This document shows, in pieces, positions 1 through 38,749 of a DNA stretch of 38,749 nt. Source of the DNA: Gammaproteobacteria bacterium. GTDB lineage: Bacteria > Pseudomonadota > Gammaproteobacteria > SZUA-152. The stretch covers positions 1 to 38,749 of the forward strand of contig JAJDNG010000131.1 of assembly GCA_022340845.1 (NCBI GenBank), read 5' to 3'. A program made the translations under genes and the position numbers. Every line of letters begins with the position of its first letter. Within the stretch, counting starts at the first letter, position 1. The notes beneath the pieces were generated by a model, which worked only from the letters and a program-made list of their open reading frames with translations, did no database searches and had not been told where the DNA came from.

Positions 1-1
1 A

Positions 2-766
2 AGCCTGTGGGCGCCGTTGGATTTTGCTCGCCAAAACGGTATCGGGATTTTTTTTCTGGAAGAATACGATCCGCAGAAAATTCCAGTATTGTTTGTGCAC
101 GGGTTTGGCGGAACCCCGCTGGACTGGGAACTGTTTCTCAAAGACCTCGACCGTAGCCGCTATCAACCCTGGCTGTTCTACTATCCTACGGGTGTGCGAT
201 TGTCTAAGTCTGAACGATTGATGTCAACCGTGTTGGATCATTTTAAGAAAAAATACGGTTTTTCCCAGCTGTATATGGTTGCCCACAGCATGGGTGGATT
301 AGTTGCCAGATCGTATATCATTAATTCGATTTGCAGGAATTCGCCAATCCAGGTCAATCTGCTGGTCACACTTTCCACGCCCTGGAACGGCCATAACGCC
401 GCCGCGCGGGGCGTAAGCAACTCGCCGGTGGTGATGCCGGCCTGGATAGATATTCAGCCCGACAGCGGTTTTATCAGGGCACTGTTTGAAATGGATATCA
501 GCTCAACCCTGGATTATTATTTATTTTTTTCGTTTAACAATAATAAAAATAGCTCCGGCGTCGATACCGATGGTACGGTGACTTTAACCAGTCAACTGGA
601 TCAACGGGCGCAACACGAGGCAAAAAAAATGTTTGGCATCAACGCCAGCCACAGAAACATTTTACGTGATGAGAGCGTCGCTGAATCGGTGAACAAAATT
701 CTTAATACCACCACAAGGCAACTGGCGACAAAAAAATCAACAGGGTATTTAGGGCTTGGGGATTAA
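2..766 (+). CDS. Alpha/beta-hydrolase lipase/esterase, 5'-truncated by the window edge
   Basis: The reading frame is already open at base 2, and the residues before the first possible start (TTG at 17) continue smoothly into the domain, so the true N-terminus lies upstream. Seen: an HGFGG oxyanion-hole type motif near the visible N-terminus and the nucleophile elbow A-H-S-M-G-G, typical of PGAP1-like lipases and acyltransferases. A later D-T-D-G-T-V segment may carry the acidic residue, and a late S-H-R-N may carry the catalytic His. Probable role: hydrolysis of a lipid or acyl ester; the substrate cannot be told. The gene ends 18 nt inside the 3' end of the convergent RHS gene. Family assignment is firm, precise function is not. 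Confidence 0.85.
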   Translation, partial: SLWAPLDFARQNGIGIFFLEEYDPQKIPVLFVHGFGGTPLDWELFLKDLDRSRYQPWLFYYPTGVRLSKSERLMSTVLDHFKKKYGFSQLYMVAHSMGGLVARSYIINSICRNSPIQVNLLVTLSTPWNGHNAAARGVSNSPVVMPAWIDIQPDSGFIRALFEMDISSTLDYYLFFSFNNNKNSSGVDTDGTVTLTSQLDQRAQHEAKKMFGINASHRNILRDESVAESVNKILNTTTRQLATKKSTGYLGLGD

Positions 767-3700
767 GCGCAGTGCCCGTAGCCGGGGTCCAGGAGGCAAT
801 GGCCCCGCAGGCGAGGATTCCGTAGAAAAGGGTCCTGTAGGAAAGGGTTCCGCAGAGTGCGGTTTGAACAGTGGTAGTGGCCGTTCAAGGATATGATCGT
901 CCGCCGCTTGCAGTGTTTGATCGTGTGGCGCAAGAGTGTTTTCAAGAATTCGCTCGGGTGAGTCACGCCGGGCCGGGTTTCCTGGGTGGGCCGTAATGCC
1001 ACTGGGTATCGCTGAGGTCGCGGGTGTTGGCTGATATAAATAATGATTACTTTCGCTTCGCAGACTGCGCGGGTTTTGTTGTACAAAACGGCCGATGACC
1101 GGATGGTAATACCGCTGGCGGCCATACAGCAGACCCGTCTCCGAATCATAATAATGGGTGTGAAATCCAATGGCATTGTCTATGTCATCCACCTCGAGTC
1201 GGGCAACGGCACCGTAGGCTTTGTACCTGGCTTGCCAGACGATCTCACCGTCAGCGCGGGTAATGATGCGGGGGGTGCCTTGCTGGTCGGTATGAAAATA
1301 ATACACCTCATCGCCACGCAATTGGCACAGCGGTATTGAGCGGCCGGGTTTATACAGTAAGATGACTGACCCCTCATCGCGCTGCTCTTCATTTCCGACA
1401 AGCTGCTGTTCACAGATTAAGCGCTCACCGTCCCACAGATAGACGGTGTCGCCCCAAGGGGTGTGCTTTTTGATCCGTCGACCCAGTGGATCGTAGCTGT
1501 ATTCAATGGTTTGCGCGTTTTTATTCACCCGCACCAGTTGATTGGCGACATTATAATAGAAGCGGGTTTCCAGCCTGCCCTGAAACTGGCGCACCAGATT
1601 GCCCACATCATCGTATTCGAACCGGTAGTTGTGGAACACTCGCAAACGGTTACCTTGCACAAAGCCATCGGGTTCGGGGTATTGCGAATCCAGCAAATTG
1701 CCCGCCGGGTCAAAAGTAAACTGTGCATCATTGTCATCTTGGAATTCATCAATCAGGCTGCGTTCAATTTTTTCCAGGCGGTCCAGGGCGTCGTAATGAA
1801 ATTTCATTCTGCCGTCCGTAAGATCGTCAATTTGCCGTAGGTTGCCGGCTTTATCGTAGCGATAGCTGCGGTCTATGAGTTGCATATGAGGATTGCTGGC
1901 GTGCTGGTGAAGCAAGCGTCCCAAGGGGTCGTATTCGAATTTGCTGCTGACTTCGCCCGTTGTTCTATGGGTTTCCAGGCCAAAGCGGTCGTGTGTCATT
2001 TTGCAAAGCACTCGCCCGGAATAGCAAACTCGAGTCAATAATCCCCGCTCGTCGTAGTCGTAGCGAATGGTTCTGCCGTTGGGTAAGATCGTATGAGTTC
2101 TTTGTCCCGGAGCGTTATAGCGGTGTTGAATGCGTTGATTGTTTTGCATTTCACCGATGAGTTGTCCCAGGCCGTCGTAACGAAAATGCAGTACGCAGTG
2201 GCTGTTATAGGCCTTGCTAAGTTGGCCTGCGGCATCGTATTCATACTGGGTGATTTCACCGGTGGATGTCCTTTTCTGTAGCAACCGGCCCATGGGGTCG
2301 CGTTTGAATGAAGTGACTCGGTGAGCGCCGTCCAAATACCGTACCAGTTGTCCAGCGGCATTGTACCCGTATTGCTGCAGGCGACCGTCAAATCCTGTTT
2401 CGTTAATCAAGCGCTGGTTTTTATCGTATTGCAATTCATGCCGCTCAGCATTTTCGTTGACAACGGCAGTCAGGTTGCGTTGTTTGTCGTATTCGAACTG
2501 CAGGCGCTGGCCGCCGGGATCGATTTTTTCAACGGGCTGGTTCAAGCCGTCGTATTTGTAACGGGTGGATCTTCCCACGGCATCGATGTACTGAGTCAGG
2601 TTGCCTTGGGGCGTATAGTGCATTTGCACGCTGGCTCCGTTGGGCAAAATGATTTGTGTCACTGAGTTCATCCGGTCGTAAGAATAGTGAGTCGTGTGGT
2701 TATCACCCTCAGTAATCTTGGTGATGCGCCCCAGTGCATCATATGCGTAATGGGTCTTGTTGCCAGCGGCATCGCTCTGCCATAAACACTCTCCTTTCTC
2801 GTTCCATTGGAAACGGCGGGTGCGGTCAAGACAGTCGGTAATGGCACATACCCAACCGTTGGCATCGTATTGATAGTGGGTGGTGTGCCCGCCGGGGTCT
2901 TTGCTCAAGGTCATGTGCCCTTGAGCGTCGTACTGGCGTTCCCACTCGCGCTCCATCGGAGCGACGATCCTGACAAGGTTGTCCGCCGAATCGTATTCAA
3001 ACTCGGTGGCGGCGCCGGTGGCATCGACCCGGCGGGTCAACCGGCCATTGGTATCGTAACGGAATTGGGTGGTATTGCCGATGGGGTTGCGTTCGCTGAG
3101 AAGACGGCCTTCACGACTATAAGTGTATTGCGAGACACCGCCTTCGGCATCTATCTGCGTGGTGATCAAACCGAGTTCATTGTAATGATATTCGGACGTA
3201 TTCCCCAGAGCATCCTTGCTGCGGGTGATTTTGTTCACATCGTCGTATTTAAAGTGATAATCATAAATGTCGTTATCACCCCAGTTACGCGTGCATTTGC
3301 CTTTGATAGTGTATTCATCCCATTGGAAACGAAAACTAAAACCGTCCTTGGATGTGTGTTTGATTATATTATGATAGCGATATTCAAACGACTGAATATT
3401 ACCATTGGCATCTATGGCCTGGATTAAATCGCCGTCGTTATCGTATTTATACTCCACCAACGGCTTACCGGAGATTCCCCCTTGCTCGTCGCAGAGGAAG
3501 ATATTCTGCAGCTGACCGGAAATGGTATGGTTCATTTTCAAGCGCCGACCGGCGCTGTCCAGAATCTGGATCAATCGATCGTTGGCGCTGTAAAACAACT
3601 TGATGGCGTGGCCGTAGCGGTCTGCGATCTCATACAAGCGTCGGCGTATTCCGGAGCCGCCGAAAGTCAGTATGTTGTTGTGGGTGTCGACAATACGGTA

Positions 3701-4828
3701 TACCGTTTTATCGTCGCAATACAGGTTGAGTTGCTCGATAACATTGTGGCAACTCTCACCATCGGCTAAGCGTTCAAAGGGAATGTCGCGCCCGTCACCG
3801 TCCTGGAATATAATTTCGTTTTCGCGCAACTCCAGTCGCGACAACATTTGGGACGTCCAGCCTATTCCCAGGCCAAAATCCTTGCGGTGACTGGTACGGT
3901 AGGTACGTTGCCACAGCAGGGGGATGGGACCGGGCAAGTCTATATCGGTTTGAGTGAGCAGTTCTTCACCGTTCACCAGATTGATGCCACGGTGATTGGT
4001 GCAACGCCGGGAATTTTTAAGGCTGATCAGGCCATTGCCCAGCTTGCCGGGTTTGTGAGTGGTTTTGTGGGCGGATTTGGCCGAGATTTTATTTTTACTG
4101 GAGGAGATTCCAGTGAAGACTTCGGTAACAGGAACACGGCCTGCACAAGCCAGCCAGCGCGATACCGGCTCGCCGGTCACCGCATCGGCATGGGTGAAGC
4201 GTTCGATCAAACTTTTATCACTGTCTGCCCCGGTATCTTGGCGTTTACTGAGCGGTGGTGGGTTTTTGCGTTGGTTTGGATGTTGGGTGGCGGTTTTAGT
4301 GGACGTGCTTGGTTCAACCCGTCTGGAAATGCCGTTACTTGGCTCCGGGCCTGGCTGGCGATTTGCCGTGTGCCGGGAATCGTAATTTTTTTGCGGCGTT
4401 TTTTTTTCCAGGTGTCCGGTGCGACGACGCCCGCTGGAATCGCTGCCCACCGGTGGTGGCTGGTTGTCGTCGGTTGCCGCGGGCTCGCAAGGCAACCATT
4501 GCAAGTTACCTTGCTGCACCAACGCCGAAACCCGTTGCAACAGTTGATTGGCGCCAGCCCCAGGCGAGTCACTAACCGGGTTGATGCTTTCGTCCAATGT
4601 GTCCAGAGTGTTGCGCAGTTGGCTGGACAAGCGCTGGTTGTTCAGTAGATCATCCGTTAACTCGGACAGAGCTTTTTTATACGCATGTTTATAAGACACC
4701 GGCGGATGTCGCTCCGCGCCTTCCGGTTGTGATTCTGGCTTAAACAATAACCAATTGGAGCCCCGCCATAGGATTTGGCCAGGAGGTGTAATGGGTACGG
4801 TTAAATTTTTTGCGGGTGAATCAAGCAT
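749..4828 (-). CDS. RHS/YD-repeat protein, 1359 aa, with degenerate C-terminal tail
   Basis: Seen: a variable, proline- and glycine-rich first ~280 residues with no signal peptide; a block that matches the start of the RHS core (G-E-E-L-L-T-Q-T-D then P-L-L-W-Q-R-T-Y); then about 25 YD-type repeats (Y-D-x-x-G-x-L/T and similar) to about residue 1150; and the RHS-associated core signature Y-Y-D-S-E-T-G-L-L-Y-G-R-x-R-Y-Y followed by I-G-R-F-V. In the family this shell encloses a C-terminal toxin that starts at a DPxG motif. Here the motif reads N-P-R-S, and only ~106 low-complexity residues follow, ending in proline-rich pentapeptides. No toxin domain and no immunity gene are recognised. Either the toxin has been lost or the tail is an unknown type. 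Likely a contact-dependent or secretion-associated shell protein by family. Confidence 0.9.
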   Translation of the reverse strand: MLDSPAKNLTVPITPPGQILWRGSNWLLFKPESQPEGAERHPPVSYKHAYKKALSELTDDLLNNQRLSSQLRNTLDTLDESINPVSDSPGAGANQLLQRVSALVQQGNLQWLPCEPAATDDNQPPPVGSDSSGRRRTGHLEKKTPQKNYDSRHTANRQPGPEPSNGISRRVEPSTSTKTATQHPNQRKNPPPLSKRQDTGADSDKSLIERFTHADAVTGEPVSRWLACAGRVPVTEVFTGISSSKNKISAKSAHKTTHKPGKLGNGLISLKNSRRCTNHRGINLVNGEELLTQTDIDLPGPIPLLWQRTYRTSHRKDFGLGIGWTSQMLSRLELRENEIIFQDGDGRDIPFERLADGESCHNVIEQLNLYCDDKTVYRIVDTHNNILTFGGSGIRRRLYEIADRYGHAIKLFYSANDRLIQILDSAGRRLKMNHTISGQLQNIFLCDEQGGISGKPLVEYKYDNDGDLIQAIDANGNIQSFEYRYHNIIKHTSKDGFSFRFQWDEYTIKGKCTRNWGDNDIYDYHFKYDDVNKITRSKDALGNTSEYHYNELGLITTQIDAEGGVSQYTYSREGRLLSERNPIGNTTQFRYDTNGRLTRRVDATGAATEFEYDSADNLVRIVAPMEREWERQYDAQGHMTLSKDPGGHTTHYQYDANGWVCAITDCLDRTRRFQWNEKGECLWQSDAAGNKTHYAYDALGRITKITEGDNHTTHYSYDRMNSVTQIILPNGASVQMHYTPQGNLTQYIDAVGRSTRYKYDGLNQPVEKIDPGGQRLQFEYDKQRNLTAVVNENAERHELQYDKNQRLINETGFDGRLQQYGYNAAGQLVRYLDGAHRVTSFKRDPMGRLLQKRTSTGEITQYEYDAAGQLSKAYNSHCVLHFRYDGLGQLIGEMQNNQRIQHRYNAPGQRTHTILPNGRTIRYDYDERGLLTRVCYSGRVLCKMTHDRFGLETHRTTGEVSSKFEYDPLGRLLHQHASNPHMQLIDRSYRYDKAGNLRQIDDLTDGRMKFHYDALDRLEKIERSLIDEFQDDNDAQFTFDPAGNLLDSQYPEPDGFVQGNRLRVFHNYRFEYDDVGNLVRQFQGRLETRFYYNVANQLVRVNKNAQTIEYSYDPLGRRIKKHTPWGDTVYLWDGERLICEQQLVGNEEQRDEGSVILLYKPGRSIPLCQLRGDEVYYFHTDQQGTPRIITRADGEIVWQARYKAYGAVARLEVDDIDNAIGFHTHYYDSETGLLYGRQRYYHPVIGRFVQQNPRSLRSESNHYLYQPTPATSAIPSGITAHPGNPARRDSPERILENTLAPHDQTLQAADDHILERPLPLFKPHSAEPFPTGPFSTESSPAGPLPPGPRLRALRLIPKP
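785..859. repeat. Five 15-bp tandem repeats in the 3' end of the RHS gene
   Basis: Five consecutive 15-nt units begin at 785, 800, 815, 830 and 845. They share a GG-x-x-CC-x-x-AG core (for example GGATTCCGTAGAAAA and GGGTTCCGCAGAGTG). On the minus strand they encode pentapeptides such as TGPFS, TESSP and AGPLP. The units are diverged, so this is an old minisatellite. Confidence 0.7.
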
Positions 4829-5363
4829 GGTCTCACGCCCGTGGAAAAACCGTTTTTATTTTTCGTTTTTATAATGATCAGGGTTGGACCCTGGATTGTA
4901 GCGCGCCCATGAAATAAAAAAAGTGAAATATTCACATTCTGTGTCTATTCGCCACGTGGCTATGTTTATGTTTTTTGTATTGCCGTCACTGGCTGTTTTT
5001 ATAGCGAATTTATCCAGTCGACAGCCAGTCCACGTAAACCTGGGGTAGCTATTTTTATTATTCTGTATACGCAGTAGTCTATCATTGTTGGGAACCAATC
5101 GCTAAATTTGTGTGAAAAATCGCCAGAGATTATCGGGAAATGCGCTTAATCAGGAAGTATGTACGTAAGAAGATTGCGTAATGGGCGATAAGTGAAGCGT
5201 GGGTGCATCGGCGATTTGGGTTGGTTTCAAAGCTTCCCTTTTCCGTGTAGAATCTCACGGCAGTGCTTACGTATAACAATTCATGATTACAAACGAAAAC
5301 CAACATCACCCTGGGTTATGCAGCAGGCGGTACGGATGGACCCGGGATGCGGAGGATTACTCA
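4829..5363. other. Intergenic region between divergent RHS and OmpA-family genes
   Basis: 535 bp containing the promoters of two divergent genes. The part from about 4850 to 5150 is clearly richer in A+T than the flanking genes. I see no convincing gene. The only long frames (an 80-codon frame on the minus strand, and a 27-codon upstream extension of the OmpA gene) lack a ribosome-binding site and family features. No terminator or riboswitch recognised. Confidence 0.5.
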
Positions 5364-6269
5364 GTGTCAAGCAAAACACCAAAGTTCATGGTTAATAATA
5401 AAAGTCTTGTTTCACTATTCATTTTTGGCTTGCTGGTTTTCGCCTTGTCGGGATGTGTGTCCAGCTCCAAATACAAGGAATTGGAAGCGCAACATCAACA
5501 AACCACCGGCGAGCGCGACCAGTTGTTGCAGGAAAAAGCCGAACTGGAAGCCAACCTTGCCGAGTTAGAATCCAAAGCGCAGAAATTGGATGCCCATCTG
5601 GGGGAAAAGAAACAGGAAGTTGATGCGGCACAAGAGCAACTGGACACCATGCAGGCGCAATTGAAAGCGGCTAAAGCCGAATTGACCTCCACCTCCGAAC
5701 GTCTGGAAAACACCAAGATGTCGCTCGTGGAAGCCAGTGAAGTGTTAACCGCCAAAGACGAGGCGCTTAAACAAAAAGAAGAAGAATTGCGCAAAGCCTC
5801 AGAATATATGAAACGCACCAATGTACTTTACGATCAGTTGGTCGGCGAACTTAAAAACGAGTTGGAAGCCAACCAGGTCAAAGTCAAGGAAATGAAAGAC
5901 GGGATTAATGTCAACTTGTCGGAAGAAATTTTATTTCCATCAGGCTCTGCACAATTAAATCAATCGGGCCAGGAAGTCATCACTCGTGTCAGTAAAAAGC
6001 TGGCTGGCAAGGAATATCAAATTATTGTGGTGGGTTTCACCGATAACATTCCCATCCGCGGCAATCTGGCAAAACGCTATCCTACGAACTGGGAGTTAGC
6101 CGGTGCCCGGGCGGCCAGCGTGGTACGGTTGCTGGAAAGTACCGGTGTAGAAAGCCAAAAACTGGTGGCCACTTCCTACGGGGAAAACTTTCCTGTCGCC
6201 TCTAATGAGACCGAAGAGGGCCGGGCGCAGAATCGACGCATTGAAATCCGCTTACGGCCGGTAGAATAG
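5364..6269 (+). CDS. OmpA-family outer-membrane lipoprotein with long coiled coil
   Basis: Probable peptidoglycan-binding lipoprotein anchored in the outer membrane. Start chosen at GTG 5364 because GGAGG at 5351-5355 lies 8 nt before it; ATG 5388 is the alternative. Seen: a short basic N-terminus, a hydrophobic stretch and the lipobox L-S-G-C. Next comes a long E/K/Q/A-rich heptad region that should form a coiled coil spanning the periplasm. Last is an OmpA/MotB-type domain of about 120 residues with V-G-F-T-D-N-I-P-I, N-W-E-L-A-x-A-R-A and the closing N-R-R-I-E-I motif. The gene converges on the GGDEF-EAL gene. By family it ties the outer membrane to the cell wall; a MotB-like or Pal-like special role cannot be decided. 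Confidence 0.9.
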   Translation: MSSKTPKFMVNNKSLVSLFIFGLLVFALSGCVSSSKYKELEAQHQQTTGERDQLLQEKAELEANLAELESKAQKLDAHLGEKKQEVDAAQEQLDTMQAQLKAAKAELTSTSERLENTKMSLVEASEVLTAKDEALKQKEEELRKASEYMKRTNVLYDQLVGELKNELEANQVKVKEMKDGINVNLSEEILFPSGSAQLNQSGQEVITRVSKKLAGKEYQIIVVGFTDNIPIRGNLAKRYPTNWELAGARAASVVRLLESTGVESQKLVATSYGENFPVASNETEEGRAQNRRIEIRLRPVE

Positions 6270-6273
6270 AACT

Positions 6274-6339
6274 TAACCCACCAAGGCACGAAGGGCTCGA
6301 AAGTTAAAAGCGTTAATAATTTCGTGTCCTTCGTGGTTA
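6274..6339. repeat. Interrupted palindromic repeat, copy 1, between convergent genes
   Basis: Left arm TAACCCACCAAGGCACGAAGG (6274 onward) and right arm TTCGTGTCCTTCGTGGTTA (6321-6339) are imperfect inverted repeats around a 27-nt spacer. They occupy the gap between two convergent genes. A related element lies at 10432-10513, also between convergent genes. This suggests a dispersed intergenic repeat that may stop transcription from both sides. Confidence 0.55.
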
Positions 6340-6343
6340 TACA

Positions 6344-9046
6344 CTAAAAATTCTGAATCTTTCGAATTTCCTGAGTCAGGATGTCCGCATCATGGCGCAG
6401 CCACTTTTCCAAGTGGCTTTTTTTCAGCGGCGGGCTTAAGAAATATCCTTGCGCCATGTCGCAGCCCAGCTCCTGCAGCATACGGTAGGTTTCGGCGCAT
6501 TCCACGCCCTCGGCCACAACGTTTAAACCCATGTTGTGAGCCAGCTCTATGGTTGAGCGTACGATCATTTCATCGTTTTCGTCATTGATCAGGTCGAACA
6601 CGAACGACTTGTCGATTTTCAGCTCATCCACCGGCAACTGTTTTAAATACGCTAACGACGAAAATCCAGTGCCGAAATCATCAATGGCAAGCTTTACTCC
6701 CATGGCGTCCAGTTGAGACAAGGTTTCCATCGATTGCATGGGATTAGCCATCATGGCGCTTTCTGTGATCTCCAGCATCAGTGCATCGTGCGGTAAATCG
6801 TGTTCGGACAACAACTCCTTGATGTGAGCTACCAGCGCCGCGTTTTTAAGGTTATACACGGACAAGTTCACCGCGATACTGAAATCCAGTCCCTGGGAAT
6901 GCCAGTGGCTGCATTGTTTGAGGGCTTTCGCTAATACCCAGTCGGACAAACTGTCGATTAAGCCGGTTTGTTCCGCCAGTGTGACGATTTGATCCGGCGG
7001 TATGGCGCCATAGTTGGTGTGGTCCCAACGCAACAGCGCTTCCGCCCCAATGACCGTACCGGTATATATGTCGAACTTCGGTTGAAAGTGTAATGCTAAG
7101 GCGTCTTTTTCGATGGCTTCGCGTAAATCGCTCATCAATGACAAGCGCCCGACACTGTATTCGTCGTCTTTTTTATCGTATACCACGGCACCCAATTTGT
7201 TGCGTTTGGCGACATACATGGCAACATCAGCGCGTTGCAGCAAGGTGCCCACATCAGTGCCGTGTTCTGGATAGTCGGCGATGCCGATGCTGGCTTTGAC
7301 GTATAAGTTCAGTTCGTCGATTGCAAACACTTCTTCCAGGGCGCCAAGAATTTTATTCGCTGTGCCTCTGGCCTGTTCCGCCTCCGAGTTTGGCAGCAAA
7401 ATGGCGAACTCATCCCCGCCCAATCGAGCCACCGTGTCAATTTCGCGCAGGTTATTAAACAGCCGTTTGCCCACTTCCACCAGCAGGTTATCGCCAACAT
7501 GATGACCCAAGGTGTCATTGACCTCCTTAAAGCGGTCCAGGTCCATCATCAACAGGGAAAAATGTTTGTGCTCGCGTCGCGCCAGGTGTATGGCGTGTTC
7601 CACGCGGTCGTGCAGCAAAGTGCGGTTGGGCAGGTTGGTAAGACCGTCGTGTAGCGCTTGATGTTCCAATTCGGCCTGGCGCATATGCACTTGTTTGCGC
7701 ATTTCGGCAAAAGCGTCGATGAGGTTTTGGGTTTCCTTGGATCTTACCGACGGCAAGACGACTCCACCTTTGCCGAACGCCTCGGCTTTTAAGGCCTTGG
7801 CGACGGTTTCTATGGGGTTGAATATCAGCCGTTGCATGGAAACCACGGATAGGCCGAGAAATACCAAACCAAAACCGGCGATAATAAACAAGATATTGGT
7901 TTGCAAAGTGGTTACGCTGGTGAGCGCTTGCAAATCCAGGGTGGCCGAGTTTTCAATTTCCTTGTCCAGTAATTCCAATAAGCGGCTGATCCCTTCGACC
8001 CGAGGTTCTATGCGATCTTTGATAAATGCGGTATCGGCGCGCCAATAATCCGAATGGTGGATTTCCTTGACGCGACCAAAGCCATCGTGCCAGGTTTTTA
8101 AATTGGCCTGCAAGTCTTCAAAGGCAATACTGCTTTGGAAGCCCAGCCGATTTTGATCGACATATTTCTTGAGCAATTGCATTTGTTCGGTCAATTGAAC
8201 ATACATGGTGTCCACCGCCGCTTCCTGCACCGGCAGGGCCGCTTCGTTAAAGGATCCGACCCGGTTGGCCAAATATAGCCTGAAATTCGACAGCATCTGG
8301 GTCCATAAATGGCGGCTTTCGAGAACGACACGATACACTTCAAAGTCCTTGCGGGCGGTGCTGTCCTCCTTCATTTCGTTTAACATCACTGCCAATGCAT
8401 TGTTGATATTAATCCGGCTGGGTCGCAAAGTCCGGTTGGCCATCGCCAGGGAAGGATACTGCAAGGTGGGCTCGATGCGGGTGAGAATCAGTTCTTCTAT
8501 GTCCTGGTTTAATACCTCTAGATTGGTGTGGAGATTTTCCACCACATCCTGGCGTCCATGAGCCTTAATCCAGGGATTGCCTATTAATTCTTCGCTGTAT
8601 CGAATGGCGGATTGCATGGCGTTGTGGGATCTGTCTTTGAATTCCGCCCGGGTGGGGTCCAGCAGAAATGCATCCAGGTTTTTATAGCCGTCAAACAGTG
8701 CGACTCGGATGTTATGTCCATATTGCTGTAATTGATGGCGGCTGCCCAGGTTAGCGGCGCTTTCAGCACTAATGTAGCTGGCGTTCCAATGACCGGTCGC
8801 GGCAACAACAATCACCAGTATTGCCATGATGACGGCAAAAACCGTGAAACGGCCGCGTAAACTGTTTAAAAACTGAAATTTCAAGGTTTGTGGTTCTTGG
8901 CAGTAATCAGCAATGGAAAATAGTGCACGCAAGCCATGGAAAATCCTCTTTAACTCATTCGTTATCGGAACAAAAAAGATATACTTGACCCCGGGCCGGT
9001 GTGTTGGAGGGCGTGCGACCCGTGGTATCGATGACGACGGATCCAA
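6344..9046 (-). CDS. Membrane-bound GGDEF-EAL protein (c-di-GMP synthesis/degradation)
   Basis: Domains seen on the 900-aa frame: first membrane helix about residues 68-85; a periplasmic mostly helical sensor region 90-380; second helix about 383-402; a HAMP-like linker; a GGDEF domain with intact GGDEF at 543-547 and an RxxD product-inhibition site at 534-537; and an EAL domain with intact E-A-L at 669-671 and D-D-F-G-T-G-F. Both catalytic halves look competent, so it could make or degrade cyclic di-GMP in response to a periplasmic signal. The annotated start is a TTG with no clear ribosome-binding site. The first ~55 residues are atypical, and a downstream TTG (just before K-F-Q-F-L-N) may be the real start. 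No dedicated partner gene is adjacent. Confidence 0.92.
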   Translation of the reverse strand: MDPSSSIPRVARPPTHRPGVKYIFFVPITNELKRIFHGLRALFSIADYCQEPQTLKFQFLNSLRGRFTVFAVIMAILVIVVAATGHWNASYISAESAANLGSRHQLQQYGHNIRVALFDGYKNLDAFLLDPTRAEFKDRSHNAMQSAIRYSEELIGNPWIKAHGRQDVVENLHTNLEVLNQDIEELILTRIEPTLQYPSLAMANRTLRPSRININNALAVMLNEMKEDSTARKDFEVYRVVLESRHLWTQMLSNFRLYLANRVGSFNEAALPVQEAAVDTMYVQLTEQMQLLKKYVDQNRLGFQSSIAFEDLQANLKTWHDGFGRVKEIHHSDYWRADTAFIKDRIEPRVEGISRLLELLDKEIENSATLDLQALTSVTTLQTNILFIIAGFGLVFLGLSVVSMQRLIFNPIETVAKALKAEAFGKGGVVLPSVRSKETQNLIDAFAEMRKQVHMRQAELEHQALHDGLTNLPNRTLLHDRVEHAIHLARREHKHFSLLMMDLDRFKEVNDTLGHHVGDNLLVEVGKRLFNNLREIDTVARLGGDEFAILLPNSEAEQARGTANKILGALEEVFAIDELNLYVKASIGIADYPEHGTDVGTLLQRADVAMYVAKRNKLGAVVYDKKDDEYSVGRLSLMSDLREAIEKDALALHFQPKFDIYTGTVIGAEALLRWDHTNYGAIPPDQIVTLAEQTGLIDSLSDWVLAKALKQCSHWHSQGLDFSIAVNLSVYNLKNAALVAHIKELLSEHDLPHDALMLEITESAMMANPMQSMETLSQLDAMGVKLAIDDFGTGFSSLAYLKQLPVDELKIDKSFVFDLINDENDEMIVRSTIELAHNMGLNVVAEGVECAETYRMLQELGCDMAQGYFLSPPLKKSHLEKWLRHDADILTQEIRKIQNF

Positions 9047-9225
9047 CAGAGTGAGTGTGCGTTGGACCCCCGGACTTCATTTTACCCATCTTAATACCCG
9101 ACTTTTACCCATCTTTGCCGCTTGCCGAGTGGCGATCAAACATGTTGTGGTTTATCTCGTGTTGTTTGGAATATATCAAAAATTATAGATAGAGTGCACT
9201 TTTTTGCCTATCAGAATAATCACCA

Positions 9226-9399
9226 TTGACGCGTATCAATGACCCTATTCAACAATATGAATTGCAACGCCATGTTCATCATCTGGCCGTTGATTGCGGC
9301 GAGCGGCATGGGGGAGTCCCGGAAAAACTGAACAACGAACGCTTTACGTGTATGACCCAAGGCCTGCTGGGCATGTTTATGCGGTTGTCACAGGGGTAA
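9226..9399 (+). CDS. Possible 57-aa orphan frame or gene remnant
   Basis: TTG 9226 to TAA 9397-9399. The product starts L-T-R-I-N-D-P-I-Q-Q-Y, is rich in His near the middle (H-V-H-H-L) and ends G-M-F-M-R-L-S-Q-G. There is no good ribosome-binding site, and the stop codon TAA lies only 9 nt before the TTG, which would suit the surviving tail of a decayed gene. I do not recognise the family, and it may be chance. Confidence 0.15.
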   Translation: MTRINDPIQQYELQRHVHHLAVDCGERHGGVPEKLNNERFTCMTQGLLGMFMRLSQG

Positions 9400-9475
9400 A
9401 CGCCCGTCGTCAAAAATCAGGATAATTCACGCACCACCGAATGTGCTAACTTGGCTGTGGATTTATTTTGGAATG

Positions 9476-9508
9476 GTTACTTTTCGTGTATAGTTACCGA
9501 AAAGTCAC
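9476..9508. promoter_or_regulatory. Inverted repeat upstream of the secreted hypothetical gene
   Basis: GTTACTTTTCG (9476-9486) and CGAAAAGTCAC (9498-9508) are inverted repeats with one mismatch, separated by 11 nt. They sit about 50 bp before the start of the gene at 9557, a plausible operator position. There is no T-run, so it is not a terminator. Confidence 0.3.
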
Positions 9509-9556
9509 ACCACCCAGGCACGCATTTCTAAAACGCAAAAAAATTAGAGCTTCGTT

Positions 9557-10063
9557 ATGTGTAAAAATAGCCGTCTTTACCTCATCATTCCGTTATGCGC
9601 CTTGTGTTTTTGGGGTAGTACTAATGCGGAAACCGTGAAAAAAGTAACAGCTTTGGCCAAAAAGCCCGCGCTGGTGTTGCCCAATGATCCCAAGCAGTTG
9701 GATTTTGTTTTTGACAAAGCCAGCGACTTGAAAGCCTGGTTGCGGGAGAATGGTGATTTTTTGCTGGAAGGTTATATCCGTCACAACCATTTCCGCTGCG
9801 GAACTTATGAATTGGGAATTCAATTTGGCAAAGGCGACGGTTGCGTCAACGTCGAGTGGTTAACTCAACCGGTTTATATCAGTCGCCACCGGCAGTGTAA
9901 TCAGGCTGTGCTGCATCACGACGGCGCGGCAAACGTTCCTGAGCTGGCTGGAAAATTCAATGAAGTGACGTGCGGCCAACTGTTTATAAGATGCAATGGT
10001 GTGTGCGGCATGGCGGACATACCGACTGGCAGCGATCCATCAAGTACCGGTGTGTTGAGGTAA
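9557..10063 (+). CDS. Exported protein of unknown function, 168 aa
   Basis: Not recognised as a named family. Seen: an N-terminal signal peptide (about 24 residues, hydrophobic core with cleavage likely after S-T-N-A), then a short Lys/Ala linker. A compact domain follows with several Cys residues (R-C-G-T, G-C-V-N, Q-C-N, T-C-G, R-C-N, V-C-G) that could pair in the oxidising periplasm. The gene is followed by hinT only 20 nt downstream on the same strand, so co-transcription is possible though no functional link is obvious. The start ATG has only a weak AG-rich sequence before it. Confidence 0.65.
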   Translation: MCKNSRLYLIIPLCALCFWGSTNAETVKKVTALAKKPALVLPNDPKQLDFVFDKASDLKAWLRENGDFLLEGYIRHNHFRCGTYELGIQFGKGDGCVNVEWLTQPVYISRHRQCNQAVLHHDGAANVPELAGKFNEVTCGQLFIRCNGVCGMADIPTGSDPSSTGVLR

Positions 10064-10083
10064 CCGGAAAAAAGGAGTCCAGG

Positions 10084-10416
10084 ATGACTATTTTCGCGAA
10101 AATCATTAATCGGGAAATTCCAGCGGATATCGTCTATGAAGATGATCAATGCCTGGCGTTTAAGGACATTTCACCACAAGCACCTATGCATGTTCTACTG
10201 ATTCCTAAACAAGCCATCGCCAAACTGACGGATACCAATGAAGAACATAAACATTTGTTGGGTCACATGATGGTCAAAGCCGGTGAAATTGCCAAGCAGC
10301 AAGGGCATGACGAATTCCGGGTCGTGATTAATAACGGCGCAGGTGTGGGGCAGTCCGTGTTTCACCTGCATTTGCATTTATTGGCGGGGCGCGGTTTCCA
10401 GTGGCCCCCCGGTTGA
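10084..10416 (+). CDS. hinT: HIT-family purine nucleoside phosphoramidase HinT
   Basis: Cytoplasmic histidine-triad hydrolase that in the family cleaves adenosine phosphoramidates and acyl-adenylates. Seen: 110 aa, N-terminal T-I-F-A-K-I-I-x-R-E-I-P typical of HinT, and the catalytic triad H-L-H-L-H-L-L at residues 94-100, followed by A-G-R-G-F-x-W-P-P-G. The length fits the family. ATG 10084 is preceded by a purine-rich AAAGGAGTCCAGG stretch. A longer frame starting upstream is not needed, as the family starts here. It ends just before a palindromic repeat and converges with the rhodanese gene. Confidence 0.95.
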   Translation: MTIFAKIINREIPADIVYEDDQCLAFKDISPQAPMHVLLIPKQAIAKLTDTNEEHKHLLGHMMVKAGEIAKQQGHDEFRVVINNGAGVGQSVFHLHLHLLAGRGFQWPPG

Positions 10417-10431
10417 TCCCACCTTTATAAT

Positions 10432-10513
10432 TTAACCACCAAGAGCACGCAGCACAGACCGGACGCACAGGAAGAATGTGTGATCGTTTTTTTCTTTTTG
10501 CCCTTCGTGGTGA
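10432..10513. repeat. Interrupted palindromic repeat, copy 2, between convergent genes
   Basis: Left arm TTAACCACCAAGAGCACG (10432 onward) and right arm GCCCTTCGTGGTGA (10500-10513) resemble the element at 6274-6339 and stand, like it, between converging genes. The spacer differs in length and sequence from copy 1. Confidence 0.45.
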
Positions 10514-10549
10514 GAAAAAAATAAAAAAAAGCCGCGTTGCCGCGGCTTT
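10513..10549 (-). terminator. Rho-independent terminator of the rhodanese gene
   Basis: On the minus strand AAAGCCGCGG-CAA-CGCGGCTTT forms a GC-rich stem (10528-10549), followed by a long T-rich tract (10513-10530 in plus coordinates). It lies 33 nt past the stop codon of the gene at 10583. Confidence 0.85.
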
Positions 10550-10582
10550 GAGTACCTCGATAAAGGAGGAGGTGTAATCGTT

Positions 10583-11173
10583 TTATTCTTCCGCCATGTA
10601 CATTTTTGTCGCTAACAAGCTGTAACTCCAGGGTAGGCCATTATTCTTCCAACCATTGACCACGCGCTGGCCTTTTTGCGGGCCTTGTTTGGCTTTGTCG
10701 CCTTCGTAGCCATCGACCACGGTATACACATTTTTATAACCGGCTTTGGCAAGCAGGTTGGCCGCCGCCGCACTTCTACTGCCGGAGCGGCAAATGAACA
10801 CGATTCGGTCGTTTTCGGTTAAACCTTTTGCCGTCAGGCGATCTTTGATTTTGGGCAGGAACTGATCGTTTAATTCCAGCTTAAACTGTTTCTTTTTGTC
10901 GTCCCAGGCATACCATTCGCTCAGTTTCATATAAGGAATGTTGGCATCTGCAACTGTCGGCATGCCCAGAAAATTGACTTCGGCGCGGGTGCGTACATCG
11001 ACAAATAACGTTTTATCAGTTTCTTTTTGCATTAATTCATACGCTTCATGGGAGGTAAGATACAAACCTTGGGTGGTGGTTTTTTTCTTGGGAAGGGTTT
11101 GAGCATCTACAGCCCAGGCTGAAACGGTAACAAAACACAGTAGAAGTGCAAAGAACGGAAGTATTTTTCGCAT
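10583..11173 (-). CDS. Exported single-domain rhodanese
   Basis: Probable periplasmic sulfurtransferase or sulfur-handling protein. Seen: a signal peptide of about 21 residues ending A-W-A; a rhodanese domain with F-V-D-V-R-T-R-A-E; and the active-site loop C-R-S-G-S-R-S with the nucleophile Cys at residue 128. The ORF starts with ATG preceded by AGAGG. It stands alone on the minus strand, followed by a strong terminator. The insert Y-A-W-D-D-K-K-K between the two rhodanese motifs is longer than in minimal rhodaneses. It is not closely similar to the double-rhodanese pair at 17873-19779. Substrate unknown. Confidence 0.9.
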   Translation of the reverse strand: MRKILPFFALLLCFVTVSAWAVDAQTLPKKKTTTQGLYLTSHEAYELMQKETDKTLFVDVRTRAEVNFLGMPTVADANIPYMKLSEWYAWDDKKKQFKLELNDQFLPKIKDRLTAKGLTENDRIVFICRSGSRSAAAANLLAKAGYKNVYTVVDGYEGDKAKQGPQKGQRVVNGWKNNGLPWSYSLLATKMYMAEE

Positions 11174-11380
11174 GGTTGAAACCTCTGATCGACTGAATAT
11201 TAATAAATAAGCAAATAATAATATGCTAATTAATATATAGTTTCAGTCAGTAACATGCAACACTAAAAAGATTGGGGTATTCGCATCGATTCTGCCGCGT
11301 AAAAAGCAATTATTTACAAAATTTCAGTAGGTTAGTGACAACTAAACCCTTGCGCGCCTCATATGGCGGAGCAAAAAATA

Positions 11381-11956
11381 TTATTGGGAAGGAAATTTTC
11401 TCAGTAATTTATTAACGGCTTTTCGAATGGCATCAAGACGTTGCCATTCCGGGTCTTCCAAATCGAGGGGCATTTCAAGGGTGCCCCGCCAGACGACTTG
11501 GGAGGCGTTTCTATCGATGACGTCCACAACAATGGCGCTCTTATCGCTAATCGATTGAAAGCGACGGTTGGCATCGAATGAACTGGAATAGCGAATCTGC
11601 TGGCGACGATAACTTTGGTTCAGTTCCTCAACATTGTAGCGATAGCGATCAGAGACGCTTGTCTCCGCCACGGCTTGATAATTGATCCAGATGTCTGCGG
11701 TTTCCGGCGTACTGAGTGACAAGCCTTTGCTCTGCAATTGCTCACGGAGGCTGGATTGGATGGCTGTATTCAATGTTATTGCATCAACGCCAAAGCCCCC
11801 AACGATGGCATCGCTGGTTTCATCGTCATAGAAGGCAAACGTGTGAAAGCGCAAAAACTCGGTTTGAGGATCGACGGTATAGTTAATTTCATGCACGGAG
11901 CAACCGGTAAAAATAGCGATCGCCATTGCGACTGTTACGGTTCTTAATCGTTTCAT
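11381..11956 (-). CDS. DUF4136-type lipoprotein
   Basis: Seen: an N-terminal signal with lipobox F-T-G-C, giving a lipoprotein of about 170 residues after processing. The body resembles DUF4136: F-H-T-F-A-F-Y-D-D near the start, repeated strand-like segments, A-D-I-W-I-N-Y-Q-A, then I-V-V-D-V-I-D-R-N-A-S-Q-V-V-W-R-G near the end. Family members are small envelope lipoproteins of unknown function. It lies 75 nt downstream of the beta-barrel gene on the same strand and could be the last gene of that operon, or have its own promoter in the AT-rich gap. Confidence 0.8.
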   Translation of the reverse strand: MKRLRTVTVAMAIAIFTGCSVHEINYTVDPQTEFLRFHTFAFYDDETSDAIVGGFGVDAITLNTAIQSSLREQLQSKGLSLSTPETADIWINYQAVAETSVSDRYRYNVEELNQSYRRQQIRYSSSFDANRRFQSISDKSAIVVDVIDRNASQVVWRGTLEMPLDLEDPEWQRLDAIRKAVNKLLRKFPSQ

Positions 11957-12031
11957 TATGTATCGCTGGTACCGGCTTTGTTGTGTTTGGCTTATGCAAT
12001 GATTGATGATTTAACGAATATTATGCTTGCA

Positions 12032-13294
12032 CTAAAAGAAATAAGCCAGTTGCAGGAATACGGCATCGCCGCCGCTGAAATACACGCCGGGGGTGCCGCT
12101 GGGTATGCCGCCGAATTCCGAGCCTCTGGCGCCCATAGGAAAGCTGAATCCGCCGAACATGGTCAGATCCTGCCGCCAATCGACGTTGAATATCAATTGA
12201 AATAAGGCGCTGGGGTCGGCCGTGTTGATAAACAGATTGGTGTTCAGCAAAGTCAACGGAGTGGTTTCCAGGCTCATACTGGCACCTATGTAGTGTTTTC
12301 CCAGGGTGTAGAGTTCGCCGCGTTGAATTCTATCCAATAATAGAGGGTTATCGGCTAACGCGGCGGGGGAGTAATCGTTGCCGTCCTGGCCGAATCCATT
12401 GTAAAAATACTCCAAAAAACCGGACAGGTTCTTCTCGAACCATACCCAGGAATAGCTGAGATTGGCCACAGCGCTCACCACCGTCTGCGAGCCGGTGTGG
12501 GTGGTGACCACATCGCCTCGTATCACGGTGCCCTGCCAGTCCATGGCGGCGCCGACCGCCAGGAGATTGTCGTCGTAATGCCGGGCGGCCAATAAATCAT
12601 ACTCCTTGCCACTGACAAAACCGTGGTATTTCGCCGCCGCGGAACTGGACTGTGCCGCCACTTTGCCGGTGTCCCGGTCGCGCCGCGGTACCACCACCGC
12701 TTGCACATCATCGCCGCTGGTAAACAACCATTGACCGTACGCCAGGTCATCACCGGTTTTATAATCTTTGTCCACGGCATCGGGCGCGAAGGGATTAAAC
12801 ACGTCCATGGGATTGTATAGCAAACCATTACCCCAGCTAATGGCCTGCCGTCCCAGGCGGACCACCAGGGATTGACCTGTATATCCTACTGTAAGCCGGT
12901 CTATGCGATGCAACAATACCTGGCCCTCCGAGTCGTGAAACACATGGGTCAAGTCGAACAGCCGGCTGCTGTCCGAAATAACGCCATAGGTAAAAAATGA
13001 GGTGGTTTGCGGCACCGTTTGCGCGGCTTTTAAGGTGTCGCTGGACATACCGATCAACTGATAATGAATGCTGGTATCCCACTGATCCCAGCGGTTGTCG
13101 GCCATCAATCGCAGGTCGAGGAAATGATCCGAGGTTTGCTGGGCGTCCACTTGAGCAAACCAGGCATCGTTATCGTAGCGAGTATAAAAATATTGGTACT
13201 TGCTGTGTCCCTTGATGTTCCAGGCCTGGGCGCTGGCGGGCGGATTGGCCCCGCAAGCGGCGAGAATCAATATAATACCGGCAATGCGATGCAT
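12032..13294 (-). CDS. Beta-barrel outer-membrane protein of the ABC operon
   Basis: Seen: an N-terminal signal peptide (about 22 residues, ending A-S-A); many alternating strand segments; a conserved-looking block V-R-L-G-R-Q-A-I-S-W-G-N-G-L-L-Y-N-P-M-D then F-N-P-F-A-P (20 residues quoted at most), as found in DUF1302-like porins; and a C-terminal aromatic strand ending L-A-Y-F-F, the usual signal for Bam-dependent insertion. Its ATG overlaps the stop of the ATPase gene by one base (TGATG), so the two are translationally coupled. It is therefore probably the outer-membrane part of the same export or lipid-trafficking machine. Cargo unknown. Confidence 0.8.
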   Translation of the reverse strand: MHRIAGIILILAACGANPPASAQAWNIKGHSKYQYFYTRYDNDAWFAQVDAQQTSDHFLDLRLMADNRWDQWDTSIHYQLIGMSSDTLKAAQTVPQTTSFFTYGVISDSSRLFDLTHVFHDSEGQVLLHRIDRLTVGYTGQSLVVRLGRQAISWGNGLLYNPMDVFNPFAPDAVDKDYKTGDDLAYGQWLFTSGDDVQAVVVPRRDRDTGKVAAQSSSAAAKYHGFVSGKEYDLLAARHYDDNLLAVGAAMDWQGTVIRGDVVTTHTGSQTVVSAVANLSYSWVWFEKNLSGFLEYFYNGFGQDGNDYSPAALADNPLLLDRIQRGELYTLGKHYIGASMSLETTPLTLLNTNLFINTADPSALFQLIFNVDWRQDLTMFGGFSFPMGARGSEFGGIPSGTPGVYFSGGDAVFLQLAYFF

Positions 13295-13989
13295 CAGGAG
13301 ACGCTTTGCCGGGAGCCATCATCTTCAATTTTGCCATCACGCATTTTGATGAGACGTTTGGCGTAACTCATCACCAGTTTATCGTGAGTGGAGATGATAA
13401 ACGTGGTGCCATGGCGCTGGTTCAAATCGACCAACAAGTCCATGAGGTTTTCCGCGGTGTGCGAATCCAGGTTGGCCGTGGGTTCATCGGCCAACACCAA
13501 ATCCGGTTCCGACACCAAGGCCCTGGCGACTGCCACGCGTTGCTGCTGTCCCCCGGACATTTCCGCCGGGCGGCGGTTTTCCATGCCGGACAATCCCACT
13601 TCATTTAAAATGGAACGGGACTTTTCCGCGCGCTGGCTGTGGTGCATGCCTTGCAGTTGCATGACAAACTCCACATTCTCCTGCGCCGTGAGTACCGGTA
13701 TCAGGTTATAAGCCTGGAACACAAAGCCGATATGGTGCAAACGCATATTGGCCAGTTGTGCTTTATTCATGCGATCCACGCGCTGTTCCGCCACGGTGAT
13801 CTCGCCGTGGGTGGGCGTATCCAGGCCGCCGATCAGGTTCAATAATGTGGTTTTGCCCGAGCCTGAGGGGCCGGACAAACACGCAAACGACCCCGATTGA
13901 ATGTCCAGGTCAATATCGGATAACGCGTGAACAGCCAGCTCGCCTTCGCCGAAGACCTTAGATAATTGTTTGCAGATTACAGTAGACAT
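13294..13989 (-). CDS. ABC transporter ATP-binding protein, LolD/MacB type
   Basis: Cytoplasmic ATPase that powers the two adjoining FtsX-type permeases. Seen: Walker A G-P-S-G-S-G-K-T-T, Q-loop F-V-F-Q-A-Y-N-L-I-P, signature M-S-G-G-Q-Q-Q-R, Walker B L-V-L-A-D-E-P-T-A-N-L-D and the switch His in S-T-H-D. The length of 231 aa is normal for LolD. The F-Q-A-Y-N-L-I-P form is typical of the LolD/MacB/FtsE group, which work by mechanotransmission and not by classical transport. The start is 9 nt after the second permease. Confidence 0.95.
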   Translation of the reverse strand: MSTVICKQLSKVFGEGELAVHALSDIDLDIQSGSFACLSGPSGSGKTTLLNLIGGLDTPTHGEITVAEQRVDRMNKAQLANMRLHHIGFVFQAYNLIPVLTAQENVEFVMQLQGMHHSQRAEKSRSILNEVGLSGMENRRPAEMSGGQQQRVAVARALVSEPDLVLADEPTANLDSHTAENLMDLLVDLNQRHGTTFIISTHDKLVMSYAKRLIKMRDGKIEDDGSRQSVS

Positions 13990-13998
13990 GGTTTTAGG

Positions 13999-15246
13999 TT
14001 ATATCCTGGTAATGGCTTCAACAGGGACATGGCGCGCGGCACGCCATGCCGGATAAAGGCTGGCAATCAATCCCAATACAATGACCACCACATTGGATAA
14101 GATCACATCGCTGGCCTGCACGACGGGATACAGCATGGTGCTCATGCCGGCGTATTCCAGTCCCTCTACGCCCAGGGCGGAAATATCCCAGCCGTCCTGG
14201 ATAGGAATGATGCTTAACCACGATAGCAGGTTGCCGAAGACCAATCCCACGCTTAATAGAAAAAAGGATTCAATCAATACCTGCAGGAGAATCAAGCGCG
14301 GTTTCATGCCCAGGGCCTGAATCAGGCCGATCTCCCGGGTACGCTCGAATACCGCCATCAGCAAGGTGTTGACCAGGCCAAACGACATGGCGATAAAAAC
14401 CACTATAAACCAGACCCAGACAAAACCCTCCACCACATTCAGCATAGTGGCCAAATATTTATCGATCTCCTGCCACGGCAATACTTCCAGGTCGGGCGCC
14501 GCGTCCCTGAGTTTGTCCACAATGGGTTGCTCATGGCGGTAGTCGTTGGTGAGCACCGCCAGTTCCGAGACCTGCGATCCCATCTTTAAAAATTCCTGCG
14601 CGCTTTGCAAGCCGGTAAATACGTAGCTGGTTTCGGTGGCTTCCATTTCGGTATCGAATATGCCGACGACGCGGAAACCCCGATCCACAATGTCATTATC
14701 CGGGTCCTGGCTCATGATGACAATGCGCCATCCCAGCCGGGTTTCCAGGCGTTCGGCCAGTTTGGCGCCAATGATGACACCGTCGTCCCGGGGCGACTGC
14801 AAATAACGGCCGTCTGTGACAGCCCCAGCCAAAAACAACATCTCCCGCTCACGTAGCGGCGATATACCCACCAGGGTGACACCGGCGGATTCTCTTTCGC
14901 TGCTGATGACGGCAGGCACCCGCACCCGCGTGGACCAGGTTTGGATGGCTGGATCCTGCAGCGCTTGTTGCAAGCTATCCGAAGGCGCCGGCATGGAATT
15001 GGCGATAGAGGGATCGTCCCGGTAAGCCGGGGCGTGGATCTGTACGTGAGCGATCAGGTTTTTAATGGAATCGGTAATCATTTGATCCACCATGCCGCGC
15101 ATTATGGCCGTTAACCATATCATGGCCCAGACGCCCACGGCGATGGCGCCTAGCATAATCAAGGTGCGGCGGTGATTGCGCCAGACGTTGCGCCAGGCGA
15201 TAACCGTGAGCATGGCGGTGATTGTGCCAAACGAGTAGCGTGTCAT
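13999..15246 (-). CDS. FtsX/MacB-type ABC permease, second subunit
   Basis: Inner-membrane permease of the LolCE/MacB fold. Start set at ATG 15246: it overlaps the preceding stop as ATGA and gives a normal N-terminus (M-T-R-Y-S-F-G). A start 54 nt further up would run into the upstream gene. Seen: a first membrane helix around residues 30-50, a large periplasmic domain, then three helices in the C-terminal third (F-V-W-V-W-F-I-V-V-F-I-A, then the L-I-Q-A-L-G-M-K-P region) as in the FtsX domain. It pairs with the non-identical permease upstream, as LolC pairs with LolE. Confidence 0.92.
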   Translation of the reverse strand: MTRYSFGTITAMLTVIAWRNVWRNHRRTLIMLGAIAVGVWAMIWLTAIMRGMVDQMITDSIKNLIAHVQIHAPAYRDDPSIANSMPAPSDSLQQALQDPAIQTWSTRVRVPAVISSERESAGVTLVGISPLREREMLFLAGAVTDGRYLQSPRDDGVIIGAKLAERLETRLGWRIVIMSQDPDNDIVDRGFRVVGIFDTEMEATETSYVFTGLQSAQEFLKMGSQVSELAVLTNDYRHEQPIVDKLRDAAPDLEVLPWQEIDKYLATMLNVVEGFVWVWFIVVFIAMSFGLVNTLLMAVFERTREIGLIQALGMKPRLILLQVLIESFFLLSVGLVFGNLLSWLSIIPIQDGWDISALGVEGLEYAGMSTMLYPVVQASDVILSNVVVIVLGLIASLYPAWRAARHVPVEAITRI

Positions 15247-16499
15247 ACCGCCTGCATGGCCTCCACGGGTTTTAATAAATGGATGCGTGTCGCTGGCCAT
15301 AAGGCCGCGAGCAAAGTGGCGATAAAGATTACCCCGGGGCCCAACAACAATGAAACCGAATTTAACGCCGGATAAAAACGATCCGGCAGATTAAATTTCG
15401 ATGCCAGTTCTTCCATGCCGGGATAGCTAAAGCCGTGAATTACGAAATAGGTGGTAAAAGCGGCGCCCGCGGCGATACCGAACAACATGCCCGTGACAGC
15501 CATGAAGAAAGACTCGGTCCAGACCAGGCGGCCCACTTTACCGGGAGTGACGCCTAAGGCGAGCATAATGCCGAATTCCCGGGTTCGCTCCAGCACCGAC
15601 ATCAGAAAGGTGTTTAACACGCTAAAGGCCACTAGCGCCACCAGCACCCCGTACATTAACCACGCCGTGGAAAAATCCGCTTGTATGGCTTGTTTGAGGC
15701 CCGGTTGCAGGCGCTCCCAGTTGACCACATCCAGGTTGTCATCGTGTATCAAGTTGCGCAGCCTGGCGGTTAAGTTTTGAGTTTGCTCGTGGGAGGTGGC
15801 GGTTACCACGATGCTGTGCGCACTGCCGCGCATACTGAACACATCCTGGAAATACCGCAATGGTAACTGCACCAGTTGGCGGTCCAGTTCGGTGTTGCCG
15901 CTCTCGTAGATACCTACGATGGGCACCACGGCCGCGGCGAAAGAACCGTCTTTTCCGCTTCCCAAAAGCGTTAGTTCATCGCCAATGCCAGCTTTGAGAT
16001 TTCGCGCCATAACGCTGCCGATGACCGCTTCTTCGCGGTCCGGGCCGCTCAGGTAACGGCCTTGTTGGATAAGTCCCGGGATCACCGACACCTGGGGTTC
16101 ATACTGCGGTTGTACGCCGGCGATTTGGGCGCCATAGCTGCGCTTTTCGGAGGATACCAGAGCAAAGCCCATGGCGCGCGCACTGACGTGGGCATTGATT
16201 TTGGCTTCGGTGTGACTGTTGGTGTTGTGCAATTCCTGGCGGATATGAGCGGCCAACTCTATGGCATCGGGAACCGTGCGACGCATTTGCGGATTGTCCA
16301 AATAACCGTGTGCTTGAATTTGCACATGGCCGGTAAACGACTGCAAGGTGTTGTCGATCATCATATCGTACTGACCCAGTTGCAGGGCGATCATCCACAC
16401 CAGGAGAACATCGGAAAATACGATCGCCGCTAACGTCAGGCCTGTGCGTCGCGGATGCCGCCACAGATTGCGCCAGGCCAGTGTCAGATTAATACCCAC
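15243..16499 (-). CDS. FtsX/MacB-type ABC permease, first subunit
   Basis: 418-aa partner of the permease that follows. Seen: an N-terminal A-W-R-N-L-W-R-H-P-R-R-T-G motif common to this group, the first helix immediately after, a periplasmic domain of about 230 residues, and three C-terminal helices around V-L-E-R-T-R-E-F-G-I-M-L-A-L-G. The start is GTG at 16499 with no strong ribosome-binding site. The stop overlaps the next start by 4 nt (ATGA), showing coupled translation. Two separate permeases plus a separate ATPase argue for a Lol-like complex, unlike MacB, where both parts are fused. Confidence 0.92.
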   Translation of the reverse strand: MGINLTLAWRNLWRHPRRTGLTLAAIVFSDVLLVWMIALQLGQYDMMIDNTLQSFTGHVQIQAHGYLDNPQMRRTVPDAIELAAHIRQELHNTNSHTEAKINAHVSARAMGFALVSSEKRSYGAQIAGVQPQYEPQVSVIPGLIQQGRYLSGPDREEAVIGSVMARNLKAGIGDELTLLGSGKDGSFAAAVVPIVGIYESGNTELDRQLVQLPLRYFQDVFSMRGSAHSIVVTATSHEQTQNLTARLRNLIHDDNLDVVNWERLQPGLKQAIQADFSTAWLMYGVLVALVAFSVLNTFLMSVLERTREFGIMLALGVTPGKVGRLVWTESFFMAVTGMLFGIAAGAAFTTYFVIHGFSYPGMEELASKFNLPDRFYPALNSVSLLLGPGVIFIATLLAALWPATRIHLLKPVEAMQAV

Positions 16500-16649
16500 G
16501 GTTATTTGTCTTGTTTACCGACGCTATTCCCTGAACAACGCCATTGTTCGGCCGGAAGGGACTCAGTACACTGACAAGCGTAAGGCGCGTCACTTTAATT
16601 CTGCATTTATTTTGTGGAGTCCTCATAGGAACCGGTGGTGTCTTGGTGG

Positions 16650-17423
16650 CTAAAAACGCGGATTGCGCAAATTGGACAACGTGAAGGTGCTCTGTGCAAT
16701 TGCTATATCGAACTCAGCCGATTCAGTCGTGATTTGTGTCCATTCTTGGGGTTTTTCCACATTAACCATGCGCTGTTTTGTCGCCACCGTGCGCCCGCCC
16801 AATTGCGCTATATTCAAAGTTTTCAATTGCTTGGTCAATACCATGGCCTGGTCAAAAAAGGCGTGTTCCAGAATAATATGATCATCACGTATTGTTAATT
16901 GTTCTTTTCCCCAAACCACCGCGGCGTGTTCGAGGGGAATGGATTCGATGACATAAACCGTGTGTTCTTGTTGGATTTCGGTACTGATGATGGTGTGCCG
17001 GTATTCATCGATAATATCGTCGGATTGGGCGATGTCTTTGTTGGAAAAGTCCGACCCCATCCAGCTTTGGTTCATCATGCTGGAGGGAATTTTTATCACC
17101 CGGTTTATTTTCGGGGAATACGTCCACATTTTTTTATCGATGAGCAATGTGGCGTTACCGGCGTCTTTGGCCGGTTCGGTGACCCTCACCAGGGATTTTT
17201 TTTCGCCCAATGTCCAGCTGCGCAGCGTCATGCTGCGCTCCCAGTCCGGGCGGTGAATGGTCATGGTAACCACGGAATACGAGGATGTGCCGCGCCAATG
17301 ATCGATAGCGTTTTTTATAATGGTATTGGCGTCGGGAGCGGCCACACTGGGGCTTGCGAACAATAGTAAAAAAAGCAATAGTAACGAGGTCCAATGAGCG
17401 TTTAGCGCGAGACGTAACGGCAT
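16650..17423 (-). CDS. LolA-like outer-membrane lipoprotein-sorting family protein
   Basis: Exported protein of the LolA-like family (PF17131 type by my reading), first gene of the operon. Seen: a signal peptide of about 28 residues ending S-V-A-A. The mature part has the family pattern with W-x-Y-S-P-K-I-N-R-V-I-K-I-P, then M-x-x-S-W-M-G-S-D-F-S-N-K-D, and alternating strand segments expected for a half-barrel that shields a lipid. AAAGGA precedes the ATG by 5 nt. The 150-nt gap to the next gene is longer than the others in the operon. It is a candidate periplasmic carrier between the permease complex and the beta-barrel protein. Confidence 0.85.
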   Translation of the reverse strand: MPLRLALNAHWTSLLLLFLLLFASPSVAAPDANTIIKNAIDHWRGTSSYSVVTMTIHRPDWERSMTLRSWTLGEKKSLVRVTEPAKDAGNATLLIDKKMWTYSPKINRVIKIPSSMMNQSWMGSDFSNKDIAQSDDIIDEYRHTIISTEIQQEHTVYVIESIPLEHAAVVWGKEQLTIRDDHIILEHAFFDQAMVLTKQLKTLNIAQLGGRTVATKQRMVNVEKPQEWTQITTESAEFDIAIAQSTFTLSNLRNPRF

Positions 17424-17872
17424 TTAAAATCCTTTGCTGGTGTGGCCGGTACCTAAGACTGTGATTTATAACAGATGCGGGGGGGATAAGTGAATGGGGC
17501 TAATATTATGAGATCGTGCACTTTAGCAACAAACTATTGCCAAAACCGCCTTGGATGGTCAAAAATATTGGCACTTAAAATATTTTTCCTTTAATATAAA
17601 AAATATTTATTTGTGTAATAAAAAATCAATTGTTGAGTAATTCTGAAAAAAGTTCTAATTTGGAGATTGATAGATGATTGCATTATAAAGACGTGGAGCA
17701 ACTCAACTGCGTCACGGTACACTGCAATTGTTCCACGGAAGGCACGACACAAACAACCAGAACACACCCGGGTGGTTTCTCCCAAACGTAGTAGCTGTTG
17801 GTTTATTCTAGTGCAAAGCCTTGTCTCAAGCGAAATCACCCAGTAGGTCAGTATTTTTAGGTAGGGGGAAAT
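17424..17872. other. AT-rich promoter region between the ABC operon and the rhodanese pair
   Basis: 449 bp between divergent genes. About 17560-17690 is very AT-rich, including the near-palindrome AAAATATTTTT (17577-17587) / AAAAAATATTT (17598-17608). Further on, CACCCGGGTG is a perfect palindrome near 17770. The rhodanese gene has a purine-rich GTAGGGGGAAAT before its ATG. An 82-codon minus-strand frame here has no support as a gene. Confidence 0.45.
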
Positions 17873-18724
17873 ATGTCAGTGCAATTTGAATCTATACCTT
17901 CAGGCCGTAATCGATACGGTGTTTGGCTATTCATAGTGAGTTGTTACCTCGCGATGTCGCCATCCAGCTATGCTGTTGATAATCCAAATGAATTTCCAGG
18001 GCGAGAATTATATCCACTGGTCCCGATCATTGAATTGGATAAGCTGTTCGAAGTGTTTTCCGATGTGACGGTTGTGGATGTACGCTCGCAGTATGAGTTT
18101 GAAACCTTGCGCATCAAAGGGGCAGTGAATATTCCTTTATCCTCCCCCACCTTCGTGGAGCAAATGGGAGCGTTGCGCAGTAAGGATAACCGACCCATCG
18201 TGGTGTACTGCAACGGAAAAACCTGCATGAAGTCGTATAAAGCGGCTCTCAAGTGTTCAGTGAACAAAATTGATGATGTACAAGCCTACGATGCCGGCAT
18301 CATGGATTGGGCGCGCACTTATCCCCAGCATGCGGTATTGTTGGGGCGCAGCCCCGTCGATACCAAGAAATTGATATCCCAGGAAGAATTCAAAAAACAC
18401 CTGCTCAGCCCCGATCAATACGGTGAACAAGTCGCCTCCTCGTCAGCCATTGTGCTGGATGTTCGTGACCGTTTTCAGCGCGAAGGCTTGTCATTATTTG
18501 TGGGCCGCGAGCGGCGTGCGTATTTGGATGACACCAAAAGCCTGGACCGCTATATCGAAAAAGCCAAGCGGGAAAACAAACCCCTGCTGGTACACGACGC
18601 CGCCGGCAAACAAGTGCGTTGGTTGCAATATTATCTATACGACAAAGGCTTACGCGATTTTTATTTTATGGAAGGCGGCACTTCGGCGTACTATGAACAA
18701 ATGAAAAAAGAATTTATCCGCTAA
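17873..18724 (+). CDS. Exported double-rhodanese protein, copy 1
   Basis: Probable periplasmic protein with two rhodanese-like domains. Seen: a signal peptide (about 34 residues ending S-S-Y-A), the motif F-P-G-R-E-L-Y-P, then domain 1 with V-V-D-V-R-S-Q-Y-E and active-site loop C-N-G-K-T-C (Cys 113 and 118). Domain 2 has V-L-D-V-R-D-R-F-Q but H-D-A-A-G-K-Q where the Cys loop should be, so it lacks the nucleophile. ATG is preceded by AGGGGGA. Its closest relative in the window is the next gene, which shares both domains and the odd second loop. It may relay sulfur or sense redox state; the partner is unknown. Confidence 0.88.
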   Translation: MSVQFESIPSGRNRYGVWLFIVSCYLAMSPSSYAVDNPNEFPGRELYPLVPIIELDKLFEVFSDVTVVDVRSQYEFETLRIKGAVNIPLSSPTFVEQMGALRSKDNRPIVVYCNGKTCMKSYKAALKCSVNKIDDVQAYDAGIMDWARTYPQHAVLLGRSPVDTKKLISQEEFKKHLLSPDQYGEQVASSSAIVLDVRDRFQREGLSLFVGRERRAYLDDTKSLDRYIEKAKRENKPLLVHDAAGKQVRWLQYYLYDKGLRDFYFMEGGTSAYYEQMKKEFIR

Positions 18725-18942
18725 TCCAGCTCCATCTTATAATTCCTCTTATGCAGTAATCCCCCCCCGTCTGTTGCGGCTATGGCCGCAGGCCCGCCTG
18801 TGATTGCGCGAAATCGCTAAAGAAAACCCCACGTTGATCGTTAATTATGGTGGATAAAAATCAAAAGCGGATGCATTGGCAGCCGTAGCACATGGCGCGA
18901 ATGCAGGCTGGAGAAGGATTAATTCAACAAACGGTGAACGTT

Positions 18943-19779
18943 ATGGTCTCATTGAATCGTGGTAAGTTCCGTATGATAGGTATGGCATTCGTTGCCCTGA
19001 TAGCCGCTATTGGCTTGTCCGGTCATGCGATGGCAGCAGAGGGGCAAGGCGATTTCCCCGGGCGAAAGTTGTACCCCGAAATATCCCATATTTCCATAGA
19101 ACAATTACATGGCCGGCAAAACGACGTGGTCATTGTGGATGTGCGTTCGGCGTACGAATACCAGACCCTGAGAATTGCTAACGCCATCAACATTTCCGTG
19201 GCGGATGCCAATTTTATCGAGCAAATGCAGGCATTACGAAAACAAGATCCACGGCAAATCGTTGTGTACTGCAATGGTAAAACCTGCATGAAGTCTTACA
19301 AGGCCGCCAGAAAGTGTCAGTTGGAAGGCATAGAAGACGTGCTGGCTTATGACGCCGGGGTGATGGATTGGGCGCAAAAATATCCGGCCGACACGTTATT
19401 GCTGGATGTTAAACTCAATGATCCGTCAAAACTGATCAGTAAGGCCCATTTCAAGAAGCACACACTTACCCCCGATGATTTTGGCGAACGGTTGGCTTCA
19501 ACTGATGACATAGTGTTAGATGTGCGCGACCGTTTTCAACGCGAAGGTTTATCAATATTCGTGGGCCGGGAATACCGGGTGTATTTGGACGATACCAAGA
19601 AGCTGGACCGCTACATCAATAAAGCCATAAGAGAAAATAAAGGGTTGTTAGTTTATGATGCGGCCGGCAAACAAGTGCGCTGGTTGCAATATTATCTGGA
19701 AAGCAAAGGCATAAAGAATTATTACTTTATGGACGGCGGCATCCACGCTTATTACAAACAGATTGAAAAAGATTTATAA
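18943..19779 (+). CDS. Exported double-rhodanese protein, copy 2 (paralog)
   Basis: Tandem paralog of the gene upstream, with the same architecture: F-P-G-R-K-L-Y-P, active loop C-N-G-K-T-C in domain 1 (Cys near residue 110), and a Cys-less Y-D-A-A-G-K-Q loop in domain 2. Start placed at ATG 18943 because it gives an ordinary signal peptide (M-V-S-L-N-R-G-K-F-R, hydrophobic core, A-M-A) of a length like copy 1. ATG 18892 in the same frame would add 17 residues before it, and neither has a strong ribosome-binding site. A strong terminator follows 21 nt after the stop. The intergenic 218 bp may hold its own promoter. Confidence 0.87.
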   Translation: MVSLNRGKFRMIGMAFVALIAAIGLSGHAMAAEGQGDFPGRKLYPEISHISIEQLHGRQNDVVIVDVRSAYEYQTLRIANAINISVADANFIEQMQALRKQDPRQIVVYCNGKTCMKSYKAARKCQLEGIEDVLAYDAGVMDWAQKYPADTLLLDVKLNDPSKLISKAHFKKHTLTPDDFGERLASTDDIVLDVRDRFQREGLSIFVGREYRVYLDDTKKLDRYINKAIRENKGLLVYDAAGKQVRWLQYYLESKGIKNYYFMDGGIHAYYKQIEKDL

Positions 19780-19800
19780 AGACAACTATGGCCATAAAAA

Positions 19801-19838
19801 CGGGCAATGGCGGTCATTCGCCATTGCCCGTTTTTTTT
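19801..19838 (+). terminator. Strong rho-independent terminator after the rhodanese pair
   Basis: Perfect 12-bp stem CGGGCAATGGCG / CGCCATTGCCCG (19801-19812 and 19819-19830) with a 6-nt loop, then eight T residues. AAAAA lies before the stem, so on the minus strand it also ends in a T-run. It may serve the converging DUF2333 gene as well. Confidence 0.95.
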
Positions 19839-19852
19839 GCCAATCAGCATTT

Positions 19853-20959
19853 TCAACCCGTGGTCAGCAGATTCCGCAGATCAATAATCGCGGCGTTGGC
19901 CGGTGAGATGTAACTCACCATGGCCTTGGAGTAGTTGGCGACCCACCCCATGGGATCACCGTTGAGCACAATTGGACTGGATAGCGGTGCTTGCGCCTGC
20001 TCCAACAAGCGGATGACTTGTCGCAGGCTGGCAACGGCGTTCTTCTTTTGCAAAACGTTATTAAAATCCACTTCGACGGCGCGCATGATATTCAACAGCG
20101 CCCAAACGTACCCCCGGGTTTCATAAAACACATCATCGATTTCCAGCCACGGCGTTTTGGCCACGATCAGTCCCGGAGTGCGGGTGGATTGCTCTGCGGC
20201 GGTGTCGCCGGCAAGATCGGTGTTGACCCGCAGTTCCTCCACACTGGCATTTAAACGCTGCGAATAATCACCCAGACGTTTTTCAACCACGGCCAACAAC
20301 ACATTCAAATTGTCGGCGCGGGTGAAAAACTGAGTGTTGGCAACGGTTTGTGAGGCCAGATTGTTGAGATATTCACTCGTGTGGTTGATGGCTTTACGAT
20401 ACTGCCTTTCGGTGGGGGGGAACAGCCAGGAATCATTGGGAAAGTGAAACAAAGGTTCCGCCTCGGCGAGGGCCTGGTTTTCGCGGGACTGCGACTGTGA
20501 GCGGGAAAAATCATTGCGCAATACTCGCGATGTGTCCCGGATCATAATCAACACACCAAACTCCCAATTGGGCATGTTATCCAAAATATCGAACAAACCG
20601 AAAAACGAGGCCGGTGGCAACTTATCATTGGACAAGTAGCCTCCGGGTTTATCAAGCAAGGTTTCCGCCACTTTGATTAACGCCGCCGTAGTCGTAAAAC
20701 CGGGAACGACGTTATTTGCATCACCGCCGGCTTTCTCCAGAGCCACCGTTTTGGGATCAAAACTGTCCGGTGACCGGCTCCAATACATCCCCAGCACGGT
20801 CAATATCACAATGAGCGTAAAGAGTATGATTCCGCTACTCCACAACAATCCTTTTTCGCGGAAATTTTTCGGCGAATACCAGCCGATGATTCGGGAAAAC
20901 AGTGCTCGAAGGTTATCCAACAGTTGGTACAAGCGGGTTCGCCAGGTTGTATCGTTCAT
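19853..20959 (-). CDS. DUF2333 family membrane protein
   Basis: 368 aa, close to the family's usual length. Seen: a cytoplasmic N-terminus, one membrane helix around residues 38-60 (I-I-L-F-T-L-I-V-I-L-T-V-L-G-M-Y-W-S), then a large periplasmic domain with P-G-G-Y-L-S-N-D, F-F-G-L-F-D-I-L-D-N-M-P-N-W-E-F-G and W-L-E-I-D-D-V-F-Y-E-T-R-G-Y, all typical of DUF2333. Function unknown in the family. AAAGGGAA precedes the ATG. It is a single gene converging on the rhodanese pair. Confidence 0.9.
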   Translation of the reverse strand: MNDTTWRTRLYQLLDNLRALFSRIIGWYSPKNFREKGLLWSSGIILFTLIVILTVLGMYWSRSPDSFDPKTVALEKAGGDANNVVPGFTTTAALIKVAETLLDKPGGYLSNDKLPPASFFGLFDILDNMPNWEFGVLIMIRDTSRVLRNDFSRSQSQSRENQALAEAEPLFHFPNDSWLFPPTERQYRKAINHTSEYLNNLASQTVANTQFFTRADNLNVLLAVVEKRLGDYSQRLNASVEELRVNTDLAGDTAAEQSTRTPGLIVAKTPWLEIDDVFYETRGYVWALLNIMRAVEVDFNNVLQKKNAVASLRQVIRLLEQAQAPLSSPIVLNGDPMGWVANYSKAMVSYISPANAAIIDLRNLLTTG

Positions 20960-21275
20960 AAGTTCCCTTTGCTATCGTTTTTTGGGTCACTCGTTTTCAG
21001 GACCGCAGAATAGAGCGTCACGCAGATTTGAGTCTAAAGCAAAAACCAATTGTGTCGATAATAGTTTTATTCATAAACAATGATTTAAGTGATACTGACC
21101 GCTCTGCCAGTGGAACAAAAGCACGAAGGCCTGGTTCCTGTGTCAGTGTCTTATTGTACAAAAAGCGCCGTACATTGATTCTCAGTAAGTGTGCTCAAAG
21201 TGTTCAACGCCCAAACCGGATTGTTGTTATTCCGCCGGTGTTATTAAACACTGTTGTTGAAAAAAGGACAGCAAC
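20960..21275. other. 316-bp intergenic region between divergent DUF2333 and hybrid kinase genes
   Basis: Should contain two divergent promoters. I recognise no gene, terminator or clear operator in it. An AAAAAGGA ribosome-binding site at 21261-21268 belongs to the kinase gene. Confidence 0.4.
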
Positions 21276-23582
21276 TTGCACGTGAACAATTCAACTCATT
21301 TCGATTCGGTATCCGCCGATACCTTGTTGACCACTGAACCGCAATGCGCGGAACAAAGGCAACTGGTGCGTGCAATTCGCCTGGGTTTTGCTGTGGTATT
21401 GGGCTTAACTGTCATACTGGGCGGCATTGGCTTACATCAGTTGAACAGCGTCAACGCCAGTATGAGTAAAATCGTCACCGTAAACAACAGTAAAATCGCT
21501 TTGGCGTCCGCTATGCGTGACGCTATCCGTTTGCGTGCGCTATCCATCAATAAGATGCTGTCAACCCGGGACTACTTCAAGCGGGACGAGGAACTTATTA
21601 AATTCTATGATTATGCCAGAAACTACCGTGAAGCCAGGGCGCAATTGATTGCGCTGGGCATGGACGAGCGGGAAAAAGCGATCATTGAGAAACTGGCCCG
21701 CTACGCCCAGGCTTCCCAGCCCTTGGTGAGGCAAGCCGCCGAGTTGTTAATGGACGGCGCATTACCAGCCGATTTCGATCGCAGGTTCGAACAAGCCACG
21801 CTCGAACAGGAAAAGTTACTGGAATTGCTCGACGAATCCATTGAATTGCAAAAACAATACGCCAATCAGGCCCTGGCTGCCGCGAAGCGCAAATTCGAAT
21901 ACACCATGGCCAGCTTTTTACTGGTATTGACGGTGTTGCTGAGCATCGGCATTGTCATTGCGCGCGTTGTGGTTCACTACGCGGCCAATAAAAACCAAGC
22001 GCTGACATTGAAAAACCTGGAGTTACAAAAAGCCCGCGCCAAAGCCGACGAAACCACGCGGGCCAAAAGTGAATTTCTGGCGAACATGAGCCATGAAATC
22101 CGCACGCCGTTGACCAGCATCATCGGGTTCTCCGAGACCCTGACGGAAGCCAATCTGAGTGCCGAGGATCGCCGCCGCGCGGTATTGGCTATACGCAACA
22201 GCGGCCGGCATTTATTCGATATCATAAATGATGTATTGGATATCTCGAAAATTGAAGCCGGCAAGCTGGAGACCGAATCCATTGAGGTAAGTCCTGTGGA
22301 GTTGGTCAAAGACACCGTTTGTATCGTCGGGCAAAAAGCCACCGAACGGGGGCTGCGCATCCGCACGCAATTCGATTTGCCATTGCCCAAAAACATTATT
22401 TCCGATCCTTTTCGCCTCAAGCAGATCTTGTTAAACCTGTGCGGAAACGCCGTAAAATTCACCTCCGAGGGAACCATCACCATTAGCCTTGGATATGATT
22501 CAGCAACGCGACAGATGATATTTTCCGTCACCGATACCGGTATCGGTATGACTCAAGAGCAGGTTGCACACGTTTTTGCACCGTTTCATCAGGCGGACAA
22601 ATCCACCAGCCGCTACTACGGGGGTACCGGTTTGGGCTTGTCGATCTCCAAACAATTGGCCCAGCGGCTAGGGGGGGATATCACTTGCCGCAGTGAAGTG
22701 GGCAAGGGCACCCAATTTACGCTCAGGATCGCGGCGGGAGAGCCTGAGTCGTTGCAATGGCTTGAAGACGTGGAGGGTGAAACCGATTATTGTGCTCAGC
22801 CCTCAATGCCCATTACCACCCCACAATTGAGTGGCCGTGTGCTCCTGGCCGAAGATACGCCCGATATCCAGGCATTGATTACCATGTTACTCAAAAAAGC
22901 GGGGCTTTCAGTTAAGGCGGTGGATAACGGGGCTGATGCGCTGCAATGCGCCATGCGCGAGCGTTACGATTTAATCATTATGGACATGCAAATGCCGGTG
23001 ATGGACGGACTGTCAGCGATACAACAGCTGCGTCAATCGGGTATTGAGCAACCTATCGTATCGCTTACCGCCAATGCCACCCAAGACGACAAAAACCGTT
23101 GCCTGCGAGCGGGGGCGGACAATTTTGTGGTCAAACCGGTGGATGTGGTGTTGTTTTATAACCTCTTAAGCCAGTATTTGCCCGAGCAACCCCAGTCGGT
23201 GGAGTTGGCATCGGAGGCAAAAAGCAAATCCGCGTTCCGCGATCCGGTGTCCCCGGCCGCTGACATCACGCCCATAGACGACGAAATGCAGCACATGATT
23301 AACGGTTTCGTGAACCGCTTACCTGCAACTGTGCAGGAAATCACCGCCCAGTACCGGCACAAGCAATGGCGCGAATTGGCCGTTAGCTCGCATCGCTTAA
23401 AAGGCGCAGGAGGCGCTTTTGGATTTCCGGAATTAAGTGAAATCAGCGATCAAATCATGGCGCATGTCCGCCATGGCGACCACGATGATGCGCGCGACAA
23501 TGAACTTCCAAAGCATGACTTGCAGGAATTGATTGACCGGCTGAATCATCGCTGTCAGCAAATAACCAAAAAAGCCGGCTAG
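21276..23582 (+). CDS. Hybrid sensor histidine kinase with receiver and HPt domains
   Basis: Inner-membrane phosphorelay kinase of 768 aa. Start TTG 21276 has AAGGA 7 nt before it; GTG 21282 is the alternative. Seen: first helix about 35-53; a periplasmic helical sensor 55-205, of the four-helix-bundle type; second helix about 211-233; HisKA with phospho-acceptor H273 (M-S-H-E-I-R-T-P-L); an ATPase domain with N-box, D-T-G-I-G-M and G-G-T-G-L-G-L-S; a receiver with D570 (I-I-M-D-M-Q-M-P); and a C-terminal HPt with H706 (S-S-H-R-L-K-G-A-G-G). All four phosphotransfer sites are intact. No separate output regulator is obviously paired with it: the next regulator has its own kinase. Confidence 0.95.
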   Translation: MHVNNSTHFDSVSADTLLTTEPQCAEQRQLVRAIRLGFAVVLGLTVILGGIGLHQLNSVNASMSKIVTVNNSKIALASAMRDAIRLRALSINKMLSTRDYFKRDEELIKFYDYARNYREARAQLIALGMDEREKAIIEKLARYAQASQPLVRQAAELLMDGALPADFDRRFEQATLEQEKLLELLDESIELQKQYANQALAAAKRKFEYTMASFLLVLTVLLSIGIVIARVVVHYAANKNQALTLKNLELQKARAKADETTRAKSEFLANMSHEIRTPLTSIIGFSETLTEANLSAEDRRRAVLAIRNSGRHLFDIINDVLDISKIEAGKLETESIEVSPVELVKDTVCIVGQKATERGLRIRTQFDLPLPKNIISDPFRLKQILLNLCGNAVKFTSEGTITISLGYDSATRQMIFSVTDTGIGMTQEQVAHVFAPFHQADKSTSRYYGGTGLGLSISKQLAQRLGGDITCRSEVGKGTQFTLRIAAGEPESLQWLEDVEGETDYCAQPSMPITTPQLSGRVLLAEDTPDIQALITMLLKKAGLSVKAVDNGADALQCAMRERYDLIIMDMQMPVMDGLSAIQQLRQSGIEQPIVSLTANATQDDKNRCLRAGADNFVVKPVDVVLFYNLLSQYLPEQPQSVELASEAKSKSAFRDPVSPAADITPIDDEMQHMINGFVNRLPATVQEITAQYRHKQWRELAVSSHRLKGAGGAFGFPELSEISDQIMAHVRHGDHDDARDNELPKHDLQELIDRLNHRCQQITKKAG

Positions 23583-23670
23583 TGATTCCCCGGGAGGCGG
23601 TAGTATTATTAAAAATCCCAGGGAGTTGAGTTCAATTATTGCACCACACGCCAATTACTGTTATTACAGC

Positions 23671-23690
23671 CTAGTGTAGTGTCCTACACT
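23671..23690. repeat. Palindromic element copy 1, upstream of the response-regulator gene
   Basis: CTAGTGTAGTGTCCTACAC (23671-23689) recurs exactly, in the opposite orientation, at 28001-28019. The core AGTGTAG-TGTC-CTACACT is a 7-bp palindrome with a 4-nt centre. It lies 142 bp before the regulator start. Confidence 0.75.
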
Positions 23691-23831
23691 GGAAAACCGA
23701 AGGTGTCAGCAAGAAGTGGTATTGCCGATTGTACGAGCGGAAAAATCCGATGACAGGGACTCGTTTCAACCCTCCCAATGGCTTTTCGGAGAAATTGAGC
23801 AAACCGATACACAATAACACGGACCACGCAT

Positions 23832-24485
23832 ATGCGAGTATTGTTAGCTGAAGATGACGATTTACTGGGAGACGGTTTAAAAACCGGCTTAAAACAAGAG
23901 GGTTATACCGTCGATTGGGTCAAAGACGGCCAAAGTGCCGAAAACGCGCTATTGGATAACGAATTTGATCTGGTAGTACTGGACTTGGGATTACCGAAAA
24001 AAGCCGGATTGGAAGTGTTAAAGCAGCTACGCAATTCCGGCAAACACATCCCGGTATTAATTTTAACGGCTCGGGACAGCGTACAGGACAGAGTAACCGG
24101 ACTGGACAGTGGAGCGGATGATTATTTGGTGAAACCGTTTGACCTGGAGGAGCTCTGTGCTCGCTTGCGCGTGCTGCAACGGCGCACGGCTGGCCGCTCG
24201 GCGCCGGTGATAATACACGGTGGCATCAGTCTGGATCCGGCGGCGCACAAAGTATTGCTCAACGGCGACGCCATTAATCTGTCCATGCGGGAATTTGTCT
24301 TGCTACAACATTTAATGGAAAACATCGGCCGGGTCATTCCCCGTGCCCGCCTGGAAGAAAAACTCTACGGCTGGGACGCCGAAGTGGAAAGCAATTCGTT
24401 GGAAGTCTTTATCCATCATCTACGCAAAAAACTCGGCGCCGATTTCATCCGTACCGTACGAGGTGTGGGTTATATGATCGAATAA
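23832..24485 (+). CDS. OmpR-family response regulator (QseB/PmrA-like)
   Basis: 217-aa DNA-binding response regulator. Seen: a receiver domain with the acidic pocket E-D-D-D, phospho-acceptor D51 (V-V-L-D-L-G-L-P), a Thr/Ser switch (L-T-A-R-D) and K101 (V-K-P-F-D). It is followed by a winged-helix output domain with L-S-M-R-E-F-V-L-L, then N-S-L-E-V-F-I-H-H-L-R-K-K-L and R-T-V-R-G-V-G-Y. Similarity to the QseB/PmrA subgroup is by motif only. The sensor kinase starts 102 nt downstream on the same strand and is surely its partner. A palindrome at 23671 upstream may matter for its control. Confidence 0.95.
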   Translation: MRVLLAEDDDLLGDGLKTGLKQEGYTVDWVKDGQSAENALLDNEFDLVVLDLGLPKKAGLEVLKQLRNSGKHIPVLILTARDSVQDRVTGLDSGADDYLVKPFDLEELCARLRVLQRRTAGRSAPVIIHGGISLDPAAHKVLLNGDAINLSMREFVLLQHLMENIGRVIPRARLEEKLYGWDAEVESNSLEVFIHHLRKKLGADFIRTVRGVGYMIE

Positions 24486-24587
24486 CCTTCAGGAGAATTC
24501 CGCAACGCCCTGCTTTGCTTTTACTTCACCATGGCAATTGGAAAAACGCGTTTCGCAATAATTTATCCGTTTTAAAGAGACAAAATC

Positions 24588-25991
24588 TTGGTAACTTCCA
24601 TCCGTCGCCGTCTGTTGTTCACGCTGCTATTTACCATTTCCCTGGTAAGCGGCATAACCTTGTTGCTCAGCTATTACGATGCCCAGCATGAAGTGGAGGA
24701 ATTGTTTGATGCGCATTTGGCCCAATCGGCCAAGGTGCTGCAGGCCTTGCTGTTGCCCGAATTGGTGCAAGGCGACGCTGTGCGCTTGCAATCCTTCTTG
24801 CATTATACGGAGAGTTTCCCACTGGTTATCGACAGCGAAGAAGAGGCCAGCGCCTACGGGCATGAATACGAACGCAAACTGGCGTTTCAGGTATGGGACC
24901 ATGAAAAAAACCTGATTTTGAAATCGGCCAGCGCACCTGAAGCGCCGTTGTCGATTCCCGGCCTGGAACCGCGCAACCGGGGCTATTCCGACGAAATCGT
25001 TCAAGGCGCCAGCTGGCGGGTGTTTAAACTGTGGGACAGGCAGGAACGTTTTCTCTTTCAAGTGGCGGAACGATTCGATGTGCGCGAGGAGTTAACGAAC
25101 GATATTAGTAACAGGCTGCTGGCGCCGGCGTTTCTTGCCCTGCCGATATTAGGTATTATGATTTGGATTGGCGTTGGCCGGGGACTAAAACCGGTGCGCC
25201 ATGTTGCCGAGGAAGTCACCCGCCGTGATCCGCATAATTTACAGCCTATGCAGGTAGGCCCCGTTCCGGTGGAAATCCGGCCACTGGTTACCGAGTTAAA
25301 CGAATTGTTTGAGCAATTGCGCCATGCCTTCGATCGAGAGCGGCGCTTTACCGATGATGCCGCGCATGAATTGCGCACCCCGCTGGCATCGCTAAAAACC
25401 CAGGCCCAAGTGGCGCTGCGGGCCACCGATGAGACAGAACAACAACAGGCGTTAAACCAGGTGATTTCCGGGGTTGACCGGGCCTCGCACTTGTTGGAAC
25501 AGTTACTCACGTTGGCAAGGATCAATCCGGAAAGCAATGAGCTCAAGTGCGAAGATATTTTTCTGCACGCTTTGGCAGCAGACGTTATAGCCCAAATCGC
25601 GCCCGCGGCATTTACCAAGAAAATTACCTTGGAATTGACCGGTGACCGCAATGCCTTGGTCAAATCCGACCCTATCAGCTTATCGGTCTTAATCCGAAAC
25701 CTGATGGATAACGCCGTGCGTTATACCCCTGAGGGAGGGGCGGTCTCGGTGGATGTGGGTAAACAGGGCCAAAAAATCGTGTTGACAGTATCCGATACGG
25801 GTCCTGGCATCAGCCCCGATTTGCAACATCGGGTCTTTGACCGGTTTTACCGCATGGTGGGTAATCATTCCCAGGGATGCGGATTGGGCCTGGCCATTGT
25901 CAAACAAATCGCGGATTTGTTTGACCTGAGTGTGGAGTTGCGCAATAGCGAGCAGGGCAACGGGCTGATTGCCAAGGTAACGTTTAATTAA
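24588..25991 (+). CDS. Sensor histidine kinase (QseC/PmrB-like)
   Basis: 467-aa inner-membrane kinase. Seen: first helix about 9-29; a periplasmic domain 30-177 rich in Asp and Glu, including a D-S-E-E-E cluster near residue 82; second helix about 178-198; a short HAMP-like linker; HisKA with H260 (D-D-A-A-H-E-L-R-T-P-L); an ATPase domain with N-L-M-D-N-A-V-R-Y-T-P, D-T-G-P-G-I and G-C-G-L-G-L-A-I-V. The start is TTG 24588 preceded by AAAGAGA. The periplasmic acidic cluster could bind cations or basic peptides, which is inference. It converges on the BamA-like gene with 34 nt between them. Confidence 0.95.
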   Translation: MVTSIRRRLLFTLLFTISLVSGITLLLSYYDAQHEVEELFDAHLAQSAKVLQALLLPELVQGDAVRLQSFLHYTESFPLVIDSEEEASAYGHEYERKLAFQVWDHEKNLILKSASAPEAPLSIPGLEPRNRGYSDEIVQGASWRVFKLWDRQERFLFQVAERFDVREELTNDISNRLLAPAFLALPILGIMIWIGVGRGLKPVRHVAEEVTRRDPHNLQPMQVGPVPVEIRPLVTELNELFEQLRHAFDRERRFTDDAAHELRTPLASLKTQAQVALRATDETEQQQALNQVISGVDRASHLLEQLLTLARINPESNELKCEDIFLHALAADVIAQIAPAAFTKKITLELTGDRNALVKSDPISLSVLIRNLMDNAVRYTPEGGAVSVDVGKQGQKIVLTVSDTGPGISPDLQHRVFDRFYRMVGNHSQGCGLGLAIVKQIADLFDLSVELRNSEQGNGLIAKVTFN

Positions 25992-26025
25992 GTTTACCGT
26001 ATTGCTGCACGGCGAGTGGTTCTAT

Positions 26026-27846
26026 TTAGAAGCGAGACTCCGTCGATACGAGAAACTGGAATTTTTTTGTTCCCGCTTCCGCATCCAGCGCATAAGCCAG
26101 GTCGAGATGGATGATGGTGCCGCGGCTGGTACGGCTGGGGGACAACCGCAGGCCCATGCCGACGTCTTTTAGAAAACCCGCGTGACTTTCGGGTGTGACA
26201 TCGGGGGTCCAGGCTCGGCCCATATCGAAAAAGGCCGCCCCGCCAACATAGAACAATTGCAACACGTGCCAATCCGTATAGTAGCGTTGTTCCATACGGA
26301 ATAATACCCGCCGGTTGCCATCCTGGATGCGCGCCGGATATCCCCGCAAACCCGACGCGCCGCCCAGCAACAACTGATTTTCGCCATCCAGGTGATGGCC
26401 GATGTCGATATCGAGTTCGGTGTAAAACATCTGGTTGGCAAACAGGGGATAAAAATAGCGGGTTTCCGTTTCTAACAGCAGATTTTGCGTATATCCTTCG
26501 CCCAAGCGGCCAGAGCTCGCTACCTTGAAGAGCAATAAATGATCCGCAAAGGTCTGGTTGGTATTGTAATAGTTGAAGTCATAAATTAGCGCGTTGCGGT
26601 CTGAGCCAAAACTGTCGTGCGACCAGCCCAGTTGCACATAATACGTAGTGCCCAGGTTGATATCCTCGGTGCGGCCGATTAAATTGATGCGCGAGGTTTT
26701 AATATACCGACTGATTATGCTGTCGTATTGTATCCAGGGGTAGGCAAGACTACGGTCATCCGGTATCGAACCGGTATTTCTGGTGGCATTGACGGGGTTA
26801 AACCGGTTCCTATCCACGGTAAATCCCAGTTGCCAGCGGCCGGTATGATTGCCTATTTGTCCCCGTGAGTAGCCGCCGCTGAGTTCGTAGAATTCTTCAT
26901 CCTGGTAAAAATAATCCGCTTCTTCCCCGCTTTCGTACAGAATTTCCTGGCGCGAAAACGTTGAGCCTTCCAAGTTCATGGCCCAAGGGGTTTCCAGTGA
27001 ATAAAAAGGTCGTTGCAATTGCAATTGTTTTTTCCGCCCATCGGTGTTGTAACTGTAACCGGCGGTTAACTGAAAACGCTGCGCTGTTAAGAAAGGATCG
27101 TGATACTGGAATTCGTTTTCGGTACGAAATTCATTGGTGTCGCGCTTGATGCGCACCGCCTTACCCAAGCCGGCGAAGTTGTCCTCTTGGATTTCATAAC
27201 CGTAACTGGTCTCGCCGCCCTGATGTGAATAATTAACGCCGCCGCTCAGAGTCCAGACATCACGGGTTTTCACTTCTATGTCCACCCGGTTATTGTCGTA
27301 GTGCACCGGCCGGATTGCCGCATCATAAAGGTAGGTCTTGGATCTCAGTATACGCTCCGATTCTGAGATCAACTCAGGGGAGTAGGGATCTCCGGTGTTA
27401 AACAGCAAATCATCCCGCACCACGAAAATTCTGGTGTTGATGTGAAGTCTATTGGCCAGGCGGAAAAAGTAATAATTTTCCTTAGGGTCTGAGATATCAA
27501 ATATATCCCGGATTTTATAGTGGATGTCACCGATGGTGGCGCCGTTCGCCATTAGTACTTTATCACTGGGAACCGTATCCGGCCGCGGCAAGGATTCAAG
27601 AACCTGGGCTGTATCAGCTCCCCACGCCTCATTACCGGAATTAAACACGATGACCAGTGTGAGTCCGGTTGTCGCTAGTAGCGAATATCCAAACCGGAGG
27701 ATTCCCCGGGCGGTGTCAGCTGTATAGAACCGTTTGCGAAAGGTGGTACGGGAACGGGTTGCCCCGTAACGCCAAGGCGTTACAATACGTCCGGCAAACG
27801 GTAAAACGGCCGGCTGGTTAGATTCCGAAGTGCGCACGCAAACCAT
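26026..27846 (-). CDS. BamA/TamA-like outer-membrane beta-barrel protein with POTRA-like region
   Basis: 606-aa member of the Omp85-like surface antigen group. Seen: a long basic N-terminus of about 50 residues before a hydrophobic signal core (L-L-A-T-T-G-L-T-L-V-I-V-F) and cleavage near E-A-W-G-A; one POTRA-like stretch at about 85-205, including L-F-N-T-G-D-P-Y-S; then a 16-stranded-type barrel with G-A-S-G-L-R-G-Y-P (the conserved L6 RGYP-like loop); and a C-terminal Phe. Family roles are membrane protein insertion or secretion. No alternative start codon fits better, so the long N-region is real or an annotation artefact of a missed start. It is not in an operon with other genes and converges on the kinase gene. 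Confidence 0.88.
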   Translation of the reverse strand: MVCVRTSESNQPAVLPFAGRIVTPWRYGATRSRTTFRKRFYTADTARGILRFGYSLLATTGLTLVIVFNSGNEAWGADTAQVLESLPRPDTVPSDKVLMANGATIGDIHYKIRDIFDISDPKENYYFFRLANRLHINTRIFVVRDDLLFNTGDPYSPELISESERILRSKTYLYDAAIRPVHYDNNRVDIEVKTRDVWTLSGGVNYSHQGGETSYGYEIQEDNFAGLGKAVRIKRDTNEFRTENEFQYHDPFLTAQRFQLTAGYSYNTDGRKKQLQLQRPFYSLETPWAMNLEGSTFSRQEILYESGEEADYFYQDEEFYELSGGYSRGQIGNHTGRWQLGFTVDRNRFNPVNATRNTGSIPDDRSLAYPWIQYDSIISRYIKTSRINLIGRTEDINLGTTYYVQLGWSHDSFGSDRNALIYDFNYYNTNQTFADHLLLFKVASSGRLGEGYTQNLLLETETRYFYPLFANQMFYTELDIDIGHHLDGENQLLLGGASGLRGYPARIQDGNRRVLFRMEQRYYTDWHVLQLFYVGGAAFFDMGRAWTPDVTPESHAGFLKDVGMGLRLSPSRTSRGTIIHLDLAYALDAEAGTKKFQFLVSTESRF

Positions 27847-28185
27847 TGGAAAATCTGTAAGATACCTGATCCATGGGAGATATGCGCATCAATTCCATGG
27901 TGCGAATGACACGATTCCAGAGATTGGAACGCAAACACCAGTTGTATTGAAGATCATCGCACGCGTGATTCAAAATAGAATGAGCCCATTAGCATTGCTC
28001 GTGTAGGACACTACACTAGTATAAATCCTGTAAAAAGTTGAACAAACGCCAAAACGCCGCTCCTAAAACAAAACCCGCTGGGATTAAAATCAGCAAACCG
28101 GAGTCTATATCACCGCACAGACTCACACAAACACGACCATGAGAGCCCCCATCGATCATGTTGAACCCAACCACAAGGTACGGAT
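27847..28185. other. Intergenic region between divergent BamA-like and VWA genes
   Basis: 339 bp containing the second copy of the short palindrome (28001-28019) and promoters for two divergent genes. CCATGG occurs twice (near 27873 and 27893) around ATGCGCAT, which may be chance. I see no gene in it. Confidence 0.45.
28001..28019. repeat. Palindromic element copy 2, upstream of the BamA-like gene
   Basis: GTGTAGGACACTACACTAG is the exact reverse complement of 23671-23689. Read on the minus strand it lies 154 bp before the BamA-like gene start, the same orientation and nearly the same distance as copy 1 before the regulator gene (142 bp). One base of the outer palindrome differs from copy 1. 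Confidence 0.75.
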
Positions 28186-28884
28186 ATGAGCGACAAAAAA
28201 GAGATTAGCAAATCATCTCGTTCGGAAATAGACGCGTTTCTTAATAAAGTCGCCACGACCCCGGTAGTAAAAAAACCAGGGGAGCGTGGCCGGCTGGTGT
28301 TCGCCATGGATGCCACCGCCAGCCGCGAAGCCACCTGGGATCAAGCGACACAAATCCAGGCGGAGATGTTCCGGGAAACCGCCTCGTTGGGAGGATTGGA
28401 TATTCAGTTGGTGTATTATCGAGGATTCGGGGAATTTTTTGCTTCTTCCTGGGTGAGCTCCTCCGAGACGTTGCTGCAGACGATGACCGGTGTTTCCTGT
28501 GTCGGTGGATTTACCCAAATCGGCAAAGTGCTGCAACATAGCTTAAAAGAAACCCAGAGGCAAAAAGTCAACGCCGTGGTGTTTGTCGGCGATTGCATGG
28601 AGGAGGATGTCGACAGGTTGTGTCATCTGGCGGGTCAACTGGCATTCCAGGGCGTACCGGTGTTCATCTTTCACGAAGGTGATGATGCGGTTGCCGCCAA
28701 AACATTTCGCCAAATCGCGCAAATCACCAACGGGGCTTGCTGTCCGTTTGACCGGCGTAGCGCTCAGCAACTCAAAGACCTGCTCAGCGCGGTTGCAGTG
28801 TATGCGGCGGGCGGTTATAAAGCATTACAGGATTTCCATCAACGCAAAGGCAGTGTGATCCTGCAGCTTATGCATAAAAAATAA
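28186..28884 (+). CDS. VWA-domain protein, 232 aa
   Basis: Cytoplasmic protein with a von Willebrand factor A-like fold: no signal peptide or membrane helix seen. Seen: L-V-F-A-M-D-A-T-A-S at residues 37-46, a MIDAS-type metal site (D-x-T-x-S in place of D-x-S-x-S), then a predicted strand V-N-A-V-V-F-V-G-D-C-M-E-E-D with a further acidic site, and F-H-E-G-D-D. AAGG precedes the ATG. The J-domain gene follows after 15 nt, so the two form an operon and probably act together. VWA proteins often act with ATPases or in complex assembly; here the partner is likely the membrane J-protein. Confidence 0.85.
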   Translation: MSDKKEISKSSRSEIDAFLNKVATTPVVKKPGERGRLVFAMDATASREATWDQATQIQAEMFRETASLGGLDIQLVYYRGFGEFFASSWVSSSETLLQTMTGVSCVGGFTQIGKVLQHSLKETQRQKVNAVVFVGDCMEEDVDRLCHLAGQLAFQGVPVFIFHEGDDAVAAKTFRQIAQITNGACCPFDRRSAQQLKDLLSAVAVYAAGGYKALQDFHQRKGSVILQLMHKK

Positions 28885-28899
28885 CGGAAGGCAGCGCTC

Positions 28900-29676
28900 A
28901 TGCGCACGTTGATTTTACTCATTGCGGTTGTACTGATTTTGTATATTGCACGCCATTTTTGGCGGAAAAAAGGGCTTTCCGGTAAACAAATTTCGCAGAA
29001 GTTCGTGCTCTACGGGCTGTCGGCGGCGTTGGTGCTATTGATGCTCACCGGGCGAGTGAATTGGGTGATGGGTGCGCTGGGAGCGGCATTACCGATCCTT
29101 GCGCGATTTTTGCCGTTAATCCGTTATATGCCGTTGTTGGGTAACCTTTACCGCCGCTTTCAGCAAAACCAGAGCGCGCCCGGTAGCGCCGCAGGCAATC
29201 AAACCTCCAGTGTGCAAAGCCGGTATCTGCGGATGATATTGAATCATGCCAGTGGGGAAATGGACGGCGAGATTCTCGCCGGGCGTTTACAGGGTAGAAA
29301 ACTCAGTGAGTTGCCGGTGGAGCAGCTCACTGAGTTGCTCAGTGAGTTCTCCGCTGACCAGGATTCCCTGGCATTACTGCAAACCTATCTGGACCGGGTG
29401 CACAGTGACTGGCGAGATCACGTTGGCGGCTTTTATTCAGGTGAGGGTGCCGGTGCTGACGCGGATAGCAGCCGCAACGCAGCTACGTCGGGGCAGATGA
29501 GCGCGCAGGAAGCCAGAGAAATCCTGGGGGTTGCGCAGCTAGCCAGTAAAGATGAAATTGTCGAGGCACACCGACGCTTAATGCAAAAACTGCATCCCGA
29601 CCGCGGCGGCTCCAGTTATTTGGCGGCAAAAATCAATCAGGCCAAAGACTTATTGTTGAAAAACGCGCAGCAATAA
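28900..29676 (+). CDS. Membrane-anchored J-domain protein
   Basis: 258-aa protein with J domain at the C-terminus. Seen: an N-terminal helix (residues 2-20), a second hydrophobic segment (about 33-48) and a third amphipathic stretch near 52-72; a middle soluble region; and a J domain starting near [10 protein letters not shown] with the essential H-P-D at 232-234 followed by R-G-G. This layout (membrane anchor first, J last) resembles Tim14/Pam18-type and DjlA-like co-chaperones that recruit Hsp70 (DnaK) to the membrane. A GGAAGG ribosome-binding site precedes ATG. It forms an operon with the VWA gene upstream; SlyX follows 69 nt downstream. Confidence 0.9.
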
Positions 29677-29745
29677 GTGACGTATCTTAGAGTACACAAA
29701 AAACCCGTACACAAATAATCCAGGACACTCGCTACAGGAAAAATT

Positions 29746-29961
29746 ATGTCTGATGAAACCGACGAAAACCTGGTGGAACTTCAAATCCGCATCGCCCATC
29801 AGGAGGCGGCCATTGATTCTTTGACCGAAAATGTCATGGCGCTGGAGAAGCGCTTATTGGCCATCGATAAACAATTGCAGGATATCAAATCGATATTACA
29901 CGAAGCGATGCCGTCGTTACTGGCACCGCAAGATCAGGAAACTCCGCCGCCGCACTATTGA
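29746..29961 (+). CDS. slyX: SlyX family protein
   Basis: 71 aa, the usual length for SlyX (about 72). Seen: an N-terminal acidic stretch, a coiled-coil segment (L-Q-I-R-I-A-H-Q-E-A-A-I-D-S-L then V-M-A-L-E-K-R-L) and the characteristic C-terminus P-P-P-H-Y. Function is not established in the family. AGGA precedes the ATG. Same direction as the two genes before it. Confidence 0.95.
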   Translation: MSDETDENLVELQIRIAHQEAAIDSLTENVMALEKRLLAIDKQLQDIKSILHEAMPSLLAPQDQETPPPHY

Positions 29962-30023
29962 TCGTTGCCGCACAGGCGGGCAGCGGCTAGTGTATATGCG
30001 GTGTATTTACGGTCTTGGTGGGG

Positions 30024-30323
30024 TTAGTCTTTAGGCTTGTCCGAGGAGGGTTGTTTCGCGGGACTCTTCAAGTCGACGACCACGTTTTTTTGCGGTTCGT
30101 CGATGAAATGCGGGCGGGATTGGGATTCACGCCCGGCGGCGATTTGCAGTTCGTTTTCCCGGGCGCTGATCAGGCCCAGGCAATCGCGTATGCCTTCGAT
30201 GGTGTGGTCGCTCAAAGGGTGTTTCATTCCCGGTTGGGTGGTTGTATCTTTGACAATATCGGTGAGCACTTTTTTAACCATGCGTAAAATGCGCTCTTCG
30301 TGGGAAAGTTCGGATTGGCTCAT
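30024..30323 (-). CDS. Conserved hypothetical protein, 99 aa
   Basis: Start chosen at ATG 30323, since GGAG lies 8 nt before it. A longer frame would run through tandem repeats in the promoter region and is rejected. Seen: a soluble, charged protein with E-E-R-I-L-R-M-V-K-K-V-L-T-D, then H-P-L-S-D-H-T-I-E-G-I-R-D-C-L and I-S-A-R-E-N-E-L, and a proline- and lysine-rich tail. I believe related short proteins occur in other gammaproteobacteria, but I cannot give a function. Divergent from the metallopeptidase gene. Confidence 0.8.
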   Translation of the reverse strand: MSQSELSHEERILRMVKKVLTDIVKDTTTQPGMKHPLSDHTIEGIRDCLGLISARENELQIAAGRESQSRPHFIDEPQKNVVVDLKSPAKQPSSDKPKD

Positions 30324-30411
30324 AACAGTTGCTCCATTTTGAATAGCAGTTTTTTTGTACATCAAATTAGGTCTCAATAAATAATACGGCAATAAAGGGC
30401 GGGGTGCACCA

Positions 30412-30459
30412 ATGTCGTTAATAACGTCGTTAATTACGTCGCTAAAAACGTCGCCAAAT
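30412..30459. repeat. Four 12-bp tandem repeats in a divergent promoter region
   Basis: Units ATGTCGTTAATA, ACGTCGTTAATT, ACGTCGCTAAAA and ACGTCGCCAAAT follow each other without gaps, all sharing xxGTCGxxAAxx. They end 12 bp before the start codon of the metallopeptidase gene and lie 88 bp before the hypothetical gene. Confidence 0.8.
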
Positions 30460-30471
30460 CTAAGGTAGCAT

Positions 30472-31197
30472 ATGGAAAACAATCCAGACCATATCACTTC
30501 CGCGATAACCATCCGTGTCAGCGCCCGTGCCAAACATGCCTGCCTCAAAGTCAATGGCGTCGGTCACGTGGAAGTGGTCATCCCCAAGGGATACAATCAA
30601 AGCCTGCTGCCTGAATTTATCGCCCAACATCAAACCTGGTTGAACAAAACCATCGCCCGCATGAAAGCCGTGCGCGACCCGGCATTGGATACCCTGCGGC
30701 CGCAACGCATTGAATTGCAAGCCGTCAACGAAACCTGGCAGGTCAATTACGGCTTGCGGGAAAAACCCGGCATGAGTGAATATCGCAATGCGCACTGTGA
30801 TCCGGCGCTTTGGGTCTGGAACCGCGAGGAGAGCGAGCCTGTGACACCTTTGCTCAGCAAGTGGTTGACGGCAAAAGCCAAATCCACTCTGCCGGCGTGG
30901 TTAGAGCAGGTTAGCGAGCAAACGGGATTGCGCTATTCCAAACTCTGCATAAGGGCGCAGAAAACCCGCTGGGGTTCTTGTTCCCACAAAAAACACATCA
31001 ATCTCAACCGCGCATTGCTGTTTTTGCCCGAGGAGCTGGTACGTTATCTCATGATCCATGAACTCAGCCATACGGTGCACCTGAACCACTCACGGGCTTA
31101 TTGGTCGCTGGTGGCGCGCTGGGCGCCGCAATATCAATCCTATGAAAAACAGCTCAACCAGTATTCCTCCCGCATTCCCCTGTGGGCGTTGCAGTAA
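30472..31197 (+). CDS. YgjP-type metallopeptidase (M48/DUF45 group)
   Basis: Cytoplasmic zinc peptidase-like protein of 241 aa. Seen: the zinc-binding motif H-E-L-S-H (in I-H-E-L-S-H-T-V-H) and the preceding R-W-G-S-C-S motif that is diagnostic for YgjP/SprT-like (DUF45) proteins. The third ligand may be His of L-N-H-S. AAGG precedes the ATG. Substrate unknown. The gene is close downstream of tandem repeats and stands alone before the TVP38 gene. Confidence 0.92.
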   Translation: MENNPDHITSAITIRVSARAKHACLKVNGVGHVEVVIPKGYNQSLLPEFIAQHQTWLNKTIARMKAVRDPALDTLRPQRIELQAVNETWQVNYGLREKPGMSEYRNAHCDPALWVWNREESEPVTPLLSKWLTAKAKSTLPAWLEQVSEQTGLRYSKLCIRAQKTRWGSCSHKKHINLNRALLFLPEELVRYLMIHELSHTVHLNHSRAYWSLVARWAPQYQSYEKQLNQYSSRIPLWALQ

Positions 31198-31257
31198 CGG
31201 CCCGTCTTTATTTTGCGTTTGTTTGTAATTCTGGCGGCTATTCATCGTCTGTAAGGA

Positions 31258-31283
31258 AACATCAATCGGCAACATCAATCGGC
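31258..31283. repeat. 13-bp tandem duplication upstream of the TVP38 gene
   Basis: AACATCAATCGGC occurs twice in direct succession (31258-31270 and 31271-31283), 27 bp before the TVP38 start. It could be an operator pair or simple slippage. Confidence 0.6.
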
Positions 31284-31310
31284 AAAACAGGATAGGCAAA
31301 GGCGGAATTC

Positions 31311-32018
31311 ATGCGAAAATTGTTCAATACCAAGGTGTTAATTGCGCTGCTGATCATTGGGCTCATTAGCGCTTTTTTTATTTTGGATGCGGGACGTTTT
31401 TTTACCCTGGAGTATGTGCAATCGCAGCGCGAGAACTTTTTACAGTTTTACGCCGAGCATCGGATTTCAACGATTGCCTTGTATTTCGTGATTTATGTCG
31501 TCGTCACCGGATTGTCTTTGCCAGGCGCGGCTATCATGACCCTAGTGGGTGGCGGCATATTTGGTTTGTTAATCGGCACTTTGGTGGTGTCGTTTGCCAG
31601 CACCATCGGCGCCACCCTGGCTTTTTTGGTGTCACGGTTTTTGTTGCGTGATTATGTGCAACACAAATTCGGTGAGCGATTGCGGGCCATTAACCGGGGC
31701 ATAGAAAAAGAAGGTGCGTTTTATTTGTTCACCTTGCGGTTGATTCCCATTTTTCCCTTCTTTGTGATCAACCTGGTGATGGGATTGACGCCGTTGAAGA
31801 CGTGGCAGTTTTTCTTTGTCAGTCAGATCGGCATGTTGGCCGGCACCATTGTGTACGTCAACGCCGGTAGCCAGTTGGCATCCATTGACACCGTGAGCGA
31901 TATTCTATCGCCCTCATTGCTACTGTCCTTCGCATTGCTGGGACTGTTTCCGCTGATTGCGAAAAAGCTGGTGGAATTGCTCAAAGCCCGCAAAGCGCAT
32001 AGCGTGGATAGACCATAA
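31311..32018 (+). CDS. TVP38/TMEM64 (DedA-like) membrane protein
   Basis: 235-aa inner-membrane protein. Seen: an N-terminal helix (residues 8-26), a hydrophobic block 55-115 with L-P-G-A-A-I-M-T-L-V-G-G-G-I-F-G, and the SNARE-associated/VTT-domain pattern F-x-x-R-L-I-P-I-F-P-F-F-V-I-N-L. Proteins of this fold act in lipid scrambling or membrane homeostasis. GGA precedes the ATG. The flavin disulfide reductase gene follows 82 nt downstream. This pair is found together in many proteobacteria, so a shared role in redox or metal/lipid stress is likely, though unproven. Confidence 0.92.
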   Translation: MRKLFNTKVLIALLIIGLISAFFILDAGRFFTLEYVQSQRENFLQFYAEHRISTIALYFVIYVVVTGLSLPGAAIMTLVGGGIFGLLIGTLVVSFASTIGATLAFLVSRFLLRDYVQHKFGERLRAINRGIEKEGAFYLFTLRLIPIFPFFVINLVMGLTPLKTWQFFFVSQIGMLAGTIVYVNAGSQLASIDTVSDILSPSLLLSFALLGLFPLIAKKLVELLKARKAHSVDRP

Positions 32019-32100
32019 CGCCAAGTTTTTTCCAGCGATTGCGTAGTCTATAAACCAGTCTATAACCAAGACCAAGTCATTTAAGCGGAGAGTTTTAACC

Positions 32101-33561
32101 ATGAAAGCATTTCGCAAACCCAGGCATTTTGAATATAACCTGGTCGTCATCGGCGCCGGTTCCGCCGGATTGGTGTCGGCGTACATCGCCGCCGCGGTAA
32201 AAGCGAAAGTGGCCTTGATCGAGAAACACAAAATGGGCGGCGATTGCCTGAATACCGGCTGTGTGCCCAGTAAAGCCTTGATCCGCTCGGCGAAAATGCT
32301 CAATTATACCCGCCGCGCGCGGGATTTCGGTTTTAAAAACGCTACGGTGGAGTTTGATTTTGCCAGCGTCATGGAACGGGTGCAAAGCGTGATCCAAAAA
32401 GTCGAACCGCACGACTCCGTGGAACGTTATACCCAACTGGGCGTGGATTGCTATGAGGGGGAGGCCAAGGTCCTCTCCCCTTATGAAGTCCAGGTGAACG
32501 GCAAGACTTTGACCACCAGGAATATTGTTGTGGCCACCGGCGCCCGGCCCTTGGTGCCGCCCATCGAAGGCGTGGAGGAGGTGGATTATCTTACGTCCGA
32601 TACGGTGTGGGAGTTGCGCCAGCAACCCAAGAAACTGCTGGTACTGGGCGGTGGTCCCATAGGCTGTGAGCTGGCGCAGGCCTTTCACCGCTTAGGCTCG
32701 GAAGTCACTATAGTGGATCGTTCTTCGAATGTGCTCAGCCGCGAAGACGACGATATATCCCAATGGGTAATGCAGCGATTCAACGCAGAAGGCATCAAGC
32801 TGCTGGCCAATTACCAGGGCGAAAAATTCAGTATCAACCAGGGGCAAAAAACGCTCCTTTGTAAGCACAAACACACAGGCGAGCAAATCAGTGTGGCGTT
32901 CGATCAAGTGCTCATCGCGCTGGGGCGGCGCGCCAACGTGAGCGGTTTTGGCCTGCAGGAGTTGGGCGTGACGATTCGAGATAATGGCACGCTGGCAGTG
33001 GATGCGTTTTTGCGCACCAACTACCATAATATCTATGCCTGCGGCGATGTGGCCGGGCCGTATCAATTTACCCATACTGCGGCGCATCAAGCCTGGTACG
33101 CCGCAGTGAATGCCTTGTTCAGTCCGTTTAAAAAATTCAAGGCCAATTATTCGGCCATTCCCTGGGCCACGTTTACCGATCCGGAAGTGGCGCGGGTGGG
33201 ATTAAGTGAAAAAGACGCCCGAAGGCAAGGCATTGCCTACGAAGTCATCACCTATGGCATTGACGATCTGGACCGGGCCATCGCCGACAGCGAAGATCAC
33301 GGCATGGTTAAAGTATTGACGGTGCCGGGCAAGGACAAAATCCTGGGGGTGTGCATCGTCGGCGCCCATGCCAGTGACATCATTGCCGAATATGTGTTGG
33401 CCATGACCCACGGCATCGGTTTGAATAAAATCCTAGGCACTATTCATATTTATCCTACCCTGGCGGAGGCCAATAAATACGCCGCCGGCAACTGGAAAAA
33501 AGCCCATAAGCCGGAAACATTATTGCGCTGGGTGGAAAAGTTTCATGCCTGGCGGCGTTAG
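32101..33561 (+). CDS. MerA/LpdA-like FAD-dependent disulfide oxidoreductase
   Basis: 486-aa soluble pyridine-nucleotide-disulfide reductase. Seen: FAD-binding G-A-G-S-A-G (18-23), redox-active disulfide G-G-D-C-L-N-T-G-C (C49, C54), NAD(P)-binding L-G-G-G-P-I-G-C-E, second FAD motif Y-A-C-G-D-V-A-G-P, and a dimer-interface motif H-I-Y-P-T-L-A-E like the catalytic His-Glu pair of the family. There is no N-terminal heavy-metal domain and no C-terminal vicinal Cys pair, so true mercuric reduction is doubtful. GGAGAG precedes the ATG. It lies between the TVP38 and DUF547 genes in a probable operon. Confidence 0.93.
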   Translation: MKAFRKPRHFEYNLVVIGAGSAGLVSAYIAAAVKAKVALIEKHKMGGDCLNTGCVPSKALIRSAKMLNYTRRARDFGFKNATVEFDFASVMERVQSVIQKVEPHDSVERYTQLGVDCYEGEAKVLSPYEVQVNGKTLTTRNIVVATGARPLVPPIEGVEEVDYLTSDTVWELRQQPKKLLVLGGGPIGCELAQAFHRLGSEVTIVDRSSNVLSREDDDISQWVMQRFNAEGIKLLANYQGEKFSINQGQKTLLCKHKHTGEQISVAFDQVLIALGRRANVSGFGLQELGVTIRDNGTLAVDAFLRTNYHNIYACGDVAGPYQFTHTAAHQAWYAAVNALFSPFKKFKANYSAIPWATFTDPEVARVGLSEKDARRQGIAYEVITYGIDDLDRAIADSEDHGMVKVLTVPGKDKILGVCIVGAHASDIIAEYVLAMTHGIGLNKILGTIHIYPTLAEANKYAAGNWKKAHKPETLLRWVEKFHAWRR

Positions 33562-33574
33562 GAGGACCATGGCA

Positions 33575-34381
33575 ATGCACCCCATAAACAAAGCCGTGAA
33601 AATGATTGCGTTGGTCGGCGTGTTTTGGCTCGCCAGCACCGCTGCGCCGGCGGCAAGCTTTGATCATGAGCACAGTGCGTGGCAGGAGCTGCTGCAAACC
33701 TACGTAGTGGATCACGGCGCGTACAGTGAAGTCCGTTACCTGCAATTGCAGCAAAATGCCATCGCTGCACTAGAGAACTATTTGCAGTCACTCTCGAGGG
33801 TGCCTAAAAGCCAGTTCGATCAATGGAGCAAAGCGCAACGGCTGGCATTTCTCATTAATGCTTACAATGCGTTTACCGTGCAATTAATCGTGGCGCATTA
33901 TCCAGTGGATTCCATCAAAGACATCGGCGGGTTTTTCCGCAGTCCCTGGAAAATCGAATTTTTTTCCTTGTTCGGCGAAAAAACCCACCTGGACCACATC
34001 GAGCATGAATTGATCCGCGGCCGAGATTATGCCGAACCCAGGATCCATTTTGCCCTGGTGTGCGCCTCGGTGGGTTGTCCCAAATTGCAGGGCCGGGCCT
34101 ATACTGCGCAAGATCTGGAGTCTATGTTAGAATCCGCCACCAATACCTTTTTACACGACCCGTCGCGAAACCGTTATGCGGCGACGGACAATACCTTGTA
34201 TCTATCCAGCATCTTTAAATGGTACGGCGAGGATTTTGCCGTAAAATCCGGCTCCGTGGAGCAATTCGTCGCCGCTTACATGAGTCACGACCCCAAGGTG
34301 CGTCAGCGCATTGGTTCAAAACAAGTGGACGTGGAGTACCTGGATTATGACTGGTCGTTGAACGATGCGAGTGATCGTTGA
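33575..34381 (+). CDS. Exported DUF547 protein
   Basis: Start taken at ATG 33575, 9 nt after GGAGG (33561-33565). ATG 33569 is too close. Seen: a signal peptide of about 28 residues ending P-A-A-S, then a DUF547 domain with F-L-I-N-A-Y-N-A-F-T, D-I-G-G-F-F-R-S-P-W and H-F-A-L-V-C-A-S-V-G-C-P. The family has a papain-like fold; the motif containing C-A-S-V-G-C-P is typical. It starts 13 nt after the reductase stop, so is co-transcribed with it. Function unknown. Confidence 0.9.
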   Translation: MHPINKAVKMIALVGVFWLASTAAPAASFDHEHSAWQELLQTYVVDHGAYSEVRYLQLQQNAIAALENYLQSLSRVPKSQFDQWSKAQRLAFLINAYNAFTVQLIVAHYPVDSIKDIGGFFRSPWKIEFFSLFGEKTHLDHIEHELIRGRDYAEPRIHFALVCASVGCPKLQGRAYTAQDLESMLESATNTFLHDPSRNRYAATDNTLYLSSIFKWYGEDFAVKSGSVEQFVAAYMSHDPKVRQRIGSKQVDVEYLDYDWSLNDASDR

Positions 34382-34442
34382 CTGAATATCCCGTGACGGA
34401 CAATTTGGTATCCATTATTTTCAATAGTGTTTTATAACAGCC

Positions 34443-34883
34443 ATGACCGATTTGCCTTTTTGGAAAACCACCTCCCTGGAGAATATGAGCCAGGCGCAAT
34501 GGGAATCCTTGTGCGACGGCTGCGCCAAGTGTTGTTTATTTAAAATCGAAGATATCGATACCGGCGATTTGTATTTCACCAATGTGGTGTGCCGGTTATT
34601 GGATTTAAACACCTGCCAATGCAGCGACTACCAGAACCGCCGCACCCTGGTGCCCGATTGCGTTAATCTCTACCAGCACGGTGACATCAAGCAATTGAAC
34701 TACATGCCCTCCACCTGCGCTTACCGCTTATTGTCGGAAGGCAAGGACTTGCCCTCCTGGCATCCTTTGATCACCGGGGAACCCGATTCCGTAGTTCGTG
34801 CCGGTGAGTCGGTCAAAGGTCGTGTGTTCGTTGAAAGCGAACATCTGGAATTGCAAGACTACATCGTCGAGTGGCCTCGCTAA
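34443..34883 (+). CDS. ycgN: YcgN-type cysteine-cluster protein (UPF0260)
   Basis: 146 aa, typical length. Seen: the cysteine cluster C-D-G-C-A-K-C-C near residue 24 and further Cys at N-V-V-C, N-T-C-Q-C, P-D-C and S-T-C-A-Y, a pattern conserved in this family and suited to a metal or Fe-S site. No signal peptide. The start has no clear ribosome-binding site. It lies 61 nt after the DUF547 gene on the same strand, so it may be the last gene of that operon. Role unknown. Confidence 0.95.
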   Translation: MTDLPFWKTTSLENMSQAQWESLCDGCAKCCLFKIEDIDTGDLYFTNVVCRLLDLNTCQCSDYQNRRTLVPDCVNLYQHGDIKQLNYMPSTCAYRLLSEGKDLPSWHPLITGEPDSVVRAGESVKGRVFVESEHLELQDYIVEWPR

Positions 34884-34950
34884 GCCGCCCCGCAAAACAG
34901 TTGTAGGAAGTAGTTCCACAGTTAAGCAGGCCAGTCAGGCATTTCAAAGC

Positions 34951-34990
34951 GCAAACTAAAACACCCATCACCGTAACCGGTGATGGGTGT
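34951..34990 (-). terminator. Terminator of the FKBP gene
   Basis: A perfect 13-bp stem ACACCCATCACCG / CGGTGATGGGTGT (34961-34973, 34978-34990) with a TAAC loop, followed on the minus strand by TTTAGTTTGC. The T-run is short but the stem is strong. It lies 53 nt beyond the stop of the FKBP gene and may also stop readthrough from ycgN. Confidence 0.85.
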
Positions 34991-35043
34991 GGAATGAATT
35001 GCGTGGAACGGGTTGTTTTAATGAATGGTTTTAATGGACCGTT

Positions 35044-35745
35044 TTACGGTTGCGCTGATTTTTTCACTTCGACCAATTCGATATCGAATATCAAGGTCTC
35101 ATTGGGTCCGATATTGGCGCCGGCGCCACGTTCGCCATAGGCCAGATCCGAAGGAATATACACTTGCCATTTGGAGCCTACCGCCATCATCGGCAGCACT
35201 TCCTGCCACCCCTTAATGACGCCGTTTAGCGGAAACGTGGCGGGTTCACCGCGCTTGTACGAACTATCAAATTCGGTGCCATCGATTAAGGTGCCACGGT
35301 AATGGGCGACGACGGAAGACTCAAGCGTTGGTTTTTCGCCTTTCCCTTCGGTAATCACTTTATATTGAATGCCATTGTCCAGAGTTTTGACGCCGGGTTT
35401 GCTTTTATTTTCCGCCAGGAATTTTTCACCGGCCTCTTTGGCTTTACCGCCTTGAGCGTTGCGTTCGGCCATCAATTTTTCTTGTTTAGCCTTAACCGCC
35501 TCCTGCATTTGTTCCATGCTCAGCTGTAAGTCTTTACCTTGCAACACATCGCCGATGGCTTGGCTCAGCGCGGTTACGTCGATATCGCTCAGGCCTTGGT
35601 TTTTTAAATTTTGCGCAATTTGAAAACCTATGGCGTAACCGAATTTTTGGTCATCGGTTTTCAAGTTGTCGGCGGCAAAAGTCGGTGTCGCCACCAATAA
35701 AACACTGGCGCACAAGGCATGGGCTAGTTTGGATTTAATATTCAC
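35044..35745 (-). CDS. Exported FKBP-type peptidyl-prolyl isomerase (FkpA/Mip-like)
   Basis: 233-aa periplasmic or outer-membrane-associated folding catalyst. Start is GTG 35745 with AGGA 6 nt before it. Seen: a signal peptide ending P-T-F-A (24 residues); an FKBP N-terminal helical dimerisation region (about 30-125) rich in Lys/Glu/Gln; and a C-terminal FKBP domain with V-A-H-Y-R-G-T-L-I-D-G-T-E-F-D-S-S, V-I-K-G-W-Q-E-V-L-P-M-M and A-Y-G-E-R-G-A-G. The FkpA and Mip names both apply by architecture, so no symbol is given. On the minus strand TATAAT (35766-35771) lies just upstream and may be its -10 box. Confidence 0.93.
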   Translation of the reverse strand: MNIKSKLAHALCASVLLVATPTFAADNLKTDDQKFGYAIGFQIAQNLKNQGLSDIDVTALSQAIGDVLQGKDLQLSMEQMQEAVKAKQEKLMAERNAQGGKAKEAGEKFLAENKSKPGVKTLDNGIQYKVITEGKGEKPTLESSVVAHYRGTLIDGTEFDSSYKRGEPATFPLNGVIKGWQEVLPMMAVGSKWQVYIPSDLAYGERGAGANIGPNETLIFDIELVEVKKSAQP

Positions 35746-36094
35746 AATATGTCCTTTTAGATTTAATTATAAAAAGTGTGGTTATGTAACTTTATCTTTT
35801 TGCAGGGTTTATTTGCATATCGGCAATGCGGCGGTCAACTGTTCGCAGTCAAACCCGCCAGGGAGAAGATTAAGAAAGAGGCAATCTTCATGACTAAAGC
35901 TTGGAATCGCTGTAAACGTCGGATATGCTTGCTGAGGTCTCCGATAAACAATGCAAGTTTAGCTGGGAAGTGTAGTACTTTTCCCGGTAAATGAGCAAGT
36001 CATAATACAAAAACAAAAATCTTAAAAAGTGAGAGATTGAGTATAGGGTAACTACAAACTAGGGAAAACAAGGGATCTGCAGAAGGGGGGGCAT
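35746..36094. other. Intergenic region before the PKD lipoprotein gene
   Basis: 349 bp between divergent genes; AT-rich near both ends. It includes a possible -10 (TATAAT on the minus strand, 35766-35771) for the FKBP gene and AAGGGGGGG just before the lipoprotein ATG. I looked for a c-di-GMP (GEMM) riboswitch, often found before such proteins, and did not see its conserved core. A short 72-codon frame here is not supported. Confidence 0.4.
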
Positions 36095-38749
36095 ATGAAG
36101 CAAGCGAAGAGTCCATGGTCATGGATGGTGCGCGGTTCGCGATGGGGGGCGTTGCAGTGTAGGTTGCTGTTCTTAATGAGTGTGATGGCGGCCTCCGCCT
36201 GTTCAAACATTGACGAAAATCCTCCCTCCGATGATGGCGGTCAGAATAAAGTCGGTAATAATTTACCAGATGTTTCCGCCGGCGAAGATTTTACCCCTGC
36301 GGAATATCTATCCGAATTCACCTTAGACGGCAACGCCTGGGACGAGGAAGACGGCAGTACTGTCAGTGTCCTATGGAGCCAGGTCAGTGGTCCGGATTCG
36401 GTGACCATAATGGCCCCCAGCCAGCCGACGACACAAGTAAAAACAGGGGTTTTCACCCAATCTCCCGGACAGTTTACCTTCCGTCTCACCGCCACTGATA
36501 AAGACGGCGGGAGCAGTTTCGATGACGTTGTCGTCACTGTACCCAAGCCGCAACTTATCATAAGTGCAGGCGACAATATCTCAGTGAACAGCGGCGATGA
36601 GGTGACGCTGCACGCCGATGTCGGCTTTCCCGATCCTGCTGTACAAAAGACTATTGTGTGGCAAAAAGTTACGGATACAGTGGTCACCGACATGAGTGGA
36701 ACCACTACCGAGGATTTGCATTTTTCGGCGCCATCGGTTTCCGTAACGACCAACATACGATTTGACGTTACCGCGAGTGTTACCATCAGTGACGAAACGG
36801 AAACCGTCAGTGATACTGTCACCGTAACAGTCAATCCCAATCCCAATGCCTCGCCCGTGGTCAATGCCGGCGGCGACAGAAGCGTCGTCTCCGGCAGTTC
36901 GGTGCAAATCACTGCGATAGCATCAGACACAGATGGTAGCATCGATTCGTATGCGTGGAGTCGGGTCTCAGGCCCTTCGGTGACGTTACTAGGCTCTGCC
37001 ACGCCGACAGTCAGTTTTACCGCGCCCACCGTTAGCGTAAATGATAACCTCACGCTGCGGTTGACAGTAACTGATAATGACGGAGTTGATGCCAGTGATG
37101 ATGTGATCATTACAATTTTGCCCGTCAACAGTAATCAGCCGCCCACGGTGACCGCCGATGACGATCAGTTGGTCAACGGGGGTGATCCCGTCACATTGAG
37201 CGCCGTTGCCACCGATGACGGATCCATCGCCGCGTATTTGTGGAGCGATGAAACCGTCAACGGGCCGGCGATAAGCTTGAGCGGCGAGCAGACGGCTAAT
37301 GTGTCGTTTACCGCCCCGCAAGTCAACCAACGTACCGTACTCACACTGCGGGTTACCGTGACCGATGATCAAGGCGTCGTTGCCAGCGACGATGTCATGG
37401 TCACCATTAACGCGCCACCGCATGCCGATGCCGGCGCCGATCAACAAGCGGAGGCAGGCAGCTCAGTGACGCTCACCGGCAATGGCAGTGATACCGATGG
37501 CAATGTCACAACCTACCTATGGACACAGACCGGCACACCTCAGGTGCCATTGATCAACGCCGATAGGCCAAGCGCGGAATTCATCACCCCCGACGTCACT
37601 CAGGCTACGGAACTCAGGTTTCAATTAACGGTCACCGACAACGACGGCGCCACCGCCAGTGATACGGTGATCGTGACGGTGAATCCCTTGCCACCCAACC
37701 AGCCACCGATTGCCCTGGCCGGTGAGGATCAGGCCGTGAACCCCGGCGATGTGATTACATTATCCGGAGCGGGTGAAGACAGCGATGGCTCGATCACCGG
37801 GTACTTGTGGGCGCATAGTCCCGGACAAAATCAGGAGCCGGTGATCAGCTTAGCGGATCCGCAACTGCAAACCGTAACGTTCACTGCCCCTGCAGTCAGT
37901 GAATCCACTACGCTGACATTTACTTTGACTGTCACCGACGATGCCGGAGACACCGGCACCGACACCGTAGTGGTCACCGTCCATCCCCTGGCTACGTTAA
38001 GCGGTACCATCACTTCCGCCAACGCCACCTTGATCGATAGCGACACCAATGCCGAAGGCACTACGCCGGTGGCGAATAATCCTTATGAAAAATCCCAGCA
38101 TATCCCCAATCCAGTGACGTTGGGCGGATACGTGCACCGCGAAGGCGTGGGACCTGTTGGTAGCAGTAACAACGGCGGCGCGGTAGACGCTGAAGATGTT
38201 TATCACGTTAATTTGGCGCCAGGTCAAGTGGTAACCATATATTTAGGGGAAAGTTATTCCACTTCAGATACCCAACCAACGATTGAAGCATGGCTTACCA
38301 ATGACTACACCTCCGCCGCTGACTATGTTCGATATGATTATGAGCCACGGAGCAGTAGTGGGGCGATAATCCTCACTGCGCCGGTTGCCAATAGTATTCC
38401 ACCGCCCCCTGCCGACGGCCATTACCTTATTAATATTCTGGCTGGTGATAATTCAGCTTATAGTTACGTGTTAACGGTTGGTTCGGCGGCGTCTGCGCAA
38501 AGCAACGGCTGGAGTGCGCAGCAGGATTTTGTCCCATATGAACTCATTGTTGATTTTAAAGAGTCGGAGCAAAGTGGACCACTAAATAGTAAACAAAGTC
38601 AGGTTTCGCTGGCACAGCGCGCCGCTTCGGTGGGTATGGAAGCTTTGGGCGGTGCCCCGGGACGCAGTATGTTGCTGGGTTTTGCGGATCCTTCTGCCAA
38701 AGCCAGTGCATTTGCGACATTGGGTATCCAGAATCGCATTCAACCAGCG
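36095..38749 (+). CDS. Large PKD-repeat lipoprotein, 3'-truncated; probable subtilase-type surface protein
   Basis: Open for 885 codons from ATG 36095 to the end of the window without a stop. Seen: a basic N-terminus and hydrophobic core ending in a lipobox-like A-A-S-A-C with Cys 36; six tandem PKD/Ig-like domains of ~95 residues (about 56-152, 153-249, 251-345, 346-440, 442-532, 535-631), each ending L-T-V-T-D or similar then a V-T-V strand; a PPC-like beta domain (about 656-799); and a segment D-F-V-P-Y-E-L-I-V-D-F resembling the start of a subtilase propeptide (F-V-P-G-E-L-I-V-x-F). A serine protease beyond the window is therefore likely but unseen. Probably outer-membrane-anchored or surface-exposed. 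The first domain is the most diverged. Confidence 0.88.
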   Translation, partial: MKQAKSPWSWMVRGSRWGALQCRLLFLMSVMAASACSNIDENPPSDDGGQNKVGNNLPDVSAGEDFTPAEYLSEFTLDGNAWDEEDGSTVSVLWSQVSGPDSVTIMAPSQPTTQVKTGVFTQSPGQFTFRLTATDKDGGSSFDDVVVTVPKPQLIISAGDNISVNSGDEVTLHADVGFPDPAVQKTIVWQKVTDTVVTDMSGTTTEDLHFSAPSVSVTTNIRFDVTASVTISDETETVSDTVTVTVNPNPNASPVVNAGGDRSVVSGSSVQITAIASDTDGSIDSYAWSRVSGPSVTLLGSATPTVSFTAPTVSVNDNLTLRLTVTDNDGVDASDDVIITILPVNSNQPPTVTADDDQLVNGGDPVTLSAVATDDGSIAAYLWSDETVNGPAISLSGEQTANVSFTAPQVNQRTVLTLRVTVTDDQGVVASDDVMVTINAPPHADAGADQQAEAGSSVTLTGNGSDTDGNVTTYLWTQTGTPQVPLINADRPSAEFITPDVTQATELRFQLTVTDNDGATASDTVIVTVNPLPPNQPPIALAGEDQAVNPGDVITLSGAGEDSDGSITGYLWAHSPGQNQEPVISLADPQLQTVTFTAPAVSESTTLTFTLTVTDDAGDTGTDTVVVTVHPLATLSGTITSANATLIDSDTNAEGTTPVANNPYEKSQHIPNPVTLGGYVHREGVGPVGSSNNGGAVDAEDVYHVNLAPGQVVTIYLGESYSTSDTQPTIEAWLTNDYTSAADYVRYDYEPRSSSGAIILTAPVANSIPPPPADGHYLINILAGDNSAYSYVLTVGSAASAQSNGWSAQQDFVPYELIVDFKESEQSGPLNSKQSQVSLAQRAASVGMEALGGAPGRSMLLGFADPSAKASAFATLGIQNRIQPA

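Follow-up and report, generated by a model that had tools for sequence, protein, structure and literature searches.

In type VII ABC proteins such as MacB and LolE, ATP-driven motions of the periplasmic domain serve to extract substrates or to push them outward. How lipids reach the outer membrane, LPS and lipoproteins aside, has long been an open question, and a compact, conserved operon that holds an engine, a carrier and a barrel would offer a directly testable system for it. One described relative of the operon reported here is the Lol pathway, with which it shares the type VII ABC permease fold (four transmembrane helices), a separate ATPase subunit and a soluble carrier of the LolA superfamily; in Escherichia coli, the Hook of the Lol permease is essential for LolA recruitment (PMC10865981). 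Another is AmeABCD of Castellaniella defragrans (RND HAE3, DUF1329 and DUF1302), which has been proposed to export apolar monoterpenes and whose deletion lowers monoterpene tolerance (PMC6394551). Both in AmeABCD and in our operon, a LolA-superfamily periplasmic protein and a barrel are encoded with an inner-membrane transporter. The engine of AmeABCD is of the RND type, whereas ABC permeases and an ATPase take this place here, with no HAE3 or MMPL protein in the operon; AmeABCD also has an additional periplasmic component, AmeC, and AmeA measures 605 aa against 420 aa for the barrel described below. The Borrelia BBJ23-29 system (PMC13078400) likewise combines a LolA-like protein, a MacB/LolE-type ABC transporter and a barrel, with proposed export of a non-polar ligand, but its barrel is of the Omp85/BamA type, its single permease acts as a homodimer, and two TPR proteins and a protein of unknown function are also present. 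The open-licence papers searched yielded these analogues and no description of the five-gene set itself, an absence that is weak evidence.

The five genes occupy positions 12032 to 17423 on the minus strand of the window (the whole 38,749-nucleotide stretch analyzed here), where all the open reading frames are present in the sequence. The original prediction of a LolA-like protein, two different FtsX-type permeases, an ATPase and a barrel in one minus-strand run agrees with the open reading frames, the Pfam assignments and the AlphaFold2 models. The first gene (16650 to 17423) encodes the LolA-like periplasmic carrier, of 257 aa, with a type I signal peptide without a lipobox. It belongs to PF17131 (162.8 bits, E 8.7e-48), matches DUF1329 weakly, has no match to the LolA family PF03548 in Pfam, and has the PDB relatives 9tp6, 4z48, 3buu and 3bk5. 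The two permeases, both with MacB_PCD and FtsX domains in Pfam, are distinct proteins with 27% identity. Permease 1 (15243 to 16499; 418 aa, GTG start) was modeled by AlphaFold2 with a pLDDT of 95 and four long transmembrane helices (residues 16-54, 266-304, 319-355 and 381-408), and its best fold matches are LolE and LolC, at a TM-score of about 0.6 to 0.67. Permease 2 (13999 to 15246; 415 aa) has LolF/LolE relatives in the PDB and starts at 15246 or at an in-frame ATG at 15213, which fits the N termini of the homologues equally well. The ABC ATPase (13294 to 13989; 231 aa) is of the LolD/DevA/MacB type (ABC_tran, E 2.9e-34), and inspection by eye found its catalytic motifs intact (Walker A GPSGSGKT, signature MSGGQQQR and Walker B LVLADEP). 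The last gene (12032 to 13294; 420 aa) encodes the predicted outer-membrane beta-barrel. The four-base and one-base overlaps noted earlier fall between the two permeases (ATGA, 15246-15243) and between the ATPase and the barrel (TGATG, at 13294), respectively. Not all junctions are tight, as 150 bp separate the LolA-like gene from permease 1 and 9 bp separate permease 2 from the ATPase. A comparison with PHROGs gave no match, and a promoter scan remained at chance level (8 found against 7.0 expected).

The AlphaFold2 model of the barrel, built with 67 homologues, has a pLDDT of 94.5, a pTM of 0.89 and about 19 strand segments. Since its best Foldseek matches in the PDB are MOMP, OmpM1, AlgE and porins (TM-score of about 0.4 to 0.55), the barrel is generally porin-like and not a TolC. 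Omp85 was found neither by Pfam nor among the 50 best fold matches, and the sequence had no credible match in the PDB. A distant likeness to DUF1302, the barrel family of AmeABCD, lies just under the Pfam threshold (21.9 bits for a cut-off of 23.2). The barrel carries the motif GRQxxxWG...D..NPF...YKxGxD, and 61 of the 67 barrels, including that of the window, end in Phe, the usual outer-membrane assembly signal. A lipobox-like LAAC in the N terminus of the window barrel (13294-13223) is absent from all 66 homologues, and we set aside the idea of a lipoprotein barrel.

A canonical Lol set is encoded elsewhere in the same genome and is complete. It comprises a LolCE/LolF permease on contig C25 (503.7 bits for a cut-off of 362) with a LolD-like ATPase adjoining it, a LolA on C71 (154 bits) and a LolB on C55 (150 bits). 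The five-gene set is thus a dedicated extra system, which disposes of the possibility that it is the housekeeping Lol in disguise. Nor is the suggestion that the barrel replaces LolB supported: with a LolB encoded elsewhere, the barrel, which lies inside the operon here, is an addition and not a substitute within Lol. The labels LolCE-like and LolD-like hold for the fold and for distant homology, but the scores are well under the Lol cut-offs: the permeases reach 141 and 96 bits against the lolCE family TIGR02212 (cut-off 362), which is nevertheless their best curated family, and the ATPase reaches 224.7 bits against the LolD family TIGR02211 (cut-off 307.75).

The Hook insertion is also missing. 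All 16 non-canonical permeases in the alignment, both operon permeases included, are five residues shorter in the Hook region and lack the PAGILP of the genome's own LolF, in a test that relies on length and alignment because the sequence conservation of the Hook is low (PMC10865981). In the model of permease 1, a short hairpin (strands 175-181 and 187-198) occupies the site, and the model fits the Hook-deleted LolC domain (6f49, TM-score 0.70) at least as well as intact LolC (6f3z, 0.66). Since neither permease has the Hook that LolC and LolF use, the mode in which the LolA-like protein docks on them likely has to differ from that in Lol. The carrier differs as well, as it is a PF17131 protein and that of Lol a PF03548 protein. 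The five-gene set resembles Lol in its general working, but because it departs from Lol in four of the defining features tested, we do not class it as Lol and place it, as a real and conserved arrangement, among probable variants of LolA-carrier envelope lipid transporters.

The conservation of the set was assessed independently from both of its ends. A search in relatives with the barrel alone returned 11 loci, 10 of them with usable context; nine hold a LolA-like gene, two permeases (or one fused), the ATPase and the barrel, and the tenth is cut by a contig end and keeps the ATPase. A barrel profile gave matches, many of them weak, in 49 of 299 Pseudomonadota genomes, and among the 20 strong loci inspected the whole set was present in 19 (one of them with a permease broken into two reading frames); in the remaining locus, the ATPase and the barrel were the only members seen. 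Altogether, the other four genes accompany the barrel in 28 of the 30 loci from these barrel-only searches, so that the co-occurrence on which the original prediction depended is borne out and the possibility that the barrel is a chance neighbor can be dismissed. In the opposite direction, a LolA-like profile applied to GTDB genomes gave 54 loci with 5.5 kb or more of downstream sequence, and 53 read permease-permease-ATPase-barrel in the same order (one with three permeases); these loci come from the 80 best-scoring matches to the window and are biased toward close relatives, a bias that the barrel-first sets do not have. The sole exception is Desulfonema magnum, in which an orphan LolA-like gene is followed by a short-unit repeat array in place of the permeases (locus L103, 8962-11403).

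The lineages named in the record titles of the loci found with the LolA-like profile include Gammaproteobacteria, Alphaproteobacteria, Desulfobacterales, Bdellovibrionales, Denitrovibrio, Acidobacteria/Thermoanaerobaculia, Chitinophagales, Saprospiraceae and other Bacteroidota. Full copies are found in cultured strains, such as those of Pseudohalioglobus lutimaris and Kineobactrum sediminis, and on a Vibrio campbellii replicon. The median junctions over 61 homologous loci are +3, +1, +10 and -1 bp, values made slightly favorable because each gene was taken to start at the codon closest to the preceding stop; being near zero over so many loci, they indicate that the coupling is conserved and not due to chance. 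In four loci, the permeases are fused into a single protein of 834 to 835 aa in the order LolA-ATPase-fused permease-barrel, which indicates that the permeases function as a pair. Many genomes of one small-genome family from another class of the phylum (f104, including G103, G111 and G200) also contain the barrel, at a far greater density than elsewhere; a lineage-wide role of the barrel in this family may point to the substrate.

PF17131 is found at four places in the genome of the window. One of them, on contig C53 (L122:3294-8373), has the order TetR, MMPL (an RND protein of 799 aa), LolA-like and a 404-aa barrel without a Pfam family. This type of operon is common in the family, and its barrel was found in 41 of the 76 genomes searched; of 30 loci, 29 have a LolA-like gene next to the barrel and 26 have both a LolA-like and an MMPL gene, the rest being mostly contig ends. 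The ABC-linked and RND-linked barrels align in a profile-profile comparison (hhalign probability of 96.2%, E 2.7e-9, 268 columns) at GRQxxxWG, in contrast to a probability of 5% when single sequences are compared. The LolA-like proteins of the two operons are also homologous, and in a tree of 81 of these proteins the ABC-linked and RND-linked rows separate with 100/100 support, for which reason the change of engine appears to be old within this sampling. The C53 operon therefore shares the PF17131 carrier and a homologous barrel with the five-gene set and differs in its MMPL/RND engine and its own LolA-like clade. Because the same carrier family and a homologous barrel are paired with an RND pump in the same genome, the LolA-like protein and the barrel can be regarded as a module coupled to either engine, a general design comparable to the ABC and RND alternatives in tripartite efflux. 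RND-type operons with TetR, MMPL and LolA-like genes are reported to be strongly iron-regulated in Porphyromonas and Prevotella, with no function assigned to them (PMC10434189).

A partial second ABC operon is present on contig C192 (positions 1-3793), with a LolA-like gene (521-1336) and two permease genes (1333-2553 and 2557-3786) that end at the contig edge. Its LolA-like protein is 56% identical to that of the window, and its permeases are 43% and 45% identical. No second copy of the barrel is detectable in the genome; the C192 copy is incomplete, mis-assembled or derived from contamination.

Taken together with the conservation of the five genes, these comparisons make it probable that the operon encodes an ATP-driven exporter dedicated to moving a lipid, or a compound of similar hydrophobicity, across the envelope. 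In this reading, a type VII (mechanotransmission) ABC transporter built from both permeases and an ATPase dimer would lift the substrate out of the inner membrane's periplasmic leaflet. The LolA-like protein would take the substrate into its hydrophobic cavity and cross the periplasm, and the barrel would act as the acceptor, placing the substrate in the outer membrane or letting it out. The operon would then be the ATP-driven twin of the RND-driven system in the same genome. We infer a physical complex, an outward direction and a hand-over to the barrel; export is the likelier direction given the type of ABC transporter, and contact between the LolA-like protein and the barrel is suggested by their co-occurrence. 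The family to which the carrier belongs, the analogy with AmeABCD and the TetR regulators point to a hydrophobic substrate. The dedicated exporter proposed at the outset thus stands as an inner-to-outer-membrane route apart from the housekeeping Lol, given the complete Lol set elsewhere and the co-occurrence of the barrel, with lipids, lipoproteins and metabolites as the candidate substrate classes. A broader view, to which we give somewhat less than an even chance, is that a LolA-like carrier and a lipid-accepting barrel form an interchangeable module on a type VII ABC or an RND pump, defining a widespread, undescribed class of systems for ATP-driven export of lipids or hydrophobic metabolites into or across the outer membrane. 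The present annotations ("outer membrane lipoprotein-sorting protein" and "ABC transporter permease") mask this design.

A second Lol-type path for a subset of lipoproteins would give these parts another meaning: the permeases would extract triacylated lipoproteins, the LolA-like protein would carry them, and the barrel would insert them or flip them to the surface, in line with a proposal made for the Borrelia BBJ23-29 cluster. The permease fold is nearest to LolE and LolC, the best curated family is lolCE (below its cut-off), and the system proposed in Borrelia is made of comparable components (PMC13078400), but the loss in both permeases of a Hook without which LolA is not recruited in E. 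coli (PMC10865981), the lack of a PF03548 match in the carrier and the absence of a conserved lipoprotein gene in the flanks of the homologous loci argue against it. In addition, the RND twin has the same module, and the characterized RND analogue acts on apolar compounds. We therefore regard lipoprotein transport as unlikely. Still less probable is uptake or retrograde transport, in which the barrel would admit hydrophobic nutrients or lipids, the LolA-like protein would collect them and the ABC transporter would handle them at the inner membrane. Type VII ABC proteins with the MacB/LolE fold are known to export or extract their substrates, and no conserved catabolic gene lies beside the operon in the flanks of the homologous loci; uptake is kept as a rival because the DUF1302 and DUF1329 proteins of Pseudomonas putida (PP_0765/PP_0766) are required for growth on Tween 20 (PMC10866462). 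Least probable of all is a drug efflux pump of the MacAB-TolC kind in which some parts have been exchanged and which acts on externally supplied toxic compounds, because the MacB_PCD and FtsX domains and the TetR regulators that recall such pumps are accompanied by permeases without a fused ATPase, by a porin/AlgE-like rather than a TolC-like barrel and, in the flanks, by no conserved MacA/HlyD adaptor or TolC gene.

Returning to the favored reading of a hydrophobic-compound exporter, the flanks of the homologous loci contribute one recurrent element. A TetR gene lies directly upstream in 12 loci, a minority, and was confirmed by Pfam in all six tested; in several loci, it shares a few bases with the LolA-like gene. 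It is absent from the window, and as evidence for a hydrophobic substrate it is no more than suggestive. Beyond lineage-specific synteny, no biosynthetic gene recurs in the flanks, and TetR is the only neighbor that recurs across phyla. In the window, a DUF4136 protein with a lipobox-like N terminus is encoded on the same strand 75 bp downstream of the barrel (11381-11956, minus strand); it is not a recurring neighbor of the homologous loci, and we rejected it as a sixth member. Secreted-rhodanese-like proteins also flank the operon, at 17873-18724 and 18892-19779 on the plus strand and at 10583-11173 on the minus strand. The first and the last were confirmed by Pfam, and the one at 18892-19779 is a close look-alike of the first, with which it lies in tandem.
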